Positions 1-64,000 of a stretch of DNA of 64,000 nucleotides are shown here, piece by piece. Source of the DNA: Pseudonocardia asaccharolytica DSM 44247 = NBRC 16224 (GTDB lineage: Bacteria; Actinomycetota; Actinomycetes; Mycobacteriales; Pseudonocardiaceae); the NCBI RefSeq assembly GCF_000423625.1, contig NZ_AUII01000002.1:1-64000 (forward strand), in the 5' to 3' direction. The notes beneath the pieces were generated by a model. The model worked only from the letters and a program-made list of their open reading frames with translations. It had not been told where the DNA came from and made no database searches. The translations under genes were made by a program, and so were the position numbers. How positions within the stretch are numbered: the stretch's first letter is position 1; every line of letters begins with the position of its first letter.

Positions 1-1241
1 GTCCGGGCGCGGGCGGGGACGCGGACGGCGTGCGGGTGGTCGTGTCCGCGGTCGCGAGCTCGGCGGTAGAGGTCGGCGGCCCAGGGGTTGGCCTTGACGC
101 TGTCGCCGGCGAAGTCGCAGAGCGCGTCGCGGAGTTGCTTGTCCGCGCCCCAGCGGAAGCCGAGGGCGCGGATCTTGCCGGACTGCCGGGTGGAGGGTGC
201 GACGCCGGCGAGGCAGGCCAGGGAGTCTGCGGTGGGGAATCGGCCGCGGGCATCGCCGATCTCGGTGAGCAGCCGGGCGGCGCGCAGGGTGCCGGCGCGG
301 GGCAGGCTGGTGAAGATCGGGGCGTCGGGGTGCAGGGCGAGCTGCTCGGCGATCCGGGCGGCGAGCGCGTCGATCTGCGCGTTGATCGCGCGCAGGGTGG
401 CGACGAAGGCGGCGGTGACCGCGGCGGCGGTGTCGCCGGCCGGGCCGGTCGCGCCGCGGGGGGCGCCGGTGAGCCGCTCGTGCAGGGTCTGCGCGGGGGT
501 GCGGCCGCGGTGGCCGACCGAGGTCAGCCAGGCGGTCCAGCGCTTGATCGAGAGCCGGTCCGCGCGCTCCTGGGTGCCGAAGCGCTGCAGGAAGCGCGGG
601 CTGATCTGGGAGTCGATGTCGGCGAACAGCCCGACCGCGCCGGGAAAGCAGATCTGCAGGTGCGCGCGCAATTGGTCGGCCACCGCGATGCGGTGGGCGA
701 GGAGGGCCTTGCGGGCGCGGGTGAGCGGGCGCAGCGCGGTCGTGGCCGGCTGGTCGACCAGCGGCGGGCGCAGCCGGCGGCGGTCGGTGCGCACGACGTC
801 GGCCAGCACGTAGGCGTCGAACCGGTCGTCGGTGTTCCCGGCCGAGCCGTAGCGGCTGCGCAGGTTCTTCAGCTGGCCCGGCGGGATGACAAACACGACC
901 AGGCCCGCCGCGCGCAGCGCGTCGACGATCGGCCCGTCCGGGCGCTCGATCCCGACCTCGACCACTCCGGCCTTGACCAGACGCTTGACCAGGGTGCGCA
1001 GCCCGGACGCGTGGTGGGTCACCAAGAACCGGCTGGTCTGCTCGCCGTCGGGGGCGACGATCGACACCGCGTGGTCCGCGCTGGCCCGGTCCACCCCGCC
1101 GGGGGGCCGGGGCGGCTCGAGGCCGCCGACGGTCTCGGTGACACTCAGCGTTGTCTCCTCGCTGTTGGCGCAGTGGGAAGAGACCCGGTGGTCCCCGGAC
1201 GCGGCAGCCGGTCGCTCACTGATCGGCACTCGGCGGTGCAC
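1..1241 (-). CDS. IS110-family transposase, C-terminus cut by window edge
   Basis: The minus-strand frame is open from about 1241 to base 1 and runs off the window, so the C-terminus is missing. It reads as an IS110/IS116/IS902 transposase. The N-terminal DEDD RuvC-like domain shows a GVDRA aspartate, an ERPDG glutamate and a DDRFDA aspartate pair. Further on, GRFPTADSLACLAG followed by APSTRQSG is the Transposase_20 helix-hairpin motif. IS110 enzymes insert circular intermediates, usually without terminal inverted repeats, so no ends can be drawn. The start is uncertain: in-frame GTG codons lie at 1241 and 1229, and homology only becomes clear from about 1160. It is divergent from the CoA-transferase gene and probably inserted beside it. 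Confidence 0.85.
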   Translation of the reverse strand, partial: MHRRVPISERPAAASGDHRVSSHCANSEETTLSVTETVGGLEPPRPPGGVDRASADHAVSIVAPDGEQTSRFLVTHHASGLRTLVKRLVKAGVVEVGIERPDGPIVDALRAAGLVVFVIPPGQLKNLRSRYGSAGNTDDRFDAYVLADVVRTDRRRLRPPLVDQPATTALRPLTRARKALLAHRIAVADQLRAHLQICFPGAVGLFADIDSQISPRFLQRFGTQERADRLSIKRWTAWLTSVGHRGRTPAQTLHERLTGAPRGATGPAGDTAAAVTAAFVATLRAINAQIDALAARIAEQLALHPDAPIFTSLPRAGTLRAARLLTEIGDARGRFPTADSLACLAGVAPSTRQSGKIRALGFRWGADKQLRDALCDFAGDSVKANPWAADLYRRARDRGHDHPHAVRVPARAR

Positions 1242-1399
1242 GGCCCTGTAGCCAGTCGGCGCGTCCTGGGCCACCGGACCTCGCAGAACTCATGCCCGAC
1301 CTCGGGGGTCGAGCGAGCAGGGCGATGGCCCGGTGGGGACCTTGGGTGCGCCCGAATCCTGGATCAACAACCAGGCTCGGACATGAGGAGGGTGCACCA

Positions 1400-2194
1400 G
1401 TGAGCACCGCGCAGCGGACCGGAGCGCCACCGGGGGGCGCGTATACGGCCGAGGAGATGATGAGTGTCGCCGCGGCGCGGGCGTTGCGCGACGGACAGCT
1501 CTGTTTCGTGGGCATCGGGCTGCCCTCGACCGCCGCGAACCTCGCCCGCAGGCTGCACGCGCCTCGGCTGGTCCTGATCTATGAGTCGGGCACGCTCGAT
1601 ACGAAGCCTGAGCAGCTGCCGCTGTCGATCGGTGACGGCATCCTCGCCGAATCGGCGCTCACCGTCGTCTCGGTTCCGGAGGTCTTCAACTACTGGCTGC
1701 AGCCGGGGCGAATCGACGTCGGGTTCCTCTCCGGAGCCCAGATCGACCGCTTCGGGAACATCAACACCACCGTGATCGGCGACTACGACGCACCCGATGT
1801 GCGGCTTCCCGGGTCCGGCGGCGCCCCCGAGATCGCCGCCTCGTGCCGCGAGGTGATCGTCGTCATGCGGCACCGGCGACGGGCGTTCGTGGAACGGGTC
1901 GACTTCGTGACCTCGGTCGGGCACGGTGCCGGCCCGGGTGACCGGGAGTTGCTCGGACTGCGCGGGGCCGGACCGGTCCGGGTGATCACGGATCTCGGTG
2001 TGCTCGAGCCCGACCCCCAGACCCGCGAACTCGTGCTCACCTCGGTGCATGCGGGGATCACCATGGAGCAGGCGCGGGCCGAGACCGGATGGGACCTTGA
2101 GATCGCCCCGGAGCTGGAGGTCACCGCGCCACCCAGCGACGATGAGCTCGCGGTGCTGCGCGGGATGCGGACGGTGGGGGAGCCGGGATCATGA
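1400..2194 (+). CDS. CoA-transferase beta subunit (glutaconate CoA-transferase B-like)
   Basis: This 264-residue family I CoA-transferase subunit resembles GctB-type proteins. It has YTAEEMMSVAAARALRDG, then FVGIGLPSTAANLA, IYESG, a GRIDVGFLSGAQIDRFGNINTTVIG stretch and a SGGAPEIA motif. Such enzymes are alpha-beta heteromers that move CoA between acids or take part in CoA-ring catabolism; the substrate cannot be told from sequence. GTG at 1400 is chosen because AGGAGG lies 8 bp upstream. A frame ending TGA at 1401-1403 overlaps the start, as in a coupled operon. The expected alpha-subunit gene is not upstream: an IS110 transposase is there instead, so this looks like an orphaned half-operon. 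Confidence 0.85.
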   Translation: MSTAQRTGAPPGGAYTAEEMMSVAAARALRDGQLCFVGIGLPSTAANLARRLHAPRLVLIYESGTLDTKPEQLPLSIGDGILAESALTVVSVPEVFNYWLQPGRIDVGFLSGAQIDRFGNINTTVIGDYDAPDVRLPGSGGAPEIAASCREVIVVMRHRRRAFVERVDFVTSVGHGAGPGDRELLGLRGAGPVRVITDLGVLEPDPQTRELVLTSVHAGITMEQARAETGWDLEIAPELEVTAPPSDDELAVLRGMRTVGEPGS

Positions 2195-2373
2195 CCGGGC
2201 GGCCGCCCGAATGTGGCAGCCGACGTACTCGGCGCGCGACATCCGCCACTCCCCACCCAATGTAACGATCCGATCACATATCCTGGCGGGCATTGTTAAC
2301 CCCCGGGTCGGTGGGGAGCCGGGTCTCAGCCCGTCCCTGCCGACCGTGCCCGCCCATCCCCCGGAGTCCACCT

Positions 2374-2676
2374 GTGCTCAGTGATCGCGAACGCGGCATC
2401 CTCGCCAGCATCGAGCGGGACCTCGTCACCAGCGACCCACATTTCGCCCGCCGGTTTCAGGTACTCGCGATGGCCCGCCCACGGCGCCCTCTCGCCCCGA
2501 GCGGCATTCGGGGGGCCGGACCGGCGCCGTTCGTCCTGCTGATCACCGGGCTCACCCTGCTGGTGCTCGGCGGGGTGACAGCCACGCTTCCGATCGTGGG
2601 CACCGGCGTCGTGCTGGCGCTGCTCGCGCTCGTCATGGCCTCGCTGATCACGGCGCCGCGTCCCGGTCCGGCCTGA
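2374..2676 (+). CDS. DUF3040 family membrane protein
   Basis: This 100-residue protein begins with the DUF3040 signature LSDRERGILASIERDL followed by DPHFARRF. Two hydrophobic helices follow (APFVLLITGLTLLVLGGV and VGTGVVLALLALVMAS). The family is common and uncharacterised in Actinobacteria; many members are co-located with cell division or envelope genes. GTG at 2374 gives the canonical family N-terminus (M/V-L-S-D-R-E). It converges on dnaB across a repeat-containing spacer. Confidence 0.8.
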   Translation: MLSDRERGILASIERDLVTSDPHFARRFQVLAMARPRRPLAPSGIRGAGPAPFVLLITGLTLLVLGGVTATLPIVGTGVVLALLALVMASLITAPRPGPA

Positions 2677-2680
2677 TCAT

Positions 2681-2752
2681 GCGCGTTATGGAGCCATAAT
2701 GCGCTCAGGCCTGGCGGGTTCCGCGCATTGTGGAGCCATAAACGCGCTCAAG
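2681..2752. repeat. Two copies of a palindromic element between convergent genes
   Basis: Unit 1 (2681-2704) is a near-perfect inverted repeat: GCGCGTTATGG, loop AG, CCATAATGCGC. Unit 2 (2723-2747) is a degenerate copy, 42 bp away, with the same GTGGAGCCATAA core. Both sit in the 79-bp gap between the stop codons of DUF3040 and dnaB. They could be a bidirectional terminator or a dispersed palindromic repeat. No T-run follows either arm. Confidence 0.7.
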
Positions 2753-2755
2753 CGG

Positions 2756-5700
2756 CTAACCGTGCGCGAGATCGGCAAACCGGCTGTAGTGCAGCTGGTG
2801 CGCCACGGTGATGGTGTTGGTGGGCCCGTTGCGGTGCTTGGCCAGGATCAGATCGGCCTCGCCCGCGCGCGGGTCATCGCGCTCGAACGCATCGGGGCGG
2901 TGCAGCAGGAGCACCATGTCGGCATCCTGTTCGATCGAGTTGTGCGCGGCGACGCCGTTGGCGATGAAGTTGTGGGTGCCCGGCACCGTGGCGTCATAGA
3001 CCGGCTGCTTGCCGAGGCTCGTGATCTCCACGATCTCGTCCCAGAACACGTCGTTGGTCGCGAGCATCTCCAGGCCCGAGTCGAGCAGGACCGCGGCCGC
3101 CCGGGCCAGCGGGGCGCGGCTGGGCGAGTGCTTCCACGCCGGCGAACTGCTCGCACGTTCGAGTCTCGACGCCGTCGAGCCGCAGAAGCGCGAGCCCATC
3201 GCGGTGGCGACGTCGCGGTGTGTCATCCGCCGAACGGCGAGCAGCGCGCGCACCCGCGGCCACACCGCAGGCGGGATGGTGTCGAGATTCGTGTTGGCCG
3301 CGATCGCCCCTAGCCGCTCCGCCACCTCGTGTGCCGCCGCACCGCGGACGCCGTGGACACCGATGAGCTGGACGAATGCCCGCTGGTGCTCCGAACCGGT
3401 GATGTGCAGGTGCCAGCGGTCGCGGTGTCCCGCCTCGCGGATCCGTTTGCTGCGGCTGAGGATCCCGAACCGCAGCAGGAGGCGGGAGACGTCGTCGACC
3501 AGCCTGCGGCTCGTCGACACGTAGGAGATCCGGTCGAGATCGGCGTGCTCGCCCCAGCTCACCGATCCGTCGGTGGCCCAGAGGTGGCTCAGGAACAGCG
3601 CGAGCTGCTCGTCGGGGAGCGCGAAGACCGGCTCGGGGACGAACGAACGGGCTGCCACGGCGACCACCTCCCGGTTCGCCTCGTCCGTTCCGGCGTACCG
3701 CAGTGGCCGGCGTCGGACGAACGAACCGTCACCGATCAGGTGGGCCAGCAGGACGACGTGCTCCTCCGGCATCGACACGGCCTGCAGCGGTGCCGGGATC
3801 CGCCGGGGGGTCGCGAGCCGCTCACCAGGGCCCAGCTCACCGAGCGGGCACCACCCGTCCATCGTGAGGAACGGGTGGTTCGCGGTCGCCTCGACCTCGC
3901 GGCCCGAGGCCAGACGCAGCCGGAAGACCTCCTTCACCCCGCTCGGGAAGACCGCCGTCATCTCCCGCGGAACCATCCGCATCCGCTCGTCGAGCGACCA
4001 CAGCCGCACGCCGGGCTCGCCGGACGCGAGCAGCTCACCGAACGTCACCTCGGCGCCCGTATCGGCCCTCAGCAGGCGCGTGCCGGCGGTCAGGCAACCC
4101 GACTCGCGGAGGTCGGCGAGCATCGGCCGCTTGTCCGTGCGCTGCTCGGGGCCCCGGTTGAGCTGGCTGATCGCGACGATCGGCACCTCGAGCTCCTTGG
4201 CCAGCAGCTTGATCTGCCGGGAGAACTCGCTGACCTCCTGTTGACGGGACTCGACCCGCCGGCCCGAGGTCATCAGCTGCAGATAGTCCAGGATGATCAG
4301 CTTGAGGTCGTTGCGCTGCTTGAGCCTGCGCGCCTTGGCCCGAACCTCCATCAGGGTCAGGTTCGGCGAGTCGTCGATGAACAGCGGCGCCTCGCTGATC
4401 TCGCTCATCCGTCGGGCCATCCGGGTCCAGTCGTCGTCGCTCATCCGGCCCGCGCGCATATCGGCCAACCGGATCCGCGACTCGGCCGACAGCAGCCGCA
4501 TGACGATCTCCGACCGGCTCATCTCCAGGGAGAACACCACGCTGGTCAGCCCGTGGCGGACCGAACAGGAGCGGGCAAAATCCAGACCCAGTGTGGAGTT
4601 GTGCGTGGGCACCATCGACCGGCCGGCGAGGTACAGGTGCTCGCCGTTGTCGACCTCGATGCAGCGCACGGGGACGCTCGGCACGGAGCGCACGGCCACC
4701 ACGTAGCGGGGACGAGCGCGGTGCGCGTGCTCATCGCTGCGCTCCTTGTGGACGCGCCGCTTGCGATCGAGGCGGAACACCTCGTCCTCGGTGGTGAAGT
4801 CGAGCGTGTAGGCGACCGATGGCTCCTCGCTGCGTCCGCGGACCCGCGTGCGCGTGGTGGAGCAGCGGTGGCCGAGCCCGACGACGAGCTCGCGCACTCC
4901 GTCGAACAACCGCCGGTTCATGGCGCTGAACTGCAGGTTACCGGTGCTCGTCACCGTGCCGCCGGTGTCCATGAGGCCGGCGAGGAGTTCCCGCCGCTGC
5001 CGCGCGGAAGCACGCAGGTACTCCGCGGGAATGTGCTTGTCGCCGAGGACCCGGAGAGCCCGCAGCCGAGCCTGGGTCAGGCGGCGGCCCTCACTCTCGA
5101 CGTACTCCGCGATCTCCGGATCGTCGGAGGTGAACGCGGCCGTATCGCTCGATCCATCGCCCAGCCAGACACCGAGCGCATACGGCGCGACGGGCAGGAC
5201 CCGCTCGGGCAGCCGCAACGGCGCGCAGGTCTCGACGGAGTGGTTGAGCCCGCCATCGGCGGTGGCACACCGCAGGGTCGCGGCAATCTCCTCGGTGGTG
5301 CGGACGGCGGGCAGCACCGCCGGCGCCCCGCCGCGATCACGCGCCTCCTGAGACGCCCGCCGCGCGGCCCGGTCGGCCGTGAGCCACTGATGCTGGGCGT
5401 CGGCGACGATCACCGTGCCGTCGGAGAACTCGACCTCGCAGCACGGTCGGCCGATCATCACCTCGGTGGCCGCGACAACTCTGGTCGGCCGGCCGTCCGC
5501 GCCGAACAGCGCGTCACCGACGCCGACCTCGCCCATGGTGGTCCACCCCATGGGCGTGGGCAGTGGCGTGTCGAGTGCGAGCGCCTTCCCCAACCCTGGC
5601 CGCGCCGCGACGACGATCATCTGCCCGGGGTGCAGGCCGTTGGTGCACGCGTCGAGATCGGCGAAGCCGGTGGGTACCCCGAGGGCCACCCCACCGCGGG

Positions 5701-6298
5701 TGGCGATCGCGTCGATCTCGTCCATCGTGGGCTGCAGCAGTTCCTCGAGCGGGACGTAGTCCTCGCTCGTCGAGCGCTCGGTGACGTCATAGATGGCGCT
5801 CTGCGCGCGATCGACCACCTCGTCGACCTCGGCGCCCTCCGCGCCGTGGTAGCCCAGCTGCACGATCCGCGTGCCGGCCTCAACCAGCCGGCGCAGGATC
5901 GCCTTCTCCGCGACGATCTCCGCGTAGTACGCGGCATTGGCCGCGGTCGGCACGGTGGCGATCAAGGTGTGCAGATAGGGGGCACCACCGAGCCGGATCA
6001 GCTCGCCGCGACGCTGCAGCTCCGCCGACACCGTGACCGCGTCGGCAGGCTCACCGCGACCGTAGAGATCGAGAATGCACTCGTAGACGGTCTGGTGCGC
6101 GGGCCGGTAGAAGTCCTCCGGATGCAACACCTCGACCACGTCGGCGATTGCGTCCTTGCTCAGCAACATGCCGCCCAACACGGACTGCTCGGCCGTGAGG
6201 TCCTGCGGGGGCTGACGGTCGAACGGCGCCTCGGAACCACCCTCGTCCGCGCGCACCGCGCGCGGACGCCCGGCCAGCCGATCATCCGTCAGAGCCAT
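2756..6298 (-). CDS. dnaB: Replicative DNA helicase DnaB carrying two inteins
   Basis: The precursor is 1180 residues: exteins 1-238, 568-734 and 1121-1180 join to a 465-residue DnaB, the normal size. DnaB is the ring helicase that unwinds DNA at the fork. The N-domain is at about 25-180. Walker A GLGK is interrupted directly after Lys238 by intein 1, and splicing restores GKST. The second intein interrupts LRESG/SIEQDAD. Walker B is LKLIILDYLQL. ATG at 6298 (MALTDDR) is chosen over an upstream start at 6349: it matches the actinobacterial DnaB N-terminus and has GGGGTGA 8 bp upstream. No active helicase can form until the P-loop intein leaves, so splicing could gate replication. DnaA boxes lie upstream. 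Confidence 0.97.
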   Translation of the reverse strand: MALTDDRLAGRPRAVRADEGGSEAPFDRQPPQDLTAEQSVLGGMLLSKDAIADVVEVLHPEDFYRPAHQTVYECILDLYGRGEPADAVTVSAELQRRGELIRLGGAPYLHTLIATVPTAANAAYYAEIVAEKAILRRLVEAGTRIVQLGYHGAEGAEVDEVVDRAQSAIYDVTERSTSEDYVPLEELLQPTMDEIDAIATRGGVALGVPTGFADLDACTNGLHPGQMIVVAARPGLGKALALDTPLPTPMGWTTMGEVGVGDALFGADGRPTRVVAATEVMIGRPCCEVEFSDGTVIVADAQHQWLTADRAARRASQEARDRGGAPAVLPAVRTTEEIAATLRCATADGGLNHSVETCAPLRLPERVLPVAPYALGVWLGDGSSDTAAFTSDDPEIAEYVESEGRRLTQARLRALRVLGDKHIPAEYLRASARQRRELLAGLMDTGGTVTSTGNLQFSAMNRRLFDGVRELVVGLGHRCSTTRTRVRGRSEEPSVAYTLDFTTEDEVFRLDRKRRVHKERSDEHAHRARPRYVVAVRSVPSVPVRCIEVDNGEHLYLAGRSMVPTHNSTLGLDFARSCSVRHGLTSVVFSLEMSRSEIVMRLLSAESRIRLADMRAGRMSDDDWTRMARRMSEISEAPLFIDDSPNLTLMEVRAKARRLKQRNDLKLIILDYLQLMTSGRRVESRQQEVSEFSRQIKLLAKELEVPIVAISQLNRGPEQRTDKRPMLADLRESGCLTAGTRLLRADTGAEVTFGELLASGEPGVRLWSLDERMRMVPREMTAVFPSGVKEVFRLRLASGREVEATANHPFLTMDGWCPLGELGPGERLATPRRIPAPLQAVSMPEEHVVLLAHLIGDGSFVRRRPLRYAGTDEANREVVAVAARSFVPEPVFALPDEQLALFLSHLWATDGSVSWGEHADLDRISYVSTSRRLVDDVSRLLLRFGILSRSKRIREAGHRDRWHLHITGSEHQRAFVQLIGVHGVRGAAAHEVAERLGAIAANTNLDTIPPAVWPRVRALLAVRRMTHRDVATAMGSRFCGSTASRLERASSSPAWKHSPSRAPLARAAAVLLDSGLEMLATNDVFWDEIVEITSLGKQPVYDATVPGTHNFIANGVAAHNSIEQDADMVLLLHRPDAFERDDPRAGEADLILAKHRNGPTNTITVAHQLHYSRFADLAHG
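2939..4096 (-). other. DnaB intein 2 (class 1, with intact-looking LAGLIDADG endonuclease)
   Basis: A 386-residue intein (precursor residues 735-1120) occupies the RESG/SIEQ site, the same site as the Synechocystis and M. tuberculosis DnaB inteins. It starts with Cys1 (CLTAGTRLL). Block B TANHPFLT carries Thr71 and His74. Two dodecapeptide motifs both retain their aspartates: LLAHLIGDGS (Asp123) and LFLSHLWATDGS (Asp176). Block F is VYDATVPGTHNFIANG, and block G ends in His-Asn followed by Ser+1. A segment at 280-312 (LLAVRRMTHRDVATAMGSRF) looks like a helix-turn-helix and may help bind the target site. Splicing and homing functions both appear complete. Confidence 0.93.
4598..5584 (-). other. 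DnaB intein 1, class 3 (WCT) intein in the P-loop
   Basis: A 329-residue intein (precursor residues 239-567) lies between Lys and Ser of the Walker A motif. It begins with Ala, not Cys or Ser, so the usual first nucleophile is missing. It carries the class 3 triad instead: Trp67 in block B (AQHQWLT), Cys308 in block F (VPVRCIEV) and Thr327 in block G (MVPTHN). It ends His-Asn before Ser+1. This is the position and class of M. smegmatis DnaBi1, described as a redox-responsive intein. The endonuclease domain looks decayed: the second dodecapeptide reads LLAGLMDTGG, with Gly where the catalytic Asp belongs, and the stretch between motifs is short. Confidence 0.92.
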
Positions 6299-6530
6299 AC
6301 GCAGAGTCACCCCGCTTTCCATTGTATCGAACATCAGTTCGATCCGCATCTGGCCGGTCGCCCCGCGCGACTACCGATCGGTGAACGGTCGGCGTCCTCA
6401 GGCGGGCCTGCGCACTCCGGAGAACGTGAGGCTAGGTGGGTTCGCGGCCGAGATCAAAAGAGCGTGTGCACCAACCTGGGGACTAGCTGGGGACTAATCC
6501 GCCCACACCCAGGACAGGTTCGGGAGAACG

Positions 6531-6606
6531 CTGTGGATGGCATGTGGACAACTATGAAAATCATGGTGTCTCTGCAGGTAGCAGCATTCGCTACAGGTGT
6601 GGACAA
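6531..6606. promoter_or_regulatory. DnaA-box pair upstream of dnaB
   Basis: TGTGGACAA occurs exactly at 6543-6551 and again at 6598-6606; it is the complement of the actinobacterial DnaA box TTGTCCACA. A weaker TGTGGATGG lies at about 6531. They sit in the 545-bp gap between dnaB (start 6298) and rplI (end 6844). Apart from the rplI hairpin, the rest of this gap shows no convincing gene. The position suggests DnaA control of dnaB transcription, which is an inference. Confidence 0.6.
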
Positions 6607-6759
6607 CATCCCGTGGGCGTGTCGCGCACGGACGCGCCCCGGCGTGTCGCGACGGCGGCGGCCCACCCCTGTCCGGCAGCCCGCTCCGCGCCGCTGCGGC
6701 GGCTCGGGACCGCCGGTTGCGCACCTGACGGGGACGGCCGCACCCCAGTTGCGGACACG

Positions 6760-6803
6760 ACAGGGGCAGGACCGAGGCGAACGTGCCTCGATCCTGCCCC
6801 TGT
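6760..6803 (-). terminator. Hairpin terminator after rplI
   Basis: A perfect 12-bp outer stem (6760-6771 with 6792-6803, ACAGGGGCAGGA) encloses a 6-bp inner stem (CGAGGC/GCCTCG). It lies about 40 bp past the rplI stop. There is no T-run, as is usual for GC-rich actinobacterial terminators. Confidence 0.7.
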
Positions 6804-6843
6804 TACGCAGCGTGTTCAGTCCGGCCAGGGGCGCCGACCCTGG

Positions 6844-7293
6844 TCAGCCCGCGACGACCGCGATATTCAGATCGGTGGTCACCTCGGGGTGCAGCCGAAC
6901 GGTCACCGCGTGCGTCCCGACCGTCTTGATGTGGCCGGGCACCTCGACCGCGCGGCGGTCGAGTGGCGGACCACCCGCGGTCCGCACCGCCTCGACGACG
7001 TCGGCCGCGGTGACCGAGCCGAACAACCGCCCGGAGTCGCCTGCCGCCTTCGCCGTGACGGTCACCGAGAGGCCGCCCAGCTGTCCGGCGACCTCCTTGG
7101 CGTGGTCGAGGTCGCGGATCTGGCGAGCCTTCTGGGCCCGCTGGATCGCGGCGACCTGCTTCTCTGCCCCCCGGGTAGCCGGGATCGCCAGCTTGCGTGG
7201 CAGCAGGAAGTTGCGGCCGTAGCCGTCCTTCACCTCGACGATATCGCCGGGCGCACCCAGGTTGGGTACGTCGGCGGTGAGGATGAGCTTCAC
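6844..7293 (-). CDS. rplI: Ribosomal protein L9
   Basis: This 149-residue large-subunit protein binds 23S rRNA. The N-domain is typical: [12 protein letters not shown], then [26 protein letters not shown] connecting helix ([25 protein letters not shown]) leads to the C-domain with KLFGSV-like [15 protein letters not shown] at 7293 is chosen, with AGGAGG 6 bp upstream. It is the last gene of rpsF-ssb-rpsR-rplI and is followed by a strong hairpin. Confidence 0.97.
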
Positions 7294-7304
7294 TGCGGTC
7301 CTCC

Positions 7305-7541
7305 TCAGCGGGCCGTCGAGGTGTAAGGCAGCAGGGCGACCTCGCGCGAGTTCTTCACCGCGACCGCGACGTCCCGCTGATGCTGACGGCAGTTGCCGGT
7401 GACCCGGCGAGCCCGGATCTTGCCGCGGTCGGAGATGAACTTCCGTAGCAGGCCGGTGTCCTTGTAGTCGATCTCCTGGGCCTTGTCCTTGCAGAAGGCG
7501 CACACCTTCTTCTTCGGCTTGCGCAGGACGGGCTTGGCCAT
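7305..7541 (-). CDS. rpsR: Ribosomal protein S18, zinc-binding type
   Basis: This 78-residue small-subunit protein pairs with S6. It has CAFC (Cys14, Cys17) plus GNCRQHQ (Cys51, His54), so it is the C+ (zinc-containing) paralogue rather than the zinc-free form many Actinobacteria express when zinc is low. The core [26 protein letters not shown] is canonical. It lies 11 bp upstream of rplI in the same operon. Confidence 0.97.
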
Positions 7542-7594
7542 TCGTGGTGCTCCTGGAGGGTCTTAACGGGTCTCAGAGTGGTCTCGGCGTGACT

Positions 7595-8086
7595 TCAGAA
7601 GGGGGGCTCGTCGTCGGCGGCGGGGCCGCTGCCCGCGGGCGGCGCGGAACCCCACGGGTCGTCGTAGCCGCCGGCGGCAGAACCGCCGCCACCGCCACCG
7701 AAGCCGCCGCTGCCGCTCCCCCGGCTGACCTTGTTGACCTTGGCGGTGGCGTAGCGGAGCGAGGGACCGATCTCATCGACCTCAAGCTCGATGACGGTGC
7801 GCTTCTCGCCCTCGCGGGTCTCGAAGGAGCGCTGCCGCAGCCGGCCGGTCACGATCACCCGCATCCCGCGGGTGAGGGTTTCGGCGACGTTCTCCGCCGC
7901 CTGGCGCCAGATGTTGCAACGCAGGAATAGTGCCTCACCGTCGCGCCACTCGCCGGTCTGGCGGTCGAACATACGCGGGGTGGAGGCCACGGTGAAGTTG
8001 GCCACCGCGGCGCCCGATGGGGTGAATCGCAACTCCGGGTCGGCGGTGAGATTGCCGACCACGGTGATGACAGTCTCGCCAGCCAT
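7595..8086 (-). CDS. ssb: Single-stranded DNA-binding protein
   Basis: This 163-residue SSB has an OB fold at about 1-115 ([54 protein letters not shown]). A Gly-rich linker leads to the acidic tip DDEPPF, the docking site for replication and repair partners. It protects single strands at the fork and tetramerises. It sits between rpsF (11-bp gap) and rpsR in the usual actinobacterial order. Confidence 0.97.
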
Positions 8087-8096
8087 GGCGATCTCC

Positions 8097-8414
8097 TCAG
8101 CTCGCGGCCGGGGCGGGGGTGCGCTTGCGCTGGTCGCGGCGGAGCACCTTGGTGCGCAGGACCGACTCGTTCAGACCGAGTTGCCGGTCGAGCTCGGCCA
8201 CGGTGGCGGGCTCGGCCGTGATCTCGAGGACGGCATAGATGCCCTCGGAGTGCTTCGCGATCTCGTAGGCGAGCCTGCGCTTGCCCCACACCTCGACCTT
8301 CTCGACGGACCCACCGTCGGACCGGACGACGTTGAGGAAGGTTTCCAGGGACGGCGTCACAGTGCGCTCGTCCAGGCTCGGGTCGAGAATGACCATGAAC
8401 TCGTAATGACGCAT
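8097..8414 (-). CDS. rpsF: Ribosomal protein S6
   Basis: This 105-residue protein begins [16 protein letters not shown] and continues with [24 protein letters not shown], the canonical S6 core. It forms a heterodimer with S18 on 16S rRNA. ATG at 8414 is chosen over GTG 8423, because AGGAGG ends 13 bp before the ATG but lies almost on top of the GTG. The ribosome-binding site appears sequestered by a leader hairpin, described separately. Confidence 0.97.
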
Positions 8415-8477
8415 GAGAACCACACACCTCCTATGGACTCGTAGCGGTCGCGGTCCACCCGCGACAGGAGGTTCTCA
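8414..8477 (-). promoter_or_regulatory. rpsF mRNA leader hairpin covering the ribosome-binding site
   Basis: In the rpsF transcript TGAGAACCTCCT (complement of 8466-8477) can pair with AGGAGG (8427-8432) and, after a 7-nt bulge, with TTCTCA (8414-8419), which includes the A of the start codon. Inside lies a perfect 7-bp hairpin (GTCGCGG/CCGCGAC, 8447-8465). S6:S18 complexes are known to bind their own leader in many bacteria, so translational autocontrol is plausible. No conserved protein-binding loop was proven here. Confidence 0.55.
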
Positions 8478-8639
8478 CCGCGCCCCGACAGAATCCGGCC
8501 ACCAGGAACATCCGGCGGTTTGTCCTACGACGCCCAGGTGGGCGCCGGTCAGGGCGACAGGCCGAGGTTACCAGGGCGGTTGTGACTGATCCGGACCGCC
8601 CGGGCCCGAGCCGTCGGGGTTCGCCACTACGCTCGATGC

Positions 8640-9410
8640 ATGCTCATCGGGGCCCACGTCCGGGACGACGATCCGGTCGGCGCCGCGGCCGAGCGCGGGG
8701 CCGACGTCGTCCAGTTCTTCCTGTCCGACCCGCAGGGGTGGAAGAAACCACCCACTCACCCTCAGGCCGAGCAGCTGCGCTCCTCGGACGTCACCGTGGT
8801 GGTGCACTCGCCGTACGTGGTCAACGTCGCGTCGCCGAACAATCGAATCCGCATCCCCTCGCGCAAGCTGGTGGTGCAGCACGCCACCGCCGCGGCGGCG
8901 GTCGGCGCCATCGGTCTGGTCGTGCACGGCGGCCACGTCACGCAGGCCGACGACCCGGCAGTCGGCTTCGACAACTGGCGCAAGTTCCTGTCCCGCCAGC
9001 AGGACGAGGGCGGCTTCGCCGTCCCGGTCCTCATCGAGAACACCGCGGGCGGGGAGCGGGCGATGGCCCGCAGGTTCGACGCGCTGGCCCGGCTGTGGGA
9101 CGCCGTCGGCGAGTTCGAGGTGGGCTTCTGCCTGGACACCTGTCACGCGTTCGCCGCCGGCGAGGAGCTCGGTGACGTCGTCGACAGGGTCAAGGCGATC
9201 ACCGGTCGGATCGACCTGGTGCACCTCAACAACTCGCGCGACGAGTTCGGCTCGGCCCGCGATCGGCACGCCAACATCGAGGGGGGCACGATTCCGCCGG
9301 ACCAGCTCGCCGCGGTCGCCGCCGCCGCGGGTGCCCCGATCGTGGTGGAGACCCCCGCCGACGGCCAGGCCGCCGACATCGCATTCCTGCGCGAGCGGCT
9401 CGGACGGTGA
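8640..9410 (+). CDS. nfo: Deoxyribonuclease IV (AP endonuclease)
   Basis: This 256-residue TIM-barrel enzyme cuts the backbone 5' of abasic sites in base-excision repair, using three zinc ions. Visible family blocks are MLIGAHV, FFLSDPQGW, VHSPYVVNVAS, GLVVHGGH, VLIENTAGG, GFCLDTCHAFAAG, VHLNNSRDEFGSARDRHANIEGG and VVETPA. They supply the His, Glu and Asp metal ligands. The start is the ATG at 8640. No ribosome-binding site is seen, and TACGCT lies 6 bp before it, suggesting a leaderless mRNA. Its stop overlaps the next start (GTGA). Confidence 0.93.
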   Translation: MLIGAHVRDDDPVGAAAERGADVVQFFLSDPQGWKKPPTHPQAEQLRSSDVTVVVHSPYVVNVASPNNRIRIPSRKLVVQHATAAAAVGAIGLVVHGGHVTQADDPAVGFDNWRKFLSRQQDEGGFAVPVLIENTAGGERAMARRFDALARLWDAVGEFEVGFCLDTCHAFAAGEELGDVVDRVKAITGRIDLVHLNNSRDEFGSARDRHANIEGGTIPPDQLAAVAAAAGAPIVVETPADGQAADIAFLRERLGR

Positions 9411-10807
9411 TCGGGACGGCGGTCGGTCAGGCCCGGGGGCCGGCTCGCACGGGTCCCGAATCGGAAACGGCGGCGGGCGGGCCGCCACGCAGCAAGCTGC
9501 TGCTCGCCGTCCTCGTGCTGCTCACCGGCGTGACCTTGGCGCTGGGCTTCGTCAACAAGGACCGGTGCACCGGCCCCGGCTTCGACGACGCGGGTCGCAG
9601 CGTCCCGGACTACGACATCCGCATCGACCGCGACGTCTGCTACTCCGATATCCAGCATCTGTGGCTCGGCCGCGATATCGACCAGCACGTCTTCCCCTAC
9701 GTCGACGGCGATATCACGCCCGAGGGCCAGCTGGTCGGCGGAAGCGTCGAGTACCCGGTGCTCACCGGCCTGCTGATCTGGGTGGGCGCGCTCGGTGCCG
9801 GCACCGACGCCGAGTTCCTGCTCGGCTCCGCGCTGCTGATGGCCCCGTTCGGCCTGGCGACCGGGTGGCTGCTGGGCCGGCTGTCGGGGTGGCGGGCGTT
9901 GCTCTGGGCAATCGGCCCTCCGCTCGTGCTCTACGCCTTCCACAACTGGGACCTGCCGGCCGTGGCGTGCGCGGTCGGCGCGGTCTTCGCCGTGCACGGC
10001 TGGCGGACCGAACGGCCGCTTCGGCAACGGGCGACCGTGGCCGCGGTGCTGCTGGGGCTCGGTTTCGCGTTCAAGCTCTACCCCGGTGCGTTCGTGGTGC
10101 CGCTGGTGCTGCACGTACTCACCCGGGGTGGGGCCGGGGCCGAACGAGCCGTCCTGGACTGGCGCGGCGCGCTGCGGGTGTCGATGGCGGCGGGTCTGAC
10201 CGCCGTGCTGGTGAACCTGCCGTTCGCGATCGCCGGCTACGAGGGCTGGCGGGCGTCGGTGACGTTCCAGCAGCTGCGCAAGGTCGATATCACCACCAAC
10301 TCGATCTGGTTCTGGGGCTTCCGCCCGGAGTCCGACCCGGACAATGTCGCGTTCCAGGAGCTGGTCTCGTGGCTGTCCCCGACCTTGGTGCTGGTTTCCT
10401 TCGTGCTGGCCGTCGCCGTGGGCTGGTGGCGCTGGCGGCGCGACGGCGTCTACCCCTGGATCGGGGTCAGCGCCGCGATGCTGTGCGGGTTCCTGCTGCT
10501 GCACAAGGTGCATTCGCCGCAGTACACGCTGTGGCTGCTGCCGTTCTTCGTGTTGCTCCGGGTGCCGTGGACCGTGGTCGGCGCCTATCTGCTCGCCGAC
10601 CTGGCGATCGGCATCGGCATCTTCCGCTGGTTCTACGCGATCAAGGTGGGTGCTGGCTTCGATATCTTCACCGGCTTCTCCGCCCAGGCCGTCGCGATCG
10701 GGGTGTGGGGACGGGCCGCACTGCTCATCGTGCTGTTCGTACTGTTCCTGAAGGTGCCCGAGACGGTCCCGAGGGCCCGTGAGCCCGCCGTGGCGACCGC
10801 CACCTGA
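9407..10807 (+). CDS. GT87-family polyprenol-phosphate-mannose mannosyltransferase-like membrane protein
   Basis: This 466-residue multispanning GT-C fold protein belongs to the GT87/DUF2029 group, which includes PimE. A first helix (LLLAVLVLLTGVTLALGFV) is followed by a large loop with CYSDIQHLW and a conserved SVEYPVLTGLLIW motif. Later come FHNWDLPAVACAVGAVFA, FKLYPGAFVVPLVL and KVHSPQYTLWLLPFFVLL. Members transfer mannose from a lipid-linked donor on the outer membrane face to lipoglycans; the acceptor here is unknown. It overlaps nfo by 4 bp, and a paralogue lies at 11440-13023. Confidence 0.8.
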   Translation: MIGTAVGQARGPARTGPESETAAGGPPRSKLLLAVLVLLTGVTLALGFVNKDRCTGPGFDDAGRSVPDYDIRIDRDVCYSDIQHLWLGRDIDQHVFPYVDGDITPEGQLVGGSVEYPVLTGLLIWVGALGAGTDAEFLLGSALLMAPFGLATGWLLGRLSGWRALLWAIGPPLVLYAFHNWDLPAVACAVGAVFAVHGWRTERPLRQRATVAAVLLGLGFAFKLYPGAFVVPLVLHVLTRGGAGAERAVLDWRGALRVSMAAGLTAVLVNLPFAIAGYEGWRASVTFQQLRKVDITTNSIWFWGFRPESDPDNVAFQELVSWLSPTLVLVSFVLAVAVGWWRWRRDGVYPWIGVSAAMLCGFLLLHKVHSPQYTLWLLPFFVLLRVPWTVVGAYLLADLAIGIGIFRWFYAIKVGAGFDIFTGFSAQAVAIGVWGRAALLIVLFVLFLKVPETVPRAREPAVATAT

Positions 10808-10834
10808 CCCTCCCCCTCACCCCGGCTACCGGGC

Positions 10835-11452
10835 TCAGCGCCAGGCGAAGACGGGCTGTTCCAGATGCGCCACCCGCGTCGGGCGCCGGTGCAGCACCAG
10901 CTCGCGGAACTGGTAGAGCACCGCCCCGGTGGGGGCGTGCAGGAAGCGGTCGAACAGCGGCACCTGGATCACCGGGGCGTCGGACTCGGGGATGGTGCGG
11001 AACCGCGGCTCGACATCGATCTGGCGCAACGGAATGCGGTAGAGCGACTCGACCTCGTCCGGGTTGGGCCGCAGCTCGTCCACGTGGCCCGCCCACAGCA
11101 CCACCGGAGTGATCAGATAGCCGGAGCGGGTCGGATAGTCATCGAGCAGCCCGAGCACGGCGTCGGAGCCCACATCGAGGCCGAGCTCCTCGGACAGCTC
11201 GCGGCGGGCGGCCGCGGTGACGGTCTCCCCGGGATCGACCCGCCCGCCCGGCAGCGCCCACTGGCCGGAATGCCTGCGCATTCGCGCGGCCCGGCGGGTC
11301 AGTGGGAACGCCAGCCCCTCGGCGATATCCGCGCCCTCGCCAGTGGTCAGCAGCGTGATCGCCACCGCCGCGACCGCCAGGTCGGGGCGGTCGACGGGCC
11401 GTCGTTCGAACCCGGCCATGGCCTCGGCCACCATCCGTCTCAGCGCGCCCAT
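10835..11452 (-). CDS. NUDIX hydrolase
   Basis: This 205-residue protein carries a complete Nudix box ([17 protein letters not shown] followed by SEELGL), which binds metal and cleaves a nucleoside diphosphate linked to another group. The upstream [17 protein letters not shown] and [17 protein letters not shown] segments resemble CoA-pyrophosphatase-type Nudix enzymes, so CoA or a derivative is a possible substrate. ATG at 11452 overlaps the end of the upstream GT87 gene by 13 bp, implying translational coupling within ponA1-GT87-nudix. It converges on the other GT87 gene with 27 bp between. Confidence 0.85.
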
Positions 11453-13023
11453 CCCGCCCACCTCTCCCGGCTCTGCGCCACTCCGTCCGTGCCGGACTGC
11501 CCGGCGTCCCGGGCTCCGGCGACCTCGACCCCGCCGTTCACCCGGCCGAACGGGCGGACCGGCCAGTCGGGGTCCTCGGAGCCGAGGGTCCGCAGCGGGT
11601 CGGTCGTCGGCCGCAGCACCGTGCGTACGACGAGCACGCACAATCCGACGACCAGCGCGTCGCGCACCAGCACCGTCGCGAGGAACCAATCCGGCGGCAG
11701 GCCCTTGTGCTCGGGGGTCAGGTAGTAGTACATGCGCGGCACCCAGACGAGGGCGTCGACGAGCATCCACCCGAGCAGCAGCCGCCAGTACGGCAGCGCG
11801 AGCACCGCGAGCGGCACCAGCCACAGCGAGTATTGCGGACTCCATACTTTGTTGACCAGCAGAAACGCCGCGACGACGAGAAAGGCCAGCGACGCGAGCC
11901 GCGGCGGCCGGGGTGCCATGGCCGCGAGGACGACGATGCCCACACAGGCCGCGGCGAACAGTCCGAGGCTCACCGCGTTGAGCATCGACGGCGGCTGGCC
12001 GGGCTGCAGCGGGCCGTCGAAGCCCAGCCAGCCGGTGAAGTAGCTGACCACGAAGTAGAGCGAGTCGGGGTCGGCAGGCCGGGTCCCGTTGAGCCGGAAG
12101 AACTCCCACCAGCCGGTGGTGAACACGAGCGCGACGGGCGCGTTCACCAGCACCCAGGCGGCGACGGCCGCCCCGATCGTCCGCCCGGCGGTGCCCACGT
12201 CACGGCGTCGCCAGGCCACCAGCAGCACCGGCAGCAGCAACAACATCGGATAGAACTTCGCGGCCCCACCGATCCCGATCAGCACCCCGGCGAGCACGGG
12301 CCTGCGCCGGGCGAGCGCGAGCATCCCCGCCGTGGCGAACGCGACGGCGAGCGCGTCGAAGTTCGTGAACACATGGACGAGGGTCAGCGGGGACAACGCG
12401 ACGAGCGCGGCGTCCCACGGCCGAGACGGTCGCAGCCTGCACACCGCCCACACCGCCACCAGCCAGGCCAGCGCGAGCCATGCCGCCGAGATGTCGAAGT
12501 AGACGACCACGGGCAGCGCGGTGGGCAGCGGCAGCCGGTCCGCCAGCCACAGCCATCCGGCGGCGAGGCGGGCGTTGCCCCACTGGAAGAATCCGGTGAG
12601 CACCGGATACTCCATATAACGGACCCGTTCGTCCGGGGTGCCGGCGTCCTCGACCCAGGAGTCGCGATAGGGCAGCGCGCCGACGTCCACCCGCTCGATG
12701 CCGTAGAGCGGGACGGTGTCGGAGTAGCACATCGCGACGTACTGGCGGTTGTTGCGCCAGTCGAGCGCGAGCGCGCCGTCCGCGGTTCGGTACTGCTGCA
12801 GGCACGGCGCCTTGCCCAGCCAGCCCAACGCCAGCACGAGCACGCCGAACAGCAGCACCACCCGCAGCGGCGTCCAGAACCGGCCGCGCCCGACCAGTGC
12901 GTGCCTGCCGAGCGGGCCCCCGACGATGCGGCTGGCGGCGGTCGCGAGCGGCTCGGTCCAGGTGGGAACGACGCGACCCCGGGGGGCTCGGGTCGTGCCG
13001 GTCGCCGGGCCGCGTTCGCTCAC
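11440..13023 (-). CDS. GT87-family mannosyltransferase-like membrane protein, Rv0051-type
   Basis: This 527-residue GT-C transferase has a cytosolic N-terminus, then [20 protein letters not shown], an extracellular loop with [15 protein letters not shown] and the family motif [13 protein letters not shown]. Other blocks are [35 protein letters not shown] and [19 protein letters not shown]. Its place directly downstream of ponA1 (4-bp GTGA overlap) matches M. tuberculosis Rv0050-Rv0051. A role in envelope glycoconjugates is inferred from family and neighbour. The last 60 residues are hydrophilic and poorly conserved. Confidence 0.82.
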
Positions 13024-15599
13024 CCTGCCCCCGGCGTTGCCGGCCCCCGATGGTTCGGGACGTTCGGTCGCGGTTCGGCGAAGCTGTTGGGCTGGAAGTC
13101 GAAGTTCTCGCCGTTCGGGAACGTGAACTCGCTCTGGTCGTCCCGGTCACGGGAGCGACGGTTGTTCCGGGTGGTCTCGGTCGAGTCCGAGTCCGACCGG
13201 CTCGATGCGCTCGAGCTCGCCGTGGAGCTGCTCGAGCCGGTCGAGTCCGCTCCGGTCACCTCCGCGTACGGGGCCTGCCCGATCGGGACGAACCTTGAGA
13301 ACTGCTGCTTCGGCGTGCCCCTGAGCGCGGCGTTCATGTACGCCTGCCAGATCGAACCGGGCAGCATTCGCCCGTAGATGGGCCGTCCGGACGCGTTCTT
13401 GATCGGCGAGTTGTCGTCGGTGCCGACCCAGACCGCAGTGGATATCGACGGGGTGTAACCGATGGTCCAGGCGTCGTTGTTCTGGCCCTGGATCCGGCTC
13501 TGCACGGTGCCGGTCTTGGCCGCCACCGGCCGCCCGTCGGACAGCGCGATCCGCGAGGAGGACGCGACATCGGTCATCGACTCGGTCACGTTGCGCGCCA
13601 CCTTCTGGGAGAACACCTGCTGGCCCGGCACCGAGCTGAGGTCGAACAGCACCCGGCCGTCGGCAGCGGTCACCTTGGTGACCATATGCGGTTCGCGATG
13701 CACCCCGTCGGCGGCGAAGGTACCGAAGGCCGACGCCATATCGACGGGGTGAACCTCCTTGTCTCCCAGGGAGATACCGCCGGTGGGGTTGGGCAGAAGG
13801 TTCTCCGGGATGCCGGCCTTGTGCGCGGCCTCGGTCACCGCCGCGGGCCCGATCTGCATGGTGATCTGATAGAAGACGGTGTTGATCGACTGGGTCATCG
13901 CGGTCTTCACCGTGCAGCTCGGGCAGCTGAACCCCTCGGAGTTCGACACCTTGACCCCGCCGAAGGTCTGCGGTGACGAGCCGTCGAACACCGAGCCGAG
14001 GCCGATCGGGTTCGGCTGCTGCAGCGCCGCGGCCAGCACGAACGGTTTGAACGACGAACCGGGCTGCTTGAGCACCTGTGCGTAGTCCAGGCCGACGCCG
14101 TTGTCCCCGCCGTAGTAGGCCAGGATTGCGCCGGTCTGGGGATCGAGGGACACCAGCGCCGTGCGCAGGTTGTCCGGCTGCCCCTTCGTGATCTTCTTGA
14201 CGGCGTTGACGGCGTCCTGCTGCTTGTCGGGCTCGATCGTCGTCGTGATCGTCAGACCCTCGGTGTTGATCTCCGCGTCGGTGATGCCGCGTTCCTCGAG
14301 CTCCGCACGCACCTGGTGGTAGATGTGCCCACGGCTGTCCCCGGGGATGCCCCCGCCCACCGGCTCGGGTTGCTTCCACCGGGGGAACGTCGCCCCGGCT
14401 CGATCGGCTGGGGAGAGCCAGCCCTGCGCCACCATCCCGTCGAGCACGAAGTTCCAGCGCTCGAGGGACTTCTCCGGGTTCTTCGCCGGATCCCAGCGCG
14501 ACGGCGACTGGATCAGCCCGGCCAGCATCGCGCCCTCGGAGACCGTCAGGTCCTCGACGGTCTTGTCGAAGTAGGCCTGGCTCGCCGCCTGCACGCCGTA
14601 TCCCCCGCGGCCCAGATAGATGACGTTGAGGTAGTTCTCGAGGATCTGGTCCTTGGTCTGCTCCTTGGACACCTTGACCGCGAGCACGATCTCCTTGTAC
14701 TTGCGCCACAGCGAGAACTCGTCGGCTCCGGTGGTCACCTTCACGTACTGCTGGGTGATCGTGGATCCGCCACCGATTCCGCCGGTGAGCTGGTTCCACA
14801 CCGCGCGCGCGATGCCGGTGATATCGAAGCCGGGATTGGAGTAGAACGAGCGGTCCTCCGCGGAGAGCACCGCGTTGCGGACGTGTTCGGGCACCTGGTC
14901 GAGCGTCACCTTGGTGCGGTTGACGTTGTCCGGGCGCACCGTGGCCAGCGGGCTGCCGTCGGCGTAGGTGAAGGTGGCCACCTGGGTGATCGCCGCGTCG
15001 TCGGCCGTCGGGACGGCGAAGATCATCCAGCCGATGACGAACGCCAGCAGCGGGCCGATGACGGCGAGGCCGGCAAGGACGTAGAGGGTCCGGCGGATCC
15101 GTCGCCACATGGTCTTCCGCCGCTCTTCGGAGCCGGGCCGGTCGGCGCTTGCCGCGCCGGGCTGCGAACTGCCGGAGCGGGGCTCGGGCCCCCCGGGGCC
15201 GTGGCGCTCGGCGAGCGCGAGCCCCGGTGCCCGCGCGCCCTGCTCACCGCCGCCCGTGTCGTGGGTGAGCAGCCCGGCCTCCTCGGGCCGGCTCGCGCCG
15301 CGCCGGTCCGGCGGGGGATGTCCCGGCGCAGGGCCCGCCGGCGGGCCGGGCGGGCGAAGGGGCGGTGGCACGCGGCCGGGCGGAGGGCCACCGGGCGAAG
15401 GGGCTGGCCGCGGCGGTGGTCCGCCCGGCCGCCGCGGTGGTCCGCCCGGCCGCGGCGGTGGTCCGCCCGGCCGCGGTGGCGCGGCGGGGCCGACCGGGCC
15501 GTGCGGACGCGGTGGTCCGTCCGCCGGCGGCGGGACAGCCCGGACACCGTCGTTCCGGGGGCGCCGCTCGAACCGGGGGTCGCGCTGATCACTCACCAT
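13020..15599 (-). CDS. ponA1: Class A penicillin-binding protein (PonA1-type)
   Basis: This 859-residue bifunctional peptidoglycan synthase has a Pro/Gly-rich cytoplasmic tail (1-165) and one transmembrane helix at about 171-195. The GT51 transglycosylase follows, with [12 protein letters not shown] (catalytic Glu248) and [11 protein letters not shown]. The transpeptidase has SSFK (Ser515-Lys518), SIN (571-573) and KTGT (695-698). A Ser/Thr-rich C-terminal tail ends it. It polymerises and cross-links lipid II outside the membrane. Its neighbours, DUF5318 (Rv0049-like) upstream and GT87 downstream, match the mycobacterial ponA1 locus. The start codon at 15599 is GTG or ATG-adjacent (MVSDQRDPR). 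Confidence 0.93.
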
Positions 15600-15725
15600 T
15601 GGGCTCCGTTGGTCCGATCGCTGCGCCGACCCATCCCAGCGAGCTGGGCATGGGTCCGAGGGGGGCGCAGCTCGGCACCACGGGGCCCGGTCTGGCGGGC
15701 GGGCGGTGCCAGATTCGTCGATCGA

Positions 15726-16130
15726 TCACTCGGCGGCGGTCCTCCGTCGACCCGACCGACCGGATCGCCCGCCGGTCCCGAGCACGTAGGACAGCACCAG
15801 ATGGTTCCAACTGCAGGTGCGGCAGACTTCCACCGTGTAGACGGAGAACTCCGCGAAGAGGGTCTCGAGCCGGTCCAGCTCCTCGGCCTTCCGGGCGGAG
15901 CCCGCGGCATGCCCGAGCTCCTCCCCGAAGATCCATGAGACGTGGACCAGCCGCTCCTTCCGGCAGACCGGACACGTCTCCGCACTCGGCTCGCCGTGGA
16001 AACGAGCCGCTCGGAGCAGGTAGGGATTGGCATCGCAGACCTCGGCCACCCCGACCCGACCGGAGTGGACGTCGACGAGCAGCGCTCTGCGCTGCAGCGC
16101 GTAGTCGACAACCTGTCGCTGGGTGAGCAC
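15726..16130 (-). CDS. DUF5318 family protein with zinc-ribbon cysteines
   Basis: This 134-residue protein begins LTQRQVVDYALQRRALLVDV. It has two Cys pairs, CPVC (in GEPSAETCPVCRKERLVH) and CRTC (in EVCRTCSWNHLVLSYVLG), suggesting a zinc ribbon. The family is uncharacterised and conserved beside ponA1 in Actinobacteria (Rv0049). GTG at 16130 is preferred to the longer frame from 16241: homology starts here, and TACCCT lies 6 bp upstream, as in a leaderless transcript. Confidence 0.8.
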   Translation of the reverse strand: MLTQRQVVDYALQRRALLVDVHSGRVGVAEVCDANPYLLRAARFHGEPSAETCPVCRKERLVHVSWIFGEELGHAAGSARKAEELDRLETLFAEFSVYTVEVCRTCSWNHLVLSYVLGTGGRSGRSGRRRTAAE

Positions 16131-16212
16131 CCGACCAGGGTACGCGCGCCGGCCGTCCACCTCCCCGGACCGCCCGGCAGGAGGACCACCGGCACGGATC
16201 AATTCCCAGATG

Positions 16213-16229
16213 TATCGGAACGATATAAT
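16213..16229 (+). promoter_or_regulatory. padR promoter with overlapping palindromic operator
   Basis: A consensus -10 box TATAAT lies at 16224-16229. It overlaps a perfect inverted repeat TATCG-GAA-CGATA at 16213-16225. No good -35 is seen. Binding of a dimeric repressor here would block the promoter, so PadR autoregulation (and control of ino1) is the likely reading. Confidence 0.6.
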
Positions 16230-16294
16230 GCGGTACGCCAATACCCGGCCGGGCGCATCGGCAGGGTGAGGCCAGGCTGTGGAGGGGGTCGTCG

Positions 16295-16888
16295 ATGCTG
16301 GAGCTGGCGATCCTGGGGCTGCTCAACGAGGCCCCGATGCACGGCTACGAGCTGCGCAAACAACTCGGGGTCCGGCTCGGCGGCTTCCGTGTCTTCTCTT
16401 ACGGCTCGCTGTACCCCGCGCTACGCAGGCTCACCCGCGCCGGCCTCATCGCCGAGGACACCGACCAACCGGTCCCGGAGACCACGAGCGGCGCGTGGTC
16501 ACGACGCAGCAGACGGGTGTACCGGATCACCGCGGAAGGGAAGGAACGCTTTGCCGACCTGCTGTCTGACGGGAGCCGCCAGACGTGGGACGACGAGAGC
16601 TTCGGCGTCCATCTCGCGTTCTTCTCGCGGACACCGGCGGAGACCCGCATGCGCATCCTCGAGGGTCGCAGGCGGGCCGTCGAAGAACGCCGCGAGGGCC
16701 TGCGGTCGGCGCTCGCCCGAGCCGGTGAGCAGATCGACCGCTACACCCGCGAGCTGCACCAGCTGGGCCTGGACAGCACCGAGCGGGAGGTGCGCTGGCT
16801 CAATGAGCTGATCACCCGCGAGCGGGCCGAACAGGGAGAACACGAGAACACTCCGGCGTCCGCGCCGGAGCCACACGAGAAGCCATGA
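16295..16888 (+). CDS. PadR-family transcriptional regulator
   Basis: This 197-residue protein has a winged-helix N-domain, [23 protein letters not shown], then [18 protein letters not shown] and [12 protein letters not shown]. The C-terminal half (about 110-180) is a long coiled coil for dimerisation. PadR proteins are usually repressors of nearby genes. It lies directly upstream of ino1 with a 4-bp ATGA contact, as does Rv0047c near ino1 in mycobacteria. GGAGGGGG precedes the ATG. Confidence 0.9.
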
Positions 16889-16902
16889 AGGAGGAGCCGG
16901 CC

Positions 16903-17982
16903 ATGAGCCAGGTGCGTGTCGCCATCGTCGGCGTCGGCAACTGCGCGGCGTCACTGGTACAAGGCGTCCACTACTACTCGGACGCCGACCCGGCCGCACG
17001 CGTCCCGGGGTTGATGCACGTGGACTTCGGTGGATACCACGTGCGCGACGTCCAGTTCGTCACCGCGTTCGATGTGGACGCCAAGAAGGTCGGCCGTGAC
17101 CTCTCCGAGGCCGTCTTCGCCAGCGAGAACAACACGATCAAGATCGCCGATGTGCCGCCGCTCGGCGTGCCCGTGCAGCGTGGACACACCCTCGACGGGC
17201 TCGGCCGCTTCTACCGAGAGACGATCACCGAATCCGATGAGGAGCCGGTGGATGTCGCGCAAGCGCTCCGGGACGCCGAGGTCGACGTGCTGGTCTCCTA
17301 CCTCCCGGTGGGCAGCGAGTCGGCCGACCGGTTCTACGCGCAGGCGGCCCTCGATGCGGGTGTCGGCTTCGTCAACGCGCTGCCGGTGTTCATCGCCTCT
17401 GACCCGGTGTGGGCGGAGAAGTTCCGCGCCGCGGGTGTCCCGATCGTCGGTGACGACATCAAGTCGCAGGTCGGCGCGACCATCACCCATCGCGTGCTCG
17501 CCAGGCTCTTCGAGGACCGGGGCGTCCAGCTCGACCGCACGATGCAGCTGAACGTCGGCGGCAACATGGACTTCCTCAACATGAAGGAGCTGGAACGCCT
17601 GGAATCAAAGAAGGTCTCCAAGACGCAGTCGGTGACCTCGCAGGTCGACCGTGACCTCGGCCGGGACAACGTGCACATCGGCCCCTCGGACTATGTGGCC
17701 TGGCTCGACGACCGCAAGTGGGCCTACGTCCGGCTCGAGGGCCGCGCGTTCGGCGATGTGCCGCTGAACCTCGAGTACAAGCTCGAGGTCTGGGACTCGC
17801 CCAACTCCGCCGGCATCATCATCGACGCTGTGCGCGCCGCGAAGATCGCCAAGGACCGCGGGATCGGCGGCCCGATCCTCTCCGCGTCCAGCTACTTCAT
17901 GAAGTCGCCACCCGTCCAGTACAGCGACGACGTCGCCCGCGAGGCGGTCGAGCAGTTCATCCGGGACGAGCGCAAGGACTGA
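16903..17982 (+). CDS. ino1: Inositol-3-phosphate synthase
   Basis: This 359-residue enzyme converts glucose 6-phosphate to inositol 3-phosphate using NAD+. That is the first step to phosphatidylinositol, PIMs and mycothiol in Actinobacteria. It has [18 protein letters not shown] (dinucleotide loop), [40 protein letters not shown] and [20 protein letters not shown] blocks. The length fits the actinobacterial short form. ATG at 16903 is chosen over 16885 because AAGGAGGAG lies between the two, at good spacing from the second. A terminator follows. Confidence 0.95.
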
Positions 17983-18000
17983 CGCCTGCCTGCCCGAGAG

Positions 18001-18045
18001 GGCCCCGGTGCCCGGCTTCCGCCGGCCGCCGGGGCCTTTTTCTTG
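18001..18045 (+). terminator. Rho-independent terminator of ino1
   Basis: GGCCCCGG (18001-18008) pairs with CCGGGGCC (18029-18036), followed by TTTTTCTT. It begins 18 bp past the ino1 stop. Confidence 0.88.
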
Positions 18046-18063
18046 TTTGGAAATCGAAAAGGT

Positions 18064-18276
18064 TTCAGGGCGGATCCTGAACTTCCAAGATGGAAGATGT
18101 TTCACTCGGCCGGCGTAATTACAGACAGATCTCGGCGATATGTGTGAGGTACCTCACCCAGCTGACCACTCGCTCTTGTGACGCCCGAGCTAAATAACAC
18201 CGATGACATTCATCTATCCGTGCCATTATTGATGTGATTACAATCACACAAGAATCCGAGAAAACTGAGATTCTTG
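18064..18276. promoter_or_regulatory. AT-rich spacer with five palindromes, including a CRP-type site
   Basis: Between ino1 and the NlpC/P60 gene lies about 460 bp without a gene; its first 250 bp are visibly AT-richer than anything nearby. It holds perfect inverted repeats at 18064-18081 (TTCAGG/CCTGAA), 18082-18096 (CTTCCA/TGGAAG), 18144-18157 (GTGAGGTACCTCAC), 18233-18248 (TGTGATTACAATCACA) and 18249-18276 (CAAGAATC/GATTCTTG). The fourth is an exact TGTGA-N6-TCACA, the CRP/GlxR consensus. cAMP-dependent control of the downstream wall hydrolase is inferred. From 18300 to 18506 the sequence is GC-rich leader with no ORF I can support. Confidence 0.65.
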
Positions 18277-18506
18277 TCATGACAACTCACCGAGATCTGT
18301 TCGTAATTTCTCCGGCGGCCCCGTGAGCCGTCGTTCATCCGGAACGGCGGGCATCGGGTCACCGTCCGGACGGACGGGTCGTGGCTCGGTCGACTCCCTC
18401 ACGGCCGGGCGTGCTCGCGGCCCGACCTGAGCCCGCTCCCGGCTTCCCCGAGCCGCGGAGCGGGCCCCTCAGCACGCGTCCGGCGGTGCGACCGAAGGAA
18501 CTCCGC

Positions 18507-19043
18507 GTGTCCGAAGATCGATCCACCCTGCCCAGACCCGCCCCGCTGATCCGCACGGCCGTCGTCGCCGCCACTGCGGCCGCTGCGGCGATGTTCGCGC
18601 TGCTCCCAGCCACCGCGTCGGCGCCGGCCGCCCCCGGCGCGAACGCGGCGAACGTCGTCATCCGCGACGTCCAGACCCTCGCCGCGCACGCCCCGGTCGC
18701 GGCCCGCACCTCCGGCCTGCAGAACGCGCTGGGCAAGGTGGGCGCGCCCTACCGATGGGGCGCCGCCGGACCCAGCGCCTTCGACTGCTCCGGGCTCGTG
18801 GTGTGGGCGTTCGGCAAGGCGGGAGTCTCGCTGCCGCGCACCAGCCGGGCCATGTCCACGGTCGGCACTCCGGTCGCCAAGAGTGACCTGCGCCCCGGTG
18901 ACCTGGTCTTCTTCTACCGGCCGGTCAGCCACGTCGCCATCTACGTCGGCAACGGCAAGGTGGTGCACGCCAGCACATCGGGCCAGCCGGTCAAGATCAG
19001 CGACATGAACCGGATGCCGTTCAGCGGCGCACGGCGCGTCTGA
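18507..19043 (+). CDS. Secreted NlpC/P60 peptidoglycan endopeptidase
   Basis: This 178-residue protein has an N-terminal signal segment (about 14-42, LIRTAVVAATAAAAAMFALL then ATASA). The NlpC/P60 domain follows: PYRWGAAGPSAFDCSGLVVW (nucleophile Cys94), RPGDLVFFY, SHVAIYVGNGKVVHAS (His142, His154). Such enzymes cut D-iGlu-DAP bonds in the wall stem peptide. GTG at 18507 is preferred to 18381 because it follows GAAGGAA and gives a normal signal peptide. The long leader and the upstream CRP-type site suggest regulation. Confidence 0.9.
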   Translation: MSEDRSTLPRPAPLIRTAVVAATAAAAAMFALLPATASAPAAPGANAANVVIRDVQTLAAHAPVAARTSGLQNALGKVGAPYRWGAAGPSAFDCSGLVVWAFGKAGVSLPRTSRAMSTVGTPVAKSDLRPGDLVFFYRPVSHVAIYVGNGKVVHASTSGQPVKISDMNRMPFSGARRV

Positions 19044-19103
19044 CGCGACGCACCCGGGTTCGTCCGGCTCCGATGGAACGAATCGATTGCGTAGGGTCGG
19101 GCC

Positions 19104-19799
19104 GTGAACACACCCACCCGTCCGCTCGCGCTGGTCACCGGCGCATCCCGGGGCATCGGGGCCGCCGTGGCCCGGGCTCTCGCCCCGCGGTACGACCTGC
19201 TGCTCGGCGGCCGGGACGTGGCGGCCCTCGACGGGGTGGCAGGTCAGCTGCCCGGAGCCAGACCCTGGCCGGTCGAGCTCACCGACCCCGCGGCGGCAGC
19301 GGCCGCCACCGCCGGCATCGAGCGACTCGACGCCCTCGTGCATTGCGCCGGCGTCGGCCTGCTCGGCACCGTCGCCGAGACCGACGTCCAGACCTGGCGA
19401 CGTCAGTTCGATATCAACGTCGTCGCGGTGGCCGAGCTCACCCGGCTGCTGCTGCCCGCGCTGCGGGCCGGCTGCGGCGACGTGGTGCTGATCAACTCCG
19501 GTTCGGGGCACAACGCGCGGGCCGGCTGGGGCTCGTACGCGGCGAGCAAGTTCGCGCTGCGCGCCTTCGCCGACGCGCTGCGCGCCGAGGAGGCGGGCAA
19601 CGGGCTGCGGGTGACCTCGGTCCATCCCGGCCGGGTCGACACCGATATGCAGCGCGCCGTCGTCGAACAGGAAGGCGGTACCTACGAGCCCAGCCGCTAC
19701 CTGCGGCCCGAATCGGTGGCCGGAGCGGTGCTGCTCGCGGTGACCGCACCACGCGACGCCATGCTCACCGAGGTGTCGGTCCGCCCGACCGGGCGCTGA
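19104..19799 (+). CDS. Short-chain dehydrogenase/reductase
   Basis: This 231-residue Rossmann enzyme has the classical SDR motifs TGASRGIG (12-19), the HCAG block (80-83), Ser132 region INSGSG and YAASK (Tyr145, Lys149), then HPGRVDTDM. It oxidises or reduces an unknown carbonyl or alcohol with NAD(P). GTG at 19104 has no ribosome-binding site but a TAGGGT box 6 bp upstream, so it is probably leaderless. Nothing in the neighbourhood names a pathway. Confidence 0.9.
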   Translation: MNTPTRPLALVTGASRGIGAAVARALAPRYDLLLGGRDVAALDGVAGQLPGARPWPVELTDPAAAAAATAGIERLDALVHCAGVGLLGTVAETDVQTWRRQFDINVVAVAELTRLLLPALRAGCGDVVLINSGSGHNARAGWGSYAASKFALRAFADALRAEEAGNGLRVTSVHPGRVDTDMQRAVVEQEGGTYEPSRYLRPESVAGAVLLAVTAPRDAMLTEVSVRPTGR

Positions 19800-19838
19800 G
19801 CGGCGCTTGCGGAGCGAACATCGGCGCTGAGCGGCGCT
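19793..19838 (+). repeat. Two 15-bp direct repeats (GCGCTGAGCGGCGCT)
   Basis: Exact copies lie at 19793-19807 and 19824-19838, 31 bp apart, spanning the SDR stop codon. A related GAGCGGCGC pair with 30-bp spacing occurs at 27794-27839. Confidence 0.7.
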
Positions 19839-19849
19839 ACCATCACCCC

Positions 19850-20608
19850 ATGCTCGACCCCGACGAGGTGGACCTCGCCGAGCTGGTCGATGCCCTCGCC
19901 GACCGGTCCCTCGAGATCAGCTGGTGGATCGACCCACGAAACGGCCGGATCCGTTCGGTCCTGCCCGATGTGGATCGTGAGGGACCCGGGGACGACGGCT
20001 GGGTGCTGATCACCCCGACGCAGTCGCGGGAGAGCTATCGCGATATGGCCGACTTCGTGGAGGGCGTCCAGCATCGCCGCGCCGCCGAGCTGCTCGACCG
20101 GGCCCTCAATGGCCGGGGCGCGTTTCGCCGGTTCAAGAACACGCTGTTCGAGTTTCCCGAGCTGCGCGACCGGTGGTACCGCTTCCGCGATGCGCGCTCG
20201 CGTCGCCGGGCGTTGGACTGGCTCGCCGACAACGGGCTGGTCGAACCCGAGGCCGCGGCGCGGGCCCGGCTCCACTACCCCGATCCGGAGCCGACGAACC
20301 AGGACGTCCCGGCGGCGGTCGCCGGCGATCTGGCGACGCTCTACGGCGAGCGGCTCCGGCAGGTCCTGCTCTACGGTTCATGGGCTCGCGGCGAGGGCGG
20401 CGTCGAGTCCGACCTGGATCTGCTGGTGGTGCTCTCGGACCTCGGCTCGGTCTGGGACGAGCTGCGCCGGATGGACGACGTGCTCTGGCGGCACACCCAA
20501 CGGTCCGGGATCACCATCACCGCGCTCCCGGTGAGCCAGGCGGAGATATCCCGTCCCACGATGCCGACGGTGATCCGAGCCAAGGTCGAGGCCGTGCGAA
20601 TCGCATGA
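19850..20608 (+). CDS. UPF0158-like domain fused to MNT nucleotidyltransferase
   Basis: This 252-residue protein has two parts. Residues about 20-135 resemble UPF0158 (SWWIDPRNGRIRSVLPD, GWVLITP, AFRRFKNTLFEFPELRDRWYRFRD). Residues about 155-252 are a minimal nucleotidyltransferase with GSWARG (176-181) and DLD (Asp188, Asp190), the catalytic GSx10DxD pattern. It overlaps the HEPN gene by 4 bp (ATGA). MNT-HEPN pairs include HepT/MntA-type toxin-antitoxin modules, where the MNT modifies or neutralises the HEPN RNase. ATG at 19850 is chosen: TACCAT lies 6 bp before it (leaderless). The biological role of this fusion is not known to me. Confidence 0.82.
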   Translation: MLDPDEVDLAELVDALADRSLEISWWIDPRNGRIRSVLPDVDREGPGDDGWVLITPTQSRESYRDMADFVEGVQHRRAAELLDRALNGRGAFRRFKNTLFEFPELRDRWYRFRDARSRRRALDWLADNGLVEPEAAARARLHYPDPEPTNQDVPAAVAGDLATLYGERLRQVLLYGSWARGEGGVESDLDLLVVLSDLGSVWDELRRMDDVLWRHTQRSGITITALPVSQAEISRPTMPTVIRAKVEAVRIA

Positions 20609-21048
20609 GCCCACCCGGAGTCGCCCGAGCCCGCGAGGAGATCGCCGCGGCGGCGCTGCTGCGCGACCACGGTTTCACCGCGCAGGCGGTGTCCCGCTCG
20701 TTCGACGCCGCCCACCACGCCGCCGAGACCGCCCTGTTCGTGCTGGGCGAGACCCGGTCGGAGCATTCCGATGTCATCTCGGCGGTCGTCCGACGGCTCG
20801 TCCGGGAGCGCGCTCTCGACCCGCAGGCAGGCCGGCTGCTGCGCTCGCTGTTCAACCGGTCGGCGCTGGCCGACCGCTGCTACGACCCGGTCCCACCCGC
20901 GGAGGCCGCGGCCGCCGTCGCGGATGCGACCTGCGTGGTGAACCTGGTCGCCGAGTGGATCGACGACCTGGATCGCAGCGGGCTGCGCGGCCTCGGCCGC
21001 AATGCGACCCAGCTACCCGCCAGGCCAGCCAGACGGCGGCATGGCTGA
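20605..21048 (+). CDS. HEPN domain protein
   Basis: This 147-residue all-helical protein has the HEPN pattern [37 protein letters not shown], then HSDVISAVVRRLV and RLLRSLFNRSALADRCYDP. The usual C-terminal Rx4-6H RNase motif is not obvious; RSFDAAH (R-x5-H) occurs instead in helix 2. It is translationally coupled to the UPF0158-MNT gene, so the two proteins probably form a complex. A toxin-antitoxin role is inferred from the pairing, not shown. It ends 13 bp from the convergent leuS stop. Confidence 0.75.
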   Translation: MSPPGVARAREEIAAAALLRDHGFTAQAVSRSFDAAHHAAETALFVLGETRSEHSDVISAVVRRLVRERALDPQAGRLLRSLFNRSALADRCYDPVPPAEAAAAVADATCVVNLVAEWIDDLDRSGLRGLGRNATQLPARPARRRHG

Positions 21049-21061
21049 GCGCAGCCCTGGT

Positions 21062-23950
21062 TCAGCCGACGACGTTGACCAGCCGCCCGGGCACCACGAT
21101 GACCTTGCGCGGCTCCCGGCCGTCCAGCAGGGCCGCGATCTTCTCGTCGGCCAGCGCGGCCCGCTCGACGGCGTCCGGTCCGGCGTCGGCCGCGACCGTG
21201 ATCCGCGACCGCACCTTGCCGTTGACCTGGATCGGATACTCGATCGTCTCGGCCACCAGATACCGCTCGTCGGCCTCCGGGAACGGCTCGTAGGCCAGCG
21301 TCTGCTCATGGCCGAGGATCGACCACAGCTCCTCGGCGATATGCGGGGCCAGTGGGGCGAGCATCAGCACCAGTGGCTCCGCCACGGCGCGCGGCACGCC
21401 CCGGCCCGACCCCGGTGCGTAGGACTTCGTGAGGTGGTTGTTCAGCTCGATCAACTTGGCCGCGGCCGTGTTGAAGTGCAGCGCCACGAAGTCGACGTGC
21501 ACCCCGGCAATGGCCTTGTGCAGCGCGCGCAGGGTCTCGGGCTCGACCTCGTCGACCTCCACGACGTGCGGGCGGCCGGTCTGCTCATCGACCAGGTTGC
21601 GCCACACTCGCTGCAGGAACCGCAGCGAACCCACCGCATCCCGGGTGGACCACGGCCGCGAGACATCCATCGGACCCGTCGACATCTCGTAGAGGCGGAA
21701 CGTGTCGGCGCCGAAGCGTTCGCACATCTCGTCGGGCGTCACCACGTTGCGCAGCGACTTGCCCATCTTCCCGTACTCCCGGTTGACCGGCTGCCCGTTC
21801 CACGTGAAACGCCCCGGCCCTTCGACGTCGGGATCCTCGACGACCTCCTCGGCCGGCACGTATGCGCCACGGGCGTCGGTGTAGGCGTAGGCCTGGATAT
21901 AGCCCTGGTTGAACAGCCTGCGGAACGGCTCCTCGGAGCTGACATGGCCGAGGTCGAACAGCACCTTGTGCCAGAACCGCGCGTACAGCAGGTGCAGCAC
22001 CGCATGCTCGACGCCACCGACGTACAGATCGACGCCGCCGGGGTCGCCCGGCTGCGCCGGGTCCTTGCCCAGCCAGTACTGCTCGACCTTCGGGTCGACG
22101 AAGCACCGGTCGTTGTCCGGGTCCAGGTAGCGCAGGTAGTACCAGCAGGAGCCGGCCCACTGCGGCATCGTGTTCGTCTCGCGGCGGTAGCGGCGCGGTC
22201 CGTCGCCAAGGTCGAGCTCGACCTCGACCCAGTCGGTCGCGCGGGACAGCGGCGGCTCCGGCTCGGTGTCGGCCGTCCCCGGGTCGTAGATCTTGGGTGA
22301 GTAGTCGTCGACATCGGGCAGCTCGATCGGCAGCTGCGACTCGGGCAGAGCGACGGGTAGGCCGTCGGCGTCCCAGACGATCGGGAACGGCTCACCCCAG
22401 TACCGCTGCCGGGAGAACAACCAGTCGCGCAGCTTGTACTGGACCACGGCCTCGCCCTCGCCGCGGGCCACCAGCCAGTCGGTGATGCGGGCCTTGGCTT
22501 CGGCGACACCGAAGCCGTCCAGGCTGATCTCGTCGTTCGCGGAGTTGATCGCGCGGCCCTCGCCGGCGTACGCCTCACCCTCCCACCCTGCGGGCGGGGA
22601 GACGGTGCGCACGATCGGCAGGCCGAACGCGGCGGCGAAGTCCCAGTCGCGCTGGTCCTGGCCGGGCACCGCCATGATCGCGCCGGTGCCGTAGCCCATC
22701 AGGACGTAGTCGGCGACGAAGACCGGGATCGGCTCGCCGGTGACCGGGTTCGTGGCGTAGCCACCGGTGAACACACCGGTCTTGTCCCTGCTCTCCTGGC
22801 GGTCCAGCTCGGACTTGCGCGCGGCGGCGTCCCGGTAGCCGGCGACGGCCTCCCGCGGGGTGCCGGACCCACCGGTCCAGCGGGGGTCCACATCGGACGA
22901 CCAGGCCGGCGGCGTGATCGCGTCGACCAGCGGGTGCTCCGGCGCCAGCACCATGTAGGTGGCCCCGAACAGCGTGTCGGGACGTGTGGTGAAGACCTCG
23001 ATCGAGGCGTCCGTGCCCACGACCGGGAAGCGCACCCTCGCCCCCTCGGAGCGGCCGATCCAGTTGCGCTGCATCGACTTCACCGAGTCCGGCCAGTCCA
23101 GCCGGTCCAGGTCGGCAGCCAGCCGGTCGGCATAGGCGGTGATCCGCATCATCCACTGCTTGAGGTTGCGGCGGAAGACGGGGAGGTTACCCCGCTCACT
23201 GCGGCCCTCGGCGGTGACCTCCTCGTTGGCCAGCACCGTGCCCAGCCCGGGGCACCAGTTCACCGGCGCCTCGGAGACGTAGGCGAGCCGGTAGGAGTCG
23301 ATCATCCGGCGCCGCTCGACCGAGCTCAACCCGGCCCAGTCGCGCCCGTCCGGGGTGCGCCGGGCCCCGCTCGCGAACTCGGCCTCCAGCTCGGCGATCG
23401 GCCGAGCCTTCTGCCGCTCCTCGTCGTACCAGGCGTTGTAGATCTGCAGGAAGATCCACTGCGTCCAGCGGTAGAATTCGACGTCGGTGGTGGCGACCGA
23501 ACGCCGCTCGTCGTGGGCGAGGCCCAGCTGGCGCAGCTGCGCCTTGTACCGCTGGATATTGGCCTCGGTGGTGACGCGCGGATGCGTGCCGGTCTGCACC
23601 GCATACTGCTCGGCGGGCAGGCCGAACGCGTCGAAGCCCATCGCGTGCAGCACGTTGCGGCCGGTCATCCGCAGGTAGCGGCCCAGCACGTCGGTGCCGA
23701 TGAAGCCGAGCGGGTGCCCGACGTGCAGCCCGGATCCGGACGGGTAGGGGAACATGTCCAGCAGGTAGGTCTTGTCCCGGTCGGCGCCCGGCTCGCCGGG
23801 GTTGGGCGAGTGGAACGTTCCCTCGGACTCCCACCGCCGCTGCCACTTGTGTTCGATCCGGGCGGCCAGCGCCGGGCCGTAGCGAAACGGCGGGGCCTCC
23901 GCCTCCACGCCGTCGGCCACAGCACGCTGCGTGGTGGTGTCCGTGGTCAT
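21062..23950 (-). CDS. leuS: Leucyl-tRNA synthetase
   Basis: This 962-residue class I synthetase charges tRNA-Leu. It has the HIGH-type motif [10 protein letters not shown] (His76-His79), an editing (CP1) domain with [23 protein letters not shown], the catalytic EYGKMGKS (KMSKS equivalent) and a C-terminal domain ending [15 protein letters not shown]. Length and order are normal for Actinobacteria. A GTTCCACGTGAAAC sequence, one base from parS, lies inside at 21797-21810. The 200 bp upstream show no T-box that I can recognise. Confidence 0.97.
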
Positions 23951-24156
23951 CTCCCGCTCACCTCGAGGCTCGTGACGGCCGTGACGTAACCGCCGATCAG
24001 TACCGAATCAAGGAACCCCGGCCCGACGGGCACAGGGGTCGTCGCGCCGGCGCTGGTTCAGCTCGGCGCGACCTCGGTAAGTCGGGCCGCCTGCACGTCC
24101 TCCAGCGTAACGCCGCTGGCCGGAGCGCCCCGAACGGGCTGGCTTACCCTGGCCGG

Positions 24157-24594
24157 GTGCCCGAACTCGCCCGCCTGATCCTCGGTGCCGTCCTCGTCGC
24201 CGCCGGTGTGCTGTTGCTCACCGTCGCCCTTCTCGGAGCCCGCGGCCGGCTTCCCCGCAACCGGTTCGCCGGGGTGCGAACCGCCGCGACGCTGCGCTCG
24301 GAGCAGACCTTCACGCTGGCCAACCGGGTGGCCGCGCCGCTCATCGGGGCGGCCGGTGCGGTCGGGATCGCCGGCGGAGCGGCGCTGCTCGCCGGCGCGC
24401 CCGGCATGGCGAGCTGGGTGCTGCTGATCGTGGCCGGGGCCGGGAGCCTCGTGCTCACCGGGCTGGGCGGGGCGCTGGGGGACCGGTCCGCCGCCCGGCT
24501 CGCCGCCGCCGAGCCGGAGCCACCGGCGTGCGGCGGGGTGTGCGCGGGCTGCGACCTCGTGGCGGGCTGCCGCCCGGCCGAGTCGTCCGGCTGA
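24157..24594 (+). CDS. SdpI family membrane protein
   Basis: This 145-residue protein has three hydrophobic helices (LARLILGAVLVAAGVLLLTVALL, VAAPLIGAAGAVGIAGGAALL, WVLLIVAGAGSLVLTGLGGAL). Between helices 1 and 2 lies the SdpI-family loop NRFAGVRTAATLRSEQTFTLANR. B. subtilis SdpI is an immunity and signal protein, but actinobacterial homologues are uncharacterised. A Cys-rich end (CGGVCAGCDLVAGC) is unusual. GTG at 24157 follows TACCCT by 6 bp (leaderless). Confidence 0.78.
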   Translation: MPELARLILGAVLVAAGVLLLTVALLGARGRLPRNRFAGVRTAATLRSEQTFTLANRVAAPLIGAAGAVGIAGGAALLAGAPGMASWVLLIVAGAGSLVLTGLGGALGDRSAARLAAAEPEPPACGGVCAGCDLVAGCRPAESSG

Positions 24595-24595
24595 A

Positions 24596-25237
24596 TCAGT
24601 CCGGCAGGAACATTCGGCACAGCGCGTCGGCGATCCACTCCTCATACCGCTGGGGCGACCAGCCGCGCTCCAGCACTACCTTGCGATAGATCATCGGCGC
24701 CCCGAGGGACCACAGCGTGTCGGTAACGGCCTCCTCGTCGTACCCGGCGCGCAGCGTCGCCTTGCCCGTGAGCGCCGCGGCCACGGTGCGTGATCCGGCC
24801 AGGCGCTGGGCCTGCAGCGTCTCCCAGAGCGCGCCCGCCTCCGGGTCGGCGGCGGCCGCCGCTGCCTCCACGGCGCAGTACACGCCCGCCACGCGCTCGT
24901 ACATGGTGCGGATGTTGCGGGCGTGCAGCCGCAGCATCCGGCGCGGGTCGGGCTGGTCGATCATCTCCCGGAACCAGGGCCGGTCGCTGACGGCGACCTC
25001 CTCCTCGTCGCCCGCGAGCGCGATGTCGACGACCTCCTTGAGGATCACGCTCTTGCCGCCCACGGCGGTGAACACCGTCGGGCGGGCGACCCCGGCCGCG
25101 GCCGCGATGTCCTCGATCGACGTCGCCTGGAATCCCCGTTCGGCAAAAAGGCGGCCCGCGGCGGCGAGGACGGCGGCGCGGGCCTGGCCGCGCGGGATCG
25201 TCGAGCGGTAGCGCCGCCGCTTGACAGACCCGGCCAC
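24596..25237 (-). CDS. TetR-family transcriptional repressor
   Basis: This 213-residue protein has an N-terminal HTH (AAGRLFAERGFQATSIEDIAAAAGVARPTVFTAVGGK) and an all-helical ligand domain. It is divergent from the cupin gene at 25292, across a 54-bp spacer that holds two identical-core palindromes. It therefore very likely represses both genes. The GTG start at 25237 gives a typical basic N-terminal arm. The ligand is unknown. Confidence 0.9.
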   Translation of the reverse strand: MAGSVKRRRYRSTIPRGQARAAVLAAAGRLFAERGFQATSIEDIAAAAGVARPTVFTAVGGKSVILKEVVDIALAGDEEEVAVSDRPWFREMIDQPDPRRMLRLHARNIRTMYERVAGVYCAVEAAAAAADPEAGALWETLQAQRLAGSRTVAAALTGKATLRAGYDEEAVTDTLWSLGAPMIYRKVVLERGWSPQRYEEWIADALCRMFLPD

Positions 25238-25241
25238 AGTC

Positions 25242-25277
25242 TTAGACTCCCAGTCTAACTAATCAGACTTCTAGTCT
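25242..25277. promoter_or_regulatory. Twin TetR operators between the repressor and the cupin gene
   Basis: TTAGACT-CCC-AGTCTAA (25242-25258) and AGACT-TCT-AGTCT (25265-25277) are perfect palindromes sharing the core AGACT-N3-AGTCT. Their centres are 21 bp apart, two helical turns, so two dimers could bind the same face. Confidence 0.8.
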
Positions 25278-25291
25278 ATCTGGAGGTCGGC

Positions 25292-25789
25292 GTGTCATTG
25301 GTCCGTGGGCAGCACCTGGTGGACGGCGCGGGTGAGGCGTGGTGGTTCCTCGGCACCCGCATGACCGTCAAAGCCGAGACCGCGCGTACCGCCGGCGCCT
25401 ATACGCTCCTCGAGTTCGCCGCGCCCGCCGGCTTCGGCCCGCCCCGCCACGTCCACAAGGTCGAGGACGAGGCGTTCCTGGTGCTCGATGGCGACCTGCG
25501 CGTCGAGTGCGGGGACGACGTGTGGGAGGTCGGCCCGGGCGGATTCGTCTTTCTGCCGCGGGCGGTGCCACACGCGTTCGTGGTGAGCTCGGCAGAGCCC
25601 GTGCGGGCGCTGCAGATCACCAGCCCTGGCGGGTTCGAGCAGTTCGTGGCCGCCGTCGGCACGCCCGCGGCCGGTCCCGGTCTGCCGGTGCCGTCTCTGC
25701 CCGATGTGCCGCGGCTGGCCGCGGCCGCCAGCCGCTTCGACACCGAGATCACCGGTCCCCCGTTGGGTGTGCCCACTCCCCGCGGATGA
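25292..25789 (+). CDS. Cupin domain protein
   Basis: This 165-residue single-cupin protein has motif 1 PPRHVHKVEDEAFLVLDGDL (two His and a Glu metal ligand) and motif 2 PGGFVFLPRAVPHAFVV. It resembles quercetin-dioxygenase-like or sugar-binding cupins; the reaction cannot be assigned. It is controlled by the divergent TetR protein, and CTGGAGG lies just before the GTG start. Induction by the TetR ligand, perhaps the cupin substrate, is inferred. Confidence 0.8.
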   Translation: MSLVRGQHLVDGAGEAWWFLGTRMTVKAETARTAGAYTLLEFAAPAGFGPPRHVHKVEDEAFLVLDGDLRVECGDDVWEVGPGGFVFLPRAVPHAFVVSSAEPVRALQITSPGGFEQFVAAVGTPAAGPGLPVPSLPDVPRLAAAASRFDTEITGPPLGVPTPRG

Positions 25790-25808
25790 GAGGCCACGCC
25801 GCGAGACC

Positions 25809-26402
25809 TCAGTTGAGGCCGACCTCGGCGGGGAAGGTCGCCAGCAGCGCAAGCGGCGCGCCCTGGCGGCGCAGCACCTGACCCCACAGATCGCTGTGCC
25901 GGCCGGTGAGGATGTCGTCGGGCAACGCCGGAACCACGAACCAGTCGCCGCGGTCGATCTCCTCGCGCAGCTGTCCGGCCTCCCATCCGGCGTAGCCCGC
26001 GAACACCCGCAGCCCACGCAGCCGGGGGGCCAGCGCGGCCGGATCACTCTCCAGGTCGACCAGCGCCACCGGGGCGCGCACGGCGACGAGCCCGGTCAGC
26101 CCGTTCGTGGTCTGGCCGGTGCGCAGGGTGGCCAGGCACAGGGCGGTGCGCCCGTCCACCGGTCCGCCCACGAACACCGACTGCGGCCGCGACGACAGCG
26201 GTGCCCAGGACGGCAGCACGTCCCGCACCTCGACCTCGCTCGGCCGGTTGAGCACGACGCCAAGGCTGCCCTGCTCGCGATGCTCGATCATGTACACGAC
26301 GGTCCGCCGGAAGTTGGCGTCGCCCAGCCCGGGCGACGCCACCAGCAACGTGCCCGGCGCCACCGGAACCGTGGCACCGGCGCCGGCCCGGTCGTCCCTC
26401 AC
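25809..26402 (-). CDS. YqgE/AlgH family (DUF179) protein
   Basis: This 197-residue protein has the family blocks PGTLLVASPGLGDANFRRTVVYMIEH, GSLGVVLNRPSE, FVGGPVDGRTALCL, RVFAGYAGWEAGQL and GDWFVVPA. The structure is known but the function is not. It converges on the cupin gene and is divergent from the MFS gene. It is usually near cca and leuS in Actinobacteria, as here. Confidence 0.9.
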   Translation of the reverse strand: MRDDRAGAGATVPVAPGTLLVASPGLGDANFRRTVVYMIEHREQGSLGVVLNRPSEVEVRDVLPSWAPLSSRPQSVFVGGPVDGRTALCLATLRTGQTTNGLTGLVAVRAPVALVDLESDPAALAPRLRGLRVFAGYAGWEAGQLREEIDRGDWFVVPALPDDILTGRHSDLWGQVLRRQGAPLALLATFPAEVGLN

Positions 26403-26445
26403 GGATCCATGTTCGCATCCGCCCGCGGCCAGTAGCCTTCAGGCC

Positions 26446-27825
26446 GTGCCTACGTCGCCCCCGACTCCGACGCAGGACAGGGCGCACCCCGGGACGGCCG
26501 CACCGAGCACCGAGAAGCTCGGTTTCGTCGGGTTGGTGCGCGGGAGTGGGTTCCGCAGACTGCTGGGAGTGCGGCTCACCGCGCAGTTCGGCGACGGCAT
26601 GTTTCAGGCCGCACTCGGCGGTGCCGTGCTGTTCAACCCCGAGCGCCAAGCCGATCCGATCGCCGTCGCGGCCGGGCTCGCGGTGATGCTGCTGCCGTAC
26701 TCGTTGATCGGCCCGTTCGCGGGCGCGCTGCTCGACCGCTGGGACCGGCGCCGCGTCCTGCTGGTCGCCAACCTGCTGCGCGCCGCGCTGGTCGCGCTGG
26801 TGGCCGTGCTGGTCGGTACAGGGGTCGCCGATGCGCCGCTGTACCTGGGCGCCCTCGCGGTGGCGGGGGTGAGCCGGTTCGTGCTGTCCGGGCTGTCGGC
26901 GGCACTGCCGCACGTCGTCCATCCGCGACATCTGGTGGAGGCCAATGTCGTCGCGGCCACCGCGGGGGCGGCCGCGGCAGCCCTCGGCGGCGCGACCGCG
27001 ATCGCGCTGCGCGTCGTCATCGGCGCGGGTGATGCGGGCTCGGCCGTGGTGACGGCCATCGCCCTGACCGGATCGATCTGCGCGGCCGGAATCGCGGCCG
27101 GGTTCCGCCGCAGGCTGCTCGGGCCCGACGAGACCGACGAACCGAGCCGCGCCCTGCTCGCGGTGGCCCTCGGATTGGCCGACGGGGCGCGCGCCACCGC
27201 GGCGACCCCGACCGTCGCCGGGTCGTTCCTCGCGCTGGCCGCGCACCGGCTCGCGTTCGGCCTCAACACCCTCCTCTCGCTGTTGCTGTTCCGGCACGCG
27301 TTCACCGACGAGGGCGTGCTGCGCACCGGCATGGCCGGAGTCGGTGAGGCGGTCCTGCTCGCCGCTCTCGGGCTCGGCGCCGCGGCGCTGCTCACCCCGT
27401 GGCTGGTGCGCCGGTGCGGCCGGGCACGCACCGTGCGGATCGCCGTGGTCGCGGCGGCGGTGACGCAGCTCGGCCTGGCCGCCACGCTCAGCCTGCCCAC
27501 CGTCCTCGCGGCGGCGTTCCTGCTCGGTACGGCGGGCCAGATCGTCAAGCTGTGCGCCGACGCGGCGGTGCAGTGCGAGGCGGGCGACGCCGTTCGCGGC
27601 CGGGTGTTCGCGCTCTACGACGCGGTGTTCAACGTCTGCTACGTCGTCGCGGTGGCCGCCGCGGCGCTGCTCAGCCCACCGGATGGCTGGGCCCCCTGGC
27701 TGCTGGTCGCGGCCTTCGGGGTCTACCTGGCGGGGCTGGCGGCACACGACTGGCAGCTGCGACGCCTCCGGGTCGGCGGCCGCCCCGGCACTCGAGCGGC
27801 GCAAGCGCCACCGAACGTCACTTGA
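26446..27825 (+). CDS. MFS transporter
   Basis: This 459-residue major-facilitator protein has about 12 hydrophobic segments. It contains the loop signature LLDRWDRRRVLLVANLLRA after helix 2, equivalent to the GxxxDRxGRR motif. The N-terminal 30 residues are hydrophilic. It is an exporter-type permease of unknown substrate. GTG at 26446 is chosen because TAGCCT lies 7 bp before it and the frame upstream is antisense to yqgE. The last codons overlap a pair of 16-bp repeats. Confidence 0.82.
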   Translation: MPTSPPTPTQDRAHPGTAAPSTEKLGFVGLVRGSGFRRLLGVRLTAQFGDGMFQAALGGAVLFNPERQADPIAVAAGLAVMLLPYSLIGPFAGALLDRWDRRRVLLVANLLRAALVALVAVLVGTGVADAPLYLGALAVAGVSRFVLSGLSAALPHVVHPRHLVEANVVAATAGAAAAALGGATAIALRVVIGAGDAGSAVVTAIALTGSICAAGIAAGFRRRLLGPDETDEPSRALLAVALGLADGARATAATPTVAGSFLALAAHRLAFGLNTLLSLLLFRHAFTDEGVLRTGMAGVGEAVLLAALGLGAAALLTPWLVRRCGRARTVRIAVVAAAVTQLGLAATLSLPTVLAAAFLLGTAGQIVKLCADAAVQCEAGDAVRGRVFALYDAVFNVCYVVAVAAAALLSPPDGWAPWLLVAAFGVYLAGLAAHDWQLRRLRVGGRPGTRAAQAPPNVT

Positions 27826-27839
27826 GCGGCGCAAGCGCC
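27794..27839 (+). repeat. Two 16-bp direct repeats (GAGCGGCGCAAGCGCC)
   Basis: Exact copies lie at 27794-27809 and 27824-27839, 30 bp apart, across the end of the MFS gene and its 27-bp convergent spacer with cca. The core is nearly self-complementary. A sister pair occurs at 19793-19838. Confidence 0.75.
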
Positions 27840-27852
27840 GTACCTCGGACGC

Positions 27853-29379
27853 TCAGCGCGCCACGCCGTGCTCCGCGGCCCAGTGGCGCAGCTCGGCCTC
27901 GGCCTCGCCCCGCTCCAGCGGGCCACGCTCCATCCGCACCGCGAGCAGGTGCTTGTAGGCCTTCCCGACCAACGGGCCGGGCGGGATCCCCAGCAGCTCC
28001 ATGATCTCGTTGCCGTCGAGGTCGGGCCGGATCGCGTCGAGCTCCTCCTGCTTGCGCAGCGCCTCGATCCGCTCTTCCAGAGAGTCGTAGCTGCGCTGCA
28101 ATGCGGCCGCCCGCCGCCTGTTGCGCGTCGTGCAGTCCGATCGCACCAGCCTGTGCAGCCGATCGAGCAGGGGTCCGGCGTCGGTGACGTAGCGGCGCAC
28201 CGCCGAGTCGGTCCACTCGCCCTTGCCGTACCCGTGGAATCGCAGGTGCAGGTAGACGAGCTGGGCGACATCGTCGATGACGGACTTGGGAAACCTCAGC
28301 TCACGCAACCGCTTGCGGGCCATCTTCGCCCCGACCACCTCGTGGTGGTGGAAGCTGACCCGCCCGTCGGCCTCGAATCGTCGGGTCGCAGGCTTGCCGA
28401 TGTCGTGCAGTAGCGCGGCGAGCCGCAGCACCAGGTCGGGCCCGTCGGTCTCGCGCTGGATCGCCTGCTCCATGACGACCAGCGAATGCGTGTACACATC
28501 CTTGTGCTGCATGTGTTCGTCGACGGCCAGCCGCATCGCGGGCACCTCCGGCACGACATGCTCCGCGAGCCGGGTGTCCACCATCAGCTCGATCGCGCGC
28601 CGCGGGTGATCACCGAGCATGAGCTTGGTGAACTCCGCCTGCACCCGTTCCGCGGCGATCCGCGCGAGCTCACCGGACATCTCGGTCATCGCCTGCTGCA
28701 CCCGGGGCGCGGGCGTGAAACCGAGCTGGGAGACGAACCGGGCGGCGCGCAGCATCCGCAGCGGATCGTCGGCGAAGGAGTCCTCCGGGGCCGCCGGTGT
28801 GTCCAGAATGCCGTGGGCCAGCGCGGCCAGCCCGCCGTACGGGTCGACGAAGCGCCGCTCGCCCGGCGAGCTGTGCAGCTCCACGGCCATCGCGTTGACG
28901 CTGAAGTCGCGGCGCACGAGGTCGTCGGTGATGTTGTCGCCGAACGCGACGACCGGCTTGCGACCGACGCGGTCGTAGGCGTCGGCACGGAACGTCGTGA
29001 TCTCCAGAACATGTCCGCGGCGGCGCGCACCGACGGTCCCGAAATCGATACCGGTCTCCCAGACCGCATCCGCCCAGCCCTCGAGGATCCCGAGGATCTG
29101 CGCGGGGCGGGCATCGGTGGTGAAGTCCAAATCGCGCGGCGAATCGGCCTCGTCGCGGCCCAGCAGCGCGTCCCGGACACTGCCGCCGACGAGGTAGAGC
29201 CGATGCCCCGCGGCGACGAAACGCGCGGCGAGCTCGTCGGCGACCGGCGCGATATCGAGCATCTTCACAACCGCATTCTCCTGAGCACGGCGCAACTGCG
29301 CCGTCTCGGTGTCCGGAGCGGCCTGCGAATGTCCGGACGCGAACGCCGACTTGCCGGGGATCAGCAGTGAAGAAGACAC
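27853..29379 (-). CDS. cca: CCA tRNA nucleotidyltransferase
   Basis: This 508-residue class II enzyme adds or repairs the tRNA 3' CCA end. The polymerase head has [24 protein letters not shown] and a [16 protein letters not shown] block with RRDF. A domain with [17 protein letters not shown] follows. The C-terminal half has an HD motif ([17 protein letters not shown]), as in PcnA of mycobacteria. The start is uncertain: GTG 29379, ATG 29412 and ATG 29262 (MLDIAPV, nearest the conserved core) all fit. TACACT lies 8 bp before 29379. It is divergent from a Nudix gene, as in Rv3907c-Rv3908. Confidence 0.92.
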
Positions 29380-29488
29380 GGCGGGCGAGTGTAGGCGGCC
29401 CCACAGCGGCACCGCGCCACAGATCCGGTCACCGGTTGCGCGGTGTGTACACGATGGGGCGGCCTCGCGTCCTCGTTACCATCGCCAT

Positions 29489-29983
29489 ATGTCCACCTCA
29501 CGCGGCCGCTCGGGAGGGCGCCGCGCGGGGCGTCCGAACAGTCGTCGCCGTCGGCTGCGCACGGTGGCCGAGACATCCGCCGGTGGACTCGTCGTCGACC
29601 ACCACCACGGCACGGCCGCCGTGATCGGCCGCCTCGACCGTCGCGGCCGGTTGCTCTGGTCGCTCCCGAAGGGCCATATCGAGGCCGGTGAGACCGCCGA
29701 GGAGGCCGCGGTGCGCGAGGTCGAGGAGGAGACCGGCATCATCGGCCGCGTGGTCGCACCATTGGGCACCATCGACTTCTGGTTCGTCGCCGAGGACCGC
29801 CGCGTGCACAAGACCGTGCACCACTTCCTGATGCGCGCGCTGGGCGGCGAGCTGTCCGATTCCGACGTCGAGGTGTCCGAGGTGGCATGGGTGCCGCTGG
29901 ACGAACTGGAATCCCTGCTGGCCTACGCCGATGAACGTCGGCTGATCCGGCGGGCGACCGAACTGCTGGAGGAGACGGCGTGA
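29489..29983 (+). CDS. NUDIX hydrolase (MutT4-type position)
   Basis: This 164-residue protein has a basic N-terminus, a TSAGGLVVD strand, [20 protein letters not shown] and EEETGI (complete Nudix box), then [10 protein letters not shown]. The place between cca and DUF6049 equals Rv3908 (mutT4). The substrate is a nucleoside-diphosphate derivative, not defined by sequence. ATG 29489 follows TACCAT by 6 bp, so it is probably leaderless. It overlaps DUF6049 by 4 bp. Confidence 0.9.
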
Positions 29984-32388
29984 GACTGGTCGCGGCCATG
30001 GCCGCGATCGCACTGCTACTGCTCGCCGGACCGCTGACCGGTGCGGCGCGCGCCGCGACGCCTGCGCTCGGCGCCCCCGCCGAGGCCCCGGTATCCGGCT
30101 CGCCGCTCACGCTCGTCCTCGAACAGGTGACACCGCGACTGGTCACCGCCGACGGCCCGGAGACGATCACCGTGGCCGGAACGCTTGTCAACAACGGGCC
30201 GGTCGCCGTCGACGAGATCGAGATCCGGCTGCAGCGCGGGGACGAGTTGCGCACCGAAGGCGAGATCCGCACCGCGATCGAGGGCAGCGCGGCCGCCGAT
30301 GCGGTCACCCCGCAGTTCACCGATCTCCCGGGAGTGCTGGTGCCGGGTGAGCACATCCCCGTGCGCTTCACCATGCCGCTACGCGGCGACCCCGGCACCG
30401 GTCTCGCGCTGTCCCAGCCCGGCGTCTACGAGCTGCTCGTCAACGTCAACGGCATGCCCGCGGGCGGTGCGCGGGCCCGGCTGGCCGCGGTCCGCATGCT
30501 GCTCCCGGTGCTGTCGCTGCCCCCGGACCCGGCCGCGGGCGCATCCCTCGGCAGCGCCTCCACCCGGACGCCGACCACGCCCTTCACGCTGCTCTATCCG
30601 ATCGCCGATGCGCCCCGGCGGCTTCCGGGTGTCCCCGGCGAGATCACCACCCTCACCGATGACGACCTCGCCGACTCCTTCGCTCCCGGGGGGCGGCTCA
30701 ACGGCCTCGTCGCGGCGCTCGCCCAGCGCGCCCCGGTCGGTTCGCGGGTGCGCGAGGCCACCTGCCTCGCCGTCGATCCGGACCTGGTCCAGACGGCTGC
30801 CGCGATGCGCGACGGCTACCAGGTCCGCGCTCCGGACGGCACCCGTACCCCGGGCCGGGGCGCGGCAGCGGCGGGCAGCTGGCTCGATGCGCTCGCCGCG
30901 ACCGCTCGCGGCAGCTGCGTGCTCGCGCTGCCGATGGCCGACGCGGACCTCGTCGCGCTCACCCGCGGTGGTCTCACGGAACGCGCCGCGCAGGCCGTGA
31001 CCGACGGCCGCGAGCTGCTCACCGAGGCGCTCGGCACCCCCGTTCTCGACGGAACGCTCTGGCCCGTCGACGGGCTGCTCGACGAACCCACCCTTGCCGC
31101 CGTCGGCACCACCAGCGCCGCCTCCACCAGCACGTTCGTGCTTTCCGCCGAGGGCATCGAGCGGAGCCGGACCACCACGACGACCGGGGTGGTGCGCATC
31201 GCCGCCGCCCAGCCCGGCGAGACCGCCGTGCTCATCGATCCGCTGCTCAACCGGGCCGCCGTCGAGCACGCCGGACCGGGCTCGGCCCGAGACTCCGACA
31301 GCGAGACCGGGGCCGTTCCCACGACCAGTACCGCGGCCGGGACGTCGACACCCCTGTCGACGCAGGACATCATCGGGGCGCTCCTCTTCCGGGCCCAGCA
31401 GGGCCCGAGGGCCGATGCGAGCGGCCCGCTCGTCCTCGCCCCGCCACACCAGTGGGCCGCCGACGGGACCGGCGCCGACGCGCTGCTGTCGGCTGTCAGC
31501 CGGATGCTGGACGAGACGCTGCTGCAGCCGCGGGCGCTCGCGACCGGGGTTGCCACGGGCCCGGCGGCGGCTTCCGGTTCGCGGCGGCTGTTCTATCCGG
31601 TCCGCGCGGGCGCCCGCGAGATCCCGCCCGCCGTGATCGACAGGGTCCGCACCGTCGGTGACGAGGTGGAACGGCTGCGCGGCGCCGCGGAGATCGAACC
31701 GGGAGTGGGGGTCAGCCCGGCCGAGGTCTTCGACCCGGTGATGCGGGCCACGCTGCGGGCGACATCCGCGGCCTGGCGTGGGTATCCCGATCTCGCCGAG
31801 CGGAGCATGACCCTGATCTCCGACCGGATCGGTGAGCTGCGGTCCTCGGTGCGGGTGCTCGAGCCGCCGGGTCCCTATTCGCTGGGCACCAACGAGGCGC
31901 CGCTGCTGCTCACCGTCGCCAACGGCCTCCCGGTCGCGATGAAGGTACGGGTCGAGCTCCGCAGTACCGCCGGCCTGAAGGTGGCGCCGATCCCGCAGCA
32001 GCGGGTGCCGCCATTGGGTCGGATCCAGGTCCGGGTGAACGCCGAGGTCACCCGCTCCGGACAGTTCGCGGTCGATGCCACGGTGCGTACCCCGGACGGC
32101 GGCGCGCTCGGTCCGCCGACCCGGCTGCAGGTCCGCTCCACGGCCTACGGCACGATCACCGTGTGGCTGACCGGGGTCGCCGGGGTGCTGCTCGTGGTGC
32201 TCGTCGTCCGCCGGATGCTGCGCCGGGACCACCGGAAGGGCGGTGCGCCCGCGCCATCCCGCCTTCGCCCGGTCGAGCCCGATCCCGGCGGTGGCGCACC
32301 CCGGCCGGCGGCCTCCGACCCGTCCCGCCCGACGCGTCCAGGGCCCGGACCGGCAGCGCCGCCCCGGGTGCCGACCCAGCGCCCCTGA
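29980..32388 (+). CDS. DUF6049 family secreted/membrane protein
   Basis: This 802-residue protein has a signal peptide (about 1-26, [19 protein letters not shown]), a large extracellular region and one C-terminal helix ([22 protein letters not shown]) before a Pro-rich cytoplasmic tail. It is equivalent in place to Rv3909. It is normally encoded directly upstream of murJ, suggesting a role with the lipid II flippase or wall assembly. Here the gene is intact, yet murJ does not follow. The start overlaps the Nudix stop (GTGA). Confidence 0.85.
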
Positions 32389-32519
32389 CCTGCCCTGACG
32401 AGATTCTGCTTACCCCGATCGCGTCGAACTCGTCGCGAAACGCTTCGCTGCCGTAGCCTGGCTCCGGGGCGTCGGGACCGGGCGGGATCGTGCTGCTCGG
32501 AGGGGGGAGGTCAGCGCTG

Positions 32520-34172
32520 GTGAGCGGGCAGACGGAGCAGCCGCCCGCAATCGCGCGGAGCATGACGGCCGCCAGGGTGCCAGAGCAGAACCGGGTCGAC
32601 GACGACCGCAACGGCCGCCCGCCGCGTCCTGGGCCGATCCGGACCGGGCCGGGGTCGATGCTCGTCGGCCGCTACCGGCTGCACGCCCGGGTGGGCGCGG
32701 AACCGCGTACGGGCGCCGAGTTCTGGCAGGCCGAGGACATCGTGCTGCAGCGGGACGTCGCCGTGACCGTGCTGCGCAGACTCGCCGGCGACCTGGATTC
32801 CGATGATCCCGACGGCACCGCCCGTGCGGGCGAGATGATCGTCCGCACGCTGCGGGCGGGCTGCTTCGAACATCCGGGCTGTGCCCGGCTGCTGGATGTG
32901 CTGGCCCCCGGCGCGGCAGGCATGCCCGCGGACGTCCTCGGCGCCGCGGTCGCCGAATGGGTGCCCGGCCACAGCCTGACCGAGTTCGTCTCGGGTGGCC
33001 TGATCAGGCCGCTCAAGGCGGCCCGGATCGTCGAGCCGCTGGCCGCCGCCGCGGAGGCCGCGCACCACCGGGGCCTCACCCTCGGCTGCGACGACGCGCA
33101 GCGGATCCGGATCACGCCCGACGGACGCGCCCAGCTCTGTTTCCTGCTGACCCGTCCCGACCTGAGCCCGGCCGACGATGTGCGCGGCCTCGGCGCGCTG
33201 CTCTACGCGCTGCTCACCTCGACGTGGCCGCTGTCGGCCGCAGATGCTGCCCGCGTCGGGCTGGCCACGGCCGAACGGGCCGCCGACGGGAGCGGACCGA
33301 TCGCGCCGTCGGCGTTGCGGCCCGGGGTGCCGATCGAGCTCGATGCGCTGACCAGCGGCACTCTCGGCTCGTCCGAGGACCCGGTCGGGCGCGTGCGCAC
33401 GGCGGCGGCGGTGCACCAGACGCTCGCCGAGGTACTGGCCGAAGCCGATCGGAATGCGCTGTTCCCGCCGGTGCACGACGGCGTACCGCCCGAGCCGGAG
33501 GACGTCTGGCAGGACGGCGGGCGCCGCAGACCGACTCCCGACCCGGGACGCCGCCGCAAGCTCGCGATCGGACTGGCCGTGCTCGGTGCGGGCATGCTCA
33601 TCGTCCTCGGATACCTGGGCGTGCAGCTCGGCTCGATGTTCGGTGACTCCCCGGGGCCGCGGATCGTGATCAGCAATCCGGTGCCGCCGTCCGGCGCCGC
33701 CGACGAACCCACCCCGGCCGATGACACGAGGAGGTCGGTGGCCGCCGCCGGCGTCGAGGTCTTCGACCCCACCGGGAGCCCCGACAACATCGGGCACATC
33801 TCCCGGGTGATCGACGGCAACAACTCGACGAGCTGGCGCACGTACTCCTACAAACAGCAGTTCCCCGCGCTCAAACCGGGTGTCGGGATCATGGTCTCGT
33901 TCGCATCGGCGGTGCAGCTGTCGAGCCTGTCGATCGACTCGCCGAGCCCGGGCAGCGTCGTGCAGATCCGCTCGGCGACCGCTGGCGATGCCAAGTTCAA
34001 CGAGACCGTGCCGATCACTCAGGTCACCCTGAGACCGGGAGTGACACCGGTGTCGCTGGCGGACAGCCAGCCGGTGCAGCATCTGCTGGTCTGGATCACC
34101 AAGCTCGGTGGTGGTGGGGAGGAGAACACCACCGAGATCAACGAGCTGCGGTTCCAGCGGGTCGGCGACTGA
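32520..34172 (+). CDS. Membrane pseudokinase with extracellular discoidin-like domain (MurJ partner type)
   Basis: This 550-residue protein has a kinase-like fold at about 50-310. The kinase residues are lost: the VAIK lysine is Thr83 (DVAVTVL), HRD is HRG (183-185) and no DFG is seen, so it is a pseudokinase. A transmembrane helix lies at about 348-370. The external C-domain (about 405-550) resembles a F5/8-type carbohydrate-binding fold (VIDGNNSTSWRTYSY). In M. tuberculosis these parts are the C-terminal half of Rv3910, fused behind MurJ and bound by FhaA. Here they stand alone with no flippase. GTG at 32520 follows GGAGG. Confidence 0.85.
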   Translation: MSGQTEQPPAIARSMTAARVPEQNRVDDDRNGRPPRPGPIRTGPGSMLVGRYRLHARVGAEPRTGAEFWQAEDIVLQRDVAVTVLRRLAGDLDSDDPDGTARAGEMIVRTLRAGCFEHPGCARLLDVLAPGAAGMPADVLGAAVAEWVPGHSLTEFVSGGLIRPLKAARIVEPLAAAAEAAHHRGLTLGCDDAQRIRITPDGRAQLCFLLTRPDLSPADDVRGLGALLYALLTSTWPLSAADAARVGLATAERAADGSGPIAPSALRPGVPIELDALTSGTLGSSEDPVGRVRTAAAVHQTLAEVLAEADRNALFPPVHDGVPPEPEDVWQDGGRRRPTPDPGRRRKLAIGLAVLGAGMLIVLGYLGVQLGSMFGDSPGPRIVISNPVPPSGAADEPTPADDTRRSVAAAGVEVFDPTGSPDNIGHISRVIDGNNSTSWRTYSYKQQFPALKPGVGIMVSFASAVQLSSLSIDSPSPGSVVQIRSATAGDAKFNETVPITQVTLRPGVTPVSLADSQPVQHLLVWITKLGGGGEENTTEINELRFQRVGD

Positions 34173-34178
34173 GGCGTC

Positions 34179-34210
34179 GAGCTCTCCGAAACGGCGAGTT
34201 CTCCGAAACG
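34179..34210 (+). repeat. Two 15-bp near-identical direct repeats upstream of sigM
   Basis: GAGCTCTCCGAAACG (34179-34193) and GAGTTCTCCGAAACG (34196-34210) differ at one base and repeat every 17 bp. They lie 40-70 bp upstream of the sigM start and could be a binding site. Confidence 0.7.
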
Positions 34211-34248
34211 CCCACGGGGGGCATGCGGGCCGACCTAGTCTCCGGCTC

Positions 34249-34800
34249 GTGCCCGCGCCGAGCCGCTCCGACCACGAGCTGGTCGCGGCCCACCGGGGCG
34301 GGGATCGGCGGGCGTTCGACGAGCTCGTGCGCCGGCACGGGGATCGGATGTGGGCGGTGGCGGTCCGGACCTTGCGACACTCCGACGACGCCGCCGACGC
34401 CGTGCAGGAGGCGCTGGTGGCGGCCTACCGCCGGATCGACGGCTTCCGCGGAGAGGCGGCCGTCGCCACTTGGCTGCACCGCATCCTGGTCAACGTCTGC
34501 ATCGACCGGCTCCGCCGCGAACGGGCCCACCCGACCGTACCCTGGCCGGAGCGGGACGTGCCCGACCGCCGCGACGACCCCGTCCGGGAGGTCACCACCC
34601 GGCTCGACGTGGACGAGGCGCTGGCTCTGCTTCCCGTGGACCAGCGGCTGGCGATCGAGCTCGTCGACGTGCAGGGGTGGCCGGTGGCCGACGCCGCGAC
34701 GATCTTGCAGGTCGCACCGGGCACGGTGAAGAGCCGCTGCGCGCGTGGCAGGCTCCGGCTCGCCCGGTTGCTCGGCCATCTGCGGGAGGGGGATCGGTGA
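34249..34800 (+). CDS. sigM: ECF RNA polymerase sigma factor, SigM type
   Basis: This 183-residue ECF factor has region 2 (AFDELVRRHGDRMWAVAVRTL, DAADAVQEALVAAYRRIDGF, TWLHRILVNVCIDRLRRER) and region 4 (LPVDQRLAIELVDVQGWPVADAATIL, APGTVKSRCARGRLRLARLL). Its place before an anti-sigma gene and trxB is that of Rv3911. GTG at 34249 follows TAGTCT closely (probably leaderless); the longer frame from 34108 overlaps the pseudokinase. It is coupled to the anti-sigma gene by GTGA. Confidence 0.93.
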   Translation: MPAPSRSDHELVAAHRGGDRRAFDELVRRHGDRMWAVAVRTLRHSDDAADAVQEALVAAYRRIDGFRGEAAVATWLHRILVNVCIDRLRRERAHPTVPWPERDVPDRRDDPVREVTTRLDVDEALALLPVDQRLAIELVDVQGWPVADAATILQVAPGTVKSRCARGRLRLARLLGHLREGDR

Positions 34801-35450
34801 CCGGCTCGCCCGACCCGGTCCGGCTCGCGGAGCTCGACGCCGGGCTGCTGGACCAGGAGGAGGCCGCCGCCGAGCGCGCCCGCGCCGCCGCCGACCCGAA
34901 CGCGGCCGCCGTCCTCGACGCTCTCGCCGCCACCCGCGCGGAGCTCGCCGCGCTACCTCGTCCGACGCTGCCGCCCCCGGTTCGCGCCCGGCTCCGCGTC
35001 GCGCTGGATGCCGCGGCCGCCCGCCGGACGTCCGCGACCCGCCGCAGGCTCCTCGACACCCGGCGCAGGCTCCTCGCCACAGCCGCGACGCTGGTCGGCC
35101 TCGCCGCGACGACGGCCGGGATCGTGGGCCCCGGACCGGTAGCCGGGCCACGCCCCGCGCTCGCGCTGCACGCGGCCGAGCTGCCTTCGGTGGCCGCGGG
35201 CGCCATCGGCACCACCGATCTCGGTCCGCTCACCGACGCCGCCCGGCGCGCTGCCTGCCTGCGCACGGCCGGCGTCCCGGGGCCGCACGAGCCGGTGCTG
35301 GGCGGACGACCGGTGGTGCTCGACGAGCGGCCGGGGACGCTGCTGGTCCTCCCGACCGGTGCGCTCGGCAGCTTCCGGGTGCTGGTCGTTGACCGCGGCT
35401 GCGGGCCCGCGGGGGGCACGGTCCTCGCCGAGCGCACCGTTTCCCGGTGA
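34797..35450 (+). CDS. Putative anti-sigma factor for SigM
   Basis: This 217-residue protein has a charged Ala-rich cytosolic N-half (about 1-85), one hydrophobic segment (RLLATAATLVGLAATTAGIVG) and an outer C-half containing CLRTAGVPG and DRGCG cysteines. It shows little direct homology. Its overlap with sigM, single helix and place (as Rv3912) support an anti-sigma role. Start GTG 34797 overlaps the sigM TGA. Confidence 0.7.
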   Translation: MTGSPDPVRLAELDAGLLDQEEAAAERARAAADPNAAAVLDALAATRAELAALPRPTLPPPVRARLRVALDAAAARRTSATRRRLLDTRRRLLATAATLVGLAATTAGIVGPGPVAGPRPALALHAAELPSVAAGAIGTTDLGPLTDAARRAACLRTAGVPGPHEPVLGGRPVVLDERPGTLLVLPTGALGSFRVLVVDRGCGPAGGTVLAERTVSR

Positions 35451-35487
35451 CCGCCGTCATACCAGCGGTGACCGAGCGTCCGAACCC

Positions 35488-35513
35488 GGAATGACCGCTC
35501 CTAGGATCGCGTT
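35488..35513 (+). promoter_or_regulatory. SigR/SigH-type promoter of trxB-trxA
   Basis: GGAAT (35488-35492) and GTT (35511-35513) are separated by exactly 18 bp, the consensus of the thiol-stress sigma factors SigR (Streptomyces) and SigH (mycobacteria). It lies 66 bp upstream of trxB, a known SigR/SigH target. Confidence 0.72.
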
Positions 35514-35578
35514 GTGCCGACCGAGCGGCAGACCTGCCCGCAGCGCTGCCGGAACCCGGCGAGGAAGGAAGGCCATCG

Positions 35579-36583
35579 GTGACCACCACCGACAAGGTGC
35601 ACGAGCTGATCATCATCGGATCCGGCCCGGCCGGATACACCGCGGCGATCTATGCCGCACGGGCCCAGCTGGCCCCGCTGGTGTTCGAGGGCTCACAGTT
35701 CGGTGGGGCGTTGATGACCACGACCGACGTGGAGAACTACCCCGGCTTCACCGACGGGATCATGGGCCCCGAGCTGATGGAGCAGATGCGCGGCCAGGCC
35801 AAGCGCTTCGGGGCCGAGCTGCGCCCCGAGGACGTCGAGGCCGTGAACCTGACCGGGGAGATCAAGGAGGTCACGGCGAGCGGGGTCATCTACCGCGCGA
35901 GGGCGGTCGTCCTCGCGATGGGCGCCGCGGCTCGCTACCTCGGCGTTCCGGGCGAGCAGGCCCTGCTCGGCCACGGCGTGAGCTCGTGCGCGACCTGTGA
36001 CGGGTTCTTCTTCCGCGACCAGGACATCGCCGTCGTCGGCGGCGGTGACTCCGCGATGGAGGAGGCCACGTTCCTCACCCGGTTCGCCCGGACCGTGACG
36101 ATCATCCATCGGCGCGACGAGTTCCGCGCCTCGAAGATCATGCTCGAGCGGGCGGAGAACGACCCGAAGATCCGTTGGCGGACCAATGCCGAGATCGTCG
36201 AGGTCATCGGTGACGGCAGCGTGACGCAGCTGCGGCTGCGGGACACCAGGTCCGGCGAGGAGTCCACCCTGGATGCGACCGGTATGTTCGTCGCGATCGG
36301 TCATGACCCGCGCAGCGAGCTCGTGCGTGACGTGCTGGAGACCGACGAGAGCGGCTACATCAAGGTGGCCGCGCCGAGCACCAAAACCCGGATCCCCGGC
36401 GTTTTCGCCTGCGGCGACCTCGTCGACCACACCTACCGGCAGGCCGTGACCGCGGCCGGCTCGGGTTGCAGCGCCGCGATCGACGCCGAACGCTGGCTCG
36501 CCGAGGCGCCGATTCCGGCCGAGCTCGTCGGCGGGGGCTACGGCTCCGCTCCGGTCGAGGCCGCGGCCGTCAGCAAGAGCTGA
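35579..36583 (+). CDS. trxB: Thioredoxin reductase
   Basis: This 334-residue flavoenzyme moves electrons from NADPH through FAD to thioredoxin. It has the FAD loop [18 protein letters not shown], redox centre CATC (Cys137, Cys140), NADPH site [15 protein letters not shown] and the second FAD block [26 protein letters not shown] at 35579 follows GAGGAAGGAAGG. trxA follows 43 bp later, so the system is complete. A SigR/SigH-type promoter lies upstream. Confidence 0.97.
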
Positions 36584-36626
36584 CCATCGATATCGGCATG
36601 ACCATCTTCGCGAAGGGAAGATTCTG

Positions 36627-36956
36627 ATGGGCAACAACACCGTGGACGTCACCGACGCCTCGTTCGAGGCCGACGTCCTGAAGAGCGACAAGACCGTGCT
36701 GGTCGACTTCTGGGCGGCCTGGTGCGGTCCGTGCAAGATGGTTGCCCCGGTCCTCGACGAGATCGCAGGCGAGCACGCCGACTCGCTCACGGTCGCCAAG
36801 CTCGATATCGACGCCAACCCGGCCACCGCCCGTGACTACCAGGTCATGTCGATCCCCACGATGATCCTGTTCCAGGACGGCAAACCGGTGAAGCAGATCG
36901 TCGGCGCGAAGCCGAAGGCCGCGCTGCTTGCAGATCTGGCCGACTATCTGGGCTGA
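36627..36956 (+). CDS. trxA: Thioredoxin
   Basis: This 109-residue disulfide reductase has active site WCGPC (Cys33, Cys36) in VLVDFWAAWCGPCKMVAPVL and the cis-Pro loop MSIPTMILF. It reduces cytosolic protein disulfides using TrxB. GAAGGGAAG precedes the ATG. A terminator hairpin follows, closing the trxB-trxA operon. Confidence 0.97.
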   Translation: MGNNTVDVTDASFEADVLKSDKTVLVDFWAAWCGPCKMVAPVLDEIAGEHADSLTVAKLDIDANPATARDYQVMSIPTMILFQDGKPVKQIVGAKPKAALLADLADYLG

Positions 36957-36981
36957 TTCACCCACACGATGTAGGTGAGGC

Positions 36982-37022
36982 GTGTCCCGGTCGCGGATTG
37001 CGGCCGGGACACGCGTGTTTTT
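36982..37022 (+). terminator. Rho-independent terminator of trxBA
   Basis: GTGTCCCGG (36982-36990) pairs perfectly with CCGGGACAC (37004-37012). GCGTGTTTTT follows. Confidence 0.85.
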
Positions 37023-37150
37023 CCCACCGCCGTCCCCGGCCGCGGGTCGGCAGGGCACAATGGGCGCTGCGGCCAGCGGTCGAACCGGGGCCAGGACGTG
37101 CAGGGCAGGAAGGCGCCGCTCGCGCGGCACGACAATCGAGCGAGGGGTGC

Positions 37151-38317
37151 ATGCAGCTGCTCCGCCGCGGGGACAGCGGTCCGGCAGTCGCCGAGATCCG
37201 AACGATGCTGACGGGGTACGGATTGCTGCCCGACGTTCCGGGTGGCCGGAATCACGGCGCCGCCGCCCAGTTCGATCGCGACGTCGAGGATGCCGTCCGC
37301 GCGTTCCAGCAGCGCCGCGGGCTCATCACCGACGGGATCATCGGGCCGTCGACGTATCGCGCGCTGCGCGAGGCGCGCTGGAATCTGGGCGATCGTATGC
37401 TCGCCTTGATGATCTCCGCACCGATGAGCGGCGACGACGTCTTCGCGCTGCAGGAGCGGCTCCTCGAGCTCGGCTACGACGTCGGCCGTCCTGGTGGAGT
37501 GTTCGACGAGCAGACCGAGCACGGGTTGCGCGCCTTCCAGCGCGACTACGGACTGACCCCCGACGGGGTCTGCGGGCCGCAGACGCTGCGGGCGCTGCGG
37601 CAGCTGGGCCGCAAGGTGACCGGCGGCCGTCCGGGTCTGCTGCGCGAGCAGGAGCTGTTGCGCAGGGCAGGTCCTCGGCTGCGCGGAAAACGCATCGTCA
37701 TCGATCCCGGGCACGGGGGCGCCGATACCGGCGTGACCGTGGCCGGGATCACCGAGGCCGATCTGATGTGGGATCTCGCTCGCCGGCTCGTCGGGCGCAT
37801 GTCGGCCACCGGGATGGAGGCGTTGCTGTCGCGCCAGGAGAACTCCTGCCCCCCCGAGAGTGACCGGGCCGCGTTCGCCAACGCCGCGGGCGCCGACCTG
37901 GTGCTGTCACTGCACACCGACGCGAACCGCAGCATGCGGGCCGAAGGTCTCGCGACGTTCCATTTCGGTAACGGCTCCGGCGCGACGTCGACAGTCGGGG
38001 AGGCGCTCGCCGGTCTGATCCAGCGGGAGCTCCTCATCCGCACCTCGCTGCTCGACTGCTGCAGCCAGCCCCGGACCTGGGAGCTGCTGCGGCTGACCCG
38101 GATGCCTGCCGTACGCGTCGAGGTCGGGTACCTGACCAATCTCGATGATCGACGAAAGCTGCTCGATCCGGGGTTCCGCGATGTGGTGGCCGAAGGCATC
38201 CTCGTCGGGGTCAAGCGGCTCTATCTGCTCGGCCAGAACGACCAGCCGACCGGAACGTTCACCTTCTCCGACGTCCTGGCTCGCGAGCTCGGCCGCAACG
38301 AGGCCAGAGCGATGTGA
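37151..38317 (+). CDS. cwlM: N-acetylmuramoyl-L-alanine amidase-fold protein CwlM
   Basis: This 388-residue protein has two peptidoglycan-binding repeats (about 1-80, AVRAFQQRRGLITDGIIGPSTY; about 85-155, GLRAFQRDYGLTPDGVCGPQT). The Amidase_3 domain follows with zinc ligands in DPGHGGADTG, ITEADL, SLHTDAN and VEVGYLTN. There is no signal peptide. In mycobacteria CwlM is a cytosolic, PknB-phosphorylated activator of MurA, and its place after trxA is the same (Rv3915). All four catalytic-type residues are retained here. ATG at 37151 is chosen; upstream sequence in the frame is not conserved. Confidence 0.9.
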   Translation: MQLLRRGDSGPAVAEIRTMLTGYGLLPDVPGGRNHGAAAQFDRDVEDAVRAFQQRRGLITDGIIGPSTYRALREARWNLGDRMLALMISAPMSGDDVFALQERLLELGYDVGRPGGVFDEQTEHGLRAFQRDYGLTPDGVCGPQTLRALRQLGRKVTGGRPGLLREQELLRRAGPRLRGKRIVIDPGHGGADTGVTVAGITEADLMWDLARRLVGRMSATGMEALLSRQENSCPPESDRAAFANAAGADLVLSLHTDANRSMRAEGLATFHFGNGSGATSTVGEALAGLIQRELLIRTSLLDCCSQPRTWELLRLTRMPAVRVEVGYLTNLDDRRKLLDPGFRDVVAEGILVGVKRLYLLGQNDQPTGTFTFSDVLARELGRNEARAM

Positions 38318-38344
38318 GCGTCGCGGCGGCCCCGACCGGGGACA

Positions 38345-38989
38345 TCACCGGACCGGAACGCTCGACTCCGTAGGAGCGCTCGCCTGCATCGGGATCGTCA
38401 CGCTGCCGAAGATCTGCTCGAGCGCCGCCTCGACGTCTTCCTTCCACGTCAACGCCGCGCGAAGTTCCATTCGTAGCCGCGGCCACCGCGGATGCGGGCG
38501 GACGGTCTTGAACCCGACGTGACGCAGGAACTTCGCCGGGATGACGCATCCGGGTTCGGTTCCGGGGCGAGCGTCGCCGAACACCTCGATCGCCTTGACC
38601 CCGCGCCGGGTCAGATCCTTCACGACCGCCTGCGCAAGCATCCGGCCGAGGCCTTCGCCGGCGAACTCCGGGCGGACCTGCATGGTGGTCAGCAGCACCG
38701 CATCGGCGCTGACCGGGCCGGTGGGCATCTCCGCGGTGCGGGGGACCGCCGAGGGCGGAGCGTACATCACGTAGCCCGCGGGTTCGCCCCGGACATAGAC
38801 GATCTTGCCGCAGGAACCCCACTCGAGCAGCACGCCGGAGACCCAGGCCTCCTTCTCCAGATCCGTCGACCCGAACTCGGCGGCCTGCTCGCCGAGATGC
38901 GAGGACAGCTCCCAGAACACGCAGCTGCGGCAGCGCTTGGGTAGATCGTCCAGATTATCCAGCGTGATGCCCGCGACGTGCCAGGACAA
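38345..38989 (-). CDS. GNAT-family N-acetyltransferase
   Basis: This 214-residue protein has an acetyl-CoA loop block (LLTTMQVRPEFAGEGLGRMLAQAVVKDLTRRGVKAIEVFG) and an N-terminal RCRSCVFWEL Cys pair. Its place matches Rv3916c next to parB. The substrate is unknown. Start TTG 38989 (MSWHVAGITLDNLDDLPKRC) is preferred to TTG 38995 because GGAGG sits 6 bp upstream of it. It converges on cwlM. Confidence 0.85.
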   Translation of the reverse strand: MSWHVAGITLDNLDDLPKRCRSCVFWELSSHLGEQAAEFGSTDLEKEAWVSGVLLEWGSCGKIVYVRGEPAGYVMYAPPSAVPRTAEMPTGPVSADAVLLTTMQVRPEFAGEGLGRMLAQAVVKDLTRRGVKAIEVFGDARPGTEPGCVIPAKFLRHVGFKTVRPHPRWPRLRMELRAALTWKEDVEAALEQIFGSVTIPMQASAPTESSVPVR

Positions 38990-39209
38990 GACCAACCTCC
39001 GGCGGCTGAGCGGGTTGCATATGGACTCGAGACTGCCGCCACCCTACGCGCCAGCACCCGACAATAGATCGATCCAGGAGTGATCCGACAGCTTGAATGC
39101 TGCGATCGGTGTCTCAGGCTCGGCGAAGAGCGGGATCGTCCCCCGTCCCGGTTACACTCGGCCCGTCCGGATGTCATCTTCTCGTCAGCCCGGGGAGGCT
39201 CCGCCCGTG

Positions 39210-40562
39210 CCCATACCGACCCCCGCAGCGCCCGGTCCGCAACCGCCTGTGCCGCCTTCGGGTTCCGCGGCGGAGATCGCACCCACCGAGCGATTCGCGG
39301 CGCGAACGGCGGGCATGGCGGCGTCGGAGATCAGGGCGTTGTTCGCGGTCGCCAGCCGGCCCGAGGTGGTCTCGCTCGCCGGCGGCATGCCTAACCTGGC
39401 CGCGCTGCCCCTCGAGGCGCTGTCCGCGGAGGTCGCCGATCTCGTCCGGCGCGAGGGTCAGGTGGCGCTGCAGTACGGATCGGCCCAGGGTGTCCCTGCG
39501 TTGCGCGAGCAGATCTGCGAGGTCATGCGTCTGGAGGGGATCAACGCCGATCCGGGTGACGTCGTCGTCACCGTCGGTTCGCAGATGGCCCTCGATCTCG
39601 TCACCCGGATCTTCTGCGATCCGGGTGACGTCGTGCTGGCCGAAGGCCCCTCCTACGTGGGAGCGCTCGGCAGCTTCGCCGCCTACCAGGCGCGCGTCGT
39701 GCACGTCGGGATGGATGAGCACGGTCTGGTTCCCGAGCTGCTGCGCGACGCCGTGCGGACGCTCGCGGCGCAGGGGATCACCCCCAAGTTCCTCTACACG
39801 ATTCCAACCTTCCACAACCCCGCCGGGGTCACGCTGACCCTCGAGCGGCGTGCCGAGGTACTCGAGATCTGCGCGCGGTACGGCATCGGCGTCATCGAGG
39901 ACAATCCCTACGGCCTGCTCGGCTTCTCCGGGCGCATCTACCCGGCGCTGCGCTCGTTCGACCCCGGGGTGATCTACCTCGGCTCGTTCTCCAAGACCTT
40001 CGCCTCCGGGCTGCGGGTCGGTTGGGCACTCGTCCCGCCCGCGGTGCGCGACCGGCTCGTGCTGGCCGCGGAATCGGCCACCCTGTGCCCGCCGAGCTTC
40101 AACCAGATGCTGGTGTCGCGCTACCTCGAGGGGCACGACTGGCGCAGCCAGGTCAAGACCTTCACCGAGGCGTACCGTGACCGGCGCGACGCGATGCTGT
40201 CCGCGCTGGAGACCTACCTGCCCGACGACTGTCGCTGGAACGTGCCGGACGGCGGGTTCTATGTGTGGCTGACCGTTCCGGAGGGCGTCGACACGAAGGC
40301 GATGCTGCCGCGTGCGGTCACCGCCCGCGTCGCCTACGCATCCGGCACCGGCTTCTACGCGGACGGGCTCGGCAGCCGGCAGCTGCGACTGTCCTATTGC
40401 TATCCGACCCCGGAGCGCATCACCGAGGGCGTTCGCCGGCTGGGTGGCGTGTTGGAGGCTGAGCTCGACGTCATGCGGACCTTCGGCTCCCCGGCGCGGA
40501 TCTCGCCCTCCCGGTCGGGGGCGGTGCGCGGCCCGCAGTCGCCGTCCCCGGATACCGCCTGA
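39210..40562 (+). CDS. PLP-dependent class I aminotransferase (2-aminoadipate/MocR-like)
   Basis: This 450-residue fold-type I aminotransferase has SLAGGMPNLAALP, LQYGSAQGVPALRE, the TVGSQMALDLV loop, YTIPTFHNPAGVTL, EDNPYGLLGFSG and the PLP-lysine motif YLGSFSKTFASGLRVGW. It resembles LysN/KAT-type enzymes that lack the GntR domain. The amino-acid substrate is not clear. GTG 39210 follows GGGGAGG; ATG 39171 is an alternative. TACACT at 39153-39158 is a likely -10. It lies beside a D-Ala-D-Ala ligase homologue in the partition region. Confidence 0.88.
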   Translation, partial: PIPTPAAPGPQPPVPPSGSAAEIAPTERFAARTAGMAASEIRALFAVASRPEVVSLAGGMPNLAALPLEALSAEVADLVRREGQVALQYGSAQGVPALREQICEVMRLEGINADPGDVVVTVGSQMALDLVTRIFCDPGDVVLAEGPSYVGALGSFAAYQARVVHVGMDEHGLVPELLRDAVRTLAAQGITPKFLYTIPTFHNPAGVTLTLERRAEVLEICARYGIGVIEDNPYGLLGFSGRIYPALRSFDPGVIYLGSFSKTFASGLRVGWALVPPAVRDRLVLAAESATLCPPSFNQMLVSRYLEGHDWRSQVKTFTEAYRDRRDAMLSALETYLPDDCRWNVPDGGFYVWLTVPEGVDTKAMLPRAVTARVAYASGTGFYADGLGSRQLRLSYCYPTPERITEGVRRLGGVLEAELDVMRTFGSPARISPSRSGAVRGPQSPSPDTA

Positions 40563-40587
40563 CCGACGGGGCGCGCCGGATGGCACC

Positions 40588-40601
40588 GTTTCACGTGAAA
40601 C
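40588..40601. promoter_or_regulatory. parS centromere site 1
   Basis: An exact 14-bp palindrome GTTTCACGTGAAAC, the bacterial ParB target, lies between the aminotransferase and ligase genes. Confidence 0.95.
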
Positions 40602-40698
40602 GCCCCGAGGTCTCCCGGTGCTCTCCGCTGGCGGAGAATCCACGCCGAGCGAGCCCGACACGGCTGCCCCGGTAGCCGTCGACCAGCGAGGAGCAATC

Positions 40699-41661
40699 GT
40701 GAACCAGCGGACCGTCGCGGTGTTGACCGGCGGCCTGTCCCACGAGCGCGAGGTGTCGTTGCGCTCGGGGCGCAGGCTCGCCGCCGCGCTCCGCGCGACC
40801 GGGATCGATGTCCACGAGTGGGATGCCGATTCGAGCCTGATCGAGCGGCTTCGGTTCGACCGACCGGATGCCGTCGTGATCGCCCTGCACGGAGGAGAGG
40901 GGGAGAACGGCGCGATCCAGGCCGTTCTCGAGCTGCTCGGCGTTTCGTTCGTGGGGACCCCGGCTCCCGCCTGCCGACGCGCCTGGGACAAGCCGACGGC
41001 CAAGGCCGAACTCGCGAGGGCCGGGTTGGACACCCCCGACTGGATCGTGTTGCCGCATTCGACGTTTCGCGAGCTGGGCGCGCGCGCCGTGCTCAACGCG
41101 ATGGTCGAGCGGCTCGGCCTGCCGCTGATGCTCAAACCCGACCAGGGTGGCTCGGCCCTCGGCGCTCAGGTCGTCACGGACGCCGACGAGCTACCGGCCG
41201 CGATGGTCAGTTGCCTCGCCTACGCCGACACCGTGCTGGCTGAGCGTTTCGTGGACGGGATCGAGGTCGCCGTGTCCGTGGTCCACGACGGCGGTACCGA
41301 GCCGCGTGCACTGCCGCCGGTCGAGGTCGACATGCAGAGCGGCTTCTACGACTACACCGCCCGCTATACGCAGGGGGCGACGAAGTTCCACTGTCCGGCC
41401 CGGCTCGATCGGGCGGTCCTCGATCGCCTCGAGGAGACCGCGCTCACCGCCCACCGGCTGCTCGGTCTGCGCGATCTCTCCCGGATGGACGCGGTGGTCG
41501 ACGCCGAGGGGCGCGTTCAGATCCTCGAGGTGAACGTCTCGCCAGGTCTCACCGACACGTCGCTGCTGCCCACCGCGGTCGCGGCGGCCGGGATGGAGCT
41601 CGGCGAGCTGTTCGCCGCGCTCGTGGAACGCGCGATCCGGCGTGGCGGCTGTTTCACGTGA
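40699..41661 (+). CDS. D-alanine-D-alanine ligase family ATP-grasp protein
   Basis: This 320-residue ATP-grasp ligase has VAVLTGGLSHEREVSLRSG (substrate loop), HGGEGENGAIQ, LPLMLKPDQGGSALG, FVDGIEVAVSVV and the metal/ligand motif ILEVNVSPGLTDTSLLP. Canonical Ddl makes the D-Ala-D-Ala dipeptide for the wall. Its distance from mur genes makes a second or specialised ligase possible. GTG 40699 follows GAGGAG. Its last codons and stop are made from a parS site (TTT ACG TGA reading as C-F-T-stop). Confidence 0.85.
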   Translation: MNQRTVAVLTGGLSHEREVSLRSGRRLAAALRATGIDVHEWDADSSLIERLRFDRPDAVVIALHGGEGENGAIQAVLELLGVSFVGTPAPACRRAWDKPTAKAELARAGLDTPDWIVLPHSTFRELGARAVLNAMVERLGLPLMLKPDQGGSALGAQVVTDADELPAAMVSCLAYADTVLAERFVDGIEVAVSVVHDGGTEPRALPPVEVDMQSGFYDYTARYTQGATKFHCPARLDRAVLDRLEETALTAHRLLGLRDLSRMDAVVDAEGRVQILEVNVSPGLTDTSLLPTAVAAAGMELGELFAALVERAIRRGGCFT

Positions 41662-41664
41662 AAC
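41651..41664. promoter_or_regulatory. parS centromere site 2
   Basis: GTTTCACGTGAAAC is exact. It supplies the stop codon of the ligase gene and lies 5 bp from the parB stop. Confidence 0.95.
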
Positions 41665-41668
41665 GCCG

Positions 41669-42703
41669 TCAGTCGGCGTCGCGCTGAGCGCTCCCTGGGC
41701 TCATCATCCCGGCGATGCGCTCCAGGTCCTCCACCGAACCGAACTCCACGACGATCCGGCCCTTGCGCTGTCCCAGCTCCACCCGGACCCGGGTGTCGAA
41801 CCGATCCGACAGCCGCTCCGCGAGTCGATCCGCCCCCGGCGCGTGCATCGGCTTGCGCCGGGCGGCCCGCGCCGGGGTCGGGGTCTCCCGGCGGGCGAGC
41901 AGCACGGCTTCCTCGGTGGCGCGCACGGACATTCCCTCGGCCACGATCCGCGCGGCCAGCTCCTCCTGCCTGCCCGGATCGTCCAGCCCGAGGAGTGCCC
42001 GGGCGTGCCCTGCGCTGAGCACGCCCGCCGCAACGCGTCGCTGCACCGCCACCGGCAGCTTGAGCAGCCGGATCATGTTGCTGACCACGGGCCGGCTGCG
42101 GCCGATCCGATCGGCCAGCTCGGTCTGCGTCACACCGAACTCGGCCAGCAATTGCTCGTAGGCCGCCGCCTCCTCCAGCGGATTGAGCTGGACCCGGTGG
42201 ATGTTCTCCAGGAGCGCGTTGCGCAGCATTGCGTGGTCACCGGGGTCACGGACGATGGCCGGGATGCGCTCCAGACCCGCCCGCCGGGCCGCCCGCCACC
42301 GGCGCTCGCCCATGACGAGCTGGTAGCCGCCGCGATCGCGCTCCCGCACCACGATCGGCTGCAGCAGCCCGAACTCACGGATCGAGTGTTCCAGCTCGGC
42401 GAGCGATTCCTCGTCGAACGCCGTGCGCGGCTGCTGCGGGTTCGGTTCGATCGCGCGGACGTCGATCTCGCGGTACACCGCTCCGGCGATCGATCCGGCG
42501 GCCTCGGTTGCCGCGGTCGCAGCAGTCGACCACTCGGTGGCAACGACGGGCGCTCGGCCGGTGGGGACCGGGCCGTCCGAGGCCGATCCCGCGGACAACG
42601 GCCCGACAGCCGGACGATTGCCGAGCGCGGGCGCCGCGGCCGGCGGTCCCGTCGGGATGAGCGCCGCGAGCCCGCGACCAAGTCCGCCTTTGCGCTCGGC
42701 CAC
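41669..42703 (-). CDS. parB: Chromosome partitioning protein ParB
   Basis: This 344-residue CTP-dependent clamp loads at parS and spreads to build the partition complex. It has an N-terminal [12 protein letters not shown] box (ParA contact), a CTP-binding domain ([38 protein letters not shown]), [30 protein letters not shown] and a C-terminal dimer domain. GTG at 42703 follows the parA stop by 2 bp. Four exact parS sites lie within 4 kb. Confidence 0.96.
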
Positions 42704-42705
42704 GT

Positions 42706-43698
42706 CTACCGCCCGTTCCGCTGCGGGCCATCCGGTGTCGGCCGCTCCATGAGTGCGCCCCGCGCCGCGATCTCGCGGGCCGCGTCGACGTAGCTCATCG
42801 CCCCGCGCGAACCCGGGTCGTACGCGAGGACGGTCTGGCCGTAGCCCGGCGCCTCCGAGACCTTGACGCTGCGCGGGATCACCGTTCGCAGGACCGTGCT
42901 GCCGAAGTGCTGGCGCACCTCGGAGGTCACCTGGTCGGCCAGCTTGGTGCGCCCGTCGTACATGGTGAGCAGGATGGTCGAGACGTGCAGCTGCGTGTTC
43001 AGGTGCGAGCGCACCAGATCGATATTGCTCAGCAGCTGCCCCAGCCCCTCCAGCGCGTAGTACTCGCACTGGATCGGGATCAACACCTCCTCGGCCGCCA
43101 CCAGCGCGTTGACGGTGAGCAGGCCCAGGGAAGGCGGGCAGTCGACGAGGACGTAGTCCACACCGAGATCGTCGAGCATCGGTGGCTCGAGCGCCTGCCG
43201 GAGCCGCTGCTCGCGGGCGACCATACTGACGAGCTCGATCTCCGCGCCCGCCAGATCGATCGTCGCCGGGACGCACAGCAGGTTGGGGGACGCCGTGCTT
43301 GGGGCCACGGCGTCGACCAGGCCGATCTCGCCGAGCAGCACCTCGTAGATCGACGGCGTGCCGACGCGATGTTCGACGCCGAGCGCGGTGCTGGCGTTGC
43401 CCTGTGGGTCCAGGTCGAGCACGAGGACGCGAACGCCGTGCATCGCCAGCGCGGCGGCCAGGTTCACCGTGGTCGTGGTCTTGCCGACGCCGCCCTTCTG
43501 ATTGGCGACGGTCATCAGCCGGCGGCGGGCGGGCCGGGGCATGGCGTGCCGGTCCGGATGGAGCACCCGCGCCGCGCGCGCGGCCTCCTCGGCGATCGGC
43601 GTCCAGGCCGGATCGGCGGCACCTCCGCTCGGTGTTTCACGTGAAACACCGGTCTCGTTGACGCTCTCCCGCCTGACGACGGGAGATTCCTGCTTCAC
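42706..43698 (-). CDS. parA: Chromosome partitioning ATPase ParA
   Basis: This 330-residue Walker-type ATPase positions ParB-parS complexes. It has a deviant Walker [21 protein letters not shown], Walker A' [10 protein letters not shown], Walker [20 protein letters not shown] and [18 protein letters not shown]. About 60 unconserved N-terminal residues precede the fold. A parS site sits in that region and is read as V-S-R-E-T. GTG 43698 is chosen over TTG 43701. A small hairpin covering its ribosome-binding site lies upstream. Confidence 0.96.
43634..43647. promoter_or_regulatory. parS centromere site 3
   Basis: GTTTCACGTGAAAC is exact within the parA coding region, extended to TGTTTCACGTGAAACA at 43633-43648. 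Confidence 0.95.
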
Positions 43699-43717
43699 CA
43701 ACAGATGCCTCCTCGCT

Positions 43718-43867
43718 TCAGGAGCGAGGCGGTCTCACTCCGTCTCCACCGGCAGACACCGCCAGCCCGGCGGCCAGGATCACCTTTGCGGCGCTCACCT
43801 CGCGGCCATACCGGGCCGCGTCGTACTCCAGCGTCCGACGCAACTCCGACCACGACGCATCCGGCAT
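43718..43867 (-). CDS. Small ORF between rsmG and parA (49 residues)
   Basis: The frame MPDASWSELRRTLEYDAARYGREVSAAKVILAAGL... is GC3-rich and amphipathic, and fills most of the 190-bp gap. GTG 43879 is an alternative start. No ribosome-binding site is evident and I recognise no family. After its stop a perfect 7-bp hairpin (CCTCGCT/AGCGAGG, 43711-43729) includes part of the parA ribosome-binding site, so readthrough could affect parA. Confidence 0.4.
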   Translation of the reverse strand: MPDASWSELRRTLEYDAARYGREVSAAKVILAAGLAVSAGGDGVRPPRS

Positions 43868-43888
43868 GGCCGAGGCCACGCTGACCGG

Positions 43889-44635
43889 TCACGATCGACG
43901 TTCCTTCCTCCGGCTCGTCCGAGCGCGGGGTACACCGTGCCGGCCCGCCAGCCGCTCGACCAGCACCACCGTGGTCGGGGGTTCGATCAGGCCGACCCCG
44001 CACTGCACGATGCGCGGCTCACCGCCACCCGATTTCCGGACCCCAGCGACGTCCCGGGCCACCTCGTCGGCCACGGATGTCCCTTTGATCGCCGCCAGAA
44101 TGCCCCCCGCACGCAACAGCGGGAGAGCCCATCCGGCCAGCCGGGCCATCGGCGCGACGGCGCGGGCGGTCACCACGTCAGCGCCCTCCCATTGCCGTCG
44201 TACTGCCTTCTCCTCGGCGCGGCCCCGCACAACCTGCACCGGAAGATCCAGGTCGGCGATGATCTCGTCGAGCCAGTCGACCCGTCGAGCGAGCGGCTCG
44301 ATGAGAACGACGTGCAGATCCGGCCGGGCCAGTGCCAACGGTATCCCGGGCAGGCCGGCCCCCGAACCCACATCCACCAGGCGGGCGCCGGCCGGGACGA
44401 CCTCTGCGACGACCGCGCAGTTGAGCAGGTGCCGGTCCCAGAGCCGGTCCGTCTCGCGCGGGCCGATCAGCCCGCGCTCGACCCCGCTCGTCGCCAGGTG
44501 GGCGGCATAACGCACCGCCGCCGGCAGCCGATCACCGAACACATCGGCGGCGGCTGCCGGCGGGTGTTTCACGTGAAACAGGTCCTCGGATGCGGGCCCG
44601 TTCGCGCCACCCGCCGTCCGCTCCGGCTCATCCAC
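43889..44635 (-). CDS. rsmG: 16S rRNA (guanine527-N7)-methyltransferase
   Basis: This 248-residue SAM-dependent enzyme modifies G527 of 16S rRNA; its loss gives low-level streptomycin resistance. It has [20 protein letters not shown] (SAM loop), [17 protein letters not shown] and [24 protein letters not shown] at 44635 overlaps the jag end by 8 bp. A parS site near the N-terminus is read as F-H-V-K-H. Confidence 0.95.
44566..44579. promoter_or_regulatory. parS centromere site 4
   Basis: GTTTCACGTGAAAC is exact inside the 5' part of rsmG. Confidence 0.95.
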
Positions 44636-45152
44636 TGCGGAAGACCACGACCTGTCGCCGCGGCTCCTCGCCCTCGCTCTCGCTCGAAACGCCCTTGACC
44701 CCGGCGACCGCGTCGTGAACCACCTTGCGCTCGAACGGCGTCATCGGACGCAGCCGAACCGACTGACCCGTCTCCAGCACGTCCTTGGCCGTCCGGTGGC
44801 CGAGCTCGGTGAGCTCGTCCCGGCGGCCCTGCCGCCATCCGGCGATATCGAGCATCAGCCGGCTCCGGCTGCCGGAGACCTGCTGCACGGCGAGCCGGGT
44901 GAGCTCCTGCAGCGACTCCAGGACATTGCCCCGGTCGCCGACCAGCTTGTCCAGGTCGTTCCCGCCGTCGATGCTCACCACGGCCCGACCGGCCTCGACG
45001 TCGAGGTCGATGTCGCCGTCGTAGTCGAGCAGGTCGAGCAGTCGCTCCAGGTAGTCCCCGGCGATATCGCCCTCGCGGATCAGTTGCTCCTCCGGCGACG
45101 GCGATTTGGTCTCACCGGTCTCCACCGGCCCATCCGCTGCGATTTTGGGCAC
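44628..45152 (-). CDS. jag: R3H/KH RNA-binding protein Jag (KhpB)
   Basis: This 174-residue protein has a KH-like region ([32 protein letters not shown]) and an R3H domain ([34 protein letters not shown]). It is a KhpB/EloR-type RNA binder linked to cell elongation in Gram-positives. The order yidC-jag-rsmG is conserved. GTG 45152 follows GAGGAG. Confidence 0.93.
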
Positions 45153-45253
45153 AGTACGTCTCCTCTCTGAAGATTCGGCGCGCTGGTGGTGGGTCCCATC
45201 GCACCACCAGCGCGCCGCGACCGGTCCCCGCAGAGACCGGTCTCAGGCTCAGG

Positions 45254-46345
45254 TCAGCGGCGCTTGCGCCCCTTGCGGACGGCCGGCGGCCGGGAGGTAC
45301 CGCCTGCCGCGCGGCCGTTGCGGGCCGCGGAGCCGGTGCCTCCGCCACCCGCGGGCTTCGCGCTGTTGGGTCCCCGCGGTACGGGCTTCCCGCCCGGCTT
45401 CTTGGCCGGGGGAGCCGCCTCATCGTCGGTGCCGGAGTCGGCCTCGGAGTCACTCACGGAATCCTGGGCCGCCGCCTTCTGCTGCTCAGCGGCGGCGTCC
45501 CGGTTCGGCTTCTGCCCGGGACGTGGGGCACGCGACCGCCGGGCCGCGGTGGCCTCCTCGCGCTTCGCGGTCTCCTCCGCGTCGATCCTCCGATAGACCA
45601 CGTACTGCTGGCCGAGGGTCCACAGGTTGTTGGCGACCCAGTAGAGCAGAACGGCCAGCGGCAGGAACGGCGCACCGACCACGACACCGATCGGGAAGAT
45701 GTACAACATCAGCTTGTTCATGATGGCGGCCTGCGGGTTCGCCGCCTGCGCCTCGGTCTGGCGCGCCACGGAATGCCGGGCGGTGATGTGGGTGAAGATC
45801 CCCGCCGCGATCATCAGCGGGATCATCACGATCAGCATCTGCGGGATCGAGGTGCCGAGCCGAGCCAGCTCTTCGGACCCTTGGGTCACCCAGGCGCCGA
45901 GCTTGGCGCCGAACAGGCTCGCATCGTTGAACGACTCGACCTCGGACGCGCCGAACACGTAGTTCTCGGTCTTGCCCGGCTTGAACTCGCGAAGCACGTG
46001 GAACAGGCCGATGAACACCGGCACCTGGACGAGCACCGGCAGGCAGCCGCCGAGCGGGTTGACCCCGTGTTCGCGCTGCAGCTGCTGCATCTCGGCAGCC
46101 ATCCGCTGCCGATCGTTGCCGTATTTCTTCTTGAGCTTCTGGATCTCCGGCTGGAACTCCTGCATCTTCCGCATCGAGCGGACCTGATGGACGAACGGCT
46201 TGTACAGCAGCGCCCGCAGGGTGAAGACCAGGAAGACCACCGACAGGGCCCAGGCGACCCCGCTCGCCTCGCCGAGCACGTACCCGAAGACCTTGTGCCA
46301 GAACCACATGATGGCCGAGACCGGGTAGTAGATGAAGTTCAGCAC
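45254..46345 (-). CDS. yidC: Membrane protein insertase YidC
   Basis: This 363-residue Oxa1-type insertase starts [20 protein letters not shown]. It continues with [42 protein letters not shown], the [20 protein letters not shown] helix and [22 protein letters not shown]. It inserts small membrane proteins with or without SecYEG. A long charged C-terminal tail (about 265-363) ending in basic residues likely contacts the ribosome. GTG 46345 overlaps the yidD end. Confidence 0.96.
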
Positions 46346-46650
46346 GGGGCTTGCTCCTTGTGGTTCTCGCCGTGGTCCTCGGCCGAGGGCGTAACGTCAT
46401 CGCGGCGCGGCGGCACCGGATCGATACCGCCAGGGTGCCACGGCGCACAGCGGGCGAGTCGCCACAGGGTCAGCCAGGTGCCACGAAACACCCCGTGGAC
46501 CTGCAGCGCCTCGATGGCGTATGCGCTGCACGTCGGGTAGAAGCGACACGTCGGTGGAAACGCGGGAGAGATCCAGCGCTGGTAGCCGCGAAGCAGAACG
46601 ACCAGCGCCCGGCCGATCGGCGAGGGACGGCGGGTCCCGGCCGCGCTCAC
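46339..46650 (-). CDS. yidD: YidD membrane protein insertion efficiency factor
   Basis: This 103-residue protein has the YidD core [61 protein letters not shown]. It is inner-face membrane associated and helps YidC. It overlaps both rnpA (4 bp) and yidC (7 bp). Confidence 0.95.
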
Positions 46651-47006
46651 CGCGGGCCCCCGGCGGATTCGAGTCGGCGCAGCGCCGCCCGCAGGGCGCT
46701 GTCGAGGTCCTCACCGAGCTCGGCGGCCGATGCGGTCACGGCGGGCGGCAGCGCGCGCACGACGAGTCGCGCACCCGGAGGCAACGCGGGCAGCCGAGCC
46801 GTGACCAGATGCCGGAGCCGCCGTGTGACCCGGTGGCGCGTCACCGCGTTCCCGACGGCCCTGCTGACGACGAACCCGGCGCGGGGCGCCTCCGAACCCG
46901 TCACGTCGAGGTGCACGACCAGCCGTGATCTCCCGGCGCGCCGACCACGGCGCATCGTCGAGGTGAACTCGTCCCGACGGGTCAGCCGGGCGCCGGCCGG
47001 CAGCAC
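46647..47006 (-). CDS. rnpA: Ribonuclease P protein component
   Basis: This 119-residue basic protein partners RNase P RNA to trim tRNA 5' leaders. It has [46 protein letters not shown] (RNR-type motif) and [22 protein letters not shown] 47006 lies 13 bp after rpmH. Confidence 0.95.
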
Positions 47007-47019
47007 GCCCGCGACCAGA

Positions 47020-47163
47020 TCACGCCGAGAGCTTCTCGCGCCCCTTGCGGCGACGCGCGGCGATAATGGCGCGCCCGGCCCGGGTGCGCATCCGCAGCCG
47101 GAAACCGTGCGTGCGCGCCCGACGGCGGTTGTTCGGCTGAAATGTGCGCTTGCCCTTGCTCAC
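47020..47163 (-). CDS. rpmH: Ribosomal protein L34
   Basis: This 47-residue, highly basic protein reads [20 protein letters not shown], then [26 protein letters not shown], unmistakably L34. It is the first gene of rpmH-rnpA-yidD-yidC-jag-rsmG, divergent from dnaA. GTG start at 47163. Confidence 0.97.
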
Positions 47164-47305
47164 GGTCGCTCTCCCGGTCGACGGCGACGGTACGGAGGCC
47201 GGCCGTCGGTAGCTGTGCGATAGGTCTGATCAGGTCGATCTGGTCGTGCCCACGGCCCGGCTCACGGCACGCGGAACGTGCCGGTCGGCGGACGCAGCGG
47301 AGGTC

Positions 47306-47335
47306 AGGGTACGCAGCCCCGTCAGAGAGGGTCAA
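47306..47335 (-). promoter_or_regulatory. rpmH operon promoter
   Basis: On the minus strand TTGACC (47330-47335), an 18-bp spacer and TACCCT (47306-47311) form a good housekeeping promoter. It leaves a leader of about 135 nt before rpmH. Confidence 0.75.
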
Positions 47336-47385
47336 ACCGCCTCGGGCCACCATCAGCCCGACGGGTCTTGCATCGATCAGCCGCC

Positions 47386-47532
47386 TTGTGGCAACCGGCG
47401 GGGGTTGTTACCTTGCCACTTCCAAGTTCGGTCCGGGGGGACCGACACGCACCCGCTTCGACATTGCGCGCTGGGCCCGCGCGGCGCCCCGCCCCTGACC
47501 CATGCGTACCGTCTGCGCACAGGTGTGGATAA
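47386..47532 (+). promoter_or_regulatory. dnaA promoter and upstream DnaA box
   Basis: TTGTGG (47386-47391), a 17-bp spacer and TACCTT (47409-47414) form a candidate promoter about 200 bp before dnaA. A perfect DnaA box TGTGGATAA lies downstream at 47524-47532, positioned for autorepression. No gene is seen in the rest of the rpmH-dnaA gap. Confidence 0.65.
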
Positions 47533-47616
47533 CTCTGGGGATTGATGATGTCCTGTGCGCCCCCGCCCGGCGGCGGACGTGACGGCAAGGCAGCGAGATC
47601 GGAGGGGAGCGGACCG

Positions 47617-49209
47617 GTGGCCGACCAGCCAGCGGATCTGGGACGGGTCTGGGAGCGGGTCATCGCTGATCTGTCCGGCTCCTCTGCGGAGTCGGCCGCC
47701 CCGACCTTGTCCGCTCAGCAGCGGGCCTTTCTGCGACTGACCCGCCCGCTCGGCCTCCTCGATGGCACCGCGCTGCTCGCGGCGCCGAGCGAGTTCGCCA
47801 AGGACGCCATCGAGCGGATCCTGCGCAGGCCGATCAGCGACGCCCTCGGCCGGCACCTCGGCGTGGCCATCAACCTGGCGGTCGTCGTCGATGCCTCGGC
47901 GGCCTCCGGTGGCTCCGACGTACCCGACCCGCCGGAGCGCATGGCGCCGCCTCGGATGTCGCCGGCCGGCGAGACCTACCCCATCTACACCCGCGCGCCG
48001 GGTGCCGAGTTCGGCCCGGTCGACCCGATGCCGTTCCCGGAGGGCCAGACTGATGGCGTCCCCGTGCCCGTGGACAACGGCAACCACCCGACCCCCGACA
48101 CCGAACGGCAGCCACCCGGGGCATGGCCTGCGTACTCTCCGCCACCGCCCGACGGTCAGGTCACCCCGCGATCCCAGACCCGGCTGAACGAGAAGTACAC
48201 GTTCGACACCTTCGTCATCGGGGCCTCGAACCGCTTCAGCCACGCCGCCGCGGTCGCGGTCGCCGAGGCGCCGGCGCGGGCTTACAACCCGCTGTTCATC
48301 TGGGGTGACTCCGGGCTCGGCAAGACCCATCTGCTGCATGCGGTCGGCCACTACACCCAGCGTCTGTTCCCCGGGATGCGGGTGCGATACGTCTCCACCG
48401 AGGAGTTCACGAACGACTTCATCAACTCGCTGCGCGACGACCGCAAGGTGGCGTTCCAACGCCGCTACCGGGACATCGACGTGCTGCTGGTCGATGACAT
48501 CCAGTTCCTGGAGGGCAAGGAAGGAACCCAGGAGGAGTTCTTCCACACCTTCAACACCCTGCACAACGCGAACAAGCAGATCGTCGTGTCCTCGGACCGG
48601 CCGCCCAAGCGGCTGGAGACCCTGGAGGACCGCATGCGCACCCGGTTCGAGTGGGGCCTCATCACCGATATCCAGCCGCCCGAGCTCGAGACCCGCATCG
48701 CGATCCTGCGCAAGAAGGCGGCGCAGGACCGGCTGGCCGTGCCCGGCGACGTTCTGGAGTTCATCGCGGAGCGCATCGAGCGCAACATCCGCGAGCTGGA
48801 GGGGGCGCTGATCCGGGTCACCGCGTTCGCCTCGCTGAACCGCCAGCCCGTCGACACCCAGCTCGCCGAGATCGTGCTGCGCGACCTCATCCCGGACTCC
48901 GCGGCGTCGGAGATCACCGCACCGACGATCATGGCGGTGACCGCCGACTTCTTCGGCGTGACCATGGACGAGCTGTGCGGGCCGGGGAAGACGAAGGCGC
49001 TCGCCCAGGCCCGACAGATCGCGATGTACCTGTGTCGGGAGCTCACCGATCTGTCGTTGCCCCGAATCGGGCAGACCTTCGGCGGCCGCGACCACACCAC
49101 CGTCATGCACGCCGACAAGAAGATCCGCAACGAGATCTCGCTTCGCCGCAAGACCTTCGAGCAGGTGCAGGAGCTCACCGCGCGGATCAAGCAGCGATCC
49201 CGGTACTGA
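47617..49209 (+). CDS. dnaA: Chromosomal replication initiator DnaA
   Basis: This 530-residue AAA+ initiator has domain I (about 1-90, [13 protein letters not shown]...), a long Pro-rich domain II (about 95-185), and domain III with Walker A GDSGLGKT (230-237), [24 protein letters not shown] and sensor motifs. The domain IV HTH carries the [15 protein letters not shown] signature. GTG 47617 is chosen over TTG/ATG at 47542-47548 because GGAGGGG precedes it and family homology begins there. Confidence 0.97.
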
Positions 49210-49427
49210 CGACAGCTCCACCCGGTTCCGCCCACCGCGCCGCCGCCGTCTCCCGAGGATTCGCGGCGCACCGCCGCTCACGGCGAGGCCGACCGCTCGT
49301 CGCGCGCCGGCCCTCGCTGGGCCCGCGACGCAGGCGATCCGCATGACCGAACCGCTCGCCCTCCGTCCATCTCCTGGGTGGTGCGGGTTTCCCCGCGGTC
49401 GCCGTGATCCGGTGACCGGTCGCGCTG

Positions 49428-49740
49428 TGTGGACGAACGACCACAGTTCACCCACATCTGTGGACAACTCTGTGGATCGTTGGCGCCCCGGCGGTGGATC
49501 GTTGGGGCCCGACCCGTGGACAACCTCGTCTCAGGACGGGGATAGATCGGGAGACAGCCGTGGATCGAGCTCCTCCATCCACTACCGGCCGGAGTTACCC
49601 ACCGCCGATCCCACCTTCCATCCACATCTCGACACGCCATCTGAACTGCGCAGATGCCGGATATCCACACTATGCACAGGACCTACTACTACTGCTGGAG
49701 ATCTCTTCAAGAGGAACTACCGAAAAAACAACCCGGTGGA
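49428..49740. other. oriC: Replication origin oriC with DnaA boxes and DnaA-trio-like element
   Basis: The 733-bp dnaA-dnaN gap contains a DnaA-box cluster: TGTGGACGA 49428, TGTGGACAA 49459 (exact), TGTGGATCG 49471, GGTGGATCG 49494, CGTGGACAA 49515, CGTGGATCG 49559 and ATATCCACA 49661. The last is followed after 13 bp by CTACTACTACTGCTG (49683-49697), matching the DnaA-trio pattern (3'-GAT repeats on the other strand). A short A-rich stretch at 49721-49731 then follows. This order is that of a basal unwinding site. The flanks 49210-49427 and 49741-49942 hold no gene. Confidence 0.85.
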
Positions 49741-49942
49741 TGGCTGGCGCGGTCGACCAGTACCGCGGTCGACCGGAGCCGGTTGCGGCCCGAGGTGACA
49801 CCCGGTCGCGCGAGGCTCTACGGTGAACCGGCCGACCTGGTCCACGCCGGGTGCTTCCCACCCCGGCTCGTGTGGCCGGAGGAAGCACCCGTGTGTCCAC
49901 GCCATTCGGTTGCAACCAGTGACCGCCGGTGAAAGGTCCGTC

Positions 49943-51124
49943 ATGAAGTTCCGGGTCGAACGCGACGTTCTGGCCGATGCTGCCGCGTGGGTGGCCCGCA
50001 GCCTGCCTGCCCGCCCGCCGGTACCGGTGCTGGGCGGGGTCCTCATCGAGGCCCGGAACGAGCCCACCGCCGAGACGCTGACGGTCTCCGGGTTCGACTA
50101 CGAGACCTCCGCCCGCGTCGAGCTCGATGCCACGGTTGGTGATCCGGGCCGCGTGCTGGTCTCCGGACGGCTACTGGCCGACATCACCCGCGCCCTGCCC
50201 GCGAAGCCGGTGGATCTGGTCGTCGACGGCGCCCGAGCCACGATCAACTGTGGGAACAGCCGCTTCAGCCTGCCGACGATGCCGGTGGAGGACTACCCCC
50301 AGCTGCCGGCGATGCCGCAGCGAGCGGGCTCGGTCCCGGCCGACGAGCTGGCCGCCGCGGTCGCCCAGGTCGCGGTGGCCGCGGGTCGCGATGACACGCT
50401 GCCCATGCTCACCGGCGTCCGGCTGGAGATCGAGGGCCCGCGGCTGACCCTCGCGGCGACCGACCGGTTCCGGCTCGCTGTCCGCGAGCTCGACTGGCAG
50501 CCCGAGGACCAGGATCTCTCCACCGCGGTGCTGATCCCCGCGCGCACCCTCGCCGAGGTCGCCAAGACCCTCGCGGGCTCGGGAACAGTGGAGATCGCGC
50601 TGTCCGCGGGGGACGGCATGCTCGGAATGACCGGCAGTGGCCGGCGGGCCACCACCCGGCTGCTCGACGCCGAGTTCCCGCGCTTCCGCCAGCTCATTCC
50701 GACCGAGCACACCACGGCCGCGGAACTGGAGGTCGCGCCGCTCGTCGAGGCGATCAAGCGGGTGTCGCTCGTCGCGGACCGGGTGGCCCAGATCCGGATG
50801 GAGTTCGGTGCGGACGGGCTGCGGCTCGCGGCAGGCGGCGATGACGTCGGCAGCGCCGAGGAGGAGCTGCCCTGCGTCCTCGACGGCGCGCCGCTGACGA
50901 TCGCCTTCAACCCCGGCTATCTGCTCGACGCGCTAGGCGCCCTGCACACCGAGCGCGCACAGGTCACCTTCACCACGCCGAACCGCCCGGCGCTGGTGCG
51001 ACCGGTGCCGTCCCCGGCCACCGAGGACGCTGCCGAGGAGGCTGCCGGAGAGGCGTCCGTGCCGGAGGATGGCGCCACGGCGGGGTACCTGCACCTGCTG
51101 ATGCCGGTGCGCCTGCCGGGCTGA
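49943..51124 (+). CDS. dnaN: DNA polymerase III beta sliding clamp
   Basis: This 393-residue three-domain clamp includes [53 protein letters not shown] and the C-terminal YLLMPVR-type [11 protein letters not shown]. It tethers polymerase to DNA. ATG 49943 follows GAAAGG; the open frame further upstream (49823) runs into oriC and is not coding. An acidic insertion (about 355-378, [17 protein letters not shown]) lies near the C-terminus. Confidence 0.97.
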
Positions 51125-51180
51125 TACGAACACCTCGATAGCCTCGACGGGGCGGTTGCTTGGTCGACAGGGGGCGTCTC

Positions 51181-52116
51181 GTGCAACTGGGACTGATCGG
51201 TCTGGGCCGGATGGGCGGCAACATGCGTGACCGGCTGCGGGCGGCCGGTCACGAGGTCGTCGGGTACGACCCGCGCCCGGAGGTGACCGATGTCGGATCG
51301 GTCGCCGAACTCGCCGCGACGCTCGCGGCACCCCGCGTGGTGTGGGTGATGGTGCCCTCGGGCGAGCCGACCCGCAGCACCGTGCGTTCGCTCGCCGACG
51401 TCCTGGAGCCCGGGGACCTGGTCATCGAGGGCGGTAACTCGCGCTATACCGATGACGCGCCGAACGCCGCGCAGCTCGAGGCGCGCGGCATCGGCTATAT
51501 CGACGTCGGGGTGTCGGGCGGGATCTGGGGCCGCGACCACGGGTACGGGCTGATGGCCGGGGGTGCGCCCGAGCACATCGAACGGGCGATGCCGATCTTC
51601 GACGCGCTGCGCCCCGAGGGGCCGCGGGAGGAGGGTTTCGCCCACGCCGGCCCGGTCGGTGCCGGGCATTTCGCCAAGATGGTGCACAACGGCATCGAGT
51701 ACGGCCTGATGCAGGCCTACGCCGAGGGCTTCGAGCTGCTCTCGGCGACCGAGCTGGTCACCGATGTGCCGGCCGTGCTGCAGGCGTGGTCGCGCGGCAC
51801 CGTGGTGCGGTCCTGGCTGCTGGACCTGCTGGTCCGCGCCCTGCACGACGATCCGGGCCTGGCCTCGCTCGACGACTACGTCGAGGACTCGGGCGAGGGC
51901 CGCTGGACGCTGCAGGAGGCGATCACGCACGCCGTACCGCTGCCGGTGATCTCCGCCGCGCTGTTCGCCCGGTTCGCCTCCCGCCAGGACTCCTCCCCCG
52001 CCCTGCGCGCGGTCGCCGCCCTGCGCCGGCAGTTCGGCGGCCACGCCGTCAAACACGCCACGGGTCCGACCGGCACGCCGGGCCACCTCGCGGGCCCCAG
52101 CTCCGCAGGGGACTGA
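51181..52116 (+). CDS. gnd: 6-phosphogluconate dehydrogenase (decarboxylating), short NAD-type
   Basis: This 311-residue enzyme oxidises 6-phosphogluconate to ribulose 5-phosphate. It has [17 protein letters not shown] (dinucleotide fold), [32 protein letters not shown] and [24 protein letters not shown] (catalytic Lys). The short form, about 300 residues, is typical of the GndA/YqeC-like type encoded between dnaN and recF in Actinobacteria. GTG 51181 is chosen; AGGGGG lies upstream. Confidence 0.93.
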
Positions 52117-52123
52117 CCACGAC

Positions 52124-53266
52124 GTGCATCTGCGTCGTCTCGAGGTCGCGGACTTCCGTTCCTGGGAACGCGCCGAGCTGGAGCTCGAGCCCGGGGTCAC
52201 CGTCCTGCTGGGACCCAACGGTGCCGGGAAGACCAACCTCGTCGAGGCGATCGGCTACCTGGCGACGCTCGGCTCGCACCGGGTGGCCACCGACGCTCCG
52301 TTGATCCGCCGCGGCGCGCCGCGGGCCATCGTGCGCGGGCTGGTGGTGAACCGAGGCCGGGAGCTGAGCGTCGAGGTGGAGATCACCGCGGGGAAGGCCA
52401 ACCGGGCCCGGGTCAACCGTGCACCGGTGAGCCGTCCGCGTGACGCGCTGGGCGTACTGCGCAGCGTGTTGTTCGCGCCGGAGGATCTGGTCCTGGTGCG
52501 CGGGGAACCCGGGGAGCGCCGCCGGTTCCTCGACGACCTGCTCGTCGCGCGGCACCCCCGGTTCGCCGCGGTCCGCACCGACTACGAACGGGTGCTCAAG
52601 CAGCGCTCGGCGCTGCTCAAGACCGCGCGTGCGGCCGGCGACCTGCGCACGCTCGATGTCTGGGACGGGCATCTGGCACGGCACGGGGCGGCGCTGCTGG
52701 CCGGGCGGCTCGAGCTGGTCGCCGATTTGGCGCCGCTGGCCGCGGAGGCGTTCGTCGAGGTGGCACCGACCTCGGATCCGGTGACGTTGCGCTACCGGTC
52801 GAGCCTGGACAGCGAGCTGTGCCTCGATCCCCGGCAGCTCGAGGCGTTGCTGGGAGAGGCCCTCGTCCGGATGCGTCGCCAGGAGGTCGAGCGCGGGGTC
52901 TGCCTGGTGGGGCCGCACCGCGACGATCTGGACCTGCGGCTCGGCGAGGGCCCGGCCAAGGGCTATGCCAGTCACGGGGAGTCGTGGGCCTTGGCGCTGG
53001 CCCTGCGCCTGGCGTCCTACCGGCTGCTGCAGCGGGATGATGTCGAACCGGTGCTCATTCTCGATGATGTGTTCGCCGAGCTCGATACCCGGCGGCGGCG
53101 GGCGCTCGCGGCAGTGGCCGCCCGCGCCGAGCAGGTGATCATCACGGCAGCCGTCGCGGAGGACGTTCCGGCGGACCTGGCCGGAGCCCGTTTTACGATG
53201 AGCGGCGGCGCGATGGCCCGCATGGACGGTGAGCCGGCAGATGCCGAACAGTCAAACGCCTCCTGA
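52124..53266 (+). CDS. recF: DNA repair and replication protein RecF
   Basis: This 380-residue SMC-like ATPase helps load RecA at gaps. Walker A is GPNGAGKT (30-37). [20 protein letters not shown] is the ABC signature region, and [18 protein letters not shown] carries Walker B and D-loop. GTG 52124 is 7 bp after gnd. Confidence 0.96.
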
Positions 53267-53315
53267 CGAGGGACGGAACATCGGAGACCGGGAAACGAGG
53301 ATGATCACGGGACTC

Positions 53316-53450
53316 TGTGGACAAGGTTGTGGATACTGTGGATAACTCGGCCTCGGCTGGTGATGGTCGGCGCCTGCGACCGTCTGACGACGGCGAAATA
53401 CCGCCGATCGTGCGAGAGCTCCCCCAAGTTGTCCCCAACCCTGTGGATAA
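53316..53450. promoter_or_regulatory. Second DnaA-box cluster, between recF and DUF721
   Basis: TGTGGACAA (53316-53324), TGTGGATAC (53328-53336), TGTGGATAA (53337-53345) and TGTGGATAA (53442-53450) lie in 135 bp. Three are exact high-affinity boxes, better than most in oriC. Read in the DUF721 frame the region has only about 62% GC3 (18 of 47 codons end in A/T), so it is probably non-coding. Confidence 0.7.
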
Positions 53451-53457
53451 GACTGGG

Positions 53458-54000
53458 ATGACCATTCAGCGCGATGCCGATGCGCGCTCCGCGGACGCTC
53501 CGCGCGGTGCCGACCTTGCGCGGGAGGCTCTGCGGGCCGCCCGCGAGGCGGCCGCCCAGCGTGCGGCCGGACCCGGGGGACGCAAGCGCTCGGTGGTCGG
53601 GCGCGGTCGCCGCCGCCGCCGTTGGTCCGGCCCGGGCCCGGACGACCGCGACCCACAGCCGTTCGGCCGGTTGATCTCCCGGGTGTCGATGGACCGCGGT
53701 TGGTCGCCGCGACTGACCGACGCGACCGTGCTCGGTCGCTGGCCGCAGCTGGTCGGCCCCGATATCGCCGACCACTGCACACCGATCGCGCTGCGGGACG
53801 CCGAGCTCACCCTGCAGGCGGAATCGACGGCCTGGGCCACCCAGCTGCGTACCCTGCAACGCCAGCTCCTGGCTCGGCTGGCCGCCGCCGTCGGTCCGGA
53901 CGTGGTCCGCCGGATCCGGGTGGTGGGCCCGACCGGCCCGAGCTGGCGGCATGGTCCTCGCCACATCCGCGGTCGCGGCCCGCGCGACACCTACGGCTGA
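53458..54000 (+). CDS. DUF721 family protein (Rv0004-type)
   Basis: This 180-residue protein has a conserved core RRRRWSGPGPDDRDPQPFGRL, then RGWSPRLTDATVLGRWPQLVGPDIADHCTPIAL, STAWATQLRTLQRQLLARLAAAVG and RHIRGRGPRDTYG at the end. It is the DciA-like family; DciA loads replicative helicase in bacteria without DnaC, so a DnaB-loading role is plausible. ATG 53458 is chosen over GTG 53317 because the region between has low GC3 and DnaA boxes. Confidence 0.88.
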   Translation: MTIQRDADARSADAPRGADLAREALRAAREAAAQRAAGPGGRKRSVVGRGRRRRRWSGPGPDDRDPQPFGRLISRVSMDRGWSPRLTDATVLGRWPQLVGPDIADHCTPIALRDAELTLQAESTAWATQLRTLQRQLLARLAAAVGPDVVRRIRVVGPTGPSWRHGPRHIRGRGPRDTYG

Positions 54001-54182
54001 CCAGGACGTATGCCCGATGGGCGGGCGCCGAACCGGCCACGGGCGGACGTTGGGAATCCTTCGCTGCACCTGGTCGGCGCGGGACGGCGCACTCAGGACG
54101 GCATGACAGCGCGTCAGGCGACCGATACCTCTGTCCCGGCCCTCGCGACCCGCCTGGGTCGTCGTTCGCCGCCCTGTGACGT

Positions 54183-56321
<2,139 letters not shown>

Positions 56322-56375
56322 CCGGACCTCGAATCCGCAGGGACGTACCGCCCGCACGAACAAGAGAAGGATTTC

Positions 56376-56450
56376 ATGACCGAGCCTGTGAGGTCTTCGT
56401 TCACCGCAGGACCGCCGGCCGCGGCGGCGACGAGCGCGGTGAGGAGCTGA
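56376..56450 (+). CDS. Possible 24-codon leader ORF before gyrA
   Basis: ATG at 56376 has AGAAGG 7 bp upstream. The ORF ends TGA at 56448-56450, one base before the gyrA GTG. Its last codons contain the gyrA ribosome-binding site GAGGAG. It may couple translation of gyrA or may be chance. Confidence 0.35.
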
Positions 56451-56451
56451 C

Positions 56452-58953
56452 GTGACCGACACCCTGGACCCCAGCGTTCCGCCGCCCCCCGGCGGTGGCG
56501 ACCGGATCGAACCGGTCGACATCCAGCAGGAGATGCAGCGCTCCTACATCGACTACGCGATGAGCGTGATCGTCGGCCGCGCGCTGCCGCTCGTCGAGGA
56601 CGGGCTCAAGCCGGTGCACCGGCGCGTCCTGTACTCGATGGGGGAGAACGGGTTCCGGCCCGAGCGCTCCTATGTCAAATGCGCCCGCGTCGTCGGCGAG
56701 GTGATGGGTAACTACCACCCGCACGGCGACTCCTCGATCTATGACGCGCTCGTCCGGCTCGCCCAGCCGTGGTCGATGCGGTACCCGTTGATCGACGGCC
56801 AGGGCAACTTCGGCTCCCGCGGCAACGACCCGGCCGCCGCGATGAGGTACACCGAATGCCGGCTTTCGCCGCTGGCGATGGCGATGCTGCAGGACATCGA
56901 GGAAGACACCGTCGACCTCCTCGACAACTACGACGGCAAGACCACCGAGCCGGTCGTTCTGCCCTCGCGGGTGCCGAACCTGCTGATCAACGGCAGCGCC
57001 GGCATCGCGGTCGGGATGGCGACCAACATCCCGCCGCACAACTTGCGCGAGGTCGGGGCCGGCGTGGCGTGGGCGCTGGAACACCCGGAGGCCTCCGACG
57101 AGGAGCTCCTCGCCGCGCTGATGAGGCTGATCAAGGGCCCGGACTTCCCGACCGCCGGACTGATCGTCGGCCGCGACGGCATCGAACAGGCCTACCGCAC
57201 CGGCCGCGGCTCGGTGCGGATGCGCGCGGTGGTCGAGGTCGAGGAGGACGCCAAGGGGCGCACCGTCCTGGTCGTCACCGAGCTGCCGTACCAGGTCAAC
57301 CCGGACAATCTCATCGAGTCGATCGCCGGGATGATCCGCGACGGCAAGCTCGCCGGGATCTCCGAGATCAACGACGAGTCGTCCGACCGGGTCGGCCTGC
57401 GGATCGTGTTCACGCTCAAGCGTGACGCGGTGGCCAAGGTCGTGCTGAACAACCTCTACAGGCACACCCAGCTGCAGTACAGCTTCGGCGTCAACATGCT
57501 GGCGATCGTCGACGGCGTGCCGCGCACGTTGCGGCTCGACCAGGTCGTGCGCAACTACGTGCGCCACCAGATCGAGGTCATCGTCCGGCGCACCCGGCAC
57601 CGGCTGGGCAAGGCCGAGGAGCGGGCCCATATTCTGCGCGGCCTGGTCAAGGCGCTCGACGCGCTCGACGAGGTCATCGCGCTGATCCGGGCGTCGCAGA
57701 CGGTCGATGTCGCGCGCCAGGGCCTGATCGACCTGCTCGATATCGACGAGGCGCAGGCCCAGGCCATCCTGGACATGCAGCTGCGCAGGCTCGCCGCCCT
57801 GGAACGTCAGAAGATCATCGATGAGCTGGCCGAGATCGAGCGCAGGATCGCCGACCTGCAGGACATCCTCGCCCGGCCCGAGCGGCAACGTCAGATCGTC
57901 CGCGACGAGCTGGCCGCGATCGTCGAGACGCACGGCGACGACCGCCGGACCCAGCTGGTCGCCGACGACGGTGACGTCAGCAACGAGGATCTCATCGCCG
58001 TCGAGGACGTGGTCGTCACGATCACCCAGACCGGCTACGCCAAGCGCACCAAGACCGATCTGTACCGGGCGCAGAAGCGCGGCGGCAAGGGTGTGCAGGG
58101 TGCGACGCTGAAGCAGGACGACATCGTCGCCCACTTCTTCGTCTGCTCCACCCACGACTGGATCCTGTTCTTCACCAACAAGGGCCGGGTGTACCGGCTC
58201 AAGGCCTATGAGCTGCCGGAGGCCAACCGCAGCGCTCGCGGGCAGCATGTGGCGAACCTGCTCGCGCTGCAGCCCGACGAGCACATCGCGCAGGTCATGC
58301 AGATCAAGGACTACGATGCGGTGCCGTATCTGGTGCTGGCCACCCGGACCGGCTTGGTGAAGAAGTCGAAGCTGACCGACTTCGACTCCGCCCGTACCGG
58401 CGGCCTGATCGGTATCAACCTGCGCGACGACGACGAGCTGGTCGGCGCGGTGCTCTGCTCGGCCGATGACGACCTGCTGCTCGTCTCGGCGGAGGGCCAG
58501 TCGATCCGGTTCACCGCGACCGACGAGGCGCTGCGCCCGATGGGCCGGGCCACCTCCGGTGTTCTCGGTATGCGGTTCAACGACGGCGACCAGCTGCTGT
58601 CCATCGGTGTTGTTCGGCCCGGCACGTTCGTGCTGGTCGCCACCGCCGGTGGGTACGCGAAACGGACCCCGATCGAGGATTACCCGGTCCAGGGCCGTGG
58701 CGGGAAGGGCGTGCTGACCCTCCAATACGACCGTCGGCGTGGCACGCTGGTCGGCGCACTCATCGTCTCCGTGGACGACGAGCTGTACGCGATCACCTCG
58801 ACCGGAGGGGTGATCCGGACATCGGCCCGCGAAGTGCGCAAGGCCGGTCGGCAGACGAAGGGGGTCCGGCTGATGAACCTCAGCGAGGGAGCCACGCTGC
58901 TGGCGGTCGCGCGCAACGCCGAGGACGATGCGGATGCGGACGACCAGAGTTGA
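56452..58953 (+). CDS. gyrA: DNA gyrase subunit A
   Basis: This 833-residue cleavage subunit has [20 protein letters not shown] and [24 protein letters not shown]. The catalytic Tyr133 is in AAMRYTEC, and the C-terminal beta-pinwheel has repeated [19 protein letters not shown] blades. The quinolone-contact residue aligned with mycobacterial Ala90 is Ser94 here; Asp98 is retained. No intein is present at the Tyr site, unlike some mycobacteria. GTG 56452 is 5 bp after GAGGAG. Confidence 0.97.
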
Positions 58954-59004
58954 TCGGCTTGCTGAGCCGATCAACGCGCCGAGCATCGAGGAGAACTCGC
59001 CCTC

Positions 59005-60051
59005 GTGAGCGACACGAACAGCAGCGACGAGGAACCCGACGGCGGGCGGTTGGCAACGGGGGGTCAGCCCGCCGGTAAGGCCGGTGCCGACGGCCCCTCG
59101 AAGAGTGAGAAGACCGAAGGGACGGTGCCCGAGCAGACGAAGCCGGACGAGGCCGAACCTCCCGTCTCCCCGGCCGCCGAGGGTACGTCTGACGAGGCCA
59201 AGCCGTCGCCGGGTGCCGCTTCCAACAGCGACCGTGCAGACGGTGCCGGGCCTGCGCCAACCGCGGCCGCGAGCTCGGGCTCGGGCAATGGTCGTTCCGA
59301 TGGTGCCGGGCCGGTTTCGCCGGGATCGGACGATCCGGCCGGGGGGCGGCGGCCCACGCCGGCCCCGCGGCAGGCCGCCGCCCCCCATGCGACGCCCCCG
59401 CCCACCCGCGCCGGCGCCGACTCGAAGCCGGCACCGCCCCCCGGTCCGGCCGCCGAGGCGCCGCCGCCGTGGCGGCGGATACCGGGTGAAGACATCAGCG
59501 AGCCTCCGACGGTCGTGCACAGCAGGCCGGTGGCGGGCGGATTGCTCGACGCACCGACGGCGTTCATCGATCGCCCCACCGAGGTGCTGACGGCACCGGA
59601 CCATGCGGGCGGCGCCGAGGGCGGGCACGACGGTTCCGGTGCCGAGGCCAACGGCAGCGTGTCGACGGTGCGAACGTCCCGCGGCCGTCCGCCCCGCCAG
59701 GCCGCCCTGCAACTCAAGCGCCTCGACCCGTGGTCGGTGCTCAAGCTCGCCGGGGTGCTGGCCGTGGTGCTGTTCTTCATCTGGCTGGTCGCGGTGGGCG
59801 TGCTCTACGGAATCCTCGACGGGATGGGCGTGTGGGACCGCCTCAACGGCACCTACGCCGACCTGGTGTCAGGGGAGACCCACAGCGGCAGCACGCTGAT
59901 CAGCGCCGGCCCGGTCTTCGGTTTCGCCGCGGTGGTCGGTGCGATCAACAGTCTGTTGTTCGCCGTCGCGCTGACGATCGGGGCGTTCGTCTACAACGTC
60001 TCGGCCGATCTCGTCGGAGGCATCGAGGTCACCCTCTCGGAGCGCGATTGA
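59005..60051 (+). CDS. DUF3566 membrane protein (Rv0007-type)
   Basis: This 348-residue protein has a disordered, Pro/Ser/Gly-rich cytosolic N-terminus (1-225) and a DUF3566 domain with two helices. These are SVLKLAGVLAVVLFFIWLVAVGVLYGIL and a second ending FAAVVGAINSLLFAVALTIGAFVYNVSADLVGG. The family is always next to gyrA and tRNA-Ile in Actinobacteria; its function is unknown, perhaps division related. GTG 59005 follows GAGGAG. Confidence 0.92.
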   Translation: MSDTNSSDEEPDGGRLATGGQPAGKAGADGPSKSEKTEGTVPEQTKPDEAEPPVSPAAEGTSDEAKPSPGAASNSDRADGAGPAPTAAASSGSGNGRSDGAGPVSPGSDDPAGGRRPTPAPRQAAAPHATPPPTRAGADSKPAPPPGPAAEAPPPWRRIPGEDISEPPTVVHSRPVAGGLLDAPTAFIDRPTEVLTAPDHAGGAEGGHDGSGAEANGSVSTVRTSRGRPPRQAALQLKRLDPWSVLKLAGVLAVVLFFIWLVAVGVLYGILDGMGVWDRLNGTYADLVSGETHSGSTLISAGPVFGFAAVVGAINSLLFAVALTIGAFVYNVSADLVGGIEVTLSERD

Positions 60052-60064
60052 CCGGTCGTGGGCT

Positions 60065-60101
60065 CCGCACCGGCCGAGGCGCGAACCCGGAGCCGGTGCG
60101 G
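60065..60101 (+). terminator. GC-rich hairpin after DUF3566
   Basis: CCGCACCGGC (60065-60074) pairs perfectly with GCCGGTGCGG (60092-60101), beginning 14 bp after the stop. There is no T-run. Confidence 0.65.
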
Positions 60102-60140
60102 GGCGCCGCGACGGGTTGATGTAAGGTCGGTCCCACGTAC

Positions 60141-60214
60141 GGGCCCATAGCTCAGTTGGTTAGAGCGCGTCGCTGATAACGACGAGGTCGCTGGTTCAAA
60201 TCCAGCTGGGCCCA
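60141..60214 (+). tRNA. tRNA-Ile (GAT anticodon)
   Basis: The 74-nt cloverleaf has acceptor GGGCCCA pairing with TGGGCCC, discriminator A, D-arm AGCTCAGTTGGTTAGAGC, anticodon GAT at 60175-60177 and T-loop GGTTCAAATCC. CCA is not encoded. Confidence 0.98.
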
Positions 60215-60261
60215 CTCCCCCGCGGTGCCGGTCACAGAGACCCTCTTGAGGACGTGATCTC

Positions 60262-60372
60262 ATGAAGAAGTTCTTCGCTCTCGCGGCTGTGGCCGGTGCG
60301 GTTTTCCTGGTCGTCACCAGGCTGCGTGCCCGCCAGGAGACCGATCTCTGGCACGAGGCCACCAGCCGCTGA
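60262..60372 (+). CDS. DLW-39 family small membrane protein
   Basis: This 36-residue protein reads MKKFFALAAVAGAVFLVVTR and then LRARQETDLWHEATSR. One transmembrane helix is followed by a tail with the DLW motif. The family is named for this motif and sits between tRNA-Ile and tRNA-Ala in Actinobacteria. Its function is unknown. Confidence 0.85.
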   Translation: MKKFFALAAVAGAVFLVVTRLRARQETDLWHEATSR

Positions 60373-60414
60373 CGAGCGCCGCGTCGCTGGGCGGGTAACG
60401 TCTCCGCTCAGCAC

Positions 60415-60487
60415 GGGGACGTAGCTCAATTGGCAGAGCACCGCCTTTGCAAGGCGGGGGTTAGGGGTTCGATTCCCCTCGTCTCCA
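60415..60487 (+). tRNA. tRNA-Ala (TGC anticodon)
   Basis: The 73-nt cloverleaf has acceptor GGGGACG/CGTCTCC with the G3-U70 wobble that identifies alanine tRNA. The anticodon TGC is at 60448-60450, the T-arm is GGGGTTCGATTCCCC and the discriminator is A. It is a likely integration site for the element remnants that follow. Confidence 0.98.
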
Positions 60488-60570
60488 CGACACTGACCAG
60501 GCATAACGAGGACGTTTCCGATCGGTAGTCGATCAATGACTGCGGTGCTGACGGCGAGTATGATCGCGCC

Positions 60571-60806
60571 GTGTCGCCGAAGGACTCGAAGTCGCGCGCG
60601 TGGCTCCATCCGGCGGCGCGGCAACTCGTTCCAGGTCGCCGTCTATGTCGGACTAGATCCGCTCACAGAACGTCGGCTCTACCTGACCGAGTCGACGACG
60701 ACCGAGGCGGAAACACGACGGGTCCTGCGCCGGCTCGCCCTCGACCCGGCCACGGTCGAGGTTCTGGTCGAGCACCGCGGCCGTTACGAGGCGTTCTACC
60801 GGGGCA
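60571..60806 (+). pseudogene. Tyrosine recombinase (integrase) N-terminal fragment, frameshifted
   Basis: It starts GTG 60571 (MSPKDSKSRA) with TATGAT 6 bp upstream, a leaderless layout. After a GCGCGCG run at about 60594-60600, homology continues in another frame: GSIRRRGNSFQVAVYVGLDP, then LTERRLYLTESTTTEAETRR. That is the Arm-type DNA-binding domain of phage and ICE integrases. It stops after about 75 residues, so the catalytic domain is gone. Its place 83 bp past tRNA-Ala fits an integrated element that decayed. Confidence 0.7.
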
Positions 60807-61001
60807 TCACGACGTCGCCACACCCCACACGAGGACATTGTCGGCGGCTCCGGTGGCGGGGTTGCGATAATCGGTGCAGGTGATGAGGGCGATCGCCGGC
60901 ACGGGTTGGGGTGCCCAGATCTGGACGGGGAAGTCCTCGAAGGTCTTCGGGAAGGTGACGGTGGCGCGCACCTGGTAGTACCGTCTGCGACCACTTCTCA
61001 A
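60807..61001 (-). pseudogene. Sortase-like C-terminal fragment
   Basis: The minus-strand frame ends YYQVRATVTFPKTFEDFPVQ, then IWAPQPVPAIALITCTDY and NVLVWGVATS. LITC resembles the catalytic TLxTC motif of actinobacterial class E/F sortases, and the flanking strands agree. Only about 55 residues remain, with no N-terminus, no signal and no catalytic His. It abuts the integrase fragment head to tail at about 60806. Confidence 0.45.
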
Positions 61002-61015
61002 GCACGGGCTGATCC

Positions 61016-61199
61016 AGGAAGATCAACAACCGGGTCCGGAGCCTGCGCCGGGCGATCGGTGCAATCAGCGAGCAGGCGCCCCGGCTCGGCGCCCACCTCG
61101 AGAAGTCGGTCCCGCACCGGCCGACACTGCATCTACCTGCCGGAGCCGCCCAGCGCCCTGACCTGGACGGTGGAGCTCGACCGCCCAGAGGCTCCCTGA
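61016..61199 (+). pseudogene. C-terminal fragment of an unrecognised protein, frameshifted
   Basis: One frame reads RKINNRVRSLRRAIGAISEQ, then APRLGAHLEKSV. The next frame continues RTGRHCIYLPEPPSALTWTVELD to a stop at 61197-61199. The two pieces fit as one protein split by a frameshift near 61100. I do not recognise the family. Confidence 0.4.
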
Positions 61200-61256
61200 C
61201 CCCTCCCGCGAGGCGAGTGGAACGAATCGTTCCGTCGCGTTGAACGCCTCCCGGGT

Positions 61257-61587
61257 GTGGGGAGCGGATCGGACGAGGGTCGGCGAGCACGCCCGTGCGG
61301 GGTCAGCCATGTCGCCGTGGTGACGGGCGACCTCGACGGCTACCGCCGGTTCTACAATGACGTCATCGGCCTCCGGACGAACATGGTCCTCGGCGCCGGG
61401 GCCGGCCACGGCCGCCAGGCGGTGCTCGACGCCGGCGAGGTCATGCAGGAAGTCTGACCCGCGAGGGTCGGAATCCCCCGGCTTCAGTCGTGGGGAGGAA
61501 GTCAACACGTCGATGTTCGAACGCGGACGGCTCGACCACCTGGGCTTCACCGTCCCCGACGAGGCCGTGCTCGACGCGCTCGACATG
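61257..61587 (+). pseudogene. VOC (glyoxalase) family fragment, frameshifted and truncated
   Basis: The first part (61257-61457) reads VSHVAVVTGDLDGYRRFYNDVIGL, the start of a vicinal-oxygen-chelate domain with its His ligand. A frameshift follows, then RGRLDHLGFTVPDEAVLDAL (about 61519-61587), the start of the second VOC half. The remaining half-domain is missing and the frame runs directly into hydrolase sequence. Confidence 0.6.
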
Positions 61588-62154
61588 CAGGGCCCCTACG
61601 TCCTGGCCGCCCACTCCTTCGCCGGCAACATCGCCCGCGTCTTCGCCGGCGAGCACGCCGCCGGCGTCAAGGGCATCGTGTTCGTCGACGTGCTCTCCCC
61701 CGAGCTCCGGGCCCAGATGACGCCGGAGGAGTGGCGAACGTGGGTCGGCGCCGACAACCGCACGCCGGCGCAGATCGCGGCCTACCCAGACCTGGAGCGG
61801 TACGACTTCGACGCCAGCCTCGACCAGGTGGAGCAGGTGGAGGCGGCCGATCCGCTGGGCCCGATGCCGGTCGTCGTGCTGACGGCCAGCGTGAAGTTCG
61901 CCGAGCTGGTGCCCAAGTACCTCGACGAGGGCCTGCTGCCCCCGGACGTCCCCCGCAACTTCGGCGAGGTGATCGACCGGACCAACACCGCCGCCCAGGC
62001 CGAGCTCGCCGGATACTTCCCCGGGTCGATGCGGATCACCGACACCGGCGCGGGGCACAACATCATGATCGACAACGCCCCCGTGGTCATCCAGGCGATC
62101 GAGGACGTCCTCGCCGCCGTCCGGGCCGGCCGCACCACGCTCACCGGCGGCTGA
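61588..62154 (+). pseudogene. Alpha/beta hydrolase C-terminal part fused to the VOC fragment
   Basis: From DMQGPYVLAAHSFAGNIARVFAG onward this is an alpha/beta hydrolase: nucleophile elbow AHSFAG, cap region, and the catalytic-His region MRITDTGAGHNIMIDNAPVVIQAIEDVL. The N-terminal core strands and oxyanion region are absent, replaced by the VOC piece in the same frame (open from ATG 61513 to 62154). The join falls at a shared DAL, suggesting deletion between short homologies. Whether the 213-residue chimera is translated is unknown. Confidence 0.6.
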
Positions 62155-62175
62155 CGACCACATCGCCCTGGCTCT

Positions 62176-62771
62176 GGAGGTCGACGGGCGGACCCTGTCC
62201 TGGAGTGCAGTGGCATCGGGAGCCCGACGGTGATCCTGCAGTCCGGCTACGGGAACTCCGGCGACGTGTGGAGCCTCACCGACACGACGTCTCCGGCGGT
62301 GTTCCCCGCCCTCGCGGAGACCAACCGGGTCTGCACCTACGACCGGCCCGGATCGATGATCACCACGACGAACGCGAGCGGGGCCCCGACCCTCGCTGAG
62401 ACGGCCCGCCGGGGCCGCAGCGACTCGGCGCCCATGCCCCGTGATCCCGCCGATGTGGTGACCGAGCTCCACGACCTGCTCGCCGCTGACGTGCCGGGGC
62501 CCCACGTGCTCGGTCGGAGAGGGTGCGGGTGAACAGCCTCGACCCGAGCCTGGTGGCCGGCTACAAGCTCGAGCCCTATGACCTCGGCACCCTGTTCACC
62601 GAGGCCGAGGTCGATGCGATCAACGCCGCGCAGTGGGAGGGCCAGGCGCAGTGGGCGGCCAGCGTGCCCGGCGCCGAGGTGATCACCGTCCCCGACACCA
62701 CCCACTACGGCCAGAACCAGCGTCCCGACGCCGTCGTCGAGGCGATCCGCCAGGCGATCGCCCGCAGCTGA
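62176..62771 (+). pseudogene. Second alpha/beta hydrolase, internally deleted and frameshifted
   Basis: Three pieces in different frames read as one hydrolase: EVDGRTLS; LECSGIGSPTVILQSGYGNSGD through VCTYDRPGS to LLAADVPGPHVLG; then VNSLDPSLVAGYKLEPYDLG to the C-terminal IRQAIARS (stop 62769-62771). The central part with the nucleophile GHSxGG is deleted at about 62510-62525. It is clearly inactive. Confidence 0.65.
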
Positions 62772-62820
62772 CCGGGCACCGACCGCACGACCGCGGGGCC
62801 CGACGGAGGAGAGCCTGACC

Positions 62821-62916
62821 ATGCCCACCCCCACCGCACCGGATCCGACCCCACCGACCCAGGAAGATTGCGTAGAGCCGCTAAAGCACGGGTCGATGAA
62901 GTCGCGCTTGGCTTGA
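62821..62916 (+). CDS. Short ORF, possible orphan N-terminus
   Basis: ATG 62821 has a good GGAGGAG site 10 bp upstream. The ORF codes for 31 residues (MPTPTAPDPTPPTQEDCVEP...). It looks like the start of a gene cut off by rearrangement. The rest of 62772-63060 shows nothing I can name. Confidence 0.3.
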   Translation: MPTPTAPDPTPPTQEDCVEPLKHGSMKSRLA

Positions 62917-63060
62917 CTGCCGCGCAGCCCATTTCGATCGACGTTCGTCGACACCGCCGGGCTGTCGGCATACCCGGCTGAACCCTGCGCTGGCCGGGTG
63001 AAACGGGATCCTTCGATCGGCCCCTTCCCGTCCCCGCTCGCGCCTCCCACGCTGAGAGCC

Positions 63061-64000
63061 ATGGAGGCTCGTCCGGTCGTGGACGTCCCGGTGACAGGCC
63101 ACGCGTGCAGCGACGATGTCACCGTCGGTCGAGACCGGGAGCTGGCCGTGCTGCACAGTGTGTTCGACGCTGTCAGTGCTGGCCGACCGACCATTGTGCT
63201 GCTCACCGGAGAGGCCGGGATCGGCAAGACCCGCCTCGCCGACGAGGCGGCGCTGATGGCAAGGAGCCGGCGGATGCGGGTACTGCGCGGCGAAGCGGAC
63301 ACCTCGACGCGCCAACCCATGGAGCTGTGGCGGGGGGTGTACCGCTCGCTCCACCTCGTTCCAGCCAGTGATCCGATACTGTCGGCGGCGGAGCGCCGGT
63401 GGGAGCATCTCGAGTCGCTGGTCGAAGCGCTGATCTCGGCCGCGCCGGCAGTGGTGGTCCTCGAAGACCTGCACTGGGCGGATGCGATGGCGGTCTGGTT
63501 GCTCGAGCATCTGCCGCGGGCGCTGGACGGCGCGCGAGTGGCATTCGTGGCGACGAGCCGGAATGCAGAGCCGGACATGCCGCGCCTCGACACGCTGCGC
63601 CGGGTCTCGCGGATGATGCCGCTCGCTGGGCTCGGCGTCGATGCAGTGCGCCAGCTCGCCGCCGCGGAAGCGCCGGGGTCAGTCGACGCCGCTGGCCTCC
63701 ACGCCCGGACCGGTGGCAATCCCCTGTTCGTCAAGGAGCTCGTGCGCTCTCCCGACGGCAGCGGGGTCATCGGCGAAGTTCTCCAGCGGTCCCTCGACCG
63801 GTTCGACACCGAGAACGCAGCGGTGCTGGCGACCGCCGCGGTCGCCGGTGCAGGCGCCCCGCTGTCCGTGCTCGCCCTTGCATGCTCGTGCACGACGGAC
63901 GTGGTGGTCGAACGCCTCGAGCCGGCAGTCCGCGAGGGCGTGCTCGACGACGTTTCACCGGCAGGCGTCCGTTTCCATCACGCGCTGCTCGCCGAGGCGG
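63061..64000 (+). CDS. AAA-ATPase regulator (LuxR/MalT-like, LAL type), C-terminus cut by window edge
   Basis: The first 313 residues of a large STAND-type ATPase are visible. Walker A is GEAGIGKT (50-57), Walker B is VVVLEDLHWAD (131-141), the sensor region is VAFVATSRNAEP, then ARTGGNPLFVKEL. This layout is typical of LAL regulators of about 900 residues with a C-terminal LuxR HTH. That end is outside the window, so the DNA-binding part is assumed. ATG 63061 is the first in-frame start. It lies directly beyond the broken-gene region. Confidence 0.8.
   Translation, partial: MEARPVVDVPVTGHACSDDVTVGRDRELAVLHSVFDAVSAGRPTIVLLTGEAGIGKTRLADEAALMARSRRMRVLRGEADTSTRQPMELWRGVYRSLHLVPASDPILSAAERRWEHLESLVEALISAAPAVVVLEDLHWADAMAVWLLEHLPRALDGARVAFVATSRNAEPDMPRLDTLRRVSRMMPLAGLGVDAVRQLAAAEAPGSVDAAGLHARTGGNPLFVKELVRSPDGSGVIGEVLQRSLDRFDTENAAVLATAAVAGAGAPLSVLALACSCTTDVVVERLEPAVREGVLDDVSPAGVRFHHALLAEA

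Follow-up and report, generated by a model that had tools for sequence, protein, structure and literature searches.

The window, a 64,000-nucleotide stretch of Pseudonocardia asaccharolytica DNA from a genome assembly of 5.05 Mb in 71 contigs, carries a gene for the replicative helicase DnaB that is interrupted by two inteins (Table 1). The ORFs upstream of it (6844-8423) resemble rplI, ssb and rpsF when named by eye, and these genes are the usual neighbours of a chromosomal dnaB. A comparison of positions 59000-64000 of the window with plasmid DNA gave no match. Intein 2, with the termini and junction CLTAG...VAAHN↓SIEQDADM (arrows mark the points at which intein and extein meet), is of a different class from intein 1, which is the subject of what follows.

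Table 1. Parts of the dnaB gene in the window and residues of intein 1 discussed in the text
Feature	Position	Strand	Remarks
DnaB replicative helicase precursor	2756..6349	(-)	1197 aa, two inteins; Pfam DnaB N and C domains; NCBIfam PRK07773, 1202 bits
Alternative start of the precursor (second in-frame ATG)	6296-6298		Possible
N-extein	5585..6349	(-)	Last residues ARPGLGK, Walker A through Lys
Intein 1	4598..5584	(-)	Class 3, site DnaB-b, 329 aa
C48 and C49 of intein 1	5438..5443	(-)	C48 is the counterpart of the M. smegmatis disulfide partner Cys48
Block B of intein 1: D62, H65, W67	5384..5401	(-)	W67 is the W of WCT
Linker and LAGLIDADG homing-endonuclease region of intein 1	4733..5308	(-)	Residues about 93-284, limits by eye
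D143 of intein 1	5156-5158	(-)	Motif 1 Asp, kept
G208 of intein 1	4961-4963	(-)	Replaces the motif 2 Asp
C308 of intein 1	4661..4663	(-)	Block F initiating nucleophile, C of WCT; M. smegmatis Cys118
Y318 of intein 1	4631..4633	(-)	Counterpart of the M. smegmatis zinc ligand Tyr128
T327, H328, N329 of intein 1	4598..4606	(-)	T327 is the T of WCT
Middle extein	4097..4597	(-)	First residue is the +1 Ser of Walker A (4595-4597); ends LRESG
Intein 2	2939..4096	(-)	Class 1 type (Cys1...HN↓S), site DnaB-a, 386 aa, LAGLIDADG domain
C-extein	2756..2938	(-)	Begins SIEQDADM

The preliminary description had placed a class 3 (WCT) intein in the P-loop of this DnaB, starting with Ala, keeping a Trp67/Cys308/Thr327 triad, splitting Walker A between Lys and Ser and related to the Mycobacterium smegmatis intein of the same site; residues, junctions and fold agree with it on each of these points. 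Class 3 inteins are defined by a Trp in block B, a Cys in block F and a Thr in block G, together WCT (PMC3196547), and alignment with 6bs8 and 233 other inteins locates W67, C308 and T327 at these positions. The first residue is Ala rather than Ser, Thr or Cys, D62 and H65 are both present, and the intein ends in H328 and N329 followed by a nucleophilic Ser+1. The junctions, ARPGLGK↓ALALD...VPTHN↓STLG, identify the DnaB-b allele, and the empty sites of relatives read GK-ST at this point. Intein 1 clusters with class 3 inteins by both sequence and fold, its predicted structure being a confident model with the class 3 intein fold, and W67, C308, T327 and N329 are invariant across the 234 distinct inteins of the lineage that we compared. 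Inserts of this type are known, and intein 1 adds another DnaB-b class 3 intein to them. In splicing, C308 would attack the N-junction at its Lys-Ala bond, the chain would then be transferred to Ser+1, and N329 would cyclise with assistance from H328, to leave an intact Walker A (GLGK-S). As Walker A is split in the precursor, ATP hydrolysis by this DnaB probably awaits splicing; the published authors made the same inference, leaving partial activity of the precursor open (PMC6195587). The earlier claim, that without splicing there is no helicase activity, can reasonably be made for this gene alone: a phage-type DnaB free of inteins is encoded elsewhere in the genome, as described below.

The insert is optional in the genus Pseudonocardia and its distribution is patchy. 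At E 0.001 or better, intein 1 has a match in at least 107 of 200 genomes of the family (that of the window included; class 3 status was checked for some). In the genus, 61 of 62 genomes matched the N-extein and 58 had a readable P-loop, G233 (many copies), G235 and G247 being set aside; an intein occupies the P-loop in 13 of these 58, and the other 45 show only directly joined GK-ST. Inteins at both DnaB sites together were read in the window and in the genomes G104 and G234, site a being unreadable in some copies and its readings across the genus unreliable where '?' or other letters appear.

An active LAGLIDADG homing intein has a catalytic Asp in both of its motifs. In intein 1, D143 is present and position 208 is Gly, with motif 2 reading GLMDTGG as against MDTDG in Pseudonocardia nigra; both Asp residues are retained in 33 of 81 DnaB-b inteins from the family. 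Comparison with P. nigra gave dN/dS values of 0.175 and 0.109 for the two splicing parts, 0.253 for the linker-endonuclease part and 0.074-0.076 for the exteins, and the endonuclease part gave 0.223 against L299, which with the P. nigra intein (L107, 0.253) is one of the two nearest by tree path. Purifying selection acts on the splicing half of intein 1, presumably as this dnaB depends on it. The endonuclease has lost one catalytic Asp, and the loss looks recent given the intact motif 2 of P. nigra and the dN/dS pattern; purifying selection on the endonuclease part shows that it was useful until recently, and it could still be so. We suggest that intein 1 is a selfish element that probably no longer homes by itself, a reading based on one residue in one assembly.

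A search of the source genome with intein 1 led to three further places, in genes for a VirB4-like ATPase and a dCTP deaminase (both on contig C31) and for PhoH (contig C8). The VirB4-like ATPase (AAA_10 domain) is split at GSGK↓S and the deaminase at EGK↓S, by copies that are 59% and 48% identical to intein 1, respectively. These two class 3 inteins lie on the minus strand of locus L008 (about 3306-4493 and 14513-15550), each at GK↓S and each with both endonuclease Asp residues kept. The PhoH intein (L009:3674-4753) is class 3-like (Ala1, W, C, T, HN↓T), and C48 and D62 are absent from it; contig C20 holds a class 1-type intein in a ribonucleotide-reductase-like ORF (host named by eye). Among 243 inteins of the lineage placed in one tree, all six VirB4-like inteins form one clade and all four dCTP-deaminase inteins another (SH-aLRT 99 each). 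Intein 1 falls among the DnaB inteins; by path its nearest are those of P. nigra and other Pseudonocardia, but the fork that contains it is weak (82) and it is in none of the starred sets. The tree was built from 114 columns, with 124 of its 239 inner branches undecided, and speaks to the coarser transfer history only. Recent transposition within the genome among the DnaB, VirB4-like and dCTP-deaminase inteins was considered and rejected, as the latter two sit in clades of their own, which offers no hint that either jumped recently from this DnaB. The pattern fits site-specific homing in each gene better than recent jumping in the genome. Literature searches, judged by title and the start of the abstract, returned no paper about a VirB4 intein and nothing on the topic for inteins in Pseudonocardia. 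Among the viral inteins, the GK↓S/T site is found in 50 of 69 rows; some viral class 3 inteins (e.g. L199, L209, L213, L226, L227, L235) have Pro or Cys first and sites other than GK↓S/T. In the genome G071 (L065, contig C34), a class 3 intein with Gly1 is located at RKNGK↓TTLAGG, in a host that is probably a phage terminase large subunit (by eye).

The M. smegmatis DnaB-b intein had been described to us as oxidant-responsive, and the published record bears this out: H2O2 produces a Cys48-Cys118 disulfide in DnaBi1 of M. smegmatis, and precursor builds up in the cells (PMC6195587). Zinc is bound in the same intein by Cys118, the backbone of Val119 and Tyr128 (PMC7360933), and reactive chlorine species reversibly block the inteins of both M. 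smegmatis and Mycobacterium leprae (PMC8557812). The counterparts in intein 1 are C48, C308, I309 and Y318, which supply the Cys48 equivalent and block F Cys of a DnaBi1-like redox pair. By analogy, stress gating of intein 1 is plausible.

The 2018 M. smegmatis paper twice calls Cys48 non-conserved (PMC6195587), and in M. leprae, whose intein also has it, Cys48 is said to lie outside the conserved splicing blocks (PMC8557812). In our comparison, C48 is among the 17 columns that never vary in the 92 family inteins, together with D62, H65, W67, C308, T327, H328 and N329. It is Cys in every bacterial DnaB-b intein of two sets (81/81 and 72/72) and in the single viral DnaB intein, in all six VirB4-like inteins, all four from dCTP deaminase, both other bacterial inteins and 61 of the 68 other viral inteins. 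The 234 distinct inteins comprise 92 from family genomes and the window and 142 from named genomes and viral contigs, 17 identical sequences having been removed from 251. The family set holds 29 new loci (L018-L046) and 60 places among the matches listed, with several places, many of them near-duplicates, skipped, and further relatives were taken as 80 of 543 in one scan and 80 of 200 in the other. The peptide patterns used to scan named genomes and viral contigs exclude position 48 itself. Of 160 loci, L250 was omitted as its C-end is missing, and the PhoH intein of L009, with no match at the C-end, was treated separately; L219 was scored as lacking C48 although a Cys sits one position earlier. 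Host genes were called by short flanking motifs, with Pfam confirmation for the copies in the source genome only. In the parts of the literature consulted, we found no statement that C48 is conserved across the lineage, which is not proof of its absence from print.

Nine further copies from the genus brought the count to 162 of 163 DnaB-b inteins examined, and one of them, L336 (G213:C55), rules out full invariance of C48 in DnaB-b. This 251-residue intein has Thr48 and retains D62, H65, W67, the block F Cys and the terminal THN. A search of the G213 genome found no dnaB match other than the gene bearing L336, so L336 should splice. Thr is, however, one of seven replacements of Cys48 tried in M. 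smegmatis, all of which abolished splicing (PMC6195587), and L336 may therefore be compensated, poorly active or mis-assembled. Since C48 is kept whatever the host gene, it is a feature of the lineage and is not specific to replication, and its conservation does not by itself demonstrate sensing.

Our preferred reading is that C48 and D62 would both be functional members of the active site in this lineage, with redox sensitivity accompanying that role. In its full form, in which C48 is kept for splicing, works with D62 near the N-junction and is redox-sensitive as a side effect, we give it about even odds. D62 is missing in four of the seven inteins without C48 and in four of the 227 with it (234 inteins; Fisher p 1.9e-5, a value that ignores relatedness), and the tree requires a minimum of five changes at C48 and four at D62. 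PhoH-type inteins that carry the W, C and T have neither residue (5/5 readable; 5 of 30 loci passed the PhoH pattern). The loss of splicing in all seven M. smegmatis substitutions provides a simpler cause for the conservation of C48 than does sensing (PMC6195587). Against this, the independent losses are few, and L336, found later, has D62, which changes the first count to four of eight and, if L336 splices, weighs against an absolute requirement for C48. The authors of the M. smegmatis study did not see Cys48 taking a direct part in catalysis (PMC6195587), and a split class 3 intein of atypical kind, in which Met replaces the Trp of WCT, splices without the only other cysteine of its N-fragment (PMC7891396). 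That cysteine occupies a non-conserved position; its dispensability indicates that class 3 chemistry as such needs no second cysteine.

The alternative is that intein 1 is a genuine switch, in which oxidants would join C48 to C308 and zinc would bind C308 and Y318, precursor would build up, replication would pause, and the benefit would retain the intein in the population. The M. smegmatis disulfide with its precursor accumulation (PMC6195587), the zinc site (PMC7360933) and the reversible block by reactive chlorine (PMC8557812), with counterpart residues in intein 1, are what one would expect of such a switch, and conservation of C48 is equally expected of a sensor under selection; a need for C48 in splicing explains that conservation as well as selection for sensing does. 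However, the 45 of 58 readable Pseudonocardia genomes that do without the intein indicate that there is no general requirement for replication pausing. C48 is retained just as well in the VirB4-like and dCTP-deaminase inteins and in the majority of the lineage's other viral inteins, the M. smegmatis substitutions point to splicing, and a DnaB intein of the same genus has Thr48. We consider an evolved switch rather unlikely. Still less probable, in our judgement, is a wider version, in which C48 and the block F Cys would form a thiol trap throughout the GK↓S/T class 3 inteins and a single oxidant pulse could arrest three hosts at once. If it were true, the replicative helicase, the VirB4-like transfer ATPase and the dCTP deaminase of one genome would be held unspliced and then jointly released by reduction, so that replication, DNA transfer and dUTP/dTTP supply would stop and resume together.

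Other DnaB proteins bear on how far the cell depends on splicing. On contig C12 of the source genome, L337:9647-11053 encodes an intein-free DnaB-like protein of 468 residues with an intact GARPAVGKS loop; it matches phage DnaB (phrog_19), adjoins a phage-type replication initiator and is only 40% identical to the N-part of the chromosomal DnaB. Farther off lie genes for an exonuclease VIII homologue and for a protein that has a RecT-like part, and the locus is probably a prophage or integrated element. In the draft source genome we found no second dnaB of the chromosomal type. Elsewhere in the genus, at least three of the 13 intein-bearing genomes have a second, intein-free chromosomal-type dnaB (G219:C2, L310; G223:C69, L320; G228:C14, L325; 93-98% identical in the exteins compared), and at least four of the 45 without the intein have a second copy; these are lower bounds, weaker or partial second matches (e.g. 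G202:C159, G050:C2, G214:C77, G169:C2) being left out. The second dnaB of G219 is probably on a plasmid, given the ParA- and ParB-like ORFs (named by eye) that adjoin it on a 281-kb contig. Immediately after the insertion site, the second copies of G219, G223 and G228 and the gene on G169:C5 read STVG or STIG for STLG, a change that might alter recognition by the homing enzyme. The reading that intein 1 is decaying and splices poorly in a cell served by another DnaB could draw on the C12 protein and on the intein-free genes of the three other genomes, but every splicing residue of intein 1 is intact, its splicing parts are under purifying selection, and the C12 gene is distant from chromosomal dnaB and has a phage-type neighbour, which makes decay very improbable.

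Taken as a whole, we favour the explanation, at a probability of roughly 0.88, that intein 1 is a presumably splicing DnaB-b class 3 intein that has probably lost homing and whose predicted redox and zinc susceptibility is inherited. The C48-C308 pair would make trapping by oxidants chemically possible, and C308 with Y318 would do the same for zinc, in each case as in M. smegmatis. In our view intein 1 would have this susceptibility by descent, as a member of the GK↓S/T class 3 lineage, and not as a demonstrated adaptation for halting replication. The published remark that Cys48 is non-conserved needs correction in light of 162 of 163 DnaB-b inteins and most inteins of the lineage in other hosts. 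The question is then no longer which species evolved a sensor for replication but why C48 is needed in this lineage, and the natural Thr48 intein L336 may let splicing and redox response be separated without a designed mutant.

Among the closest known systems is M. smegmatis DnaBi1, a DnaB-b class 3 mini-intein (PDB 6bs8, 6own) at the same GK↓S Walker A site (PMC6195587). It likewise has Ala1, C48, D62, H65, W67, the block F Cys, the Tyr zinc ligand and the Thr-His-Asn end, and the model of intein 1 overlays it at 1.2 Å over 125 residues with 68% identity. DnaBi1 is a mini-intein of 139 residues, whereas intein 1 has 329 and an endonuclease domain. Position 49 is Tyr in DnaBi1 and Cys in intein 1; among the 81 family DnaB-b inteins it is Tyr in 56, Phe in 19, His in five and Cys only in the window, and L179 is the sole other of the 234 distinct inteins with the Cys-Cys pair at 48-49. 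Intein 1 has three further cysteines (C106, C120, C241) in the linker or endonuclease part, and these, with C49, make its oxidation chemistry harder to predict than that of the M. smegmatis intein with its two cysteines (PMC6195587). The P. nigra DnaB-b intein is of the same length (329 residues) and at the same site, with 78% identity over residues 1-329, but keeps both LAGLIDADG Asp residues and has Phe49, where intein 1 has Gly208 and Cys49. The GK↓S/T class 3 inteins of the VirB4-like ATPase, dCTP deaminase and viral proteins belong to the same WCT lineage. Intein 2 resembles the class 1 intein of the M. smegmatis DnaBi2 type in its site a, Cys1 and +1 Ser (PMC6195587).
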